From contig CAIMKX010000038.1 of assembly GCA_903842025.1 (NCBI GenBank), positions 1-50,524 of the forward strand: a stretch of 50,524 nt of DNA, written 5' to 3'. This DNA comes from an uncultured bacterium (GTDB lineage Bacteria > Patescibacteriota > Minisyncoccia > Phycocordibacterales > PALSA-1337). Below are positions 1 through 50,524 of the stretch, piece after piece. The notes under the pieces were generated by a model. It was not told where the DNA came from, searched no databases, and saw only the letters and a list, made by a program, of their open reading frames with translations. Numbering within the stretch: the first letter of the stretch is position 1; every line of letters starts with the position of its first letter. The position numbers and the translations under genes were made by a program.

Positions 1-97
1 GCAATATCTCGAAGCGAATACCCTTTACCTCTTAAGATCGCAATCTCATTCCGTTCGCTTTTAGAAAGATGCGAAAACTTTTTCGGAGTTTTTTCAT
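1..97 (-). pseudogene. N-terminal fragment of a probable IS30-like transposase/HTH protein running off the window edge
   Basis: Minus-strand translation gives ...KTPKKFSHLSKSERNEIAILRGKGYSLRDI, resembling the IS30 N-terminal HTH. The ATG at 97..95 is out of frame with it across an A6 run. Confidence 0.35.
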
Positions 98-239
98 CGC
101 CTAATCATATCAAAGTGTTCGGATTCAAAAGAGAATGTTGGGGTGCATTTGAAAAGACGCGGACCAAAAAAGTTCGGAGAATCTTTTTGAAGAAAGCACA
201 AATCTGTTCATTGTCAGTATTCAATCCAAATGGAGTCTT

Positions 240-707
240 ATGAAAAGAATAATACTTGGTTTAGTTTTAGCAGTTTTGGCTATGTTTCAATTTGATGTTG
301 CTTGTGGCATCTTTGATAAAAGCTTTATTTTGCGGCAAGGATCGAATTCAATTCAAACAACAATTGCAGTGTTAGCTTTCCTAATTGTGTCGATCAGTAT
401 CTGTCTTATTTTTTTTGCAGAAATGATAAGGGCTGGTCAAAGTATTGCAGCTTCATTTGTTTTGTCTCGCGGCGAGGTTTTCAAGGTGATCGCTGTATCA
501 AAACAAAGCCCGTTGGATATCAGATTTGGATGTCTCAGTATTTTGGCTGAAATATATTCTGGGAAAGTGTTGTATGTCAGGATCAAATTAACTGAGGAAC
601 AAAAAGAGTCTGCGTCTTTGAATCGTTCTTTTTTGGTAAATGGATATTACTACGTTTATGACAAATTGGGCGAAATTGTTCCATTGTCAATAGGAAAACG
701 CGAATAA
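240..707 (+). CDS. hypothetical membrane protein
   Basis: 155-aa ORF with two hydrophobic N-terminal segments. Confidence 0.5.
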   Translation: MKRIILGLVLAVLAMFQFDVACGIFDKSFILRQGSNSIQTTIAVLAFLIVSISICLIFFAEMIRAGQSIAASFVLSRGEVFKVIAVSKQSPLDIRFGCLSILAEIYSGKVLYVRIKLTEEQKESASLNRSFLVNGYYYVYDKLGEIVPLSIGKRE

Positions 708-896
708 TTATCAATTTGGATTGGTATTACCTTCTTTGCCCCCTTAGCTGTTAAAGCTTTGGGGGTATTATTTATATTTACTTTTTTCATTCCCGCACAA
801 AAAATGTTCCTTGAATAGATTGCAAATATTTTTAAAGTGGTAAAATCGAATGGACCTGCCACCCTGTCTGTTTATTAGTTTTAATATATTACTGCG

Positions 897-1736
897 ATGA
901 ATATAGAAATTCACGACTCTTTAGAATTGGGTGCCCCAAACAAAAGATTTGAAGAAATAAAAGAAATTGACGAAAATGGCATTGAGTATTGGAGGGCTAG
1001 AAAATTGATGCAAATTTTGGAATATTCGACTTGGCGTCGCTTTGAAGATGTCATTAAAAAAGCAAAAAATGCTTGCGTTCGAAGCGGACAGTTTCCGTGG
1101 GACCATTTTGTCGATATCGGCAAAATGACGGAAATTGGCTCTGGAGTGGTTAGAAAACTTGACGATTTCAAATTAGATAGGTATGCCTGTTACCTCATAG
1201 CCCAAAATGGCGATCCGACAAAACAGGCGATTGCCATGGCACAGACTTACTTCGCGGTTCAAACACGGAGACAAGAAATGTCATCTTCAGTCTCGGATAT
1301 TGAGAAGAGAGTATCCGTTCGTGCAGAAGTCGCAGATAAGAACAAAAAACTTTTTAGCACGGCAAAAACCGCTGGCGTCTCAAATTTTGGTTTGTTTAAT
1401 GATGCAGGATATAGAGGATTATATGGAATAACCCTACGTGATATTGAGAATCTAAAAAACATTCCGAAAGGCCAGTTATTAAACTACGCCGGTTCGGAAG
1501 AATTGGGAGCAAATCTTTTCAGAATTACTCAAACGGAAGCCAAAATCAAACGGGAAAAAATACGTGGCGATCTTGATTCAAGAAGGACTCACTTTGATGT
1601 CGGAAATAAAGTTCGCAAAACTATCAAAGAGCTCGGTGGGGAGATGCCAGAAAACCTAAAACCAGAAAAACATATCCGGTTACTTAAAAAGGACTTGAAA
1701 TTAACAAAAGCGGGTACTTCTAAGAAACTTGGATAA
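897..1736 (+). CDS. dinD: DNA damage-inducible protein D-like (DinD)
   Basis: NGIEYWRARKLMQILEYSTWRRFEDVIKKAKNAC...YFAVQTRRQE is typical of the DinD/BRO-N-like family. Confidence 0.8.
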   Translation: MNIEIHDSLELGAPNKRFEEIKEIDENGIEYWRARKLMQILEYSTWRRFEDVIKKAKNACVRSGQFPWDHFVDIGKMTEIGSGVVRKLDDFKLDRYACYLIAQNGDPTKQAIAMAQTYFAVQTRRQEMSSSVSDIEKRVSVRAEVADKNKKLFSTAKTAGVSNFGLFNDAGYRGLYGITLRDIENLKNIPKGQLLNYAGSEELGANLFRITQTEAKIKREKIRGDLDSRRTHFDVGNKVRKTIKELGGEMPENLKPEKHIRLLKKDLKLTKAGTSKKLG

Positions 1737-2921
1737 TTACTCCACTTTCTTCTCTTCAACCTTTTCTTCCTTCACTTCTCCATCTTCATCAGCCTCATCC
1801 TCTTCACTACCTCCAGCTGATTTGATATCGATCTTCCAACAGGTAAGTTTGGCAGCAAGTCTAACGTTTTGACCGCCTTTGCCGATAGCAAGAGATTGTT
1901 CATCTTCGGTGACTGTGACAATAGCGCGATGTTCTTTCTCGTCCAATTCTAGGGAAACAACTTCGGCAGGTGAGAGGGCCTCCTCGATAAATAGAGCCGG
2001 GTCCTCATTCCACTCAACGATGTCGATCTTTTCACCGGAAAGCTCGCTGGTAACAGTCGAAACGCGGACACCGCGCTGGCCGACCATAGAACCGATCGGG
2101 TCGATATGAGAATCGTGGGAAATAACGGCGACTTTTGAGCGTGAACCAGCTTCGCGGGCGATGTTCTTGATCTCGACGGTGCCGGCGGCAATCTCAGGAG
2201 TTTCGGTCTCGAAGAGTTTGGCCAGGAATTTGGGATGGGCGCGGGAAAGTTTGAGAACGATGCCTTTTGGTCCCTCCTCAACTGCGTACAAATAGGCACG
2301 AATACGGTCTCCGGTCTTCCAGCGCTCGCTCGGGATCTGCTCTTCGTAAGGGATAATACCGACGGCTCGGCCCATATCGATATAAACAATGCCGCGCTCA
2401 ACTCTTTCAACCGTTCCGGCGACGATCTCGCCTTCCTTCTGGCCGAATTCACCCATAACCGAGACCTTCTCGGCTTCGCGGATCTTCTGAATGATGATCT
2501 GCTTGGCGGTCTGGGCGGCAATGCGGCCGAAATCAGCTTTGGTTTCGAGAGGGAAGATGAGTTCGTCACCGACGATAGCGTCGCGCTTGATCTTGCGGGC
2601 GTCTTCGATGAGCATATGCTGTTCCGGATTGAAACGGATCTTGATATCTTCAACTGCGGTATCCTTGAGGTTTTCCGCAGGTTCCTCGTCACCTTCCATG
2701 ATAACTTGATTCCTGTCGACGACAATCTTGACCTGCCAAAATTCGACGCTTCCGGTATTCTGGTCGAATGAAGCGCGAACAATCTGGCCTTTCTTGCCGT
2801 ATTCCTTCTTGTAAGCGGTGGCCAAGGACATGGCGATGGCTTCCAGGGTCTTTTCCCTGGGAATACCGCGTTCCTCTTCGAGTTGCTGGACTACTGAATT
2901 GATGACTTTGAGATCAAACAT
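1737..2921 (-). CDS. nusA: transcription termination/antitermination factor NusA
   Basis: N-terminal domain, S1 (GTVERVERGIVYIDMGRAVGIIP) and KH domains (IDPIGSMVGQRGVRV, AIGKGGQNVRLAAKLTCWKIDI); start set at MFDLKVIN. Confidence 0.93.
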   Translation of the reverse strand: MFDLKVINSVVQQLEEERGIPREKTLEAIAMSLATAYKKEYGKKGQIVRASFDQNTGSVEFWQVKIVVDRNQVIMEGDEEPAENLKDTAVEDIKIRFNPEQHMLIEDARKIKRDAIVGDELIFPLETKADFGRIAAQTAKQIIIQKIREAEKVSVMGEFGQKEGEIVAGTVERVERGIVYIDMGRAVGIIPYEEQIPSERWKTGDRIRAYLYAVEEGPKGIVLKLSRAHPKFLAKLFETETPEIAAGTVEIKNIAREAGSRSKVAVISHDSHIDPIGSMVGQRGVRVSTVTSELSGEKIDIVEWNEDPALFIEEALSPAEVVSLELDEKEHRAIVTVTEDEQSLAIGKGGQNVRLAAKLTCWKIDIKSAGGSEEDEADEDGEVKEEKVEEKKVE

Positions 2922-3077
2922 ATATTTAGTTGTTATTGATTTGTAATTATTTAACAAACGAGTTCGCCGGTGGGCGAACTGCTAATGGAAATACTGTACC
3001 ATTATTAGTGGAGAAATACAAACCAACTGTTAACAGTCTCGTATCGTCAGTAGTTTTTATCTGTTATAATTTACATA

Positions 3078-4826
3078 ATGTTCGTTGAAGATACCCAGCT
3101 ATACAAATTTATCCTCGACTCCGGACTGGTCTCCAAGGAGGACCTTGAGGCTGCCAAAAATGAGAGTGAAAAGAAAAACAAACGCCTAGGTGACATTCTG
3201 GTAACTTCCGGAAAAATCACTGCTGACAATCTTCGCAGGATGCAAGCTTATGTTCTGGGTATTCCATTCGTGGACCTGAAAGGTAAAAAACTGCCTTTTG
3301 ACACAATTTCTCTTATCCCTGAACCGATCGCCCGCGGCCATAACATCGTCGCTTTCAAGAAGACCGATGTTTCTTTGGAAGTGGCGATGTTGGACGTCAA
3401 TGATCTCTCGGCTATCGATTTCATCAGGAAGAAGGTTAATCTGAAGATCTTGCCGAGACTGACTGACGCTGATTCCATAAAAGAAGTCCTTGTTCAATAT
3501 CAAAAGAGTTTGAAGGCGGAATTTGGCGACATCATCCAAAAGGAAACGGCTTCTTTGAAGATGATCTCTGAAGAAAAAGGCGAGGCGGTTTCTGAAGCGG
3601 ATTTGAAAAAGATTGCCGAAGATTTGCCGGTGGTGCGAATAGTCGACACGCTTATCAAGCACGCTATTCTGCAAAATGCTTCCGATATACACATAGAGCC
3701 GATGGAGGAGCAGGTTTTGGTTCGCTACCGCATTGATGGTCTGTTGCATGACGCGATGGTACTTCCGAAGCAGGCTGGACCTTCGGTTTCCGCCCGCATC
3801 AAAGTCTTGTCCAATCTGAAACTGGATGAAAAACGCTTGCCTCAGGATGGCCGTTTCAAAGTGGACATGAGTGACGAAAAAGTCTCTTTCCGTGTGTCCG
3901 TCCTGCCAACCTACTATGGTGAAAAGATCGTCATGCGTCTCCTCCGGGAAAGTATTTCCGGATTTACTCTCGAATTTCTCAATTTCCACGGCGAAGGACT
4001 GGAAAGGATCCACAAGACTCTGAATAAAACAACGGGAATGATACTCATGACCGGGCCGACCGGTTCCGGTAAAACCACGACCCTCTATACGATGCTCGAC
4101 ATTCTGAATACGCCGGATGTTAACATTTCGACCATTGAAGATCCGATCGAATATCAAATGGCCAGGATCAACCAGACGCAGGTTCGTCCCGAGATTGGTT
4201 TCTCATTCGCGCAGGGTATTAGAACGCTCGTTCGCCAGGACCCGGACGTGATCATGGTCGGTGAAATTCGCGACAACGAAACTGCGGCTTTGGCGGTGAA
4301 TGCCGCACTCACAGGCCACTTGGTTCTCTCGACTTTACACACCAATTCGGCGGCCGGCGCGGTGCCAAGGCTTTTGGATATGAAAGTCGAGCCTTTCCTG
4401 CTTGTTTCAACGCTGGATATCGTGATCGGACAGCGTCTGGTCCGCCGGCTGACTGATTCCAAGCAGGAATACAAATTGACCAAGGATGAATTTTCCCAAT
4501 TGGGAAAGATCGTCGACCTGGACCGAGTTTTGGAGGCTTTGAAAGCCGGCAAAATAGTCAAACCGACGGAGACTTGGGACAAGATCACTTTTTGGAAGCC
4601 AATGGCCAATGGCGAAGGGGATGGATTCAAGAGCCGCGTCGGCATACACGAGGTCTTGCAGATGTCGTCATCGATCAAGGATCTCATCATGAAAGGCGCG
4701 ACTTCGGATCAGATTGAGGCTCAAGCCAAGAAAGAAGGAATGCTTACCATGATCGAAGACGGAATATTCAAGTGTGTCCAAGGTTTGACGACGATCGAGG
4801 AGGTTTTGAGGGTGATCACTGAGTAA
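3078..4826 (+). CDS. pilB: type IV pilus assembly ATPase (PilB/GspE family)
   Basis: Walker A MTGPTGSGKTTTLY, Asp box, LSTLHTNSAAGAVPRLLDM; N-terminal MshEN-like domain. Confidence 0.92.
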   Translation: MFVEDTQLYKFILDSGLVSKEDLEAAKNESEKKNKRLGDILVTSGKITADNLRRMQAYVLGIPFVDLKGKKLPFDTISLIPEPIARGHNIVAFKKTDVSLEVAMLDVNDLSAIDFIRKKVNLKILPRLTDADSIKEVLVQYQKSLKAEFGDIIQKETASLKMISEEKGEAVSEADLKKIAEDLPVVRIVDTLIKHAILQNASDIHIEPMEEQVLVRYRIDGLLHDAMVLPKQAGPSVSARIKVLSNLKLDEKRLPQDGRFKVDMSDEKVSFRVSVLPTYYGEKIVMRLLRESISGFTLEFLNFHGEGLERIHKTLNKTTGMILMTGPTGSGKTTTLYTMLDILNTPDVNISTIEDPIEYQMARINQTQVRPEIGFSFAQGIRTLVRQDPDVIMVGEIRDNETAALAVNAALTGHLVLSTLHTNSAAGAVPRLLDMKVEPFLLVSTLDIVIGQRLVRRLTDSKQEYKLTKDEFSQLGKIVDLDRVLEALKAGKIVKPTETWDKITFWKPMANGEGDGFKSRVGIHEVLQMSSSIKDLIMKGATSDQIEAQAKKEGMLTMIEDGIFKCVQGLTTIEEVLRVITE

Positions 4827-4867
4827 TGGAATATGACAATGCAGATTGTAAAAGTAAATCACGTCAG

Positions 4868-4894
4868 CCGCACCCTCTCGCCGAGAGGGTGCGG
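4868..4894. repeat. GC-rich hairpin between pilB and pilC
   Basis: CCGCACCCTCTCG-C-CGAGAGGGTGCGG, 13-nt perfect inverted repeat. Confidence 0.75.
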
Positions 4895-4916
4895 AGATAT
4901 CATTATGTAAATAACC

Positions 4917-6134
4917 ATGTCCCATTTCATTTTCAAAGCCAAAAAAGCCACCGGTGAAATCTTTTCTGGGGAGAAAGACGCGGCTGACCGCTATGACCTT
5001 TACAAACAGCTCCGCGAGAACGGTGACGAGGTCGTCGAATTCAAGGAAAAAAGGCAATCGGGCAAATTCAATTTCAATATCAATCTTTCCATTTTCAACC
5101 GGGTAAAGACCATAGAGAAGATAAATTTTGCCAGGAATCTCGGTTCGATGCTCGAAGCCGGCTTGAATCTTTCCCGGGCTTTGTCGGTCTTGGAAAGGCA
5201 GACAAAAAGCAAGGTCTTCAAAGTGATCCTGACTAGCCTAATTTCCGATGTCACGAAAGGCGTTACCTTTTCTGAGGCTTTGGCCAAACATACCAAAATC
5301 TTTCCTCCGATTTTCGTCGCTATGGTCCATGCCGGCGAACAGTCGGGAACTCTGGCTGAATCGCTAAAAGTGATCGCTAAACAGATGGACAGCAGTTACA
5401 GCCTGGACCGGAGGATCAAAGGTGCGCTCATGTATCCGGCGGTGATCCTAGTCGCCATGATCCTGATCGGTATCCTCATGTTCATCTTTGTGATCCCGAC
5501 ATTGCTCAAGACTTTCACCGAACTCAACGTCAAATTGCCTTTGACGACCCAGATCGTCCTTAACATCAGCAACACTATCCAAAATCAGGGACTGGTTGTC
5601 TTGGCGATACTCGTCTTGATCGTCGGGGCGATCGTCTGGTACATCCGCCGGCCTTCGGGTAAAAAAATATATCACGCCTTAATTTTGAAGTTGCCGGTAG
5701 TTGGCTCATTGGTCCAGGAGATCAATACGGCAAGGACGGCCAGGACGTTGGCCTCATTGTTGAATTCTGGCGTCGACATCATCGAATCAGTCGACATTAC
5801 GGCGACGGTCGTCCAAAATGTTCATTTTCGGTCAATCCTCGTCAAAGCCTCCGCCGCCATCAAGAAAGGCGATCTGATGTCAAAAATCTTCAATGAGAGC
5901 GGCAAGCTCTACCCCATATTTTTCGCGGAAATGTTGAGCGTCGGCGAGGAAACGGGAAAAACAGGAGAGATGTTGGCCGGTGTAGCCGACTATTACGAGG
6001 AGGATGTGAGCCAAAGAACCAAGGATATGTCCACCGTCATCGAGCCGTTCCTGGTCTTGACGATCGGTGGGGCGGTCGGTTTCTTCGCCATCTCCATGAT
6101 CCAGCCGATCTATTCTCTGGTCGATTCGGTTTAG
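4917..6134 (+). CDS. pilC: type IV pilus inner-membrane platform protein PilC
   Basis: T2SF domain duplications, FARNLGSMLEAGLNLSRALSVLERQ, EEDVSQRTKDMSTVIEPFL. Confidence 0.92.
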   Translation: MSHFIFKAKKATGEIFSGEKDAADRYDLYKQLRENGDEVVEFKEKRQSGKFNFNINLSIFNRVKTIEKINFARNLGSMLEAGLNLSRALSVLERQTKSKVFKVILTSLISDVTKGVTFSEALAKHTKIFPPIFVAMVHAGEQSGTLAESLKVIAKQMDSSYSLDRRIKGALMYPAVILVAMILIGILMFIFVIPTLLKTFTELNVKLPLTTQIVLNISNTIQNQGLVVLAILVLIVGAIVWYIRRPSGKKIYHALILKLPVVGSLVQEINTARTARTLASLLNSGVDIIESVDITATVVQNVHFRSILVKASAAIKKGDLMSKIFNESGKLYPIFFAEMLSVGEETGKTGEMLAGVADYYEEDVSQRTKDMSTVIEPFLVLTIGGAVGFFAISMIQPIYSLVDSV

Positions 6135-6158
6135 GCCAGGATTCGACAGCATAACAAA

Positions 6159-7931
6159 ATGTCCGGCATTACCACAAAACAATGGCGCAAAGGTTTTTCT
6201 TTGATCGAAGTCCTTGTGGGGACGGCGATCTTCTTGATCGTGGCCATAGGCGTCTACGGTTCTCTCACTAGTCTGCTCAAATTGGCGAACGGCGCTCAGG
6301 CCCGGACTTTGGCCGTCCAATTGGCCGACGAACAATTTGAGATCATACGCAATTTGCCGTATTCAAGCGTCGGTTTGACCAACGGTATCCCTGTCGGTGT
6401 ATTGTTGCAGACACAAACCTTGACTAGGGGCGGAGTCACTTTCATTGTCGGCCTGACGGTCAGGAATATCAATCTTTCTTCGACAACGGTTCAGGCCAGC
6501 GACAAACTGGTGGAGGTTGACGTCACTTGTCCCACTTGTCAGAATTTTCAGCCGGTTTCCCTGACGGGGCAGATCTCTCCGGCCAATCTGCAGTCCGCCG
6601 GCAACGGCGGAGCGGTCGTCACCCAAGTCTTCAACGGTAACGGCGACCCTGTCCAAGGGGCGACGGTCAGCATGCAAAGCACGGCCACTTCGACGATCAT
6701 CAACACCGATGTGACCGACAATAGCGGCGTATTGAATGTCATAGGCGTGCCGCCGGGTGTCAATGTTTACAAGGTCACGGTCACCAAAAGCGGCTATTCG
6801 ACCGACGAGACATACGCAATCGGCGGCTCGGGCAACCCCAATCCAACCAATCCCAATCTGACGGTTTTGAATCAACAGGTCACCAGCGCCAGCTTCGCGA
6901 TCGACAAGCTCAGTTCCATACATTTTTCGAGCGTCTCTCCTTTGTGCGTTCCGGCGGGAAATGTGCATTTCTCCATGGTCGGGGCCAAACAGATCGGAGC
7001 CAGTCTTCCGAAATATTCCCAGAATCTCCAGACCAACGGTTCCGGATCGCTGGATTTGAGCTCGATGGAGTGGGATACGTATACGATAACTTCGACTGAC
7101 AGTTCATTTGATTTGGCCGGAATAAATCCCTTTAGCCCGTTTACCTTGAATCCGAACAACGACCAAAGCGTGCAGTTGGTCGTTTTGCCGCATGACGGCA
7201 ACAGTCTGATGGTTACCGTTGAGGATGGCGTCACCAATCTGCCGATCTCGGGAGCGGTCGTCGAATTGTCCAAAAGCGGCTATGACCAAACATATACGAC
7301 CGGCCAGGGGTATATGTCCCAAACCGACTGGACAGGAGGGAGCGGCCAAGTTTCTTTCACTGACGAAACCAAATATTTTGGCGACAACGGTCTGGTTGAT
7401 GTTTCGACTTCGACCGGAAACATCCTTTTGAAAGACATATTCGGTTCATATTCCGCGGCGACCGGGACTTTGGAGTCATCGACCTTCGATACGGGCACTT
7501 CAAGCAATTTTTATACATTTTCTTGGACCCCTCTCAATCAGCCGCCTTTGTCCGGTGCAAGCAGTGTAAAATTCCAATTTGCCGCAAACGCTAGTTCGAC
7601 CGACACGGTCTGGTCATATTTGGGCCCGGACGGGACTCCTAATACCTATTACAGTGTCCCTGGGGCGACACTCTCGAATGTTCACAATGGCAAGGAATAC
7701 GCCCGTTACATGGCCTATATTTCAACCGAGACGGCGACCGTAACTCCCAAAATCGCCAATATTTCCTTTTCCTACACATCCTCCTGCATTCCTCCCGGAC
7801 AAGTTCTTTTCCAGGGACTTTCGACCGGCACTTATACTTTGAATATTTCAAAGTCTGGCTATGCCAATTATTCCGGTTCGATTACGATCGGCAGTGGTTG
7901 GCAACAGAAGACGGTATTGATGGCCCCGTAA
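6159..7931 (+). CDS. large prepilin-like protein with carboxypeptidase-regulatory-like repeats
   Basis: Prepilin motif KGFSLIEVLVGTAIFLIVAIGVYGSL; beta-rich repeats GDPVQGATVSMQS and NLPISGAVVELSKSGY. Confidence 0.8.
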   Translation: MSGITTKQWRKGFSLIEVLVGTAIFLIVAIGVYGSLTSLLKLANGAQARTLAVQLADEQFEIIRNLPYSSVGLTNGIPVGVLLQTQTLTRGGVTFIVGLTVRNINLSSTTVQASDKLVEVDVTCPTCQNFQPVSLTGQISPANLQSAGNGGAVVTQVFNGNGDPVQGATVSMQSTATSTIINTDVTDNSGVLNVIGVPPGVNVYKVTVTKSGYSTDETYAIGGSGNPNPTNPNLTVLNQQVTSASFAIDKLSSIHFSSVSPLCVPAGNVHFSMVGAKQIGASLPKYSQNLQTNGSGSLDLSSMEWDTYTITSTDSSFDLAGINPFSPFTLNPNNDQSVQLVVLPHDGNSLMVTVEDGVTNLPISGAVVELSKSGYDQTYTTGQGYMSQTDWTGGSGQVSFTDETKYFGDNGLVDVSTSTGNILLKDIFGSYSAATGTLESSTFDTGTSSNFYTFSWTPLNQPPLSGASSVKFQFAANASSTDTVWSYLGPDGTPNTYYSVPGATLSNVHNGKEYARYMAYISTETATVTPKIANISFSYTSSCIPPGQVLFQGLSTGTYTLNISKSGYANYSGSITIGSGWQQKTVLMAP

Positions 7932-7944
7932 TTTCTCCAATACT

Positions 7945-8622
7945 ATGAATGTGACTTCCAACTTCCAACTTCCCCTACTACGCTCGTTAAAAACGAGCTT
8001 CGTAGGGCAAGCAAATTCCAAATTCCAACAGGGTATGACCCTGGTTGAGGTCTTAGTGGCTCTGTCCATTTTCGTGATCGTCATGATGGCCGTCGGGGCC
8101 TTCGAAGCCGGCATATTCACCAATCAGAATACGATCTCCGGTTCTTTCCGGACGGCCCAAAATTCCCAGATAATCCTGAAAACTATGCTCACGGAATTGC
8201 GCGAAACCTCACCCGGCGACAATGGGTCTTTTCCTATAGCTTCTGCTGGTAGTACAACCATTTCATTTTTCTCCGATCGGGACAATGACGGATCGGCGGA
8301 AAAGATCACCTATACGCTGATGGGCTCGACTCTCTATAGGGCGGTTATCAAAGCAACGGGATCGCCGGCTGTTTACAATGTAGCCAGTCAAGCGACTACC
8401 ACCTTGCTTTCAAGCGTTACCAACGGAACGGCCATTCCGGTTTTCCAATACTTCGATACGAACTATAATGGGACCAGCTCTCCTTTAACCCAGCCAGTGA
8501 CGCCGACGGCCATCCGTCTGGTCAAGATCAACATCCGTCTGGATCTTGATCCGAACCGCTCGCCTATCCCGATAATATATTCCGTCCAAGTGAATCTGCG
8601 CAACCTCAAATCAAATCTATGA
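7945..8622 (+). CDS. type IV prepilin-like protein
   Basis: QQGMTLVEVLVALSIFVIVMMAVGAFEAG prepilin N-terminus. Confidence 0.8.
   Translation: MNVTSNFQLPLLRSLKTSFVGQANSKFQQGMTLVEVLVALSIFVIVMMAVGAFEAGIFTNQNTISGSFRTAQNSQIILKTMLTELRETSPGDNGSFPIASAGSTTISFFSDRDNDGSAEKITYTLMGSTLYRAVIKATGSPAVYNVASQATTTLLSSVTNGTAIPVFQYFDTNYNGTSSPLTQPVTPTAIRLVKINIRLDLDPNRSPIPIIYSVQVNLRNLKSNL
7972..8013. repeat. palindromic repeat CCCCTACTACGCTCG...CGAGCTTCGTAGGGCAAG
   Basis: Imperfect inverted repeat; a related copy lies in opposite orientation at 34580..34622. Confidence 0.65.
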
Positions 8623-10100
8623 AAATCAACAATGAAAAAGGCGACATCCTGATCTCGGTCATTATCTTCGCGGCAATAGCCGTGACGGTCATAGTCGGCC
8701 TGACCAATTGGGGGGCGGCCATGCTTTCGGGGATCCGCAATGTGGCGGCGCGGGAGCAAGCCCTGCAGATCGCCGAAGCTGGCGTCGATTATTACCAATG
8801 GCATTTGGCCATAGCTCCGACTGACTACAAGGACAGCACGACAACACCGGGTCCGTATATTCACCAATTCTACGACAAGGACGGCAATCTGCTGGGGAAC
8901 TATTCCTTGACCATAATGCCGCCGCCGACCGGATCGACTGTCGTGACCATAAGATCGGTAGGAACATTGGCGACTTCAAGCATTTCAAGGACGGTGGAGG
9001 AAACTTTGGCCATACCGTCATTGGCGAAATACGCCGTTGTCGCCAACGATAATATGCGCTTCGGGGAAGGAACCGAGGTTTTCGGTCCGATTCAGGCCAA
9101 TGGCGGGATCCATTTTGACGGTGTAGCCCACAATCTTATTTCCAGCGCCCAAAATACGTATACAGATCCTGATGATGGGAGCAATCAATGGGGAGTCTAT
9201 ACGACATTGGGCACGGACGATCCGCACCCGAATACTCCCGTCAATAACAGACCGGACGTCTTTATGGCCGGGAGACAGTTTCCTGTGCCGGCTTCAAACT
9301 TTGTCGGTCTGACGGCCGGCCTGACGACTCTGCAGAATCTGGCTCAGCCGGCGGCCGGCGGCAAGGAATGGACATCCTCCGGCGCCAAGGGTTATCACAT
9401 AGTGTTCAAAGTCACGGGCGGAGTGACAAGCTATGACATATACAAAGTAAACGCCCTGCAGGATCCGCCGACGGCGGGCTCGCCGGATTGCGGTGACGAT
9501 GCCACAGCAAGAACTCAAGTAAACGGTCCCCAGTATTATCAGTGGGGCACTTGGAGTATCAAGACGCCGGTTTCTTCAAACCAAACTCTGATCGGCAATT
9601 ATCCGATACCTTCAAACGGCGTGATCTTTGTCGACGATCATGTCTGGGTAGACGGACAGATCAATGATGCACGGGTGACTATTGTAGCCGGTCTTATCGG
9701 CAATACTGATCCGACAAAAAACGCCAATATAACGGTCAACAGCGATCTTCTTTACACGAATTATGACGGATCGGACGTTATCGGGCTCATAGCCCAAGGC
9801 AATGTCAATGTCGGAATGCTGAGCGATGACAATCTGCAGATCGATGGCGCTTTGGTGGCCGAGAAAGGCCGTGTTGGCAGATTCTATTACAATACAAATT
9901 GCACAAATTCCAGCCGCAATTCGTTGACGCTGAACGGAATGATTGCCACTTATGTCCGATACGGTTTCGCTTATACCGATAATACTGGTTATGTTACCCG
10001 TATCATCAACTATGACGCTGATCTTCTCTACGCTCCTCCTCCATCATTTCCTCAAGCAACCACTCAGTATCAAGTTATTTCTTGGAAACAGATCCAATGA
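8619..10100 (+). CDS. PilX-like pilus-associated protein
   Basis: N-terminal TM followed by AAREQALQIAEAGVDYYQWHLA; adjacent to pilin genes with a 4-nt overlap. Confidence 0.65.
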   Translation: MKINNEKGDILISVIIFAAIAVTVIVGLTNWGAAMLSGIRNVAAREQALQIAEAGVDYYQWHLAIAPTDYKDSTTTPGPYIHQFYDKDGNLLGNYSLTIMPPPTGSTVVTIRSVGTLATSSISRTVEETLAIPSLAKYAVVANDNMRFGEGTEVFGPIQANGGIHFDGVAHNLISSAQNTYTDPDDGSNQWGVYTTLGTDDPHPNTPVNNRPDVFMAGRQFPVPASNFVGLTAGLTTLQNLAQPAAGGKEWTSSGAKGYHIVFKVTGGVTSYDIYKVNALQDPPTAGSPDCGDDATARTQVNGPQYYQWGTWSIKTPVSSNQTLIGNYPIPSNGVIFVDDHVWVDGQINDARVTIVAGLIGNTDPTKNANITVNSDLLYTNYDGSDVIGLIAQGNVNVGMLSDDNLQIDGALVAEKGRVGRFYYNTNCTNSSRNSLTLNGMIATYVRYGFAYTDNTGYVTRIINYDADLLYAPPPSFPQATTQYQVISWKQIQ

Positions 10101-10159
10101 GTTGCGTGGTCGGCACTGTCTGTCGCTTTTCTCCGCTCATTTGGTAGAATAATGCCTGT

Positions 10160-10927
10160 ATGAACAAAAAAATAATCATCGGCAACTGGAAGATGAATCC
10201 GGAGACCTTGGAGGAAGCCAAAAGTATTGCCGCAAAGGTTCGACAAGTTTCGAGTGATCTCAAGCATATGAGCACGGTCGTTTGCCCACCGTTTGTTTTT
10301 ATAAATTCTTGCACGCCGAAGATCGGTTCGAAAAACTTCCAAATCGGCGCCCAAAGCGTTTCTTTTGAGGAAAACGGGCCTTTTACCGGCCAAGTCAGCG
10401 CTAGCATGCTCAAGGATCTTGGTGTTGAATACGTGATCGTCGGACATTCAGAAGAAAGGCTTCGCGGAGACACCAACGGAACAGTGTCAAAGAAGATCGC
10501 CGCCATCTTAAATTCCGGGCTTTCCCCGGTCGTCTGCATCGGGGAAGCGGTCAGGGACAATGAAACCGGTTCGCATTTCGAATTCATCCGCAATCAGATG
10601 AAAGAGACTTTTGCCGATATTCCGAAGAATTCCGCGAGCGACATCATCGTTGCCTACGAGCCGCTCTGGGCGATCGGAGCCAAGGAGGTGATGCGTCCGG
10701 AGTTGATCTATGAGATGGTCTTGTTCGTCAAGAAGACCTTTGCCGATATTTTCGGCAATGATGCGGTCAAGAAAGTCCGGGTTCTCTACGGCGGATCGGT
10801 CAATTCCAACAATGCTTTTGACATCGTGAAGACCGGACAGGTTGATGGTTTGCTAGTGGGAAGGGAGAGCGTGAGCATTGTTGGTTTTACGGAACTTTTG
10901 AAGACCGTTGATGTTATTGAACCCTAA
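10160..10927 (+). CDS. tpiA: triosephosphate isomerase
   Basis: IIGNWKMNP, YVIVGHSEER, VVAYEPLWAIG-like, VRVLYGGSVN. Confidence 0.96.
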   Translation: MNKKIIIGNWKMNPETLEEAKSIAAKVRQVSSDLKHMSTVVCPPFVFINSCTPKIGSKNFQIGAQSVSFEENGPFTGQVSASMLKDLGVEYVIVGHSEERLRGDTNGTVSKKIAAILNSGLSPVVCIGEAVRDNETGSHFEFIRNQMKETFADIPKNSASDIIVAYEPLWAIGAKEVMRPELIYEMVLFVKKTFADIFGNDAVKKVRVLYGGSVNSNNAFDIVKTGQVDGLLVGRESVSIVGFTELLKTVDVIEP

Positions 10928-11040
10928 TTCTGGCGCTTTCCTGATTTGAGTCGAGGACCTGCGACCAGCCCGCACGACTAAATTGTAAAATAGTGCGGGC
11001 GCCCGCAGACCAAATCAGGAAAGCGCCAGAATTAGGGTTC
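10919..11040. repeat. 122-bp inverted-repeat element between tpiA and pgk
   Basis: Perfect 30-bp terminal inverted repeats 10919..10948 and 11011..11040, with inner GCCCGCAC/GTGCGGGC arms. Confidence 0.85.
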
Positions 11041-11074
11041 GTACAATGAATAATTTATCAAGTTCATAAACAAA

Positions 11075-12190
11075 ATGAAAACACTCAAAGACATAGAATT
11101 TCTGGACGGGGTGAAAATATTGGTCAGGGCCGACTTCAACGTCCCCATCAAGAACGGCAAGGTCGTCGACGATTACCGGATCAGGATGGCTTTGCCGACC
11201 ATTAATCATCTTCTTGAGAAGAAAGCCAAAGTGATCCTGATGAGTCATTTGGAAGCCAATGACGGCGAAAATCCTTCACTTTTGCCGGTGGCTGACCGTC
11301 TGAAAGAGCTTGGTGTAGAGGTGATTTTCATAAAAGACTATAAGAAAGTTTCAAGTATTATAGAATCCGGCAATGGCTGTTTCCTGTTGGAAAACCTTAG
11401 ATTCTTCGACGGCGAAAAGGCCAATGACACTCAATTTGCCAAAGAATTGGCTTCATTTGGCGACATCTATGTCAATGAAGCTTTTTCCTGTTGTCACCGC
11501 AAGCACGCCTCTATTGTGGGCGTTCCCAAATTCCTGCCAAATTATGCCGGTTTACAATTGGAGAATGAGATCACCCATCTTTCCAAAGCCTTCAATCCGC
11601 CTCGACCATTCATCTTCATCCTTGGCGGCGCCAAGTTCGAGACAAAATTGCCTCTTCTTGAGAAATTCATGGACATTGCCGATCAAATCTTTGTTGGCGG
11701 AGCTTTGGCCACGGATTTCTTCAAGGAAAAAGGTTATGAGGTCGGCAAATCTTTGGTTTCAGAAGGCGATTTCAAACTCTCGCGTTTTGTTCACAGTCCA
11801 AAACTGTTTTTGCCGATCGACATTATGACGGAGAGCAAGGAGGTTAAAGCCGTGGATGCTTTGAATCCAACCGATAATTCCATGGATTGCGGTCCGGCTA
11901 CAGCCAAGCTTCTGCGGGAAAGGATCAATGGCGCAAAATTCATCCTTTGGAACGGTCCGCTCGGCATTTATGAGGGTGGTTTCAAGCGCTCAACCCTTGA
12001 GTTGGCACAGATTATCGCCGAAGCGACAGCCAATGGCGCAGAATCCATCCTTGGCGGGGGAGACACTTTGGCGGCGATCGAGGAATTGCATCTTCAGGAG
12101 CAAGTCACCTTCATGTCGACCGGCGGCGGCGCTATGCTCGAATTTTTGGCGCAAGGAAGTTTGCCGGGGATCGAGGCGCTGGAGAAATAG
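11075..12190 (+). CDS. pgk: phosphoglycerate kinase
   Basis: VLVRADFNVPIK-like start, LENLRFF, ILGGAKFETKLPLL, WNGPLGIYE, STGGGAMLEFL. Confidence 0.96.
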   Translation: MKTLKDIEFLDGVKILVRADFNVPIKNGKVVDDYRIRMALPTINHLLEKKAKVILMSHLEANDGENPSLLPVADRLKELGVEVIFIKDYKKVSSIIESGNGCFLLENLRFFDGEKANDTQFAKELASFGDIYVNEAFSCCHRKHASIVGVPKFLPNYAGLQLENEITHLSKAFNPPRPFIFILGGAKFETKLPLLEKFMDIADQIFVGGALATDFFKEKGYEVGKSLVSEGDFKLSRFVHSPKLFLPIDIMTESKEVKAVDALNPTDNSMDCGPATAKLLRERINGAKFILWNGPLGIYEGGFKRSTLELAQIIAEATANGAESILGGGDTLAAIEELHLQEQVTFMSTGGGAMLEFLAQGSLPGIEALEK

Positions 12191-12195
12191 GGTGT

Positions 12196-12440
12196 TAAAA
12201 AATCCCCCGTCCTTCAGTCGCTTCGCTCCTTCAGGACACCCCCTTTTTCAAAGGGGGGATCCACCAACATATAGCTATTGTAATACAGATCATCATAGTC
12301 TAATTACTTTCTGGATTAAGGATTAAACACAAAGAGTTCTTTGAGCCAGGGCGAGTTATATTAAAAAAGTGGTTCGATGGAGGATCCCCCTTTGAAAAAG
12401 GGGGTGGACCGAGGCGTAAGCCGAGGGACGGGGGATTTTT
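12196..12440. repeat. MITE-like element with terminal inverted repeats
   Basis: AAAAATCCCCCGTCC...CCCCCTTTTTCAAAGGGGGGATCC at the left; GGATCCCCCTTTGAAAAAGGGGG...GGACGGGGGATTTTT at the right. Confidence 0.7.
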
Positions 12441-12798
12441 AAAGTGCCTTCACGATCTTTCCCCTATTCGTCTCAAAATCATTTTTGTTACCCTTGGCCT
12501 CATTGGAAGGATAGACCCAGACGTGAGCGTGAGGAACTTCTTCGCCGACTATTTTACTAAGGACTTGTTCCTGACCAAAAGCTTTTCTCTGGGCATTGGC
12601 GATCTTTGCCACAACCTCGAAATATTGACCAATGTTCTTTACATCCCAAACCCAGCGGTAATGCTTCTTGGGAATGACTATGGTGTGACCGGGGGAGAGG
12701 GGGCGAATGTCGAGGAAGGCCAGGAAGTTCTCGTCTTCATAGACGACATTGGCAGGAATTTCTTTGGCAACTATTTTGCAGAAGATGCAGGAGGGCAT
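12439..12798 (-). CDS. HIT family hydrolase
   Basis: CIFCKIVAKEIPANVVYEDENFLAFLDIRPLSPGHTIVIPKKHY, C-terminal HAHVWVYP. Confidence 0.92.
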   Translation of the reverse strand: MPSCIFCKIVAKEIPANVVYEDENFLAFLDIRPLSPGHTIVIPKKHYRWVWDVKNIGQYFEVVAKIANAQRKAFGQEQVLSKIVGEEVPHAHVWVYPSNEAKGNKNDFETNRGKIVKAL

Positions 12799-12801
12799 GT
12801 T

Positions 12802-13233
12802 TTATGAGGATTTCCTTGAAGCCAGATACCCTCTTATTATCCGAATGTAATTTTCATAAAGCGGAATAAAGTCTTTAGCAGATTTGTAGAAAATAAAGTT
12901 ATCCTCATCGAAATCATATTCATGAGTCAAAATATTCCGCAGATTTGAACTTCTTAGGAAGTCCGGCAGAGATTTTTCTTCCAATATTTTCAACTCCGCC
13001 ATTTTTCTGAAAGATTCTTTGTAAGTATCAGGTATTTGCACTTTCATATCGGCGATAATTTGCGCATTTATGTCGCTTGCCAATTCTATAACAAGCTGAA
13101 AATTTCTCTCGGCTGACCGAACATTCCTAAAGGCCGATTTGAATTCCGTAAAAGAGACGCCAAGAATCTCTTGTAATTCCTCAAGCAACCCTGACATCTG
13201 TTCGATCTTTTTTATAATGATGTTACTAAGCAT
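12802..13233 (-). CDS. hepT: HepT-like toxin (DUF86 family)
   Basis: C-terminal RNILTHEYD (R-x4-H-x-Y); overlaps the upstream MntA-like gene by 8 nt. Confidence 0.75.
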   Translation of the reverse strand: MLSNIIIKKIEQMSGLLEELQEILGVSFTEFKSAFRNVRSAERNFQLVIELASDINAQIIADMKVQIPDTYKESFRKMAELKILEEKSLPDFLRSSNLRNILTHEYDFDEDNFIFYKSAKDFIPLYENYIRIIRGYLASRKSS

Positions 13234-13582
13234 ATTTTTTCATGATTACCTGTTCGCGCAGACGGCGAAATTTGGCGGTGTCGACGTACTCTTTGAAGGC
13301 TCTGACTTTGAATCGGATGAAGTCGGTATAGTTTCCGTCAATAAGCTTCCCATCGCGCGCCACTTCAAATTTTAGCATAGGCGAGGCTGTGGAAAGGTCT
13401 ACCAGGTCGATCTTGTCTTCATTGATCTTGAGTTTTTCCGATATGAATTCCGCTAAATCTGTTCTTTCAGAAAGCGAAAGGGGATTTTCCTTGAGAACGC
13501 CGAAATCAAAGTCGGACATAGTGTTAGCCTGACCCTTGACCTGCGAACCGAAGGCGATGATGAGAGGGCTTTTCATGGGCAT
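13226..13582 (-). CDS. mntA: MntA-like minimal nucleotidyltransferase antitoxin
   Basis: FGSQVKGQANTMSDFDFGV (GSx10DxD nucleotidyltransferase motif); paired with HepT-like gene. Confidence 0.75.
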   Translation of the reverse strand: MPMKSPLIIAFGSQVKGQANTMSDFDFGVLKENPLSLSERTDLAEFISEKLKINEDKIDLVDLSTASPMLKFEVARDGKLIDGNYTDFIRFKVRAFKEYVDTAKFRRLREQVIMKKYA

Positions 13583-13612
13583 AATATAGCAGATTTTGAC
13601 TATGTATTACTA

Positions 13613-13641
13613 TTGACATTTTTTACTAGTGGTAGTATAAT
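13613..13641 (+). promoter_or_regulatory. sigma70-type promoter of DGR target 1
   Basis: TTGACA, 17-nt spacer, TATAAT. Confidence 0.8.
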
Positions 13642-13647
13642 ACAGAC

Positions 13648-13726
13648 AGTTCTTTGATACCAAATTTGCGAACATCGCCATAGCGGAAAGCGGCTCAATA
13701 AATGGGCCATTCTCCGCTATGGCGAT
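13648..13726 (+). promoter_or_regulatory. structured 5' leader of DGR target 1
   Basis: AGTTCTTTGATA box, then perfect 14-bp stem ATCGCCATAGCGGA/TCCGCTATGGCGAT enclosing GGCTC...GGGCC; shared with 42994..43069. Confidence 0.75.
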
Positions 13727-13742
13727 AAGGTAGCCCTCTAGT

Positions 13743-14357
13743 ATGTCGAAAACAAAAAAGCTGACTTCACTGTCGGCTATGAAAGGAAAACTGACCATGG
13801 ATTCCATGCTCAGCAGAACGCTCCGCGAATTCACAACCGGACCGCTCAATCAGCTCATTGTGAACCTCGGCGGCCAGGACGGCAGTCAATGGGAAGAAGA
13901 GCTCAAGCGGTTTCTCCGCAAAGAGCCTTGCTGGGTAGCGACTGTTCTCCAGCGCTTGATCGCCACAGGCAAATACGATTGGATCAATCCCGGCATCACG
14001 CAAAAGAACTTTCCTGTGCCCGAGAATTTTGTTCTCGGTGAGGATCCCAAAGTCTTCCATTTCAATCGCGGTATCTCATCAGAGGATGTGATTAAAGAAA
14101 TGGACAAGGAAGGCTATAGTCTGGCTATGATCTGGGATCTTTTGGACTACGGAGCCAAAAATCCCGAAGAGCAACGGAAGTATCCCATCGTCGGTCTTGG
14201 CTCCGTTGGCGAGGTCGATGGCGACCGCGACGTTCCGTTCCTCGGCAGGCACGATTCCGAGCGCGGCCTGGACCTCACTTGGTGGGACTTTGACTGGCTT
14301 GCCCGCTGCCGTTTCCTCGGCGTTCGCAAAAAGGTCTCTCAGGCCTCGGCTTCTTGA
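13743..14357 (+). CDS. DGR variable target protein 1
   Basis: C-terminus carries VR1, near identical to the TR1 translation except at TR adenines; start codon uncertain. Confidence 0.88.
   Translation: MSKTKKLTSLSAMKGKLTMDSMLSRTLREFTTGPLNQLIVNLGGQDGSQWEEELKRFLRKEPCWVATVLQRLIATGKYDWINPGITQKNFPVPENFVLGEDPKVFHFNRGISSEDVIKEMDKEGYSLAMIWDLLDYGAKNPEEQRKYPIVGLGSVGEVDGDRDVPFLGRHDSERGLDLTWWDFDWLARCRFLGVRKKVSQASAS
14196..14329 (+). other. DGR variable repeat VR1
   Basis: 134 bp, ungapped alignment to TR1; about 21 differences, all at TR adenines. Confidence 0.95.
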
Positions 14358-14403
14358 TCCTTTGGACAGTCCTTTGTCCCTTGGAATCTTGGACTCTTGG
14401 TCC

Positions 14404-14440
14404 ACGGCGTGTGAAGAAATTCACACGCCGTTTCTCATTT
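14404..14440 (+). terminator. rho-independent terminator after DGR target 1
   Basis: ACGGCGTGTGAA-gaaa-TTCACACGCCGT followed by TTTCTCATTT. Confidence 0.8.
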
Positions 14441-14487
14441 AGCAATGACTTGCTTGTGCATTACGATTTTTAATATATAATGTCCAC

Positions 14488-14860
14488 GACAAGTGAAAAA
14501 TCTAAGGTCACGGCTTTAGGTAATTTGTCCGCAACCCATACGGTGAGAGTCCGGATGATTACGGTTGTCCAGAGAGTATCATATGGTTGACCAAAAAATC
14601 AGAGACAGTTGGTGTGAGAAGCTATGTGATGTATTAAGATCACAGATTCGATACAGCCTGAGCGAAGCTATCGGCAGGCAGTGGCATGGACTGCTTCTCG
14701 CACAAGGCTCCGTTGGCAAGGTCAATGGCAACCGCAACGTTCCGTACCTCGACAGGAACGATTCCAAGCGCAACCTGAACCTCAATTGGTGGGACAATGA
14801 CTGGAATGCCAACTACCGTTTCCTCGGCGTTCGCAACTACGTCCGTTTCTCCTGAGGCAT
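14488..14860 (+). ncRNA. putative DGR template RNA 1 (boundaries approximate)
   Basis: Promoter-like TTGTGC-16-TATAAT at 14454..14481; leader motif CCATACGGTGAGAG; GCCTG/CAGGC hairpin; contains TR1. Confidence 0.65.
14703..14836 (+). other. DGR template repeat TR1
   Basis: AAY-rich template (GKVNGNRNVPYLDRNDSKRNLNLNWWDNDWNANY) with adenine-only differences to VR1. Confidence 0.95.
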
Positions 14861-15298
14861 TGCTTCGGGAGTTTTGTTTAATAATTGCCGTTTCCAACCA
14901 CCAAGCATCTTGCCAATCTCCGCAAATCGTTCGGCCAAGTGAGCATATTTTTTATTGTCTAAAGCTTTGATTTCCCAGGAAAGCTGCAAGAGTAGCTTGA
15001 CCAAATCGATTTTGGATATGCTCTTGTTCAGGAACAATCGTTTTTCTTCGGTATGCGTATAACTGGCGAGAAAGGCGTATTCTATTGCTTCAAGAAAAAG
15101 AATATCGATCTTGGATCCGATGGTATAGCGATTAGTCTTGGGAAAACTCGAAAGGTAAGCTTGCCAGATATTGTAAGTATCCTTCAATTTTAGTACTACG
15201 GGAATAAGCCTAGTTTGTTGCGTTTTTACTCTCTCTCTCTCTCTCTCTCTCTTAAATTCCGCTTCAACTTTATTAATTTCAGTTTCTGAATTATTCAT
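14837..15298 (-). CDS. avd: Avd-like DGR accessory protein (four-helix bundle)
   Basis: W-x-SFPKTNRYTIGSKIDILFLEAIEYAF...LQLSWEIKALDNKKYAHLAERFAEIGKMLGGWKRQ; located between TR and RT; start taken as MNNSETEINK. Confidence 0.82.
   Translation of the reverse strand: MNNSETEINKVEAEFKRERERERVKTQQTRLIPVVLKLKDTYNIWQAYLSSFPKTNRYTIGSKIDILFLEAIEYAFLASYTHTEEKRLFLNKSISKIDLVKLLLQLSWEIKALDNKKYAHLAERFAEIGKMLGGWKRQLLNKTPEAMPQEKRT
15229..15252. repeat. dinucleotide microsatellite (CT)12
   Basis: 24 nt of uninterrupted CT, in frame inside avd (KRERERERV). Confidence 0.97.
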
Positions 15299-16274
15299 GA
15301 TGTACAACCGTATCATTTCTCTGGAAAATTTGCTAGAGGCGTGGAAGGAATTCCTGAAAGGAAAGCGGAACAAGAAAGATGTCCAGGAATTCCAGTATCG
15401 GCTTTCCGACAACATTTTTGCGCTGCATAACGACCTTAAAAACAAAACGTATGTCCATGGAGGCTATTATGCTTTCAATATCTCCGATCCAAAGCCTAGG
15501 AATATTCATAAGGCAAGCGTGAGAGACAGGCTTCTTCATCATGCGCTTTATCGCAAGCTCTGTCAGCTATTTGATGTGCATTTCATTCATGATTCATATT
15601 CATGCCGGAAGTTTCGAGGAACGCACCGCGCGTTGAAATGTTTCAGGGAATTTGCACTCAAAGCCAGTAATAATAATATGAAAACATTATGGATTCTGAA
15701 ATGTGATATCAAGAAGTTTTTCGCATCAGTTGATCAAGCAATTCTTATGGAAATCCTGAAGAAATACATTCCCGATTTCGATGTAATTGATCTAATAAAT
15801 CGAGTAGTCGATAGCTTCAGTAGTACGGCGATTGGAAAGGGACTACCATTAGGAAATCTGACATCTCAACTTCTGGTCAATGTTTATATGAACGAATTCG
15901 ACCAATTCATGAAGCATAAAATCAAAGCCAAATATTATATCCGCTATGCCGATGATTTTGTTATCTTCTCAAGAGACAAGAATTGGCTTTGTAATATCAT
16001 TACGCAAATTTCGGATTTTCTCTGGAATAAACTCAGGCTTCAACTTCATCCAAACAAGGTGTCCGTAAGCACTATTGCTTCCGGTGTCGATTATCTCGGC
16101 TGGGTTCATTTCCCGGATCATCGGATATTGCGAACGGTAACAAAAAAGAGGATGTTCAAAAGATTGAACAAGTCTGAAGGCAAGCCAGAAATAGTTCAAT
16201 CTTATCTGGGGATGCTGGGCCATGGGAATGGTAGAAAATTAAAAGACAAAATTTTGAAAACCTGGCCTATCTGA
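15297..16274 (+). CDS. DGR reverse transcriptase
   Basis: LPLGNLTSQ (RT4), YIRYADDFVIFS catalytic motif, ILKCDIKKFFASVD; next to TR and avd. Confidence 0.95.
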   Translation: MMYNRIISLENLLEAWKEFLKGKRNKKDVQEFQYRLSDNIFALHNDLKNKTYVHGGYYAFNISDPKPRNIHKASVRDRLLHHALYRKLCQLFDVHFIHDSYSCRKFRGTHRALKCFREFALKASNNNMKTLWILKCDIKKFFASVDQAILMEILKKYIPDFDVIDLINRVVDSFSSTAIGKGLPLGNLTSQLLVNVYMNEFDQFMKHKIKAKYYIRYADDFVIFSRDKNWLCNIITQISDFLWNKLRLQLHPNKVSVSTIASGVDYLGWVHFPDHRILRTVTKKRMFKRLNKSEGKPEIVQSYLGMLGHGNGRKLKDKILKTWPI

Positions 16275-16310
16275 TTTCCCCAACCTCTGCCCCCTTGCTA
16301 TACTCCCCAT

Positions 16311-18110
16311 ATGCCCTACACAATTTCCCGCCCACTCAAAGACAAAGAACGCAAAGAATTAAGTGAATTCTCTGACTTAACTGCTCATTTATTATTTCAT
16401 CGCGGCATTTCTGATAATGAAACCGCCCACGAATTCATCTCGCCCGACTACGAGAACGGCAATCATGATCCTTTTCTCTTGAAAGACGCGCAAAAGGCAG
16501 CCGCGCGGGTCATTCAAGCCATAAAAAATGATGAGAGAATAGTGGTCTATGCCGACTATGATGCCGATGGTATACCGGGCGCGGCGATTTTCAATGATTT
16601 TTTCAAGAGGATCGGATTCAAGAATTACACAATCTACATTCCACATCGCCACAATGAAGGTTTTGGCTTGAATGAAGAGGCGGTTGTCCGTCTGGCTACG
16701 AACGAGAAAGTTAAGCTTATTATTACTGTCGACTGCGGCATTACCGATGTCGTTCCGGCTGACAAAGCGGCTGAATTGGGCGTGGATCTGATCATCACCG
16801 ACCATCACGAACCGCCACCCATTCTGCCAAAAGCTTTTGCCATCATCGACCATAAACAGGCTGACTGTAATTATCCAGACAAGAATATCTGCGGCTCGGC
16901 TGTGGCTTTCAAGTTTATTCAAGCAATCTTGAAGATTGACCGCTTTGGATTGAAAGAAGGCCATGAGAAGTGGTTGCTGGACCTGGTCGGCATCGCGACC
17001 ATGTCCGACATGGTCCCGCTCATCGGTGAAAATCGGATCTTCGCTAGCTACGGACTCTCAGTTTTGCGCAAAAGTCCCCGCAAAGGGATTATGCAACTTC
17101 TCCGAAAATTAAATATTGACCAGCGTTTTCTCACCGAAGATGATGTAGCTTTTATGCTCACGCCTCGGATCAACGCCGCTTCGCGAATGGGTTTGCCCAT
17201 GGACGCTTTCAGTCTCTTGGCCGCTGACAATGACGTTGATGCCAATTTCTTTGCTGACCATCTCGATAAGATCAATAATGAGCGGAAGGGAATCGTCGCT
17301 TCTCTAGTTAAAGAAGTGAAAAAGATTGTCCATGAGCGTCATTCGGAGAATATGCCTAGGGTAATTGTTCTGGGTAATCCTCTTTGGCGTCCATCTCTTC
17401 TTGGTCTAGTGGCCAATTCCTGCGCCGAAGAATTCAACAGGCCAGTTTTCCTCTGGGGCCGCGATGGTGACAATAGCATCAAAGGTTCCTGTCGCTCCGA
17501 AGGTAAGACCAGTGTCGTCGCTCTTATGAGGAATGTCCCCGCCGGCATCTTCTCCCAATTTGGCGGCCACCATCATTCCGGCGGCTTCGCCGTGTCCAAT
17601 GAGCAGATCCATTATTTGGAATTGAAGCTCAACAAAGCGGCCGAGATCATTCAAAATCTAGCCACCGAATTGGAAAATGCCAAGGTCGGCGCCCCGAATT
17701 TAGAAGACGCCGAAGATTTAAACGAGCCGAATTCAGATAAGATTGACGCCGAGCTGACTGTTGATGCTGTTGATGATGAACTTTCAAAAGAAATCAATAA
17801 GTTGGCACCCTTTGGTGTGGGTAATCCGAAGCCGGTTTTCCTATTCAAAGGCGTGATCCCCATGACCAGTCGGACTTTTGGGAAGGGGAATGATCATGTC
17901 GAACTAACTTTTAAGAAAAGTAACGGTAATAAGCTGTCAGCGATTTGTTTCTTTGGAGCAGGGAAGGAGTGGGTCAAGAAGACTTTGAATAAGAAAGCCA
18001 TTGATTTGATCGCTTCGGTGGAAAAGTCGATGTATAGGGGCAGGGCGGAACTACGACTTAGAATAGTGGATGTGGTGAAGAGGGGGAAAGATGATAGTAT
18101 GATGGTTTAA
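16311..18110 (+). CDS. recJ: single-stranded-DNA-specific exonuclease RecJ
   Basis: VYADYDADGIPGAAI, TVDCGITD, ITDHHEPP, QFGGHHHSGGFAV (DHH/DHHA1). Confidence 0.95.
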   Translation: MPYTISRPLKDKERKELSEFSDLTAHLLFHRGISDNETAHEFISPDYENGNHDPFLLKDAQKAAARVIQAIKNDERIVVYADYDADGIPGAAIFNDFFKRIGFKNYTIYIPHRHNEGFGLNEEAVVRLATNEKVKLIITVDCGITDVVPADKAAELGVDLIITDHHEPPPILPKAFAIIDHKQADCNYPDKNICGSAVAFKFIQAILKIDRFGLKEGHEKWLLDLVGIATMSDMVPLIGENRIFASYGLSVLRKSPRKGIMQLLRKLNIDQRFLTEDDVAFMLTPRINAASRMGLPMDAFSLLAADNDVDANFFADHLDKINNERKGIVASLVKEVKKIVHERHSENMPRVIVLGNPLWRPSLLGLVANSCAEEFNRPVFLWGRDGDNSIKGSCRSEGKTSVVALMRNVPAGIFSQFGGHHHSGGFAVSNEQIHYLELKLNKAAEIIQNLATELENAKVGAPNLEDAEDLNEPNSDKIDAELTVDAVDDELSKEINKLAPFGVGNPKPVFLFKGVIPMTSRTFGKGNDHVELTFKKSNGNKLSAICFFGAGKEWVKKTLNKKAIDLIASVEKSMYRGRAELRLRIVDVVKRGKDDSMMV

Positions 18111-18120
18111 TGTTTAAAGA

Positions 18121-18573
18121 ATGATTCACGAAAACACGTTTAAAACTATAGATTTCAATGGAGCCAAGGGGCTTGTATTTCTTGGGAATCAGATTTTGGT
18201 TTGCCGAAGAGATACTAAAACAACAAAATTTCCCGGTTGCCTCGATATGATTGGTGGTGGTCGAGAGGGAAACGAATCACCGTTTGAGACTTTCAAACGA
18301 GAAGTAAAAGAAGAGGTTGGGCTTGATATTGAAAAAAGTGATATATATTTTTCTTGTCCATTCCAGAGTAATGACGATCCAGCAAAGATCTCGTTTTTCT
18401 TTGTAACAAAGCCACTTCAATTTAGTAAAGACGATGTTAAATTTGGTGACGAAGGAACGGAATGGTTAGTAATATCTCCAGAAGATTTTATAAATAGGAC
18501 TGATGCTATTGAAAGACAACAGAAAAGGGTTAGGGATTATTTGGAGGGTAAGTTATTACCCTATAGTATTTAA
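18121..18573 (+). CDS. NUDIX hydrolase
   Basis: GGGREGNESPFETFKREVKEEVGLDI Nudix box. Confidence 0.9.
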   Translation: MIHENTFKTIDFNGAKGLVFLGNQILVCRRDTKTTKFPGCLDMIGGGREGNESPFETFKREVKEEVGLDIEKSDIYFSCPFQSNDDPAKISFFFVTKPLQFSKDDVKFGDEGTEWLVISPEDFINRTDAIERQQKRVRDYLEGKLLPYSI

Positions 18574-18621
18574 CATTTCAAAAGTTCAAACTCTTAATCT
18601 CCCTGTGTTATTATTCCCCCT

Positions 18622-19341
18622 ATGACCACCACAATCTTCACCGACGGCTCATCGCGAGGCAATCCTGGTCCGGGAGGCTGGGGTTCTGTTTTGATTGAGG
18701 AAAATGGAAGTAATAAGAACGATTTCAAAGTCCTAGAATTGGGCGGCGGCGTGAAGATGACGACCAACAACAAGATGGAGCTCAAGGCGGCGATCGAGGG
18801 ACTGAAAAAAGCTTCAAAGGAAAGTGAGATCAAGATTTACTCCGATTCCTCTTATGTTATTAACGGCATAACCAAATGGGTCTTTGGTTGGAAAAGGAAT
18901 GATTGGAAGACGAAGACCAAAGATGATGTTTTGAACAAAGATTTGTGGCTGGAACTTATTGAGGCGACTAAAGACAAGAAAGTGAAATGGCAGTATGTTG
19001 GGGGGCACGTCGGTATTCTGGGCAATGAAAGATGTGATCATATAGCCACCGCTTTTGCCGATGGTATGGATATTAAACTTTTCAATGGTTTGCTGGCCAA
19101 TTATGATCTGCCGAACATTCTAGATATTTCTCATAACGAAAGTCTGGCGACAAGCAAGAAATCATCATCTTCTCATTCCAAGGCGAAGGCTTATTCTTAC
19201 GTGAGCTCTATTGGTGGAGTTGTTGAAGTGCACCATTCCTGGGCTGAATGTGAGAAAAGAGTTAAGGGTGCCAAGGGCGCGAGGTATAAGAAGGCATTGA
19301 ATAAAGGGGATGAGGAAAGGATAAGGAGTGAATTTGTTTGA
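18622..19341 (+). CDS. rnhA: ribonuclease HI with C-terminal viroplasmin/hybrid-binding-like domain
   Basis: FTDGSSRGNPGPGGWG, DSSYVINGI, GHVGILGNERCDHIA; C-terminal YSYVSSIGGVVEVHHSWAECEKRVKGAKGARYKKAL. Confidence 0.88.
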   Translation: MTTTIFTDGSSRGNPGPGGWGSVLIEENGSNKNDFKVLELGGGVKMTTNNKMELKAAIEGLKKASKESEIKIYSDSSYVINGITKWVFGWKRNDWKTKTKDDVLNKDLWLELIEATKDKKVKWQYVGGHVGILGNERCDHIATAFADGMDIKLFNGLLANYDLPNILDISHNESLATSKKSSSSHSKAKAYSYVSSIGGVVEVHHSWAECEKRVKGAKGARYKKALNKGDEERIRSEFV

Positions 19342-19350
19342 ATTCACTAT

Positions 19351-19492
19351 GTCTGACATGGTAATGAGGTAATATCATGTTGATAAGCGGCAGTCTTACC
19401 ATGTCAGACATGGTATTTTATCCGGATTTGAACAAAATTTTATCGTTTCTTGAACAAGATTTTATCAGGATTTTATCTCGCTTTGATAAAAT
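19351..19492 (+). promoter_or_regulatory. duplicated regulatory module upstream of comEC
   Basis: Palindrome TACCATGTCAGACATGGTA (19397..19415), ATTTTATC at 19415, 19437, 19459, 19470 and inverted GATAAAAT at 19485. Confidence 0.7.
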
Positions 19493-19495
19493 AGA

Positions 19496-19520
19496 TTCCT
19501 TGAGGTCTCTCCTCAAGGAA
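19496..19520 (+). promoter_or_regulatory. hairpin covering the comEC Shine-Dalgarno
   Basis: TTCCTTGAGG-TCTCT-CCTCAAGGAA; the 3' arm contains AAGGAA, 4 nt before ATG 19525. Confidence 0.65.
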
Positions 19521-19524
19521 CATC

Positions 19525-21174
19525 ATGACCAAAAGAGTTTTCATTTTTTGGAGCGTTTTCGTGGCAGCCGCCATATTCAGATTGTGGCAGTCTTTTTACG
19601 TGGTTCTGCCTGATATTGGTGATTGTTTGAAGCAAAATGTCAGTGGAATAGGGACAATTGTAGTTGAACCGGAAAGAAAAGAATCGGGGCAAATTTTGGT
19701 TGTTTCGGTTGAGGGTTTGAATATTTCAAATGGATCAATGAGTTGTCCGGCTGATTTTCTTCTCAGAATGAAAACAAAGTTGTATCCGCGGTTTTCTTAC
19801 GAGGATCGCGTGACATTCAAGGGAAAACTGTTGCAGCCGGTCAATTTTGACAGCGGGTCGGACCGTTCTTTTGATTACAAGGGCTATTTGGCCAAAGACG
19901 ACATTTACTATGAAATGAAAAGTGCGGTAGTGGGATTACAAAAAGACTCTGATGTTGTCATTCCCGCGAACACTGTGTCATTCCCGCGAAGGTCATTCGA
20001 CTCTGAGAGTCTCAGACTCGATGAGCGGGAATCCAGTGTTGAATCGCTGGCGCCATATTCTGCGGCACTGGATTCCCGCTTTCGCGGGAATGACAAACAA
20101 AACAATTCTCTGCAATACAATGAAGGCGGGAATGACAAACAAGAAACCAGCCAGCAAGATAACAAGCAGAACGCCAGTAACTTAATAGAAAATGCTGTTA
20201 ATTCAATTACCTCATATCTTTATCAAATCAAACGCCAACTTGTAACTGTTCTTGAAAAAACCTTGGGCGAACCGCATGCGGCCTTGGCGGCCGGGCTGGT
20301 GGTGGGGGAGAAGGCCGCTTTGGGCAAGGATTTGCTCAATGATTTTCGCATTGTCGGTTTGATTCATATTGTCGTTCTTTCTGGTTACAACATCACGATT
20401 GTCGGCGACGCTTTGCGAAAGCTTCTCTCGTTTCTGCCAAGAGTCTGGGGAATAACGATCGGCGGAATGGGCATTTCACTTTTCGGAATTTTGGTCGGCG
20501 GAGGTGCTACCGTCGTCCGTTCCTGCTTCATGGCCGGAGTGGCCCTTTCCGCCGATCTTATTCGGCGTGATTACAGCGTCATCCGAGCTTTGGTCTTTGC
20601 CGGTCTCATTATGATAATTCAAAATCCATTGATTCTCCTTCATGATCCATCGTTTCAGCTTTCGTTCTTGGCTACGTTGGGTCTAATACTTCTAGCCAGT
20701 CCAATAGAAAAGCGCTTGGGATTTATTCCTGAAAAATTTGGCCTGCGCGGCATAGTCGCTTCGACCCTAGCCACCCAAATCTTCGTCTCGCCGTTCATTC
20801 TCTACATGATGGGTCAGATTTCCATCATTGGAATGGTGGTCAATATTTTGGTTCTGCCTTTTATTCCCGTCACAATGCTATTTGTCTCGCTCACAGGTTT
20901 TCTGGGAATGATTTACTTGCCGTTGGGTCAAATCGTGGCCTGGGGGACTTATCTCTTACTTTCCTATGAATTATTCATGGTCGGACATTTTGCCCGCCTA
21001 CCATTTGCCGCCGTCCATATTCCCGCATTTTCTGGCTGGTGGGTGGTGGGGTTCTATCTAGTCTTCATGATCAGTACAATTCTTATTAGGTCAAAAAAAG
21101 CGCTTGTTTCTGTCATTCCCGCGAAAGCGGGAATCCAGTGTAATGTAAAATGTAAATCTCAAAATGAAAAATGA
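19525..21174 (+). CDS. comEC: ComEC/Rec2 competence membrane channel (without a fused metallo-beta-lactamase domain)
   Basis: GLVVGEKAALGKDLLNDFRIVGLIHIVVLSGYNITIV competence motif, multiple TM. Confidence 0.9.
   Translation: MTKRVFIFWSVFVAAAIFRLWQSFYVVLPDIGDCLKQNVSGIGTIVVEPERKESGQILVVSVEGLNISNGSMSCPADFLLRMKTKLYPRFSYEDRVTFKGKLLQPVNFDSGSDRSFDYKGYLAKDDIYYEMKSAVVGLQKDSDVVIPANTVSFPRRSFDSESLRLDERESSVESLAPYSAALDSRFRGNDKQNNSLQYNEGGNDKQETSQQDNKQNASNLIENAVNSITSYLYQIKRQLVTVLEKTLGEPHAALAAGLVVGEKAALGKDLLNDFRIVGLIHIVVLSGYNITIVGDALRKLLSFLPRVWGITIGGMGISLFGILVGGGATVVRSCFMAGVALSADLIRRDYSVIRALVFAGLIMIIQNPLILLHDPSFQLSFLATLGLILLASPIEKRLGFIPEKFGLRGIVASTLATQIFVSPFILYMMGQISIIGMVVNILVLPFIPVTMLFVSLTGFLGMIYLPLGQIVAWGTYLLLSYELFMVGHFARLPFAAVHIPAFSGWWVVGFYLVFMISTILIRSKKALVSVIPAKAGIQCNVKCKSQNEK
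19957..20095. repeat. REP-like palindromic repeats inside comEC
   Basis: TCATTCCCGCGAA... and CACTGGATTCCCGCTTTCGCGGGAATGACA, translated as LDSRFRGNDKQ. Confidence 0.85.
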
Positions 21175-21305
21175 CAATTTAAAATGCAAAATGTTTGAAA
21201 CAGATGCCATTCCATTTTCAATTTTGCCTTGTAATTTTCCATTTTGATTTTTGAACTTTCAATTAGCGTATTCAACACTGGATTCCCGCTTTCGCGGGAA
21301 TGACA
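21112..21305. repeat. REP-pair element with AT-rich palindromic core at the comEC 3' end
   Basis: GTCATTCCCGCGAAAGCGGGAATCCAGTGT ... CAACACTGGATTCCCGCTTTCGCGGGAATGAC. Confidence 0.88.
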
Positions 21306-21321
21306 AGAGAACTTTGCACTA

Positions 21322-21933
21322 TTAGATCATCGTCACCATCTTGCTTGCCGCCGAGAAATTATCCCCGACAACTTTCCAATTGAGATTGGCGAAGAAGTCC
21401 TCGACATAGTTTTTCTTGCCGGACGGCTGATAGTCGATGACATACGAGTGTTCCCACATATCCAAAGCTAGAATAAGGGCGCAATCTTGCAGTTGGCCAA
21501 GATGTTGCTCGTCGACCCAAGCATTGAGCAGGCGATTGTCCTTGCGGTCAAAATAAAGCATGGTCCAACCGATGCCGCGAGTCAGGGCGATGGCCTTGAA
21601 TTCGGCCAACCAGGAATCGAAGGATCCCCAAGTCTCGACGATCATTTTCTTGAGCTCACTTTTCTCGGCCAAAGGCACGGCGCCGGATTCCAGCGAAGAA
21701 AAATAGACTTCATGGTTGCGCATGCCGTTGTATTCGAAACCGAAGCGTCGGTTGACTTCGCCCAAAGCATAGGCGTTTTTGTCGATATTCTTTTTGAATT
21801 CAGTTATGGTCTCCTGAACTAGGTTGGCATTTTTGACATAACCGGCGTAAAGCTTGAGATGTTCCTCGAGGTTTTTGGCGGAAATGCCCTTGAGATTGGG
21901 GATATTGAATGTTTTAGGGGTGAATTGTTTCAT
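21322..21933 (-). CDS. sodA: superoxide dismutase (Fe/Mn family)
   Basis: GSFDSWLAEFKAIALTRGIGWTMLYFD, LDMWEHSYVIDY. Confidence 0.9.
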   Translation of the reverse strand: MKQFTPKTFNIPNLKGISAKNLEEHLKLYAGYVKNANLVQETITEFKKNIDKNAYALGEVNRRFGFEYNGMRNHEVYFSSLESGAVPLAEKSELKKMIVETWGSFDSWLAEFKAIALTRGIGWTMLYFDRKDNRLLNAWVDEQHLGQLQDCALILALDMWEHSYVIDYQPSGKKNYVEDFFANLNWKVVGDNFSAASKMVTMI

Positions 21934-21994
21934 TTTTGTTGATTTAGAGATTAATAACGCATTAACTATACGCTATTTACGGATTTGGGGTGCG

Positions 21995-22148
21995 ACCATG
22001 TCTGACATGGTAACGAGGTTATATCATGTTGATAAGCGGCAGTCTTACCATGTCTGACATGGTATTTTATCTGGATTTTAACAAAATTTTATCAATCCTT
22101 GAAAGAGATTTTATCGTTTCTTGAACAAGATTTTATCAGGATTTTATC
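21995..22148 (+). promoter_or_regulatory. second copy of the comEC-type regulatory module
   Basis: Palindromes 21995..22011 and 22046..22064; ATTTTATC at 22064, 22086, 22108, 22130, 22141. Confidence 0.7.
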
Positions 22149-22169
22149 TCTGGCGAGTATGATGGTGTT

Positions 22170-23099
22170 ATGGCAATCAATAACATATCAAAACCATTTG
22201 TCATTGCGGCGGCGGCAACGGCCTTAAGCACCGGTCTCGCTGGTTACGTTTGGCAAGAAGAACACCGCCCGCTGATTCTAGAGATCTACGTTTTTGCTTT
22301 GCCAAATGGTAGATCGATGTTCATCCGAACTCCAGAGGATAAAAGGATTCTTATAGATGGCGGTGGTAACTCCGACATTATTCGGGAAATCACGAAAATT
22401 CTGCCGTTTTATTCGAGACGAATCGACGCGATTCTGGCCACAAACTCTGAAGGAAAGAACGTTTCCGGGCTTATTGATGTTATCGAGAGGTACAAAGTGG
22501 ATACTTCATATTTGCCTGCAGTGACATTGGAAAGCCTAGGTCTGTCCTCTTCGACTGACATGATCTACTCAACTTTGGTCGATACTATTAATCGTCAAAA
22601 TATTGAAATTCGCAAAGTTATTGCCGGCGATTCTATTATTCTTGACGATAAAGTCACGATAAAGCCTTTGTTTCCGGCCACACCAGATCGATTTGTCTAT
22701 TCCAAGGCCAGTGCGCCGGAAATTCTCTTTGATATTTCATTTGGAAAGACAGCGATAGTCTTTCTGGGCAATGGGTCAAATAAGATACAGAAGTTTTTGG
22801 CTTCAACGACGGCTCCGGCATTCACAGATTCAAGCGTACTGATAGTTTCGCACAGCGCTTTGCCGGCCAACATGTCCGCTCAGCTGATCGGTCAAATCAA
22901 ACCGGAATATCTTGTTTATTCAAAGGCCGAGAGCAATAAGCCAGTGGCGCCGCCGAAATCTTCAACTTCAAAGACAAAAAAGAAAGAGATCGTCGATCCT
23001 TTGGCTTATCTTGGAAATGAAAAGCGGTTTAATCTCAAAGAGAAGGGAACTGTGAAGATTACGTCCGATGGTGTTAAGGTTACGGTGGTTAGTGATTAG
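22170..23099 (+). CDS. ComEC-type metallo-beta-lactamase-fold protein
   Basis: FALPNGRSMFIRTPEDKRILIDGGGNSDIIREITKILPFYSRRIDAILAT resembles the ComEC C-terminal MBL domain. Confidence 0.75.
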   Translation: MAINNISKPFVIAAAATALSTGLAGYVWQEEHRPLILEIYVFALPNGRSMFIRTPEDKRILIDGGGNSDIIREITKILPFYSRRIDAILATNSEGKNVSGLIDVIERYKVDTSYLPAVTLESLGLSSSTDMIYSTLVDTINRQNIEIRKVIAGDSIILDDKVTIKPLFPATPDRFVYSKASAPEILFDISFGKTAIVFLGNGSNKIQKFLASTTAPAFTDSSVLIVSHSALPANMSAQLIGQIKPEYLVYSKAESNKPVAPPKSSTSKTKKKEIVDPLAYLGNEKRFNLKEKGTVKITSDGVKVTVVSD

Positions 23100-23338
23100 A
23101 TTATCCCGGCTTTCTTGAGAGTGGCGAAAGCGCCGTTCTTCTCGATGGTTCTAAGAGCTCTGGTGGAGATGTTCAAAATAATGGTCTTTTTTAATTCGGG
23201 AACGTAAATACGCTTCTTTTGAAGATTGGGGTATTTGCGGATATTGCCGCAAGGATTGAATTGCGTAGCACGGGTGCGGTTGGAATAGCGACCGCCCATC
23301 AGTGAATGTTTATGAGTTATTGCGCAGACTTTGGCCAT
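23096..23338 (-). CDS. rpmB: 50S ribosomal protein L28
   Basis: MAKVCAITHKHSLMGGRYSNRTRATQFNPCGN...LNISTRALRTIEKNG. Confidence 0.9.
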   Translation of the reverse strand: MAKVCAITHKHSLMGGRYSNRTRATQFNPCGNIRKYPNLQKKRIYVPELKKTIILNISTRALRTIEKNGAFATLKKAGII

Positions 23339-23399
23339 GGATTTGTAGAACAGCATCGTAGCATAGGAAAGCTGAAAGTGCAAAGACAATTTGGTTTTT

Positions 23400-23484
23400 G
23401 TCATTCCCGCGAAAGCGGGAATCTAGTGTCTTGAAAGATATACTTGCAAATCAACACTGGATTCCCGCTTTCGCGGGAATGACA
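23400..23484. repeat. REP-pair element
   Basis: TCATTCCCGCGAAAGCGGGAATCTAGTGT ... CAACACTGGATTCCCGCTTTCGCGGGAATGAC. Confidence 0.88.
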
Positions 23485-23528
23485 AGAAAAAACTTTGCAC
23501 TTTGCACTTTTCACTGTAAACTTGGCTC

Positions 23529-24137
23529 ATGATAACCGTCATTTCAATCGTAATCCTCATATTCTCGATCATTATCCACGAAGTCTCGCATGGCTTTATG
23601 GCTGATTGGCTTGGTGATCCGACGGCTCGATTGCAGGGTCGTTTGACGTTAAATCCTATCAAGCATATTGATCCGGTTGGCTCTATTATAGTGCCGCTCA
23701 TCACCTCGATGGCCGGTTTTACCTTCGGCTGGGCCAAACCGGTCGAATTCAATCCTTATAATCTTAGAAACAGACGACAAGGCGAATTTTTGATCGCCAT
23801 GGCGGGACCGCTGTCCAATCTGCTCATTGCTTTGATCTTTGGAACGATTATTAGATTTACGGTCGCTTCCGCTTCAGTAATGACGCCGTTTCTTGAGGTT
23901 TGCTCTTACATAGTCATCATAAACATCGTCCTGGCCATATTCAATCTTGTACCTTTGCCGCCATTGGATGGTTCCAAGCTATTATTGGCCTGGCTGCCAA
24001 ACCAATATGGCCAGTTTCGAACAATGTTGGAAAGATATGCGCCGATATTTGTCATAATCGTCATCTTCTTTTTATGGGATTTTGTTTCACCAGTGATACC
24101 GTGGGTTTTTCGATTGATTACAGGAGTTTCTGTCTAA
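23529..24137 (+). CDS. site-2 protease-like M50 family membrane peptidase
   Basis: IIIHEVSHGFMADWLGDPTA (HExxH), FNLVPLPPLDGSKLL. Confidence 0.9.
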   Translation: MITVISIVILIFSIIIHEVSHGFMADWLGDPTARLQGRLTLNPIKHIDPVGSIIVPLITSMAGFTFGWAKPVEFNPYNLRNRRQGEFLIAMAGPLSNLLIALIFGTIIRFTVASASVMTPFLEVCSYIVIINIVLAIFNLVPLPPLDGSKLLLAWLPNQYGQFRTMLERYAPIFVIIVIFFLWDFVSPVIPWVFRLITGVSV

Positions 24138-24157
24138 GATTTTTCAATAAAGTTAAT

Positions 24158-24379
24158 TTAAAAATCGATCAAATCTCGAGTTTTGACATTTAAGGCTTTG
24201 GCGAATCGTGACAGATTACGGATTGTAATATTTTTTTCACCCCTTTCCACCATTCCGACATAAGTCCGATGAACCCCGGCGATTTCGCCAAGGCGTTCCT
24301 GAGATATGTCCATCTTTATCCGCTCATTTCTGATCTTCCTGCCAAGAAAAACCAGAAATTGTTTGTCCAAGTTGGCCAT
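24158..24379 (-). CDS. XRE-family HTH regulator
   Basis: IRNERIKMDISQERLGEIAGVHRTYVGMVERGEKNITIRNLSRFAKALN. Confidence 0.9.
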   Translation of the reverse strand: MANLDKQFLVFLGRKIRNERIKMDISQERLGEIAGVHRTYVGMVERGEKNITIRNLSRFAKALNVKTRDLIDF

Positions 24380-24570
24380 AGTATATGCAAATATTATCCC
24401 TGAGGACTACTTCAGAGCTACATACTATAATTAGCATATTTCTAATTTTATTGCATATTTTCTTGTCCTATGTTAAGTTATCACCACTGTTCGTTGGAAC
24501 AACATTATGGCAAGAATGAGTAATCGATTGGCTGCGGTTCTAATAGGCCAAGCGGTGAAGAATTCAGACT

Positions 24571-24993
24571 ATGCCTACAATCAATCAGCTGACAAAAAAC
24601 GATAGGAAGCGTTTCAAGCGGAAGTCCAAGTCCGTGGCTTTGACGCGTACCTTCAATACGATCAAGAATCATCCGATATTTTTCCCGGCTCCTTTCAAGC
24701 GCGGTGTTTGCGTCAAAGTTACGACCAAGACCCCGAAGAAGCCTAACTCCGCTATCCGTAAGATTGCTCGCGTTCGCCTGACCAATGGCATGGAAGTCAC
24801 CGCCTACGTTCCGGGAATGGGACACAACCTTCAGGAGCACGCCGTAGTTTTGCTTCGCGGCGGTCGCGTCAAGGATGTCGGTCTTCGCTATTCTATTGTC
24901 CGTGGCGTTCTGGACTGTGCCGGAGTCGAAGCCCGCAGGAAGGGAAGAAGCCAGTACGGTAACAAGAGACCAAAAGTTGCCAAAGTTGCGTAA
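24571..24993 (+). CDS. rpsL: 30S ribosomal protein S12
   Basis: MPTINQL...[21 protein letters not shown]...[12 protein letters not shown]. Confidence 0.97.
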
Positions 24994-25110
24994 TGTCAAA
25001 ACCCAAATGACAAATTTCAAATCAATATCAAAATCCAAAATCCAAATTAGTAATTTTTGTCATTTGAGCTTTGGATTTGATTTGGCATTTGGATTTTGAC
25101 ATTTTAATTT
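24993..25110. repeat. AT-rich palindromic repeat
   Basis: AATGTCAAAACCCAAATGACAAATTTCAAATC... with reverse-complementary ...GATTTGGCATTTGGATTTTGACATTTT. Confidence 0.7.
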
Positions 25111-25117
25111 AACTGCC

Positions 25118-25588
25118 ATGCGACGCAAACTAAACATAAAAAGAGAATTAAAGCCGGATATCAACTATTCTTCCTTGAAGCTGGCCAAATTCGCCAATTA
25201 CATCATGGAATCAGGCAAGAAGAACGTCGCTCGCGGCATTGTCGCCGACTGTATGATTGCCATCAAGGAAAAGGCCAAAGTTGAAAATCCTTTGGAAGTC
25301 TTCGAAATGGCTCTCAAAAACACTTCACCGCTCATGGAAGTCCGCTCCCGCCGTGTCGGTGGCGCCAACTACCAGGTTCCTCGCGAAGTCCGTCCGGAGC
25401 GCAAGCAGGCTCTCTCCATGAAGTGGATCATCGAAGCCGCCCGTTCCAAGAAAGGTGCTCCTATCCACCAGAAACTGGCCGATGAGATCATCGCCGCCTC
25501 CAAGAATGAAGGCGAAGCCGTCAAGAAGCGCGAAAACGTCCACAAGATGGCCGAGGCCAACAAGGCTTTTGCTCACTTTGCCTGGTAA
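25118..25588 (+). CDS. rpsG: 30S ribosomal protein S7
   Basis: PLMEVRSRRVGGANYQVPREVRPERKQALSMKWI. Confidence 0.97.
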   Translation: MRRKLNIKRELKPDINYSSLKLAKFANYIMESGKKNVARGIVADCMIAIKEKAKVENPLEVFEMALKNTSPLMEVRSRRVGGANYQVPREVRPERKQALSMKWIIEAARSKKGAPIHQKLADEIIAASKNEGEAVKKRENVHKMAEANKAFAHFAW

Positions 25589-25619
25589 TTTTTGAAAAAT
25601 TTTATGGTAAAATTGCGCC

Positions 25620-26162
25620 ATGAAAAAAGAAAAGGCAGTTGAAACAAGTTTGAATTTGCCAGTAACTTCGGAATTTATTGAGCGCCGAATACATTTGTTT
25701 CGTGGACAGAAAGTAATACTTGATAGTGACCTTGCTGATTTGTATCGAGTGGAGACAAGAGATTTAAATAAAGCTGTTAAGCGTAACATCGACAGATTTC
25801 CTGTGGATTTTATGTTTCAACTATCTCAAAAGGAATTCGAGAACTTGATGTTCCAATTTGGAACATCAAGTTGGGGAGGAAGACGCAAGTTTCCATATGT
25901 TTTTACCGAGCTCGGTGTGGCCATGCTTTCCTCGGTTCTTAATAGTGATCGGGCTATACAGATAAATATTCTAATCATGCGTGCTTTCGTCAGATTACGC
26001 CAACTTATTTCTAGCAACAAAGATCTGGCCAACAGAGTCGACAAATTAGAGATTGACCAGATCAAGCAGGGAATGGGTCTGGCTGAACTTTTTTCTCATG
26101 TCAAAAGGTTCATGGACATGCCGGTTCCAGGGAAAAAGAAGATTGGTTTTGATACGAGGTAA
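25620..26162 (+). CDS. ORF6N domain protein
   Basis: IERRIHLFRGQKVILDSDLADLYRVETRDLNKAVKRNIDRFPVDFMFQL...FTELGVAMLSSVL. Confidence 0.92.
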   Translation: MKKEKAVETSLNLPVTSEFIERRIHLFRGQKVILDSDLADLYRVETRDLNKAVKRNIDRFPVDFMFQLSQKEFENLMFQFGTSSWGGRRKFPYVFTELGVAMLSSVLNSDRAIQINILIMRAFVRLRQLISSNKDLANRVDKLEIDQIKQGMGLAELFSHVKRFMDMPVPGKKKIGFDTR

Positions 26163-26266
26163 AGTTTGATTATTTCCTCAATTTCCTGTATCGTACTAGT
26201 CAATAAGCAGTCTCTGCTTTTTATTTTTCGAACTATTAACTAAAAACTATTAACCATTAACCAAAC

Positions 26267-28432
26267 ATGAACCGCGACTACCCACTAGAGAGAGTACGTA
26301 ACTTTGGAATCATTGCCCATATCGACGCCGGCAAGACGACGACTTCGGAGCGCATTTTGTATTACACGGGCATGATCCACAAGATCGGTGAGGTTCATGA
26401 TGGTGAGACAACGACTGACTGGATGGAACAAGAGAGGGAGCGCGGTATCACGATCACGGCTGCCGCCATTACCTGTTTCTGGAATCCGACCTATATGTCG
26501 CAGACCCTGACGAAGGAAGGGCAGAAGGATCTTTCCAAGAAAGTTCGCTTCAATGTTATCGATACTCCCGGACACATCGACTTTACGGTGGAAGTCAAAC
26601 GTTCGCTTCGCGTCTTGGACGGAGCGGTCGTCGTTTTTGACGGAGTGGCCGGTGTCGAACCGCAATCAGAGACCAACTGGCGCTATGCCGATGACGGCAA
26701 GGTGCCTCGTCTTTGCTTCATTAACAAGATGGACCGCATGGGAGCGTCATTTGAGAAATCATACAAGTCCATTGTCGAGAGACTCAACAAGAACGCTATT
26801 AGGTTCCAGATTCCGATAGGAACAGAGGGTAACCACGTTGGCGTTGTTGACCTTATGCAGATGAAAGCCTTTTATTTCGAAGGTGAAAAAGGCATCAATA
26901 TCGTCGAAAAGGAGATTCCGGCTGATTTGCTCGAAGACGCCAAGAAATATCACGCCGAAATGGTGGAGAAGATCGTCGAACACGATGATGTGGCCATGCA
27001 GAGCTATTTGGAAGGCAAAGAAGTCTCGATTGCTGATTTGAAGAAAATTACCCGCAAAGCCGTCATCGAAAACAAGATTTTCCCGGTTTTCACCGGCTCA
27101 GCCTTGAAAAATATCGGCGTTCAGCTCGTTCTTGATGCCGTCGTCGACTATTTGCCTTCGCCACTCGATATTCCGCCTGTTAAGGGCATCAATCCAAACA
27201 CTGGAGAAGAGGTTGTCCGCCACGCTTCCGATGAGGAACCTTTCTGTGCCTTGGCTTTCAAGCTCCAGAACGATCCTTTCGTCGGTCAGTTGACCTTCTT
27301 CCGAGTATATTCAGGGACTATCGAGGCCGGCACGTATATTTATAACGCTTCAACAGGTAAGAAAGAGCGCCTTGGTCGTATCGTCAGACTTCAGGCTGAC
27401 CAACGTGAAGAGGTCAAGAAAGTTTTTTCAGGCGAGATTGCCGCGGCCGTAGGACTCAAGGACGCTTTGACTTCAAATACATTCTGCGACGAGAACAATC
27501 CGATAGTCTTGGAGAAGATCAAGTTCATGGAACCGGTCGTTTCTCTAAGGATCGAACCAAAGACCAAAGCTGACCAGGAAAAGATGGGTATGGCCTTGCG
27601 CAAGCTCGGAAACGAAGATCCCACCTTTAGGGTTTCCTCCAACCAGGAGACTGGCGAGACCATCATTTCAGGAATGGGTGAACTGCATCTGGAGATCATG
27701 GTTGATCGCATGAAGCGCGAGTTTAGCGTCGAGACCAACGTCGGCGAGCCGCAAGTGGCATATAGAGAGACGATCATGAATACGGCCGAGGCTGAGAACA
27801 AATACATCAAACAAACCGGCGGTAAAGGTCAATACGGACACGTCCGTATCACTCTTAAACCTATGGAGCCATGGCCGGAAGGGGAAAAGATTCCGAAAAC
27901 CGTCCATAGATATGATGATTTTGAATTCATTAACTCTATCAAAGGCGGTGTGATCCCGAATGAATTTATCCCAGCCGTCGAAAAAGGCGTTCATGAAGCT
28001 ATGGACCGCGGTATTGTGGCCGGTTACAAGATGGTCAATATTTCCTGCGAACTGACCTTCGGTTCTTACCATGACGTCGACTCCTCGGAAATCGCCTATA
28101 AGATCGCCGCATCCCAAGCCTTTCAGGATGCCGCCAAGCGGGCCAAGCCGGTCATTCTCGAGCCTATAATGAGGCTGGAAGTCGTCGCTCCGGAAAAATA
28201 CATGGGTGATATCAACGGCTCCATTGCTTCCAAGCGCGGGACCATTGAGGGCTCAGAACCAAAGGGTCAAGCTTTGGCCATCCATGCCAAAGTCCCGCTT
28301 TCAGAGATGTTTGGTTACACCACTCAACTTCGTTCCATGACTTCCGGACAAGGCAGTGCCATGATGGAATTCGACCACTACGAGGTAGTACCTGCCAACG
28401 TAGCCTTGGAGATTGCGGAGAAAAGAAAATAA
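26267..28432 (+). CDS. fusA: translation elongation factor G
   Basis: NFGIIAHIDAGKTTTSERILYYTG, DTPGHIDFT, GKGQYGHVRI. Confidence 0.98.
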   Translation: MNRDYPLERVRNFGIIAHIDAGKTTTSERILYYTGMIHKIGEVHDGETTTDWMEQERERGITITAAAITCFWNPTYMSQTLTKEGQKDLSKKVRFNVIDTPGHIDFTVEVKRSLRVLDGAVVVFDGVAGVEPQSETNWRYADDGKVPRLCFINKMDRMGASFEKSYKSIVERLNKNAIRFQIPIGTEGNHVGVVDLMQMKAFYFEGEKGINIVEKEIPADLLEDAKKYHAEMVEKIVEHDDVAMQSYLEGKEVSIADLKKITRKAVIENKIFPVFTGSALKNIGVQLVLDAVVDYLPSPLDIPPVKGINPNTGEEVVRHASDEEPFCALAFKLQNDPFVGQLTFFRVYSGTIEAGTYIYNASTGKKERLGRIVRLQADQREEVKKVFSGEIAAAVGLKDALTSNTFCDENNPIVLEKIKFMEPVVSLRIEPKTKADQEKMGMALRKLGNEDPTFRVSSNQETGETIISGMGELHLEIMVDRMKREFSVETNVGEPQVAYRETIMNTAEAENKYIKQTGGKGQYGHVRITLKPMEPWPEGEKIPKTVHRYDDFEFINSIKGGVIPNEFIPAVEKGVHEAMDRGIVAGYKMVNISCELTFGSYHDVDSSEIAYKIAASQAFQDAAKRAKPVILEPIMRLEVVAPEKYMGDINGSIASKRGTIEGSEPKGQALAIHAKVPLSEMFGYTTQLRSMTSGQGSAMMEFDHYEVVPANVALEIAEKRK

Positions 28433-28450
28433 TCCAAATCCAAACAAAAA

Positions 28451-28483
28451 GCTCTCCGATGAACATCGGAGGGCTTATTGTTT
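28451..28483 (+). terminator. terminator after fusA
   Basis: GCTCTCCGAT-GAAC-ATCGGAGGGC then TTATTGTTT. Confidence 0.75.
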
Positions 28484-28595
28484 ATGCACAACTACGCTAT
28501 TGTTATTGATGGGGGGGGTGTTAAACTTGTGTCAGCAGCAATTCGTTGCTCTTATTTTGCAATTTATCAATTATTAGTCCCTAATTTCGTTTCTT

Positions 28596-31500
28596 ATGAA
28601 AAAACAAATACTTTCTTTATTGATTCCGCTGTCAGTTTTGGCAGTGGCGGTTTTTGTGGCCATTCCGGTCAATGCCCAAACCAATACGGTGATCACGGCA
28701 AATACCCTCGGCACGCCGAACACGGTCGCAAACGTATCGCCATCAGATTCCTATGGTAACGCCACGACCACATACACCACGACTTTCTACGCCAACGTGA
28801 CGGCTGGCGACAAGGATATATATCTCAATCTGCCAGGCTCCGGTTTGCCGGCTTTTTCAACCCTACCGACTTCCGTGTCCATTATCAAAAACGGAATATC
28901 CGACAGTTTGAGCAATTATCCGAGTCTGACGGTCAATTACGCGACCCCTTCTGCGCTTGCCCTGCAAAACGGCAAATTCTTCGTTGTCCCAAAGGGAATG
29001 ACTGTCTTGATCCCGATGACCTATGCTTTCCAAGTCAGAAATGCCGGCAGCAATATCTATGCCATGAAACTTATCGGCATGAATTATGTCATCTCAGGGG
29101 ATGCTTCTCTAAAACCTCAGTATTACTCGTTTAGTGGCGAGAATGTTGGTCCTGGACAAGCCTTGCTTTCGCTTGATTCCGCTACACCAATTACTTCGAC
29201 AGTTCAGGTTACAGATACTACCGATAATAGATATCTTGGTTTGCCGGTTCTCGTCTTCGATCTTAAGGCGGCGAATATTCCTGTGACGATAAAGAATATT
29301 ATAGTACATGTTGCTTCACCAATAGGTTCTATATCAACTTTGAATGCAACTGCGTACCTGTACCAAGGCTCAACTTTGATGCAAACGGCCATTGTTCAAA
29401 ATGGTGTCATAGACTTTGGTAATATTCCAGATGGAACAGTTGGAAATACAGTACCAGCAAACGCTACGGTTGCTTATACTGTTAAGATTGACATAACCGG
29501 GATTGGTAAAGGTTCAGGTTTTAAAGTATCCGCATATGTTAATTCTACTGATGTACAGTTATATCAGGCAAATTCGTTCTCGACGAATATTGCTGTTACT
29601 GGCTCGGCTCAAGGTAATACAATCACCGTCGCAAACATCAATGCCCAGACAACCGCGTCCATTTTGGCCAATATTATGGGATCGCCTGAGACTAATGCCA
29701 ACGTCTCCAGTTCGGATCAATATGGAAACTCAACGACTACTTATACGACAGTATTCAACGTCTATGTCCAAGCTGTCGGCAGGGATGTCTACTTGAGCCT
29801 GCCGGCTTCCGGTCTGCCGGCCTTTTCGACTCTATCGACTTCGGCGGTCATTTACAAGAACGGCGTGCCGGACAACTTGGCCAATTATCCGAGCCTAAAG
29901 GTAAATTACTCAACCCCTTCACAGGTTGCTCTTCAAAACGGCAAGTTCTTCATCATTCCCCAGGGCGTTACCGTGACGATCCCTGTCGTCTACACCTTCC
30001 AGGTTGCCAATGCCGGAGCCAATTCCTATAGGATGAGCCTGATCGGCTTGAATTACATCAATTCCGGTGACGCTTCATTGAAGCCGCAGTACTATGCCTT
30101 GAGCGGCGGGAATTCCACCCAAGCTTCGAACGGAACGGTCGCCAGGAAGGCTTCACTTTCTTCTACTTCTACTTCTGCTTCTGATACGAACACCTGCTAT
30201 CAATTCAATGTCAACATGACGATCGGCTCGACTGGTGCAGATGTAGTGGCACTCCAGACATTCTTGATCGCCAACGGCTATGATATTCCGAGCGTCAGTT
30301 CCGGAGCAACTAGTAAAGGTTATTTTAGCTCTGAGACTCAGCAGGCGGTTATCAAGTATCAAAACGCCAAAAATATTCCTTCCACGGGTTTTGTCGGGCC
30401 TTTGACTAGGGGAGCGATGAATAGTTGCAGTCCGACTTCAACAACTCAAACTCAGACAGTGACTTGTCCAGCCGGTTTCACTTGCACACCGATCGGCACG
30501 CCGACAACCATCAAGTGTCCGGATGGTTATGTCTGCAATCCAGTAACGGCTGATTCTCCGGTTGAGATCAATCCTTCAACCTCAGGCGGTGTTGCTTACA
30601 CTTCAAGCACGACATCCTCAAGTGATTGTTACCAATTCAACACAAATCTGACTTATGGAAATACAGGTCCGGATGTCTTGGCTTTCCAGAATTATTTGTT
30701 GAGCAAAGGCTTCGATCTGCCTTCCGTCCGCCAAGGCCAATCCGAAAAGAGTAGTTTTGGTCTCGAGACCTGGGTGGCGTTGGTGCTGTTCCAGACCAAG
30801 GTTGGTTTGCCGAAAACAGGCATAGTTGATGCGACGACTAGGAATTACGTGAATACGATGTGTGGTTCAAATGGCATAGCAACTTCTACTTCCGCTTCAA
30901 CAACTAATACAACGATAACCACTCCATCCCCGTCGCCTTCCGCGATGCCAACGATCTCAATCCAGTCTCCTAACGGAAATACTTACAAAGCTGGCGATAA
31001 GATCACGGTTACTTGGTACGAAAACTATGCTGCTCCGTCCGTTAATATTACTATTTTTAGCTCTCAAAGTGGAAAACAATATTACTCAGGTTCTATAGGA
31101 GATCGTGCAGTTGGAACTAATTTGACCATCCTTCCTTCTGAGGCTAGCAATATTCCAGCTGGTCAGTATACAGTCTATGTTTGCGATTTCACAGCTCTGA
31201 CTTCTTCTGGCAAGTCTCTGTGTGCCGCAGGTAATTTCACAATCGCGGCTTCCGGTAATGCGACTCCGTCACCATCTCCGTCATCTTCACCTTCAGCTGT
31301 TTCGACAGTCTGTCCAGCCGGATATATTTGTAATCTTCCTAGCAACAGCACCTATTGTCCAAGTGGCTATATCTGTAGGAACGTAGCGGCAAGCTGTCCG
31401 TCTGGTTATGTTTGCTCGACATATTCGAGAGCTTCGACAGCTTCACCTTCGCCGACTCCTGTTTCTACGTATTCATCTCCGACCCCAATCCCAGCCTCGA

Positions 31501-31994
31501 CTTATTCAACTCCAACACCTACGCCGACACCGGCTTCGACGGTCGTTTCTCAGGTCATAACGACCTTGCCGGCCGTTCCAAGTCAATATTCTGCTCAACT
31601 TAACGGTAACGTCGTCTCAGCTACCAATCTTTCCCAGAGAGGCTTTTACATTAGGCTGAGCACGGCGGCCAATTATCCGGCTGATATAGGAACGGTCGTC
31701 ACTTCGGTACCGGGAAGTTTTAGCTACACAGTCTCAGGCTTGAATTGCGGCACGGCTTACATTTATCGCGCTTACATGATCACTGGCGTCTTTAACACCA
31801 GCACCGCCAGCACTTGGTATCCGGCCAATGATGTCAGCTTCACGACGCAGGCTTGCTCGGCTAGCGGCTCTACAAGTCCTTCGCCATCACCGAGCTCTTC
31901 TCCGAGAGCTTCGGTTGATCAATCAGTACAGGAGGCTGCCGTATGGACGGCCGTCTGGAAAGCTGTCGGAGAATATTACAATAGCAGGCAGTAA
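28596..31994 (+). CDS. large modular secreted surface protein with two tandem beta domains and two peptidoglycan-binding-like domains
   Basis: Signal peptide; duplicated NANVSxSDxYGNxTTTYTT...GDASLKPQYY domains; CYQFNxNxTxGxTGxDVxAxQ repeats; PSPSP linkers; CPxGYxC repeats. Confidence 0.75.
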   Translation: MKKQILSLLIPLSVLAVAVFVAIPVNAQTNTVITANTLGTPNTVANVSPSDSYGNATTTYTTTFYANVTAGDKDIYLNLPGSGLPAFSTLPTSVSIIKNGISDSLSNYPSLTVNYATPSALALQNGKFFVVPKGMTVLIPMTYAFQVRNAGSNIYAMKLIGMNYVISGDASLKPQYYSFSGENVGPGQALLSLDSATPITSTVQVTDTTDNRYLGLPVLVFDLKAANIPVTIKNIIVHVASPIGSISTLNATAYLYQGSTLMQTAIVQNGVIDFGNIPDGTVGNTVPANATVAYTVKIDITGIGKGSGFKVSAYVNSTDVQLYQANSFSTNIAVTGSAQGNTITVANINAQTTASILANIMGSPETNANVSSSDQYGNSTTTYTTVFNVYVQAVGRDVYLSLPASGLPAFSTLSTSAVIYKNGVPDNLANYPSLKVNYSTPSQVALQNGKFFIIPQGVTVTIPVVYTFQVANAGANSYRMSLIGLNYINSGDASLKPQYYALSGGNSTQASNGTVARKASLSSTSTSASDTNTCYQFNVNMTIGSTGADVVALQTFLIANGYDIPSVSSGATSKGYFSSETQQAVIKYQNAKNIPSTGFVGPLTRGAMNSCSPTSTTQTQTVTCPAGFTCTPIGTPTTIKCPDGYVCNPVTADSPVEINPSTSGGVAYTSSTTSSSDCYQFNTNLTYGNTGPDVLAFQNYLLSKGFDLPSVRQGQSEKSSFGLETWVALVLFQTKVGLPKTGIVDATTRNYVNTMCGSNGIATSTSASTTNTTITTPSPSPSAMPTISIQSPNGNTYKAGDKITVTWYENYAAPSVNITIFSSQSGKQYYSGSIGDRAVGTNLTILPSEASNIPAGQYTVYVCDFTALTSSGKSLCAAGNFTIAASGNATPSPSPSSSPSAVSTVCPAGYICNLPSNSTYCPSGYICRNVAASCPSGYVCSTYSRASTASPSPTPVSTYSSPTPIPASTYSTPTPTPTPASTVVSQVITTLPAVPSQYSAQLNGNVVSATNLSQRGFYIRLSTAANYPADIGTVVTSVPGSFSYTVSGLNCGTAYIYRAYMITGVFNTSTASTWYPANDVSFTTQACSASGSTSPSPSPSSSPRASVDQSVQEAAVWTAVWKAVGEYYNSRQ

Positions 31995-32116
31995 TCGTGT
32001 ATATACCAGGTCAGATCTAGTAAAAATTTGCGTCAATTGTTGTGTTATGTTATCCTACTGGGTAGCGCAGTTGTTGCGTTTTTATTAACTTTTATAAGAA
32101 ACTATTAATAATTTAT

Positions 32117-32180
32117 CCCCTCTTTGAACACTATCGCCTGGATGGCCGCACTATTCCGGACGAGAATGTTCAAAATGGGG
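32117..32180 (+). promoter_or_regulatory. possible structured tuf 5' leader
   Basis: CCCC..TTGAACA...TGTTCAA..GGGG long-range pairing upstream of the tuf ATG. Confidence 0.45.
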
Positions 32181-32198
32181 CACTAAATCAATAAACAT

Positions 32199-33386
32199 AT
32201 GGCAGCAGAATTCAATCGTTCGAAGCCTCACATCAATGTCGGCACCATCGGCCACATCGACCACGGCAAGTCCACTTTGACCGCCGCTATTTTGGCCGTC
32301 CAGGCCAAGAAAGGTTTGGCCAACGTCAAAGCTTATTCAGACATCACCAAAGGCGGTACCGTTCGTGACGCCACTAAGACCGTTACTATTTCTCTGTCCC
32401 ACGTAGAATACGAGACTGCGACACGTCACTACGCTCACATCGACTGTCCTGGACACGCCGACTTCATCAAGAACATGATCACCGGTGCCGCCCAAATGGA
32501 CGGTGCCATCCTCGTCGTTTCCGCCACTGACGGCGTGATGCCTCAGACCAGGGAACACGTCCTTTTGGCCTTCCAGGTTGGAGTGCCGAAGATCGTCGTC
32601 TTCCTGAACAAGTGCGATCTCGTTCCTGAAACTGACCTTATCGATCTCGTTGAGGAAGAAGTGCGTGAACTCCTCACCAAGAACAAGTTTGACGGCAAGA
32701 ATACTCCGGTCATCCGCGGTTCAGCCTCCAATGCTTTGAATGGCGACGCCACTTGGTCTGTCAAGATCGATGAGCTTATGACCGCTCTCGACACTTATAT
32801 CCCGACTCCGGTACGTGAAGTTGACAAGCCGTTCCTTATGCCGATCGAAGATATCTTCTCGATCGAAGGCCGCGGTACTGTCGTTACGGGTCGTATCGAA
32901 CGCGGTGTTGTCAAGGTTGGCGAGGAAGTCGAGATCATCGGCTTCAAGGACACCACCAAGACTGTCATCACCGGTATCGAAATGTTCAACAAATCCCTCA
33001 AAGAGGGCATGGCTGGAGACAATGCCGGAGTTTTGCTCCGCGGTACAGCCAAGGATGACGTTTCCCGCGGCCAAGTATTGGCCAAGCCGGGTACCGCCAA
33101 GCCGCACACCGAGTTTGAGTCGGAAGTCTACGTTTTGAAGAAAGAGGAAGGGGGCCGTCATACGCCATTCTTCACTGGTTACAAGCCTCAGTTCTATATC
33201 CGCACAACCGACGTTACCGGCGAAGTCACTTTGCCAGAAAAGGTTGAGATGGTTATGCCAGGCGACACTATTACTTTCAAGGTCAAATTGGTCGCTCCCG
33301 TCGCGCTCGATGACAAGCAGAGGTTTGCCGTCCGCGAAGGTGGCAAGACGGTGGGAGCGGGGGTTGTAACGAAGATCATTGCTTAA
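32199..33386 (+). CDS. tuf: translation elongation factor Tu
   Basis: [47 protein letters not shown]. Confidence 0.98.
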
Positions 33387-33539
33387 CAAATTACTAATTT
33401 TTAATTTCTAATTACCTAAGAAATAACCAAATCCTAATGTCCAAGAAGAATTAGAAATTGGTGCTTGGGATTTTATTACCCAGTAGGTGAATCTACTGAT
33501 TCAGAAATTAGATCAATTAAAAATTAGAAATTTTCCATC

Positions 33540-33932
33540 ATGGAAACAACGAAAGATACAATTAAAAAAGAAGCGCCAGCTAAGGTCAAGGTAGCTCGTG
33601 TCCGCAAAGCCAAGGTGACCGACGCCGTTCCTCATTTGCGGATCCGTGTTCGGGCCTATGAGCACAAGATCCTCGACGCTTCCTTGAAGCAGATCATGGA
33701 TACTGCCGCCAGGCATGATGCCGAAGTTCACGGTCCGGTTCCATTACCGACGGAGATCAAGAAATACACCGTCAATCGCTCCTCATTCATCGACAAGAAT
33801 TCCCGTGAGCAGTTCGAAATGAGAGTCCACAAGAGGTTGATCGATATTATCAACCCTAACCCGAAAGTCATTGAAGCGCTGACGAATTTGAGTTTGCCGT
33901 CCGGTGTGAACATTGATGTTAAAATGATGTAA
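33540..33932 (+). CDS. rpsJ: 30S ribosomal protein S10
   Basis: LRIRVRAYEHKILDASLKQIMDTAARHDAEVHGPVPLPTEIKKYTV. Confidence 0.95.
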   Translation: METTKDTIKKEAPAKVKVARVRKAKVTDAVPHLRIRVRAYEHKILDASLKQIMDTAARHDAEVHGPVPLPTEIKKYTVNRSSFIDKNSREQFEMRVHKRLIDIINPNPKVIEALTNLSLPSGVNIDVKMM

Positions 33933-33968
33933 TCTATCGTTAGCCGCGCGGTGTGATAATAAACAACC

Positions 33969-34577
33969 ATGAAATTCATTCTAGGAAGAAAACTCAATAT
34001 GACTCAGATCTACGACGCCAAAGGCGCCACGATTCCCGTTACCGCTGTTACTATTCGTGGCAATACCGTAACCCAAGTTCGTACCAAGGACGTTGATGGC
34101 TATGAAGCCGTCCAAGTCGGGGAGGGAACAAGGAATCCCCAAAGGATCAACAAGGCCCAGAAGGGTCATTTCAAGGACCTAGGCTCTTTTGCCACGATCT
34201 GTGAATTCCGCCAGGACAACCCGACTCTCAAAGTCGGAGACAAAGTGGAGCTTTCTCAATTCAAGCAGGGAGACGTCGTCATGGTCAGCGCTACTTCCAA
34301 GGGTAAAGGCTTTCAGGGCGTAGTCAAGCGCCACGGCTTCCATGGCGGACCCCGCTCTCACGGTCAGAAGCATTCCGAGCGTGAGCCGGGTTCGATCGGC
34401 GGCGGATTGAGGAATCGTGTCCCAGTCGGCATGCGCATGGCCGGCAGGATGGGTTCCGATCGCATTACCGTGAAAAATCTCAAAGTCGCCCATATTGATA
34501 CCGAAGATAATGTTATTTATGTTTCTGGAGCTATTCCAGGAAGGAGGGGAACATTGGTGGAGATTGTCGGACAGTAG
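33969..34577 (+). CDS. rplC: 50S ribosomal protein L3
   Basis: KGFQGVVKRHGFHGGPRSHGQKHSEREPGSIGG. Confidence 0.97.
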   Translation: MKFILGRKLNMTQIYDAKGATIPVTAVTIRGNTVTQVRTKDVDGYEAVQVGEGTRNPQRINKAQKGHFKDLGSFATICEFRQDNPTLKVGDKVELSQFKQGDVVMVSATSKGKGFQGVVKRHGFHGGPRSHGQKHSEREPGSIGGGLRNRVPVGMRMAGRMGSDRITVKNLKVAHIDTEDNVIYVSGAIPGRRGTLVEIVGQ

Positions 34578-34579
34578 TT

Positions 34580-34622
34580 GCTTGCCCTTCGTAGCTCGCT
34601 TTGGGCGAGCGGAGTAGGGGAA
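34580..34622. repeat. palindromic repeat, related to 7972..8013
   Basis: TTGCCCTTCGTAGCTCGC...GCGAGCGGAGTAGGGGAA. Confidence 0.65.
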
Positions 34623-34709
34623 TAAAGAATTTAGAATATAGAAGAAGGCCGTCCTAAACCAAAAGCGAAGGGCGGTTTTCTTACATTCCATGTTATAATT
34701 AACCCAGCC

Positions 34710-36242
34710 ATGAAAAAATCTTTTGCCAAGAGGTATCTTTTGAATAAATATGGAATAATCACTCTGGTTATTCTCATAATAGTGGTTGGTTTAATCTACT
34801 GGCGCAGTAGCGGCAATAAGACAACTTTTGAATCAACCACGGTCAAGATCGGTAATATTGTTGAAAAAGTCGGCGTGACAGGCAAAATCTCTCCATCAAG
34901 CAAGGCTGATCTAGCTTTTGAAAAGGGCGGGGTGGTGACCAGGATCAATTTCAAGATCGGCGACCAGATAAAGAAAGGCGATATCATCGCCACTCTCGAC
35001 AATGCCGGAGACAGGGCTTCTTTGGCTTCGGCTCAGGCCAAGCTGGCCGATGTTTCCAGGGGTCTAAATATGCAGGAATTGGCCGCTGAACAATCAAAGG
35101 TTAAGACTGCTTCGATTGTTCTTGCCAACGCCAAACAAGGTGCCCTTGATGCCGCCCGAACAGCTTATGTCCAATCTCAATCAGCAGTAAATAATTTTGC
35201 GGATACCTTTTTTAATAATCCTCAAAGCGCTAACCCGGAAATAAACATACTGACTCAGTCCCAGAATGAGAAAATTGGCATCAATTATTCCAGATTGATC
35301 ATTTCTGATGTCCTGAATAAATGGAAATTTGAAATTGATGCCGCAACTTCTTCAGATAATTCCAACATTATTCTTTCAAAGATTAATGTGTACGAAAGTC
35401 AGATCAAAGCATTCATGTCAGATCTGTCGTCGGTCGTAAATAGACTGACTCCCGGAGGCGCCGGTATATCCCAAACTGTTATTGATACTTATGTCTCAGC
35501 GATGAATTCTGCCTTAACCTATTCCAATCAGGCAATAAGTTCGATTACTGCGGCCCAAACAACCCTGAATAATGCCGTTTCGGCATACAATCAAGCTTCC
35601 AATGATTTCAATCTTAAAAGTGTCGGCCAATCGTCACAATCGATTGCCGCCCAGGCGGCGACCGTCGACGCCTACAGGGCCGAGTTGGCGAAAGATCAGA
35701 TCGTTTCTCCGCTTGACGGCATTGTCACCAGAGCCGAGCCGAATGTCGGGGAATTCGTCTCGTCGGGCCAAACGGCTTTCGGGGTGATCAGCGACGGGGA
35801 TTACAAGATCGAGGCTTATGTTCCGGAAGCTGATATCGCCAAGATCGCGGTCGGCAATCTGGCCTCGACAACCCTCGACGCTTACGGGCAGTATGTCGAT
35901 TTCCCGGCCACCGTAACCTCTTTGGATCCGGCCGAAACCATACTCGAAGGCGTGCCTACCTACAAGGTGACTTTGAAATTCATGCAAAATGATCCGAGAA
36001 TACGTTCCGGCATGACCGCCAACTTGGATATTATTACAGCTCTGCGTAACAATGTTATGATCATTCCAAACAGGGCTGTTGTTGAGATAGAAGGTCAAAA
36101 ATCCGCCCGATTGATCAATCCGGACGGCAAGACTTATGTTTCTGTGCCAATTCAAGTCGGGCTCAAAGGATCTGATGGTATGATCGAGGTCGTCTCCGGT
36201 CTGGTCGCCGGCCAGAATATCGTCACTTATCTGCCGAAATAA
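34710..36242 (+). CDS. efflux membrane-fusion protein (HlyD/MacA family)
   Basis: VGVTGKISPSSKADLAFEKGGVVTRINFKIGDQIKKGDIIATLDN, DQIVSPLDGIVTRAEPNVGEFV. Confidence 0.88.
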   Translation: MKKSFAKRYLLNKYGIITLVILIIVVGLIYWRSSGNKTTFESTTVKIGNIVEKVGVTGKISPSSKADLAFEKGGVVTRINFKIGDQIKKGDIIATLDNAGDRASLASAQAKLADVSRGLNMQELAAEQSKVKTASIVLANAKQGALDAARTAYVQSQSAVNNFADTFFNNPQSANPEINILTQSQNEKIGINYSRLIISDVLNKWKFEIDAATSSDNSNIILSKINVYESQIKAFMSDLSSVVNRLTPGGAGISQTVIDTYVSAMNSALTYSNQAISSITAAQTTLNNAVSAYNQASNDFNLKSVGQSSQSIAAQAATVDAYRAELAKDQIVSPLDGIVTRAEPNVGEFVSSGQTAFGVISDGDYKIEAYVPEADIAKIAVGNLASTTLDAYGQYVDFPATVTSLDPAETILEGVPTYKVTLKFMQNDPRIRSGMTANLDIITALRNNVMIIPNRAVVEIEGQKSARLINPDGKTYVSVPIQVGLKGSDGMIEVVSGLVAGQNIVTYLPK

Positions 36243-36243
36243 C

Positions 36244-36675
36244 ATGAATATCGGACTAATTTACGCCATCGGAGCGGCGGTTGTTTGGGGGATGGTCTAT
36301 GCCATCGATCAGAAGCTGCTCGAGGGAACTTCGACTATAATTTTGATATTCATCGGATCCTTGACCACGACCATACTGATGCTGCCTTTCATGTATTTTC
36401 ACGAGCAGGAGGCTTTGAAGGATCTTTTTTTCTCCGGCAAGGTCAATATGTATGTCCTCACTCTTTCGATAGTGCTCGGTTCTCTGGCCAGCTTCTTTAT
36501 CTATGAGAGTATCAGGCTTATCGGGGCTTCGCCGGCTTCCATATTGGAGATCGCCTATCCTTTTTTCGTAATTCTGTTCACTTTCATCTTTTTCGGCACG
36601 GCGCCGAATATTTATTTTGTGATCGGCGGAATCCTGATCTTTAGCGGCGCGGCCATTATCAGTTATTTCGGCTAA
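36244..36675 (+). CDS. EamA/DMT-type small transporter
   Basis: Four-TM half-EamA unit, GAAVVWGMVYAIDQKLL...ASPASILEIAYPFFVILFTFIFFG. Confidence 0.8.
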   Translation: MNIGLIYAIGAAVVWGMVYAIDQKLLEGTSTIILIFIGSLTTTILMLPFMYFHEQEALKDLFFSGKVNMYVLTLSIVLGSLASFFIYESIRLIGASPASILEIAYPFFVILFTFIFFGTAPNIYFVIGGILIFSGAAIISYFG

Positions 36676-36677
36676 AC

Positions 36678-37394
36678 ATGAACATCATCGAAGTGACCGA
36701 TCTCAAAAAGTCCTACCACGAAGGCGCGGACACGATCGCCTTGAATAAGGTTTCATTTTCCGTCCGCAAAGGCGAATTTTTGGCTATCATGGGCCCTTCC
36801 GGCAGCGGCAAATCCACTTTGCTTCATTTGTTGGGCCTTCTCGACGTTCCGACCAGCGGCAAATATGTCTTTAACGGAAAAAATACGCAGACCTATTCCA
36901 GTAACGAGCTGGCCGATCTCCGGAACAGGGAAATAGGCTTCGTCTTCCAATCCTTCAATCTATTGCCGCGGACGACGGTCTTTGACAACGTCAAACTGCC
37001 TCTTTACTATTCCAATATTCCGGAATCCAAATGGGAAGAGAAGGCCCAGGAAGCCGTCGAATCCGTCGGTTTGGGCCACAGGATGTTCCATTCGTCCGGC
37101 GAGCTTTCCGGTGGCGAGAAACAGCGCGTGGCCATCGCTCGGGCCCTGGTGACCGATCCAGAAGTGATCTTTGCCGACGAGCCGACCGGCAACCTAGATT
37201 CCAAGTCCGGCAAGACCGTCATGGCCATCATGCAGCATCTCAATGAAGAGCATGGCAAGACGATCGTCCTTATCACCCACGAAACGTCGACAGCCGAGCA
37301 TTCTGAGCGCATTATCAGGCTGATGGATGGGGAGATTGAGAGTGATGAGAAGGTGAAAAATAGGCTGACGGCGAATGATGAGTTTGTGAAATAA
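36678..37394 (+). CDS. ABC transporter ATPase (MacB/LolD type)
   Basis: GPSGSGKSTLLHLLGLLDVPTSG, LSGGEKQRVAIARALVTDPEVIFADEPTGNLD. Confidence 0.95.
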   Translation: MNIIEVTDLKKSYHEGADTIALNKVSFSVRKGEFLAIMGPSGSGKSTLLHLLGLLDVPTSGKYVFNGKNTQTYSSNELADLRNREIGFVFQSFNLLPRTTVFDNVKLPLYYSNIPESKWEEKAQEAVESVGLGHRMFHSSGELSGGEKQRVAIARALVTDPEVIFADEPTGNLDSKSGKTVMAIMQHLNEEHGKTIVLITHETSTAEHSERIIRLMDGEIESDEKVKNRLTANDEFVK

Positions 37395-37506
37395 TGTAAA
37401 ATGTAAATCTCAAAATGGAAAATGACAGATTAAAATGCAAAATGAAATCGCTGGAACGTTTTTACGTTTTGCATTGTTATTTTTCATTTTGATTTTTACA
37501 TTTTAA
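37394..37506. repeat. AT-rich palindromic repeat
   Basis: AATGTAAAATGTAAATCTCAAAATG... with inverted ...CATTTTGATTTTTACATTTT. Confidence 0.7.
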
Positions 37507-37516
37507 ATTTGCGATT

Positions 37517-38755
37517 ATGACCTGGAAACACACCCTTAAAACTGCTTTAACTGGACTCACGACCAACCGATCTCGGTCGGCGCTTACCATTCTTGGCATA
37601 GTCATCGGCATTACGGCGATCATGTTGGTAGTTTCGCTTGGTGCCGGCGCACAGGAGTTGATTTTGGGACAGGTCCAGGGTCTTGGTACGAATACAATTG
37701 CAGTAATTCCTGGCAGAGAACCGACCGGACCGTCGGACGTCTCATTCTTGTTCAGTGATTCTCTCAAAGAAAAGGATGTCGTGGCTCTGAAAAATAGGGC
37801 CAATGTTCCTGGTTTAAAATCGATCATGCCGACGGTCATCGGAGCCGGTGTCGCTTCCTATGGTTCGAATACTTATCAGGTCTCAATCTTTGGTGCTACC
37901 GATTTGATGGCGGAGATTTTTGACTTGCATCCGAATGGAGACTTTATAAGTCCGGATGATGTCTTGTCACGAAGCGATGTGGCCGTCCTGGGTTCCAAAG
38001 TTGCGGAGCATATGTTTACTAACGGGGAAGATCCCCTGGTAAACAAGATTAAAATAAAAAATAGGAATTTCAGGGTTATTGGCGTTTTGCCTCCAACCGG
38101 CGGCGGATCGCTTTTCAATTTTGACGCCATGGTTTTGGTACCATATACGACTGCCCAGGATTACATTACCGGCAAAAAGTCGTTCAGCCGTCTTATTATG
38201 CAAGCCGTTTCAGATAACGTCGTTCAGTCGACCGCCGATGACATTACCCTGACCTTGCGAGAATCCCATGGTATTACAGATCCAACAAAAGATGATTTTA
38301 CGGTCCAGACTCAACAAGATTTGGCCAATCGATTGGGAACGATTACGAGCGCATTGACGTGGTTCCTGGTGGCCGTTGCTTCGATAGCTTTGTTTGTCGG
38401 CGGTGTCGGTATTATGAATATCATGTTGGTGGCCGTAACCGAAAGGACGCGTGAGATCGGCTTGCGCAAAGCTCTCGGTGCTACCGATCGCGATATTTTG
38501 ACCCAATTCCTTTTGGAAGCGGTTCTTCTCACGGCGATTGGCGGAATAATTGGAATAATTCTAGGAGCTTCTTTGGCGTTCATAACCGCGTTGGGTCTCT
38601 CTCAAGGTTTAGGCGTCAATTGGACATTTGTTTTCCCTTGGAATGGAGCGGCCATGGGACTTAGCGTTTCAGCCATGATCGGACTCATATTTGGAGGTTA
38701 TCCAGCCAGTCAGGCTTCGAAGAAGAGTCCGATAGAGGCGTTACGGTATGAGTGA
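37517..38755 (+). CDS. ABC transporter permease (MacB family)
   Basis: RSRSALTILGIVIGITAIMLVVSLGAGAQ, VGGVGIMNIMLVAVTERTREIGLRKALGA. Confidence 0.95.
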   Translation: MTWKHTLKTALTGLTTNRSRSALTILGIVIGITAIMLVVSLGAGAQELILGQVQGLGTNTIAVIPGREPTGPSDVSFLFSDSLKEKDVVALKNRANVPGLKSIMPTVIGAGVASYGSNTYQVSIFGATDLMAEIFDLHPNGDFISPDDVLSRSDVAVLGSKVAEHMFTNGEDPLVNKIKIKNRNFRVIGVLPPTGGGSLFNFDAMVLVPYTTAQDYITGKKSFSRLIMQAVSDNVVQSTADDITLTLRESHGITDPTKDDFTVQTQQDLANRLGTITSALTWFLVAVASIALFVGGVGIMNIMLVAVTERTREIGLRKALGATDRDILTQFLLEAVLLTAIGGIIGIILGASLAFITALGLSQGLGVNWTFVFPWNGAAMGLSVSAMIGLIFGGYPASQASKKSPIEALRYE

Positions 38756-38761
38756 TGCGCT

Positions 38762-38950
38762 GTCATTCCCGCGAAAGCGGGAATCCAGGATAATGTCAAA
38801 GCTCAAATTTCAAATGACAAATCAATGCCAAAGTCCAAATGACAAAACTGGTAATATTTGGCTTTGGATTTTGAACTTTGAGCTTGATTTGTCATTAGGA
38901 TTTTGTCATTTGTCATTCAACACTGGATTCCCGCCTTCGCGGGAATGACA
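38762..38950. repeat. REP-pair element with AT-rich palindromic core
   Basis: GTCATTCCCGCGAAAGCGGGAATCCAGG ... CAACACTGGATTCCCGCCTTCGCGGGAATGACA. Confidence 0.85.
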
Positions 38951-38959
38951 AACAAAAAA

Positions 38960-39457
38960 ATGAATGATTCACCTAAAATAAATTACTGGCGTCTCGCAGG
39001 GATTCTCCTCTTCGGATTCTATTTCCTGACTTGCGCCCTGCATGCGGAAGATTGGCATTTCATCGATAATGTCGATCTTATTATCCATGAAGCCGGCCAT
39101 TGGATATTCATATTTTTTGGAGAATTCATCCAAATCCTTGGCGGTTCGTTGAATCAGGTCTTAATTCCGCTAATTTTTGCCATCTATTTCATTCTCAGGG
39201 AAGATTATTATTCCAGTTCTGTTGTTTTTCTCTGGGTCGGTTATAGTATCGTAAACGTCTCTGTCTATATGGGCGACGCCATCAAGATGCAGCTGCCGCT
39301 TCTGGGAGGGGACAATGTCATTCATGACTGGAATTATTTGCTGAATCATTCACATTTGATCAATTACACACACATGCTTTCCTCGCTTACATACAGCATA
39401 GGCGTATTTATGATAATTGGCGCGGCGGTTTGGGGAGTGAGGGAGACGAGAGGATAG
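38960..39457 (+). CDS. hypothetical membrane protein
   Basis: Hydrophobic ORF; start set at MNDSPKINYW because the upstream part is repeat-derived. Confidence 0.6.
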   Translation: MNDSPKINYWRLAGILLFGFYFLTCALHAEDWHFIDNVDLIIHEAGHWIFIFFGEFIQILGGSLNQVLIPLIFAIYFILREDYYSSSVVFLWVGYSIVNVSVYMGDAIKMQLPLLGGDNVIHDWNYLLNHSHLINYTHMLSSLTYSIGVFMIIGAAVWGVRETRG

Positions 39458-39465
39458 TGGAATGA

Positions 39466-39723
39466 CTAGACTCTCATATTACCTAATGATAAGGTCAGCA
39501 ACGTAATAATTGATAGAAGAAAGAAAAGTATGCCAGCAAAATATTTTTTCTCAATACGCATTGTTTGGATGCTGATGAATATATATAATGCAGAAATAAT
39601 TACAAGAATGATCGAAAACCATTGAGGTACTGGATGAATGTTTGGAAAGAAAATTCTTGGAAAACCAATCAAAACAAAAAGGTCGATAATAAAGAGTGAT
39701 GCGCCGCTGATTAGGTATTTCAT
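39466..39723 (-). CDS. small membrane protein
   Basis: 85-aa three-TM ORF. Confidence 0.45.
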   Translation of the reverse strand: MKYLISGASLFIIDLFVLIGFPRIFFPNIHPVPQWFSIILVIISALYIFISIQTMRIEKKYFAGILFFLLSIITLLTLSLGNMRV

Positions 39724-39869
39724 AATAGGTAAATTATATCATGAAATCGGGTGTATATATTACATCCGACACGTCTCGTTGACTTCAACTCACCTCTCTG
39801 TTAAGATGCTTTCACGCTCGTTTGGGCCCCTCGCTAAGCGCTCGGGATCCTTACGACCCATTTTCTTTC

Positions 39870-40544
39870 ATGGAAGCAACCATCTATAACCAGACCGGCA
39901 AGGCCACAGGCAAAATCTCACTTTCAGAAGCCGTTTTTGGTGTCCCTTGGAATGCTGACTTGGTTCATGAAGTCGTCCGTCTGATGAATTCCAATTCCAG
40001 GAACAATATCGCCCACACCAAAACTCGCGGTGAAGTTCGCGGCGGAGGCAAAAAGCCTTGGAAGCAGAAGGGAACCGGTCAAGCCCGTCACGGATCCACA
40101 AGGTCTCCTATCTGGGTTGGTGGTGGTATTACGCACGGTCCTAGAAATGACCAAAATTACGATCGCAAGATTAATAAGAAAGCCAGAACCAAGGCTCTAT
40201 TTACTATTCTTTCCAAAAAGTTTAAGGAAGGCGAGATCATGTTTATCGATTCCTTGAAAATGTCCGAGCCGAAGGCCAAAGAGGCCAAGAATATTTTGAC
40301 TTCACTGTCCAAGGTTAAGGGTTATGAAAAGCTCGACACCAAGAAAGTCAATACCGCTATTATCGCTTTGGACAAGAAGACAACCGCTGTCGAGAAGAGC
40401 TTCGGCAATTTTCGCAATGTTTCCATTGAGGAATTCCGCAATATCAACCCTGTTTCCATACTCAATCACACATTTCTGATCGTCACCAATCCGGAGGTTT
40501 CTTTGAAGCTCCTTACTGATCGTGTTACGACCAAGACTAAATAA
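39870..40544 (+). CDS. rplD: 50S ribosomal protein L4
   Basis: TRGEVRGGGKKPWKQKGTGQARHGSTRSPIWVGGGITHGP; start set at MEATIYNQ. Confidence 0.95.
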   Translation: MEATIYNQTGKATGKISLSEAVFGVPWNADLVHEVVRLMNSNSRNNIAHTKTRGEVRGGGKKPWKQKGTGQARHGSTRSPIWVGGGITHGPRNDQNYDRKINKKARTKALFTILSKKFKEGEIMFIDSLKMSEPKAKEAKNILTSLSKVKGYEKLDTKKVNTAIIALDKKTTAVEKSFGNFRNVSIEEFRNINPVSILNHTFLIVTNPEVSLKLLTDRVTTKTK

Positions 40545-40552
40545 TCACTACC

Positions 40553-41020
40553 ATGGCTATTTTCGGATTCAAAAAACGCAAAGACGAGAAATTGGAGACT
40601 GGAGCCCAGTCGGCCAAGGCTGTTCCCCGAAAGTTAACAAAAGGAGCCAAAGCTTCTTCGGGTTCTCGCAAAGTTTCTGCTATGACTGACAAGAAAGTCG
40701 CTCCGGTCAAGATTTCCGTACCAGCTATTCAAGAAAATGCCTCATCCAGCGCCGCTTCTACTATTATTCGTCCAAGAGTCACGGAAAAGTCCGGAATTTT
40801 GAGCCAAGGCGGAGTTTATACCTTTGAAGTCGGCGCCAATTCCAACAAAGACTCGATCAAGAAGGCCTTTGTTGCTCTCTACAAGGTTACACCGGTCAGG
40901 ATCGCCGTCATCAACACTCCGATCAAGAAAGTTTTCGTCAAAGGTCGCCGCGGCACAGTTTCTGGTATTAGGAAAGCGGTAATTACTGTCAAAAAAGGCG
41001 AGAAGATCGAATTCGTATAA
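40553..41020 (+). CDS. rplW: 50S ribosomal protein L23 with N-terminal extension
   Basis: IIRPRVTEKSGILSQGGVYTFEV...VFVKGRRGTVSG. Confidence 0.9.
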   Translation: MAIFGFKKRKDEKLETGAQSAKAVPRKLTKGAKASSGSRKVSAMTDKKVAPVKISVPAIQENASSSAASTIIRPRVTEKSGILSQGGVYTFEVGANSNKDSIKKAFVALYKVTPVRIAVINTPIKKVFVKGRRGTVSGIRKAVITVKKGEKIEFV

Positions 41021-41077
41021 TTAATCGCATAACCGCTTCCCCCCTTCGCTGAAGCTTCGGAGGGGCAAGTCGCGGGA

Positions 41078-41947
41078 ATGACACAGAAAAACATGAAATC
41101 ATATCGACCAACATCAAAATCAAGAAGGCACATGACCGTTTTGCCGTTCAAGGAATATTTGACGGCTTCCGAGCCGAACAAATCTTTGACTCACGGTTTC
41201 AAGCGCGACATGGGTCGCAACGCTTTTGGTCGCATCACCGTCCGCCACAAAGGGGGAGGCCACAAGAAGCTCTATCGCGAGATTGACTTCATGTATGACA
41301 AGAAGGATATTGTGGCTACGGTCAAAACTGTTGAATACGATCCTTTCCGCACCGGTTACATCGGCATTGTCAATTACAAAGACGGCACCAAGAGATACGT
41401 TCTTTTGCCAAAAACCATGAAAGTGGGGAATTCCTTCATTGTTTCTGAAAATGCTCCTATTGAAATCGGCAACCGCCTGCCTCTTAAGAAGATTCCAGTT
41501 GGAACGTTTATTTATAATATAGAAGTCAAGCCGGCCTCGGGTGCCAAGCTCGTTCGTTCTGCTGGTTCCTTCGCTCAAGTGGTTGCCAATGATGCCGGTT
41601 ATACTCATATCAAGTTGCCTTCAACTGAAGTCCGCAAGATCCACGAGGATGCTTGGGCTTCGATCGGTGCTGTTTCCAACGAAGAGTCACGATTGGTCAA
41701 TATCGGTAAAGCCGGAAGATCTCGCTGGATGGGTATCCGCCCGACCGTTCGTGGTTCCGCCCAAAACCCAGTTGATCACCCATACGGAGGTGGTGAACAG
41801 AGGACTGGCCGCGGTTTGCGCCGTTTGAAGACTCGTTGGGGCAAGCCAGCCGGCAAGGGCCAGAAGACTCGCCGTTCCAAGAAATATTCCAATGTTTATG
41901 TTGTTTCTCGCCGCCAGCCCGGCAAGAATATGCGAAGCGCTGTCTAA
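41078..41947 (+). CDS. rplB: 50S ribosomal protein L2
   Basis: GRNAFGRITVRHKGGGHKKLYR, NPVDHPYGGGEQRTGRG. Confidence 0.97.
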   Translation: MTQKNMKSYRPTSKSRRHMTVLPFKEYLTASEPNKSLTHGFKRDMGRNAFGRITVRHKGGGHKKLYREIDFMYDKKDIVATVKTVEYDPFRTGYIGIVNYKDGTKRYVLLPKTMKVGNSFIVSENAPIEIGNRLPLKKIPVGTFIYNIEVKPASGAKLVRSAGSFAQVVANDAGYTHIKLPSTEVRKIHEDAWASIGAVSNEESRLVNIGKAGRSRWMGIRPTVRGSAQNPVDHPYGGGEQRTGRGLRRLKTRWGKPAGKGQKTRRSKKYSNVYVVSRRQPGKNMRSAV

Positions 41948-42040
41948 TAAACAATGTTGGATTTTATCTTCAAAACTTCGAAGGATCTGCTCGACAAGCT
42001 ATTTTGGATGGTGATAAATAAAGACTGAAAAGGTCACTAA

Positions 42041-42065
42041 AAATCTCCCAAAGGGAGATTTTTTG
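42041..42065 (+). terminator. terminator after rplB
   Basis: AAATCTCCC-AAA-GGGAGATTTTTTG. Confidence 0.75.
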
Positions 42066-42066
42066 A

Positions 42067-42888
42067 TCATCTGACTCTTGGTAAAGTGACTGTGAATGTC
42101 GAACCTTTTCCTTCGCCCTCAGAATAGGCGTCAATATTGCCTTTGAGCCTTTTCACAATGGATCTGGCCAGATACAATCCGACGCCGAGGCCTTCGGTGT
42201 CAGTATGCCTGGCATTGGCGCCACGGTAGAATTTCCGGAAAATATTGGCCATATCTTCCTTGGCGATACCCATACCGTCGTCGGTTATGGCGATTTTGGC
42301 CTTGCTGATACTCTTGGATACTGTTATGTGGACGGTCCGGCCTGGTGGCGTGTATATGAAAGCATTTTCCAGAAGGGTCTGAAGGACGAATTCCAGTCGT
42401 GGCTTGTCGGATTTGACGAAGATATTGTTATCGTCGCATTTTGATGAAAAGAAGATGTTTTTTCTACGGAATTGCTCTTTGCAGTTGTCGGAGATTATCT
42501 TGAGGAAATCGCAAAGATTGATCCTTTCGATGGCATAAGTGGAGTTGTTTGAGGTGCGGGAATCGGCTATCTCGATCAGGGTTCCGGTCATGTCGATCAA
42601 TTTCTGGTTGGAGACGCCGATGTTCTGGAGATTCTCTTTCTTGAAGGAATCAGTCTCGTCAGCAATCATCGAGTCGGTTATCCATTTGATGGAGGTAAGC
42701 GGAGTGCGGAATTTGTGGGCGATGATCGTGATGAATTCGTATTTCATCTTCTCGTCCCTGGTCAATCGATATCTGATGTAGACAATAATGGCCACAATGA
42801 TGACTACGAAAGCGACCATGGCGATAATGATATTGAAAAGATATCCACTAAAGATCGGGATACTATTCAGATAGATGTCGATAATCAT
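42067..42888 (-). CDS. membrane sensor histidine kinase
   Basis: ITIIAHKFRTPLTSIKWITD (H box), VLQTLLENAFIYTP (N box), DDGMGIAKED, GLGVGLYLARSI. Confidence 0.9.
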   Translation of the reverse strand: MIIDIYLNSIPIFSGYLFNIIIAMVAFVVIIVAIIVYIRYRLTRDEKMKYEFITIIAHKFRTPLTSIKWITDSMIADETDSFKKENLQNIGVSNQKLIDMTGTLIEIADSRTSNNSTYAIERINLCDFLKIISDNCKEQFRRKNIFFSSKCDDNNIFVKSDKPRLEFVLQTLLENAFIYTPPGRTVHITVSKSISKAKIAITDDGMGIAKEDMANIFRKFYRGANARHTDTEGLGVGLYLARSIVKRLKGNIDAYSEGEGKGSTFTVTLPRVR

Positions 42889-42957
42889 TTATTTGAATAA
42901 TTATATCACGATTTCTTTTGTCATTTGTATGCATTCGCATATATGCCACTGCGAATC

Positions 42958-42986
42958 TTGACAATAAGATATAAAAGGTGTATACT
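42958..42986 (+). promoter_or_regulatory. sigma70-type promoter of DGR target 2
   Basis: TTGACA, 17-nt spacer, TATACT. Confidence 0.78.
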
Positions 42987-42993
42987 GTGACCT

Positions 42994-43069
42994 AGTTCTT
43001 TGATATTCTAACTTGCTAATTCGCCATGGCATTTAGTGGCTTGAATAGGCCATTGAATGCTGTGGCGAA
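42994..43069 (+). promoter_or_regulatory. structured 5' leader of DGR target 2
   Basis: AGTTCTTTGATA, then TTCGCCATGGCATT/AATGCTGTGGCGAA stem with two wobble pairs; parallels 13648..13726. Confidence 0.72.
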
Positions 43070-43136
43070 GAGTCCAGCAAATCACAAACCCGAGCATACT
43101 CATACGAGTCTGCTCAAAACAAAAGAAAGTGACGCC

Positions 43137-43769
43137 ATGAATACCATGACCCCACCTGAGACAATGACCGCAAACCAGATTGATAAAACGGTCAGTGTCT
43201 GCCGAGCAATGTTCGAGAAACACGCTCCCGAGTTCGATAAGGACGCAGTGCAACAGGCACTCGGCGCGAAAGGATTGGCTGCCGACATGTTTGCGGTCTT
43301 TCGCGGATATGTCGAGCGGTTCGCCAACATGATCACTCGGATTGTGAAGGTCGTCCGTGATCGAACGCCGGAACAGATTCTGACCGCTACGGGCCGGAAG
43401 CAATACACCGACGGCAGTGTCGTCGCCACCATGCCGAAGGGTAATGGCGAAGAAGCCAAGCTGGTCTTCTTCAAGCTTGACAGGTCGGCTTACGACGAGA
43501 ACGGATGGATAAGCGACGCTGATTTGGAGAAGCAGTTTGAATCACGCAACTTGGTGCCTGCTGATCCATATTCGTTGTCCGCCGCCAACGAAGCCGACCC
43601 GGCCTTTGCCGATGAGCACCCCAATGCCACTCATTGGAAGGATGCTAACGGTAAGTGGTGCTATGCCGCTTTCTCCCGCTGGCATGGCGACGAGTGTTTC
43701 GTGAACGTCGACCGCCACGGCGACAGCGGCTGGCGCGACGGCTGGTGGTTTGCCGGCCTCGCCAAGTAG
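43137..43769 (+). CDS. DGR variable target protein 2
   Basis: C-terminal YAAFSRWHGDECFVNVDRHGDSGWRDGWWFAGLAK carries VR2; start set at MNTMTPPETM. Confidence 0.88.
   Translation: MNTMTPPETMTANQIDKTVSVCRAMFEKHAPEFDKDAVQQALGAKGLAADMFAVFRGYVERFANMITRIVKVVRDRTPEQILTATGRKQYTDGSVVATMPKGNGEEAKLVFFKLDRSAYDENGWISDADLEKQFESRNLVPADPYSLSAANEADPAFADEHPNATHWKDANGKWCYAAFSRWHGDECFVNVDRHGDSGWRDGWWFAGLAK
43665..43762 (+). other. DGR variable repeat VR2
   Basis: 98 bp; about 15 differences from TR2, all at TR adenines, plus a 3-nt indel. Confidence 0.92.
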
Positions 43770-43914
43770 CCCTAAGACCTAAGTCACTGTACACTTTCTG
43801 CACTTTGACCTTTGTCCTTGAGATCTGGTGGTCTAACCACCCGGCAAAGAATGATATGCCGCAAACATTCAAACCTCGCACAAGTGTGGGGTTTAAATTT
43901 GTTTAAATATGATA

Positions 43915-44260
43915 AAATGATTTTGGTAGTAGGCGAATCATGCGGGCGGTCAAGGTTTCCCGCGGCCGAATCCAGTATCCATACGTTGAGAGCGTTCGCG
44001 GTCATGGCTTCGGACGGAGGACATATGTAGACACTTCAAAAAATGAAGCTACTTGGTGCAGAATGCCAGGATATTACGATGTCAAATACGATTCAACCCT
44101 GAGAGCATTCGAAGGGTGGTGGCATGGAAGGTATTTTGCACATTACGGCCGCTTTCAACCGCTGGAATGACGACGAGTGTAACGTGAACGTCAACCGCAA
44201 CGACAACGACTGGAACGACAACTGGTGGTTTGCCGGCCTCGCAATCTCTTCATTTATGCC
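43915..44260 (+). ncRNA. putative DGR template RNA 2 (boundaries approximate)
   Basis: CCATACGTTGAGAG leader motif at 43979, ACCCT/AGGGT hairpin at 44096..44117, then TR2. Confidence 0.55.
44148..44242 (+). other. DGR template repeat TR2
   Basis: AAY-rich AAFNRWNDDECNVNVNRNDNDWNDNWWFAGL, near identical to VR2 outside adenines. Confidence 0.92.
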
Positions 44261-44596
44261 GATGACTTTGTTATATTCTCACAGGAAAGAAATTGGCTTT
44301 GTAATATCGTTCCACAAATTTCTGATTTTCTCCAGAATAGGTTGAAACTTCAACTTCATCCAAACAAAGTATCAATAAGCACAATTGCTTCTGGCGTTGA
44401 TTATCTTGGCTGGGTCCATTTTCCGGATCATCGAATATTACGGACGGCGACAAAAAAGCGGATGTTTCGAAGATTGGAGATGTGTGACGGAAAGCAAGAA
44501 ACAATTCAATCCTATTTGGGAATGTTGAAACATGGGAATGGGCAAAAATTAAAAGATCAAATCTGGAAATTTGACTTCAAGGGACGGCTCTGTTAA
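44245..44596 (+). pseudogene. C-terminal remnant of a DGR reverse transcriptase
   Basis: IYADDFVIFSQERNWLCNIVPQISDFL...YLGWVHFPDHRILRTATKKRMFRR, about 80% identical by eye to the C-terminus of the 15297..16274 RT; no N-terminal two thirds. Confidence 0.88.
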
Positions 44597-44636
44597 CATG
44601 CCAAGCAAGCTCTTTCGAGCTATTTTAATTCAATTT

Positions 44637-44990
44637 ATGGCACGATCACTCAAGAAAGGACCCTATATAGACGAGAATCTTTTGAAGAAGATTTCAGGCA
44701 AAAAGCCGGCCGCAACCGGAACGATCAAGACCTGGGCTCGCCGTTCGCAGATTTCCCCGGAAATGGTCGGTTTTACTTTTGGCGTTCACAACGGTCGTGT
44801 ACATACGGATGTTTTCGTCACCGAGGATATGGTTGGACACCGCCTCGGTGAATTTTCGCCTACGAGGAAGTTTGTCCGCCATGGAGGTAAGATGCAGAAG
44901 GAGATTGAGATGAAGGCTAAGGAGGCTGAAATGGCCGCCGCCAAGTCTGCCAAAGAGGCCGCAACCACAGCCGCCGCTCCCAAGAAATAA
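44637..44990 (+). CDS. rpsS: 30S ribosomal protein S19 with Ala/Lys-rich tail
   Basis: [19 protein letters not shown]...[22 protein letters not shown]; start set at MARSLKKG. Confidence 0.95.
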
Positions 44991-45020
44991 TGGTTCGATA
45001 AACACTCACCATAAACTGCC

Positions 45021-45386
45021 ATGATTACCGCCTCACTCAAGAATTATAGGATCGCTCCGCGCAAAGTCCGGGTTGTTGCCGATATGATCCGTGGCAAAAG
45101 CTCCACTGAGGCTAGGAATATTCTCATTCATGCCAGCAAGAAAGCCAAATCTCCTTTGCAGGATCTTTTGGAGTCCGCCATTGCCAATGCCAAGAACAAT
45201 TTCAAGCTCGATGGCGACAATCTTTTCGTAAAGGAGATCCGTGTTGATAAAGGCTTTGTCATGAAGAGGCATCGCCCAGTCTCCCGCGGTTCCGCTCATC
45301 CTTTTGCCAAAAGAACCAGTCATGTCTTGATCACCTTGGCACCGATTGAAGCAAAATTAAAATTAAAAAATCAAAAATCAAAATGA
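45021..45386 (+). CDS. rplV: 50S ribosomal protein L22
   Basis: NYRIAPRKVRVVADMIRGK...RGSAHPFAKRTSHV. Confidence 0.95.
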   Translation: MITASLKNYRIAPRKVRVVADMIRGKSSTEARNILIHASKKAKSPLQDLLESAIANAKNNFKLDGDNLFVKEIRVDKGFVMKRHRPVSRGSAHPFAKRTSHVLITLAPIEAKLKLKNQKSK

Positions 45387-45471
45387 CAAAGCAAAATTTC
45401 AAAATGAAATCACATTCTGTTATCTGCGATAAAATTTTGCATTTTGATTTTTAATTTTTACATTTAATATC
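45379..45471. repeat. AT-rich palindromic repeat between rplV and rpsC
   Basis: AAAGCAAAATTTCAAAATG... with inverted ...AAAATTTTGCATTTTGATTTTT. Confidence 0.65.
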
Positions 45472-46146
45472 ATGTCCCATACAGTTCACCCATATTCTCA
45501 TAGGCTAGGCATCATCCGCGATTGGAAGAGTCGTTGGTTTTTGGTTGATAAGAATTACCGCACCGCTCTTAAGGCCGATCTCCTCATCCGTGAATTTTTG
45601 ACCAAGCAACTTCGTGCCAACTATTTGGGTGGTATTGATATAGAGAGAAATCAGAAGACTTTGAGGGTTATCATTAAAACTTCTCGCCCGGGTATGCTTA
45701 TCGGCAAGGCTGGCGACGGGGTGGTCAAATTACGTGAGAAGGTCCTTCGGCTTCTTAGGGAAAATAAGGCCATTGTTGTCGGTCAAGAATTGAAAATGGA
45801 CATTGAAGAAGTTCGCAGTCCTGAATCCAATGCCGCTATCGCCGCCATGATGGTTGCCGAATCACTCGAAAAGCGCTTGCCATTCCGCAGGGTTATGAAG
45901 CAGTCGATCGAAAAGATCATGGCAAACAAAGAAGTGCAGGGAATCCGTATTCACCTTGGAGGTCGTTTGGGAGGAGCAGAGATCGCCAGGAGTGAAGATA
46001 TGAAAAAGGGTCGGATTCCGCTTCAGACTTTGCGCGCTGATATCGATTTTGCCAGGGAAAAGGCCCATATGACCTATGGTGATATCGGGATCAAAGTCTG
46101 GATCTATAAGGGAGAAGTTTTCAAGAAAGATCAAAAAAATTCTTAA
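45472..46146 (+). CDS. rpsC: 30S ribosomal protein S3
   Basis: KH domain RPGMLIGKAGDGVVKLREKV; GRLGGAEIARSE. Confidence 0.97.
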   Translation: MSHTVHPYSHRLGIIRDWKSRWFLVDKNYRTALKADLLIREFLTKQLRANYLGGIDIERNQKTLRVIIKTSRPGMLIGKAGDGVVKLREKVLRLLRENKAIVVGQELKMDIEEVRSPESNAAIAAMMVAESLEKRLPFRRVMKQSIEKIMANKEVQGIRIHLGGRLGGAEIARSEDMKKGRIPLQTLRADIDFAREKAHMTYGDIGIKVWIYKGEVFKKDQKNS

Positions 46147-46169
46147 TGTAAAGATCAAAAATTACTACC

Positions 46170-46595
46170 ATGCTATTTCCTAAAAAAGTCAAACATCGCA
46201 AGTGGTTTACCATGAGAATGCATCCCTTGAAGGAGGCGGCTCATGCCGATACTCGAGGCATCGAGGTTTCCTTCGGTTCTTTTGGTTTGAAGGCCATGAA
46301 ATATGCCCGCATCACGTCGAACCAGATCGAAGCGGCTCGTAAAGTCATGGCTCGTTATGCAACGAAGTCCGGCAAAGTTTGGATCAGAGTTTTTCCGGAC
46401 CATCCATATACGCAGAAACCTGCCGAAGTAAAGATGGGAAAAGGGAAGGGTGACCCAGTCGGATTTATCGCTGAAGTCAAACCAGGCAAGATCATGTTTG
46501 AGATCGACGGCGTTGAACCAGCCGTTGCCGCCGAAGCCTTACGTAAGGCAGGAACGAAACTTCCTGTCAAAACCAAGATTGTTGCCCGTATCTAA
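46170..46595 (+). CDS. rplP: 50S ribosomal protein L16
   Basis: ITSNQIEAARKVMAR, VWIRVFPDHPYTQKPAEVKMGKGKG. Confidence 0.96.
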   Translation: MLFPKKVKHRKWFTMRMHPLKEAAHADTRGIEVSFGSFGLKAMKYARITSNQIEAARKVMARYATKSGKVWIRVFPDHPYTQKPAEVKMGKGKGDPVGFIAEVKPGKIMFEIDGVEPAVAAEALRKAGTKLPVKTKIVARI

Positions 46596-46627
46596 CCTCT
46601 TATCTCTTAACTCCTACCTCTACTCTC

Positions 46628-46819
46628 ATGAAAATGAAAGAAATCACAATCAAAACCGCCTCTGATTTGACCAAAATGCTGGCCGAAAAGCACGAGGCTC
46701 TACGAGTCTTTCGATTCGGTACGGCCGGAGCCAGGAGTAAGAATGTCAAAGAAGGCCAGACGATCAGGAAGGATATTGCTCGGATAATGACGGCTTTGAC
46801 GGCAAAGAAGAAGGAATAG
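46628..46819 (+). CDS. rpmC: 50S ribosomal protein L29
   Basis: Small basic ORF in the canonical position; EALRVFRFGTAGARSKNVKEGQTIRKDIARIMT. Confidence 0.88.
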   Translation: MKMKEITIKTASDLTKMLAEKHEALRVFRFGTAGARSKNVKEGQTIRKDIARIMTALTAKKKE

Positions 46820-46908
46820 CAAAGCAAGTTAGAGTTAAGAGGTTAGAGGTTAGAAAATTTTGGAAAACCTAGACATTTCAACAGAAATCAAGTAGTATCA
46901 GCAATCAC

Positions 46909-47166
46909 ATGACCAATACCCAACCAGTGGAAAAAACCTTGAGACGCCAGACATTCAGCGGTATTGTCGTGTCCGATAAGATGAAGGATACGGTCAATGT
47001 GGAGATCAAGCGTTTCGTAAAGCATACCAAGTTCCACAAATTCCAGTCCAAGAAGACCAAACTTATGGCTCACGATCCTGGCAATACCAAGAAGATCGGT
47101 GATAAGGTCACAATCGAAGCTTGCCGACCGATTTCCAAGAATAAGGCCTTTAAAGTAATTGCTTAA
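46909..47166 (+). CDS. rpsQ: 30S ribosomal protein S17
   Basis: FSGIVVSDKMKDTVNVEIKRFVKHTKFHKF, IEACRPISKNKAFKV. Confidence 0.95.
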   Translation: MTNTQPVEKTLRRQTFSGIVVSDKMKDTVNVEIKRFVKHTKFHKFQSKKTKLMAHDPGNTKKIGDKVTIEACRPISKNKAFKVIA

Positions 47167-47186
47167 TGTAAAGATTAAAATTCAAA

Positions 47187-47558
47187 ATGATCCAACCAAG
47201 AACGATAGTAAATATTGCTGACAATTCCGGTGCCAAGATCGGGCGCATTTTCAAAGTTCTTGGAGCGACTCGCAAGCGTTATGCTGAGATCGGTGAGATG
47301 GTCATCCTTTCCGTCCAGAAAGCTGAGCCTCGCAAAGCCATCAAGAAGAAAGATGTTTTGCGCGCTGTAGTCGTCCGCCAGGTCAAACCTTTGCGCCGCA
47401 AAGATGGATCCTATATTCGTTTTGATGAAAATGCCGTGGTTATTATTGAAAAGGAGAAGAATGAGCCGATCGCCGGACGTATATTCGGTCCGATCCCTCG
47501 CGAAGTCGGTGAAGCAGGTTTCAAGACTATCGCTTCCAAGGCCGCCGAAATAGTTTAA
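47187..47558 (+). CDS. rplN: 50S ribosomal protein L14
   Basis: MIQPRTIVNIADNSGAK...RIFGPIPREV. Confidence 0.97.
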   Translation: MIQPRTIVNIADNSGAKIGRIFKVLGATRKRYAEIGEMVILSVQKAEPRKAIKKKDVLRAVVVRQVKPLRRKDGSYIRFDENAVVIIEKEKNEPIAGRIFGPIPREVGEAGFKTIASKAAEIV

Positions 47559-47563
47559 ATATC

Positions 47564-47800
47564 ATGAAGATCAAAAAAGGCGACAACGTAATAATCCGCT
47601 CAGGCGATGACAAAGGCAAGACCGGCAAGGTTGTCAAAGCTTTTCCGCGTTTGAATAAGATTGTCATTGAGGGTTTGAATACGGTCAAGAAGCACCAGAG
47701 GGCCCGTAAGGAAGGGCAGAAGGGGCAGACCGTCACAGTTTCGATGCCGATGGATGTTTCGAAGGTTATGAAGGTGGAGGATGTTAAGCCGAAGAAGTAA
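47564..47800 (+). CDS. rplX: 50S ribosomal protein L24
   Basis: MKIKKGDNVIIRSGDDKGKTGKVVKAFPRLNKIVIEGLN. Confidence 0.95.
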   Translation: MKIKKGDNVIIRSGDDKGKTGKVVKAFPRLNKIVIEGLNTVKKHQRARKEGQKGQTVTVSMPMDVSKVMKVEDVKPKK

Positions 47801-47855
47801 TATTCAGATACGATTCACCAATAACTATTAACCATCAACCATTTACCAAATTCCC

Positions 47856-48416
47856 ATGTCATACAAAACCGTTGCCGAACTGAATAAGAATTCCTATGCC
47901 GCTCTCAAGGACTCTTTGAAGCTGACCAATCCGATGCAGGCGCCAAAGCTCACCAAGATCGTTGTTTCTTGCGGTTTCGGTTCCGTCAAAGACAAAAACA
48001 AGATCGCTCTTATTGCCGATCGCCTGGCTCGCATCACCGGCCAGAAGCCAGCCGTCCGTGTGACCAAGAAAGCTATTGCCACCTTCAAGACTCGCCAAGG
48101 TGATCCGATCGGTTACCAGATCACTCTTCGTGGCAAGCGCATGACCGAATTCCTCGATCGTCTCATCAATATCGCTCTGCCTCGCACCAAAGACTTCCGC
48201 GGCCTTTCCCGCGATTCCGTTGACGCTATGGGCAACTACACGATGGGTGTAAAGGAACATACTATCTTTGCCGAAACCGCCGACGAAGACCTCAAGGATG
48301 TTTTCGGATTTGCAATTACAATTGTTACAACTTCAAATAATAAAAAGGCTACTTTAGCTTTCCTCGAACATATCGGAATGCCTCTCAAGAAAGAAGGGGA
48401 AGGGGAGAGGAAATAG
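47856..48416 (+). CDS. rplE: 50S ribosomal protein L5
   Basis: MQAPKLTKIVVSCGFG, RLINIALPRTKDFRGLSRDSVDAMGNYTMGVKEH. Confidence 0.96.
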   Translation: MSYKTVAELNKNSYAALKDSLKLTNPMQAPKLTKIVVSCGFGSVKDKNKIALIADRLARITGQKPAVRVTKKAIATFKTRQGDPIGYQITLRGKRMTEFLDRLINIALPRTKDFRGLSRDSVDAMGNYTMGVKEHTIFAETADEDLKDVFGFAITIVTTSNNKKATLAFLEHIGMPLKKEGEGERK

Positions 48417-48450
48417 TTTAAGCCTTCAATCAATATCGGAAAAGTATTAA

Positions 48451-48475
48451 ACCGTGACGTTTTGTCACGGTTTTG
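48451..48475 (+). terminator. terminator after rplE
   Basis: ACCGTGAC-gtttt-GTCACGGT followed by TTTGC. Confidence 0.7.
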
Positions 48476-48499
48476 CAATATACGTAAAATCATTATAGG

Positions 48500-49606
48500 A
48501 TGTTTCTACAATACCAAAAAGCCAAAATGATCTCATCTTCAGCAGATCCAGTGATAATTATAGACAAACTACATGGCATGTATTTGTTTCTTGGTGGTAT
48601 TGCAAATACTGTGTCCGACATTGCCTTGATGTTGATAGGTGTGACAATCGCAGTTTTTGTGCTCTCAGTTACTTTCTTGGGAAAGGCTGCCAAAGTTGCA
48701 AAGGAAAAAAAGATAGAGGCAGAGCAAAAGAGTAGCCAAGACTTTGATAAATGTATAGCTGAGTTAAAACAAAAAATAATTGATAATCCGCACGACATTG
48801 GCGGACTCAAAAAAGAAATTCTGACACTTGAAACAAAGAAAAAATACACTGATAATGTTATTTCTGAGTTAGATAGTAAATATAACGCGCTAGGTCTGAG
48901 GAAAAGTGTTTTAATTCCGGGATTTGCGCTCTTAATGAGTACAATATTAGGCAAATTGACTTTTTTCGGTGAAAGTATTTGGTATATGATCATATTTATT
49001 ATCACAGGAGTGCTATTTTATTATGGAGTCAAAAAAATAATCATAAGTCTTCAGTCTGTTGAGTATTTTTCTCTGAATATCAAAGATGATCAATCGGAGC
49101 AAATGCAAAATGCGGTCATTAAGTCATTAAAGTTTGTTGAAGAGACAAAACATGAACTGCCGATACAGGATGCACTCCTTCAGGCTCTAAGATCTATTGA
49201 GGAAACAAAGGAGCCTAAGCCGTTAATTTTATTTGATGAGAAGCCACCAATAATTTTAAAACTAAATACTGAGGGAAAAATTAATTTTCAGGTCGATTTG
49301 AAAGAACCAGGTAACATAGAAGCTAGAAATGTTGATGTTTGGTTTTTACTATCTCCGGAAATTGAGATCTTAGCAAGTCCCAATTCTTCATCACCGTTTA
49401 AACAAGGTCAAAATTTTTGTATACCGAATGCAAATACCGTAAGATTTAAGTTCAATTTAGTTAAAAAACACACTAAATCGTCGGGTGTTTTAAAATTGAA
49501 AGCTAAGGCAACCGGAGAGTTTAAACTGAGGTATAAGGCTGATTGCGATAATCATGCTGAATCTGTAAGTGCGGATAAAGAAATTGGAATTATAGTTCTT
49601 AATTGA
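48500..49606 (+). CDS. hypothetical membrane protein with coiled coil
   Basis: 368-aa ORF with N-terminal TM, lysine-rich helix, a TM pair and a soluble C-terminus. Confidence 0.6.
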   Translation: MFLQYQKAKMISSSADPVIIIDKLHGMYLFLGGIANTVSDIALMLIGVTIAVFVLSVTFLGKAAKVAKEKKIEAEQKSSQDFDKCIAELKQKIIDNPHDIGGLKKEILTLETKKKYTDNVISELDSKYNALGLRKSVLIPGFALLMSTILGKLTFFGESIWYMIIFIITGVLFYYGVKKIIISLQSVEYFSLNIKDDQSEQMQNAVIKSLKFVEETKHELPIQDALLQALRSIEETKEPKPLILFDEKPPIILKLNTEGKINFQVDLKEPGNIEARNVDVWFLLSPEIEILASPNSSSPFKQGQNFCIPNANTVRFKFNLVKKHTKSSGVLKLKAKATGEFKLRYKADCDNHAESVSADKEIGIIVLN

Positions 49607-49671
49607 GGCGTTCAATTATTTCTTAGCCTTTTGTTCTTTACAGGCGTAACTGTTTGGACTAAAATGCGGGT

Positions 49672-49887
49672 ATGAAGAAAATCGATGAAAAAATCATAGA
49701 AAGCCCTGATTTATCAATCTTGAAGGAAGAACACGTCAATAAATGGGTGGCTTTGTCGGTAGATTACAAAAAACTCCTAGCCATTGGTGAGAGTCTTTCA
49801 GCTGTGCTTGAAAAAGCAAAAGCTTACAGCGAAAAGGTGATTATAAAAGTCTTGCCGGATTTGGGATATGCTCCGGTAGTTTCCTAA
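49672..49887 (+). CDS. DUF5678-like small protein
   Basis: KEEHVNKWVALSVDYKKLLAIGESLSAVLEKAKAY. Confidence 0.6.
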   Translation: MKKIDEKIIESPDLSILKEEHVNKWVALSVDYKKLLAIGESLSAVLEKAKAYSEKVIIKVLPDLGYAPVVS

Positions 49888-49901
49888 TCTTTTGTAAACG
49901 A

Positions 49902-50339
49902 ATGAAGTTCAAATATTCTGTTGCAAGTACAAGATCTGGAACTTTGACTGATTCGAGGGGTCGTATGGTAAAACGTCCTATAGTTTGGTTATCTCTTGCT
50001 GGCAAGAATGGAGAATGTGTTGATGTGCCAGCCATCATTGATTCAGGCGCTGATACATCTACAATAAATATCCAATACGCTGATTTCATGGGAATAAAGT
50101 TTGATAATACAAGGCAGAGGAATATTATAGGCATAGGGAAAGGTCATGTTCCGGTCTATCAAGGAAACTTCAAATTCAAAATCAAAGAAATGGGTGATGA
50201 ATTAAATGTCCCAGCATGGTATGTTGATAGCGAAAATGTGAATATTTTGCTTGGTCAAGAGTTTTTCTTTGATTATTTCAGAATAAAATTTGAGAAAGAT
50301 CACGATACTTTCGAGCTAACACATTCGAAGAATATATAA
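49902..50339 (+). CDS. retropepsin-like aspartyl protease domain protein
   Basis: VPAIIDSGADTSTINIQYADFMGI (DSGAD motif), VNILLGQEFFFDYF. Confidence 0.8.
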   Translation: MKFKYSVASTRSGTLTDSRGRMVKRPIVWLSLAGKNGECVDVPAIIDSGADTSTINIQYADFMGIKFDNTRQRNIIGIGKGHVPVYQGNFKFKIKEMGDELNVPAWYVDSENVNILLGQEFFFDYFRIKFEKDHDTFELTHSKNI

Positions 50340-50524
50340 AAGTGGGGTACAATTTGTACCCTGGTTGAAGGTACTTCTGACTCGGTAACCCCTCACACCC
50401 CTCCTCGACCTAATCGCCGCCCTGTGAATAACAACACAGTTGTTTCGTTTCATCCATGTTAAAATATATGTCGTAATGAGTTTAACTGACAACGAAATCA
50501 GAGAACGAATGGTTGAACTTCACA

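Follow-up and report, generated by a model that had tools for sequence, protein, structure and literature searches.

We consider it probable that an array of short direct repeats upstream of comEC is an activator site of a competence and type IV pilus regulon and that it is bound by a response regulator of the OmpR/PhoB family, for which the genome offers a candidate. From sequence we infer that this regulator would bind the array and activate the promoters, and that competence would be the regulated state. The array lies in a stretch of 50,524 nt (the window), which is contig C38 of a 0.95-Mb genome that is 99% complete (G000). Named relatives are Parcubacteria/Paceibacterota, including one Candidatus Taylorbacteria and many uncultured MAGs.

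The 11-bp box array and the palindromes beside it

The features of the window on which the analysis rests are as follows.

19345..19415, no strand: module A, a palindrome doublet (CACTATGTCTGACATGGTA ... TACCATGTCAGACATGGTA) adjoining the comEC array and separate from it
19415..19477, plus strand: comEC operator array (putative), strong and weak boxes with an 11-bp period throughout
19487..19492, plus strand: TAAAAT, the comEC -10 hexamer (TANNNT), 9 nt past the last box
19496..19520, plus strand: 10-bp inverted repeat TTCCTTGAGG/CCTCAAGGAA within the leader of comEC
19525..21174, plus strand: comEC, channel domain PF03772, N-terminal DUF4131
21994..22064, no strand: module A again, directly adjoining the second array
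22064..22148, plus strand: second array, strong boxes at 22064, 22086, 22108, 22130 and 22141, weak boxes between
22158..22163, plus strand: -10 hexamer TATGAT of the second array, 9 nt past the last box and 6 nt from the start codon
22170..23099, plus strand: ComEC metallo-beta-lactamase-like C-terminal domain as a separate protein (profile and fold search)

An earlier note on this DNA had described boxes at 19415, 19437, 19459 and 19470, spaced 22, 22 and 11 nt, and this is what the sequence contains: four strong boxes of the form ATTTTATC, a word of which the window holds 13 copies where 3.9 +/- 1.9 would be expected, with none of 100 shuffles reaching as many. The note took the spacing for two helical turns and one. 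The distances are exact, but a weaker box (ATTTGAAC at 19426, TCTTGAAC at 19448) stands exactly midway between the strong boxes that are 22 nt apart, and the repeat unit is therefore 11 bp, with strong and weak boxes alternating. Among all arrays the weak boxes take the forms TCTTGAAC, ATTTGAAC and ATTTTAAC (NYTTGAAC or ATTTGAAC type). The note's inverted GATAAAAT is likewise present at 19485, but it overlaps the -10 hexamer TAAAAT and has no counterpart at the other ten arrays; we rejected it as an inverted operator half-site, and it is best read as part of the -10 element.

Scanning the genome for ATTTTATCNNNATTTTATC returned 11 exact copies, each in the form ATTTTATCAGGATTTTATC, and 23 matches when up to two mismatches were allowed, compared to 3 for the reversed control. 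All 11 array copies sit at promoter positions and point toward a gene or an RNA, and every one ends at its 3′ side in ATTTTATCAGG-ATTTTATC, followed by 9 nt and then TANNNT. The -35 hexamer TTGACA is absent from these promoters, and the last boxes stand in its place. The -10 of the second array ends 6 nt before the start codon of the gene at 22170, which makes a leaderless mRNA likely for this gene. The same arrangement (22158-22170 at the ComEC beta-lactamase domain gene) was seen at comM and pilB (L017, L011). The promoter layouts suggest that several array promoters give leaderless mRNAs.

The earlier note had joined the boxes to a 19-nt palindrome and a degenerate upstream copy. Both palindromes are there (19397-19415 and 19345-19363), but palindromes and boxes turned out to be two separate things, each occurring without the other. 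Module A consists of two 19-nt palindromes of the form TACCATGTCWGACATGGTA at a distance of 52 nt, and doublets throughout the genome are spaced 52-54 nt. About 25 palindrome sites (at most one mismatch) are dispersed over the genome as inverted doublets, in or near gene 3′ ends and in both orientations; a variant lies at 16997, inside ORF 16311-18110 of the window, and palindromes with the related core GGTCNGACC are present in relatives. Most palindromes have no array, and most of the 11 arrays have no palindrome. Module A looks like a REP/REPIN-like family, unrelated to the array and beside it by chance; the likeness consists of short palindromes in inverted doublets that are dispersed and mainly extragenic. 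RAYT genes were seen in relatives G001 and G011.

These observations bear on the possibility that palindromes and boxes together are a single mobile repeat or MITE inserted in front of comEC. The dispersal of the doublets in both orientations and the fact that both window arrays abut palindromes speak for such an element. However, arrays without palindromes and palindromes without arrays both exist, every array faces a gene or RNA and has a -10 9 nt beyond its last box, and drifted arrays are kept at orthologous promoters in many species. We rejected the combined mobile module, which we regard as extremely improbable: a mobile-repeat reading holds for module A only and is contradicted for the array. 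Many copies at arbitrary sites, which the earlier note had named as the sign of a mobile repeat, are what we found for the palindrome and not for the array. Since it is a dispersed repeat, the palindrome part should leave the module.

Targets and conservation of the arrays

The protein targets in the genome are comEC, the ComEC beta-lactamase-like protein, pilB followed by pilC, a type IV pilin and comM (YifB), together with an 806-aa surface protein and an 86-aa protein, both without a known competence role. Another array follows tatD at a contig end; relatives have the order tatD-array-rpsF-ssb, and because the contig ends there, rpsF-ssb is assigned as a target in this genome by synteny. 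Among the targets are also two tRNA-like RNAs, and one array directly follows the gene of an OmpR-type response regulator. As a rough estimate, six of eight protein targets would be reached by chance with a probability of ∼1e-8 if 25 of ∼950 genes serve competence or pili. The genome search that the earlier note had proposed yielded 11 arrays with mostly DNA-uptake and pilus targets. A competence regulon is marked by one site shared by genes for DNA uptake, pili and ssDNA processing, as is seen here, and an operator of a competence regulator, as the note had supposed, is well supported as the identity of the array, with the palindromes left out.

The protein encoded at 22170..23099 had no match in a Pfam/NCBIfam search. 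A PDB profile search led to ComEC (E = 7.5e-25), and its AlphaFold model matches 9ic4, the ComEC beta-lactamase domain (E = 3.8e-19). In many genomes of the order, this stand-alone domain is encoded on the same contig as comEC, no more than a few kb from it. Repeats translating as SFPRKRESS (CATTCCCGCGAA... type) occur in the window at 19980-20185, inside comEC, and at 23423-23752, and comEC of most relatives is gapped across this stretch.

Relative G001 has 14 arrays, with dprA and an IS200-like (RAYT) transposase as added targets and, by eye only, a sedolisin-like protein as well as a small protein with an RmuC-like one behind it. The transposase gene stands directly behind its competence-type array in G001 (L070, C58), and in G011 (L086, C53) such a gene is the second in order behind an array. 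A conserved protein of ∼130-155 aa was observed behind an array in three relatives (L083, L099, L101); a Pfam search of a 110-aa piece gave no match, and by eye it is possibly PemK/MazF-like.

In congeners the boxes drift to TTCATC, TTGAAC, TTGAGC and similar forms, while the 11-bp period, the orientation and the -10 are retained. For the sequence before comEC, the mean self-identity over about 30 congeners has its peaks at lags of 11, 22 and 33 (z = 13.6, 12.5 and 6.6); excursions at other lags (e.g., 3) are smaller. The same period was found in congeners upstream of comM (z = 10.9, 9.4 and 4.3) and of the pilin gene (z = 14.3, 8.3 and 7.6), and the pilin array is missing in some of them, e.g., G018, G025 and G032. 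With a 22-nt PWM trained on the genus, 90 of the 98 training promoters are found to contain a site.

An array of A/T-rich boxes in helical phase right upstream of a -10 could also be part of the promoter itself (phased A/T tracts that bend the DNA, in the manner of an UP element) or an alternative-sigma site that works without a dedicated activator. We consider this very unlikely, since the -10 is TATAAT-like and a specific core, TTnA, is retained beyond mere A/T content. All boxes of relative G009 have changed to the core GTTATC/GTAATC, which points to sequence-specific reading.

A candidate regulator

The response regulator whose gene adjoins one array (G000:C6:15469-16164, minus strand; OmpR/PhoB family) has a Response_reg domain (E = 2.7e-22) and a winged-helix Trans_reg_C domain (E = 9.9e-20). 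Its score against the PhoB equivalog TIGR02154 is 153.9 bits, far below the cut-off of 296.2, and it is therefore not PhoB proper. An ortholog is present in all 19 congeners that are at least 90% complete, and an array with a conserved ncRNA follows the regulator stop codon in nearly all congeners examined. No histidine kinase gene adjoins the regulator in this genome or in most others; one (HisKA + HATPase_c) comes after it in G020 and, by eye, another in G050.

At the order level, orthologs and paralogs were separated on other FastTree branches and on identity, because the branch with the genome's own C20 paralog was absurd. PWM scores of the comEC, comM and pilin promoters are higher in the 8 order-level genomes with an ortholog than in the 15 without (p = 9e-5 when tested per genome; p = 3e-4 when tested per promoter), and the pilin co-occurs with the ortholog (Fisher p = 0.008). 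The recognition helix NTVEAHIRNLRKK (HIRNLR) is nearly fixed, and it reads NTVEAHMARLRKK (HMARLR) in G009 and NTIEAHIAHLRKK (HIAHLR) in its sister G013. Box position 3 is G in 9/9 boxes of G009 and T in essentially all others, and A at box position 5 occurs in 7/25 boxes of G009 and G013 versus 4/431 elsewhere (p = 2e-7). The co-change falls in one clade and therefore counts as one event; it is the pattern that a binding partner would be expected to show.

The arrays may instead be a real competence and pilus operator that another DNA-binding protein reads, with the regulator gene a mere neighbor. In keeping with this, the array lies downstream of the regulator gene and drives the ncRNA rather than the regulator, and G041 has a box pair before comEC and no detected regulator ortholog. 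The linkage in nearly all congeners examined, the co-occurrence across the order and the helix/box co-change argue against it, as does the presence of only two OmpR-type regulators in the genome at E ≤ 1e-20. We judge another reader rather unlikely, and the response regulator is the best candidate and the likely reader of the arrays. Its molecules would bind head-to-tail on one DNA face, one per 11 bp, to boxes that are strong and weak in turn, and the last boxes would substitute for a -35 and recruit RNA polymerase to the -10 fixed 9 nt downstream.

This layout recalls the Pho regulon, in which direct repeats bound by an OmpR/PhoB-type regulator (here a candidate) also take the place of the -35. 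The PHO box consists of two 7-nt repeats with a 4-nt spacer (PMC3131613). In the E. coli phoA sequence we confirmed that the repeat starts are 11 nt apart; from the start of the proximal repeat to the phoA -10 the distance is 17 nt. The arrays have the same 11-nt spacing and the same 17 nt (8 + 9). As in class II promoters of the pho-box kind, their tandem repeats of 11 bp occupy the -35 place, and the spacing to a -10 of the sigma-70 type is constant. Pho-box units can occur several in tandem. In contrast to the Pho regulon, the core here is TTTATC/TTGAAC/TTCATC and not CTGTCAT, the arrays are longer, and the targets are competence and pilus genes instead of phosphate genes.

In the ComK regulon of Bacillus subtilis, and likewise with ComE-ComX, Sxy-CRP and TfoX, one operator type coordinates comEC, pilus or pilin genes, comM or dprA, and ssb; ssb/rpsF are linked to ComK-type competence regulons. 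The array regulon is alike in using a single operator type for the DNA-uptake set, but it differs from all of these in its operator, in the family of its candidate regulator and in its ncRNA targets. LytTR response regulators of the ComE/AgrA type act on direct repeats upstream of competence genes, with a period of ∼21 bp and a different DNA-binding domain, whereas the candidate here has a Trans_reg_C domain and the arrays an 11-bp period.

RNAs of the putative regulon and wider setting

The array-driven RNAs are listed below.

L105 1214-1388, minus strand (orthologous loci L106-L133): ncRNA after the response-regulator gene, with a 5′ hairpin
L018 2326-2399, minus strand: tRNA-like RNA of this genome
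L019 2581-2653, plus strand: tRNA-like RNA of this genome

The 5′ hairpin of the ncRNA shows compensatory changes in 6/7 pairs, and 91.6% of cells are paired compared to at most 55% when the pairing is slid. The loop reads GUCGA without exception in an alignment of 24 sequences, for whose selection this motif was itself used. No Rfam family fits this RNA at gathering scores, and in G043, which belongs to another family, the regulator is followed by a hairpin similar to this one.

Six copies of the tRNA-like RNA were found in four genomes (in relatives L364, L365, L368 and L386), array-driven in several relatives. Their acceptor, GGGCCCG/CGGGUCC, has a G3-U70-type wobble, and in Rfam they resemble the tRNA-like domain of tmRNA below threshold. 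The region of the "anticodon" arm can pair without mismatch, over 11-18 nt, with a stretch a short way downstream that has its own TTGACA/TATAxT-like promoter and a terminator after it. The downstream stretch may encode an antisense partner of the tRNA-like RNA.

With somewhat less than an even chance of being right, we propose a previously undescribed competence circuit of Paceibacteria, in which an orphan PhoB-like regulator would oligomerize on long 11-bp arrays to turn on DNA uptake and pili, while the same signal would turn on the GUCGA ncRNA and alanine-type tRNA-like RNAs with a pairing small RNA. Patescibacteria account for much of bacterial diversity. Transformation that depends on ComEC was demonstrated for Saccharibacteria in a paper that names no regulator (PMC10633639), and we found no competence regulator for Patescibacteria in the literature searched. 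If our reading is true, the response regulator would be the first candidate competence regulator for the group to which this Parcubacterium belongs. With an operator and a candidate regulator in hand, and with targets that include unexpected RNAs, competence control becomes directly testable, and the array flags unknown genes that likely act in DNA uptake or surface attachment.

Elsewhere in the window, an Rfam scan of which returned no family at gathering scores, a reverse transcriptase gene (RVT_1) lies beside a divergent bAvd-like gene at 14837-16274, and the pair looks like a diversity-generating retroelement.

Follow-up and report, generated by a model that had tools for sequence, protein, structure and literature searches.

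The DNA analysed here (the window, 50,524 nucleotides) carries a comEC gene that codes for the channel without its metallo-beta-lactamase (MBL) domain and, downstream on the same strand, a separate gene for a ComEC-type MBL domain (Table 1). Between the two lies a superoxide dismutase gene on the opposite strand, just as the original prediction had stated. Both the comEC and the MBL gene are preceded by a pair of palindromes, an array of short direct repeats and a −10 element. A reverse transcriptase gene is located a few kilobases upstream of comEC. About 65 codons are inserted in frame into comEC (window 19960–20160); they consist largely of the dispersed palindrome CATTCCCGCGAAAGCGGGAATCCAG, of which the window contains seven copies. 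The C-terminus of comEC extends into another CATTCCCGCGAAAGCGGGAATCCAG-type copy (21114–21138), and the comEC genes of relatives mostly do without the insertion.

Table 1. Features of the MBL and comEC loci and of linked loci elsewhere; positions refer to the window unless a locus (L) or contig (C) is named.
Feature	Position	Strand	Remarks
Reverse transcriptase gene	15297–16274		RVT_1
Palindrome pair before comEC	19346–19414		First copy with one mismatch
Predicted comEC operator array	19415–19477	+	Boxes at 19415, 19437, 19459, 19470 plus weaker half-sites between
−10 element TAAAAT, comEC promoter	19487–19492	+	Distance to last box as in the MBL promoter
comEC channel gene without MBL domain	19525–21174	+	DUF4131 and Competence; PF03772 1.4e-46, PF13567 3e-10
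Fe/Mn superoxide dismutase gene, between comEC and MBL gene	21322–21933	−	Sod_Fe_C; outside the system
17-bp palindrome pair ACCATGTCTGACATGGT, 52 nt apart	21995–22063		Copies at 21995–22011 and 22047–22063 (17 bp each); dispersed repeat, judged outside the promoter
Predicted operator array before MBL gene	22064–22148	+	Eight 11-bp-phased half-sites; array score p<1/400 against shuffles
−10 element TATGAT	22158–22163	+	9 nt past the last half-site of the MBL array
Separate ComEC-type MBL-domain gene	22170–23099	+	309 aa; profile matches 30bt_A, 9ic4_A; N-terminal membrane anchor predicted from sequence
TNSEGKN in place of the metal-binding T-H-x-D-x-D-H motif	22440–22460	+	Residues 91–97
Short histidine kinase gene	42067–42888	−	HisKA and HATPase_c; beside the ribosomal protein L2 gene
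Candidate response regulator gene	L048:4967–5665	−	Response_reg PF00072 2.7e-22; Trans_reg_C PF00486 9.9e-20
Hairpin RNA after the regulator gene	L048:4720–4880	−	Also in 12 other genomes
tRNA-like/small-RNA locus L047	G000:C1, ~5100–5250	−	
tRNA-like/small-RNA locus L053	L053:5230–5450	+	
tRNA-like/small-RNA loci L127, L130, L155, L311, L312, L331			

The MBL protein has no match in Pfam. Compared as a profile with the solved C-terminal domains of ComEC, it matches 30bt_A with E=1.4e-24 and 9ic4_A with E=2.3e-23; the single sequence alone matches a ComEC structure with E=8.7e-5. The assignment to the ComEC C-terminal domain in the original prediction is thus upheld, whereas its description of the protein as nuclease-like is probably wrong. 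The THPDADH motif of ComEC reads TNSEGKN in the window protein, and HxDxDH is kept in none of the 29 MBL sequences from the same genus; the motif is intact in a relative at the level of the order (G047). The genus proteins hence lack the HxHxDH-type metal ligands of an active ComEC MBL nuclease. Because these ligands have been lost throughout the genus, the MBL protein is probably not a nuclease. The predicted co-regulation of the MBL gene with comEC suggests that the protein works with the separate ComEC channel, and the lost ligands make it a degenerate, probably non-catalytic partner. Almost half of all ComEC proteins lack such an MBL domain, and an inactive MBL domain has been suggested to guide DNA (PMC8579336). 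A role in DNA guiding or in structure would also fit the window protein better than nuclease activity. What sets it apart from the C-terminal domain of ComEC (30bt, 9ic4; PMC8579336), with which it agrees in domain type by profile, is that it is encoded by its own gene and has lost the metal ligands genus-wide. An AlphaFold model of the protein computed from two sequences (pLDDT 46) was too poor for use.

The repeats in front of the MBL gene were originally described as five ATTTTATC boxes, at 22064, 22086, 22108, 22130 and 22141 (spacings of 22, 22, 22 and 11 nt), and as the comEC array extended by one 22-nt unit. We find both descriptions to be accurate, with all boxes on the plus strand. 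The window contains 13 matches to ATTTTATC where 3.9 are expected, and none of 100 shuffles reached 13; this repeat pattern is not due to chance. The first reading overlooked the weaker half-sites ATTTTAAC, CCTTGAAA and TCTTGAAC at the midpoints of the 22-nt units. Their presence reduces the true repeat period to 11 bp, so that the MBL array comprises eight half-sites starting at 22064, 22075, 22086, 22097, 22108, 22119, 22130 and 22141 (in order, ATTTTATCTGG ATTTTAACAAA ATTTTATCAAT CCTTGAAAGAG ATTTTATCGTT TCTTGAACAAG ATTTTATCAGG ATTTTATC).

To find further arrays we searched the whole genome (G000; 949,867 bases in 56 contigs), whose size and gene content suggest a member of the Patescibacteria/CPR, for box pairs with a spacing of 22 nt. 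The pattern occurs at 27 exact places that group into 11 arrays; read backwards, with 2 mismatches allowed, it gave one match per strand. Each of the 11 arrays has a −10 hexamer (TA....T) that is separated from its last box by exactly 9 nt, and all arrays have the same orientation relative to the downstream gene. Most contain five to nine half-sites, which are near-identical between loci. Ten of the arrays lead a readable gene or RNA, and the eleventh reaches the end of its contig. The genes are comEC, the MBL gene, the pilB-pilC operon (T2SSE, T2SSF), comM (Mg_chelatase), a type IV pilin gene (N_methyl), and genes for a 963-aa secreted LCAT-like protein and an 86-aa coiled-coil protein; the RNAs are a hairpin RNA and two tRNA-like RNAs. 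No array was found upstream of dprA in this genome. Since the start codons of the MBL gene, pilB and comM each lie only 6 nt past the −10 hexamer, these three transcripts are probably leaderless.

Phased arrays also precede comEC, the MBL gene, pilB-pilC, comM and the pilin gene in related genomes. The half-site drifts between species of the genus (ATTTTATC, ATTTGAAC, TCTTTATC, TTCTTCAT), while phase and position are kept. Additional targets in same-genus genomes are dprA, a PemK-like gene followed by dprA, and rpsF-ssb-rpsR. The competence regulon signature for which the original prediction had argued is therefore borne out by arrays at the pilus, uptake and recombination genes. Upstream of the MBL gene, an array scoring higher than any of 400 shuffles was detected in 23 of 29 genomes of the genus, as opposed to 1 of 13 relatives outside it. 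The scorer was tuned by eye on genus sequences and gave no false positives on 290 reversed sequences. Among the genus genomes the spacing between this array and the start codon is often identical. According to the same scorer, an array directly upstream of the MBL gene is missing in five of them (G006, G009, G011, G013 and G027), and some of these MBL genes are perhaps transcribed from elsewhere. The split MBL gene itself is much older than this array; of 60 relatives from across the order, 51 have it. These numbers indicate that a separate MBL gene is ordinary for the order and that, judging from the genomes compared, the control module is confined to the genus. Scanning a genome collection with one array pattern recovered three same-genus MAGs, and the remaining matches were scattered and AT-rich.

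In 13 of 13 genomes (G000, G001, G002, G004, G006, G008, G010, G013, G015, G016, G017, G018 and G019) one array directly adjoins the gene for a response regulator, in the order regulator gene, array, −10 element, hairpin RNA. This regulator keeps the acidic pair, the phospho-Asp position and the lysine of its receiver domain. The 11-bp repeats with the last one at the −35 position have the form of a PhoB-type operator, and this form together with the linkage of gene and array makes the regulator the best candidate for the binder. We consider this PhoB/OmpR-family protein the probable activator. No kinase gene lies beside it, and none of the seven HATPase_c matches in the genome falls at the regulator locus. 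The short histidine kinase in the window has orthologues in many, though not all, genomes of the genus. It is not supported as the general partner, since regulon-bearing G001, G006 and G016 contain no clear full-length orthologue.

The RNA encoded after the regulator gene starts with a GTCGA-loop hairpin (approximate consensus GGTTAYNNGTCGANRTAACC). Among ten compared sequences, five of the seven base pairs changed on both sides, and 94% of the cells are paired as compared to 82% after shuffling. Sliding the partner strand of the hairpin abolishes the pairing signal. A comparison of this RNA with Rfam gave no family match. Near the regulator locus, Rfam does report a DUF3800-V RNA (75 bits, L048:444–539).

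We consider it likely that the stretch before the MBL gene is an activator-dependent promoter of the split-off ComEC domain and belongs to a genus-wide transformation regulon run by the PhoB/OmpR-family regulator. The observed features that fit such a regulon are a regulator with receiver and winged-helix domains, an operator shared by uptake and recombination genes (comEC, MBL gene, pilB-pilC, pilin gene and comM in G000; dprA and ssb in relatives), direct repeats with an 11-bp period, and a proximal repeat at −35 with a fixed distance to the −10 element. In the proposed mechanism the response regulator would bind head to tail on the direct repeats, with all eight half-sites of the MBL array facing the same side of the DNA helix. 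The gene-proximal half-site occupies the location expected for a −35 box. Once bound there, the regulator would keep sigma70 RNA polymerase at a promoter that lacks a good −35 element. We infer that phosphorylation by a histidine kinase turns the regulator on, and likewise that control runs in the direction of activation. This event would jointly switch on comEC, the MBL gene, the type IV pilus genes, comM, the LCAT-like protein and several small RNAs, in relatives also dprA and ssb.

This arrangement resembles two known systems. At promoters controlled by PhoB, the PhoB box takes the place of the −35 element. The pho box consists of two 11-nt direct repeats that are bound head to tail by a winged-helix response regulator of the same class, and its consensus varies by species (PMC4415409). 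Unlike PhoB, the system described here has mostly five to nine half-sites of another sequence, and its targets are DNA uptake, recombination and small RNAs. In Streptococcus, CiaRH opposes competence by way of csRNAs. The OmpR-type regulator CiaR recognizes TTTAAG-N5-TTTAAG, again a repeat with an 11-bp period, drives strong promoters for small RNAs and is tied to competence (PMC8186281). In contrast to CiaR, the operator in our genomes sits on the machinery genes themselves, and no csRNA family match was found in Rfam. A literature search of incomplete coverage turned up neither a competence regulator nor a competence regulon described earlier for this group. A Saccharibacterium has been found to take up DNA and to be transformable, with com genes that are dispensable for growth (PMC10633639, PMC11665869). 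These streamlined bacteria might import DNA either as food or for genetic exchange. The grouping of channel and pilus with comM, dprA and ssb in one regulon speaks for true transformation, and the regulon supplies a named candidate regulator and an operator.

A less probable explanation is that the arrays serve a broader surface, pilus or stress programme of which DNA uptake is just one part, or that another protein binds them. The LCAT-like secreted protein and the small coiled-coil protein among the targets, and the RAYT and PemK-like genes in some relatives, are compatible with a broader programme. Pilus genes serve attachment as well, and in a Saccharibacterium type IV pili were essential independently of competence (PMC10633639). 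However, comM, dprA and ssb, which act on imported DNA, recur among the array targets. As to another binder, the search for Trans_reg_C proteins returned one to two genes in most genomes of the genus. G000 has a second one (on C20), as do several other genus genomes. Yet in G001, G006, G016 and G017, all of which contain arrays, the search turned up no Trans_reg_C protein other than the array-linked regulator, and the adjacency of array and regulator gene in every one of the 13 linked genomes also speaks against a different binder.

The regulon reading treats the arrays as operators in their own right. The original prediction had combined the palindromes and the ATTTTATC boxes into one control module, for which one could imagine a palindrome-binding repressor and an activator. 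The pair does adjoin the array in both window copies and at C9:200, and the pilB array has one palindrome. Nevertheless, the genome has 25 copies of the palindrome pattern CCATGTCNGACATGG, against none for the control, mostly at a distance from arrays and once within the recJ gene (16999), whereas 7 of the 11 arrays have no such palindrome. The copies are often paired about 52 nt apart, and the inner core of the pair is shared at unrelated sites, as in a dispersed element. Since most palindromes lie away from the arrays, we regard the former module as two independent elements; joint control by both is very unlikely. The GTCNGAC palindromes of other species in the genus differ in their arms. 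A Y1 (RAYT) transposase (PF01797), as expected alongside REPIN/RAYT repeats, gave no match in G000, which speaks against this enzyme as the mover of the G000 palindromes. In two relatives a RAYT-type (IS200-like) transposase gene stands directly or closely downstream of an array (L130 in G001, L150 in G011), and the leader of the G001 gene contains the palindrome AGAGGTCTGACCTCT.

That the repeats themselves are a mobile or expanding (iteron- or MITE-like) element which landed before unrelated genes and has no regulatory role is scarcely credible in spite of the near-identical half-sites within a genome and the dispersed palindrome next to some arrays, because uniform orientation and the fixed array-to-−10 geometry (11/11) speak against it, half-sites drift among species while phase and position persist, and the targets form one pathway, with the reversed control near zero.

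The two tRNA-like RNAs of G000 have counterparts in related genomes. Led by an array and following a short hairpin, a tRNA-like fold of about 73 nt occurs twice in G000, twice in G001 and also in G004, G010 and G016; a further copy in G029 has a weak array only. The G3-U70 pair and A73 constitute the alanine identity, which is also used by tmRNA. Both can be read from the sequences of seven of the eight tRNA-like RNAs. With a 7-bp acceptor stem, a standard T arm and weak matches to the tmRNA model (29 bits), these RNAs resemble tmRNA and tRNA-Ala. They differ from both in a large, variable anticodon arm that is complementary to a neighbouring small RNA. We can eliminate the possibility that they serve as the tmRNA of the genome, since a full tmRNA is encoded on C42.

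Each tRNA-like RNA is followed by a promoter of the TTGAC-N-TATA type that leads into a second short RNA, which mostly ends at a visible terminator. Complementarity between this second RNA and a tRNA-like anticodon arm was found at six of the eight loci, each time restricted to the partner from the same locus; the longest exact run with that partner is 9–18 nt as compared to 5–9 nt with all others. In a shuffle test, five of the six complementary pairs gave 0/500; the pair from G004 gave 18/500, yet it extends over 14 nt with one wobble. Such paired change across loci is strong evidence that the interaction between the two RNAs is real. A possible, though doubtful, explanation is that the regulator switches on an alanine-chargeable tRNA-like RNA whose anticodon arm is held by a dedicated antisense RNA from a constitutive promoter. 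During competence, the tRNA-like RNA might outrun this antidote and act, for example, as a decoy for AlaRS or for the ribosome that slows growth during uptake. Growth control during competence as the function of the RNA pair is a guess. If true, the tRNA-like/antisense pairs would add a new class to the known regulatory RNAs.

A PemK/MazF-like gene stands immediately 3′ of an array, with dprA next, at L137 (G006) and L153 (G011). The LCAT-like acyltransferase/lipase, a secreted protein of about 960 aa, lies under competence-type arrays in six genomes, including L055 (G000:C52, 4869, minus strand), and could be a lytic or lipid-harvesting enzyme.

Follow-up and report, generated by a model that had tools for sequence, protein, structure and literature searches.

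In Bordetella phage BPP-1, an RT, Avd and a structured template RNA rewrite VR at adenines, and the structured RNA which recruits RT-Avd sits downstream of TR (PMC12875486). Clade 2 of Roux et al. 2021 is made up of Patescibacteria-restricted DGRs (PMC8144416). Trans action and incomplete DGRs are already known from Thiohalocapsa PB-PSB1, where trans action has been proposed and another DGR supplies the TR for the RT-less loci 4 and 5 (PMC10907252), and the remote variable proteins of cyanobacteria have their VR far from the RT (PMC7517822). Here we describe a second DGR locus (locus 2) in a stretch of 50,524 nucleotides from an uncultured Patescibacteriota bacterium, referred to as the window. 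The DGR cassette at locus 2 is real, but has no enzyme of its own. We propose that it is non-autonomous and probably served in trans by RT1/Avd1 of the first locus, a reading to which we give a probability of about 0.58. The features of the two loci given below are on the forward strand, apart from avd1.

Target gene and TR/VR pair of locus 2

Locus 2 adjoins a ribosomal-protein operon, with rplB and a histidine kinase gene on one side and rpsS on the other. Target gene 2 (43137..43769) encodes 210 aa and carries VR2 (43666..43762) at its 3' end, corresponding to the C terminus of the protein. Its frame is open from 43026; the start is probably 43137, and the start sequence GACGCCATG is also found in the homologue at L014, from a Kaiserbacteria MAG. 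Other homologues, all 45-58% identical like that one, are present in G010, G028, G035, G036 and L015 (another MAG), and in G035 and L014 they are adjoined by TR, VR and avd. Pfam and NCBIfam contain no match for either target (1 or 2), and a search of solved structures with target 2 gave no useful match. A terminator-like hairpin (43871..43894) occupies the interval between target gene 2 and the template RNA.

TR2 (44149..44242) and VR2 differ by 14 substitutions, and 14/14 fall on template adenines, of which 24 are available, while 0/70 non-A template positions are substituted (P = 1e-10 for all 14 landing on A). VR2 further contains one inserted codon relative to TR2. The original prediction of about 15 A-only differences is thus borne out as 14 substitutions plus this extra codon, which its coordinates implied but which it left unstated. 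Across the 0.95-Mb genome TR2 is the sole match of VR2. Since no TR elsewhere in the genome matches VR2, as a PB-PSB1-type template from another locus would, the template is TR2.

In many members of the genus, the S10 operon has an enlarged gap between rplB and rpsS (window 41950-44640). In G008 it contains a complete DGR of a different RT type (L074; RT 28% identical to RT1), and in G019 an RT at a contig end (L079), both inserts being on the opposite side of the histidine kinase gene. The gap looks like a recurrent insertion site.

A truncated RT and no avd

It had been claimed that the sequence enters an RT at the YADD motif right after TR2, at about 80% identity to RT1, that avd is absent, and that the locus consequently looks non-autonomous. 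All of this stands. The only RT sequence at locus 2 is a C-terminal fragment (44255..44596), whose first residue is the Y of YADD and which is open to its own stop at 44596; from 44255 to 44569 it aligns with RT1 gap-free over 315 nt (80.0% nucleotide identity, 79% at the protein level). Locus 2 gave no match to avd, and no accessory gene is seen there. Rather than being filler, the 12 nt that separate TR2 from the RT (44243-44254, AATCTCTTCATT) form the 3' flank of TR which is conserved across this DGR family. Homology to this flank ends at 44254-44255 and RT homology starts from 44255, which places the deletion junction at 44254..44255. The deletion begins directly after the 3' arm of the template RNA and has removed only the terminator hairpin, avd (antisense in this family) and two thirds of the RT, counted from its N terminus. 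The junction sequence occurs once in the window with 3 mismatches allowed. For 43900-44650, the longest exact match elsewhere in the window measures 20 nt, and that on the DGR contigs C50 and C9 17 nt, with none at the junction. A weak terminator-like hairpin (44608..44621) lies 5' of rpsS.

The YADD endpoint was considered as a recurrent deletion hot spot and rejected. The RT deletion of L014 also ends at YADD, but the starts of other truncated RTs are scattered, near aa 47, 114, 162, 183, 256 and 275, and for this reason the shared endpoint is treated as a coincidence. L014 (7420-7810) is a relative of locus 2 in which TR/VR and avd are intact and the RT has two internal deletions; a run of about 11 G is found at its avd/RT start. 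Internal or N-terminal deletions are also present in the DGR RTs of L156 (G035 C58), L147 (G149) and L158 (G028 C32), and RT loss seems frequent in these genomes.

The template RNA: an upstream leader and a short 3' arm

A covariance model, R1, was built from the aligned DNA upstream of TR at 23 loci, locus 2 being left out. The leader consensus has 23 pairs, with compensatory changes in 18 of them. R1 finds three matches in the genome, at locus 2 (108.5 bits), on C50 (93.8 bits) and at DGR1 (14577..14706; 82.3 bits), so that locus 2 has the best-scoring leader of its genome despite having been held out. This leader (44020..44144; E 4.6e-21) has no broken pairs. It shares 52% identity with the DGR1 leader on model columns, and 73% in pairwise alignment. 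The template RNA is estimated to span 43925..44255, its 5' end being set at the start of homology to the DGRs of G019.

Downstream of TR, relatives carry only a short arm (consensus CTTCATTT) followed by a terminator-like hairpin, and no structured spacer of the BPP-1 type is found there. At locus 2 the arm CTTCATTT (44248..44255) has a possible pairing partner in the leader, AAATGAAG. Duplexes of matched arms and leaders are stronger than permuted ones (0/5000 as good). With arms located from sequence alone, 82% of cells in relatives form standard pairs, versus at most 58% when slid, and 0/2000 permutations are as good. The relatedness of the sequences inflates both permutation tests, and compensatory changes are the stronger point, for example at L095, in which AAATACAG occurs with CTGTGTTT. 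Minimum free energy folding of the whole RNA gives no support (z = 0.20), so the case for structure is built on covariation. In Rfam no family reaches its gathering score, and none of note appears at E up to 1.

The template RNA of locus 2 is therefore intact in its conserved parts, leader and arm, and has lost its terminator hairpin. This weakens the concern that loss of the region downstream of TR blocks cDNA priming: in this DGR family the structured domain lies upstream, and locus 2 retains both this leader and the downstream arm. The region thought to be lost is mainly the terminator and avd. Elsewhere, leader RNAs scoring 66-100 bits in R1 are found at L137, L138, L139 and L141 with no recognisable TR or VR behind them; they may be decayed DGRs, or leaders in another use.

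Intact DGRs in the same genome

The genome contains four RT matches. One is RT1, in the window; two are the intact RTs of contigs C50 and C9; the fourth is the fragment at locus 2. The three complete DGRs (DGR1, C50 and C9) each have a TR/VR pair, in the order target, TR, antisense avd and RT. The same arrangement, with the RNA between target and TR, is seen in 25/25 complete relatives examined. In DGR1, target 1 (13743..14357) contains VR1 (14196..14329), and the leader is followed by TR1 (14703..14836), avd1 (14837..15298, reverse strand, antisense to TR1 and RT1) and the intact RT1 (15297..16274; 325 aa; Pfam RVT_1). The product of avd1 matches Pfam bAvd at 45.1 bits (cut-off 40), and scores 56.8 bits against NCBIfam DivGenRetAVD, under the cut-off of 80.

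An intact related RT with Avd is thus available elsewhere in the genome (RT1/avd1, C50 and C9). As there are two further intact DGRs on C50 and C9, locus 1 is not the sole possible helper.

In the window at 14837-15299, avd1 and RT1 run in opposite directions from start codons that overlap, and the far end of avd1 abuts TR1 at its 3' end; both transcripts could be terminated by the post-TR hairpin. A palindromic repeat (GTCATTCCCGCGAAAGCGGGAATC and its complement) is dispersed between genes at 20055-20103, 21110-21313, 23387-23495 and 38760-38962 of the window.

RT-less cassettes in related genomes

Cassettes without an RT are common in related bacteria. The R1 search covered 388 genomes from the class, of which 107 have matches, and 398 from the order, of which 125 do. 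RNA matches without a listed neighbouring RT were examined, contig ends being set aside. Among the matches listed, at least 27 cassettes besides locus 2 have RNA, TR and VR and no complete RT nearby, in a scan which requires a recognisable VR and in MAGs which miss contigs. Many of them also lack avd, and for most the sequence can be read at least 3 kb downstream. In the examples checked, VR ends an open frame and unrelated genes come after TR; several cassettes adjoin unrelated housekeeping-like genes, identified by eye as NusG/L11, SecD/SecF, ArgRS and RuvA. The terminator hairpin, absent at locus 2, is kept in most RT-less cassettes among the matches listed.

As a group, these cassettes look as fresh as complete DGRs. 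Among the matches listed, non-A differences between TR and VR amount to 28/2517 in the RT-less set (27 cassettes and locus 2), versus 15/2285 in 25 complete DGRs (Mann-Whitney p 0.84), and the fraction of mutated adenines is 0.52 versus 0.55. Long-dead relics would be expected to show a spread of decay, of which there is one clear case, the aged relic L195 (11/102 non-A changes). Freshness was tried as a way to tell genomes that have a helper RT from those that lack one and was abandoned, as it did not differ: the 11 cassettes from genomes in which no full-length family RT was detected are equally fresh (10/935 non-A). For this reason freshness is no proof of use in trans.

Decayed RNAs without VR or TR are found at L136, L137, L138, L139, L141, L143 and L219. 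L134 (G161) repeats the geometry of locus 2, with an RT, at aa 47, directly after the 3' element. L210 (G488) has the RNA and a TR-like segment poor in adenines, whose best repeat differs at two non-A sites only; it is no normal TR/VR pair. No locus related to locus 2 was found in viral contigs or in phage and plasmid collections.

Service in trans or a recent freeze

Locus 2 most likely works, or until recently worked, on RT and Avd supplied in trans, RT1/Avd1 being the best candidates. The locus keeps its target gene with VR2 and its own template RNA, with structured leader, TR2 and closing 3' arm. In the proposed mechanism, RT1 and Avd1, or the C50 pair, would bind the TR2 RNA, the helper RT would copy TR2 with errors at adenines, and the resulting cDNA would rewrite VR2, as related RT-less cassettes appear to have been rewritten. 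Diversification in trans by locus 1 had been put forward in the original prediction. It remains plausible and is now better supported by the complete RNA, the sister RT1 and the fresh RT-less relatives.

The main rival is a recent freeze, in which diversification at locus 2 stopped with the deletion, VR2 preserves the variant that was written last, and the target persists as an ordinary gene. We doubt this reading but take it seriously. RT and avd are gone, and the terminator, whose absence also speaks against service in trans, is lost. The extra VR2 codon has not been reset; it is unexpected from a full-length copy of TR2, barring slippage of the RT on the repeated AACGAC units. In G161 the RTs of both cassettes are deleted, the genome yielded no intact RT, and non-A changes stand at 4/97 and 3/96. 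G028 retains a target 2 homologue and an RT fragment without the DGR RNA. Two further points speak against service in trans: aged relics such as L195 do occur, and the DGR1 leader differs from that of locus 2. Yet a freeze sits less well with the intact leader and arm, with the presence of helper RTs, and with RT-less cassettes which as a group are not aged-looking. The lack of any non-A change at locus 2 likewise tells against a relic, but taken alone it is compatible with a freeze that is recent.

Descent of locus 2

How the locus arose is a separate matter. In a tree of RT C-termini, the fragment is sister to RT1 (95/84 support), inside a clade of RTs from the same bacterial family. Between the two, dS is 0.95 and dN/dS 0.13, the ratio being mainly a record of selection from the time before the truncation. 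Over 393 nt, the spacer-leader segment of locus 2 (43763-44141) is 81% identical to an intact DGR on contig C19 of G036, whereas the fragment is only 64% identical to the RT C terminus of that DGR and 79% to RT1. Since the leader fits G036 C19 and the RT fits RT1, parts of locus 2 differ in history. The locus could be a mosaic, in which a module of target, RNA and TR became attached to the tail of a resident RT1-like RT; the fragment would then never have served TR2, and there would have been no decapitation in place. An RT under purifying selection should not lag behind non-coding DNA, as it does in the comparison with G036 C19. However, the swap of partners could equally lie in DGR1 or G036, and leader and RT identities are poorly correlated across the family anyway (r 0.06). 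We regard a mosaic as a real possibility falling somewhat short of even odds. In-place deletion and module replacement are indistinguishable here, and a mosaic, being a matter of descent, is compatible with a cassette either served in trans or frozen.

Judging from the sequence, assembly collapse at the junction is unlikely, and a chimeric join of two DGR copies is very improbable: the MAG is fragmented (56 contigs) and several DGR-bearing contigs of relatives end within the cassette, but the junction has no long exact match, the fragment is 20% different from RT1, reaches its own stop and continues into rpsS, and contig C36 of G161 has the same deletion geometry.

Comparison with known systems

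In the literature searched, we found no precedent for a cassette with a complete RNA of its own but borrowed proteins recurring across a bacterial order, nor for a structured DGR RNA placed upstream of TR. We tentatively suggest, at a little under an even chance, that DGRs of this group have two tiers: complete elements, and alongside them numerous non-autonomous cassettes which consist of target, structured RNA and TR, lack RT and Avd, and use the complete elements in trans, much as non-autonomous mobile elements depend on proteins from autonomous ones. The RNA would be permuted relative to BPP-1, and locus 2 would have been caught soon after RT loss or joining. If service in trans is true, a single RT/Avd pair can diversify several proteins that are unrelated to one another, each with its own template, and RT-less cassettes escape surveys which, as in PMC8144416, seek TR/VR pairs next to an RT. 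Such cassettes can be found directly through the conserved RNA, which also defines the smallest portable unit for targeted diversification. With one lost RT and one sister RT in one genome, locus 2 makes the trans question testable.

Like the system of BPP-1, the DGRs described here combine RT, Avd and a structured template RNA, but the structure is 3' of TR in the phage (PMC12875486) and here a conserved domain 5' of TR with a short 3' arm. Locus 2 resembles the Patescibacteria clade 2 DGRs in its features (A-only TR/VR differences, bAvd-type avd in the family, a short domain-less target and a CPR-like host), which makes it a candidate member of the clade; unlike them, it is without avd and the N-terminal two thirds of the RT. 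The cyanobacterial remote variable proteins are defined by homology to a distant DGR (PMC7517822), whereas locus 2 carries its own TR. Thiohalocapsa PB-PSB1 likewise has RT-less target loci beside other DGRs in one genome; locus 2 differs in having its own TR and RNA, and would borrow proteins only.
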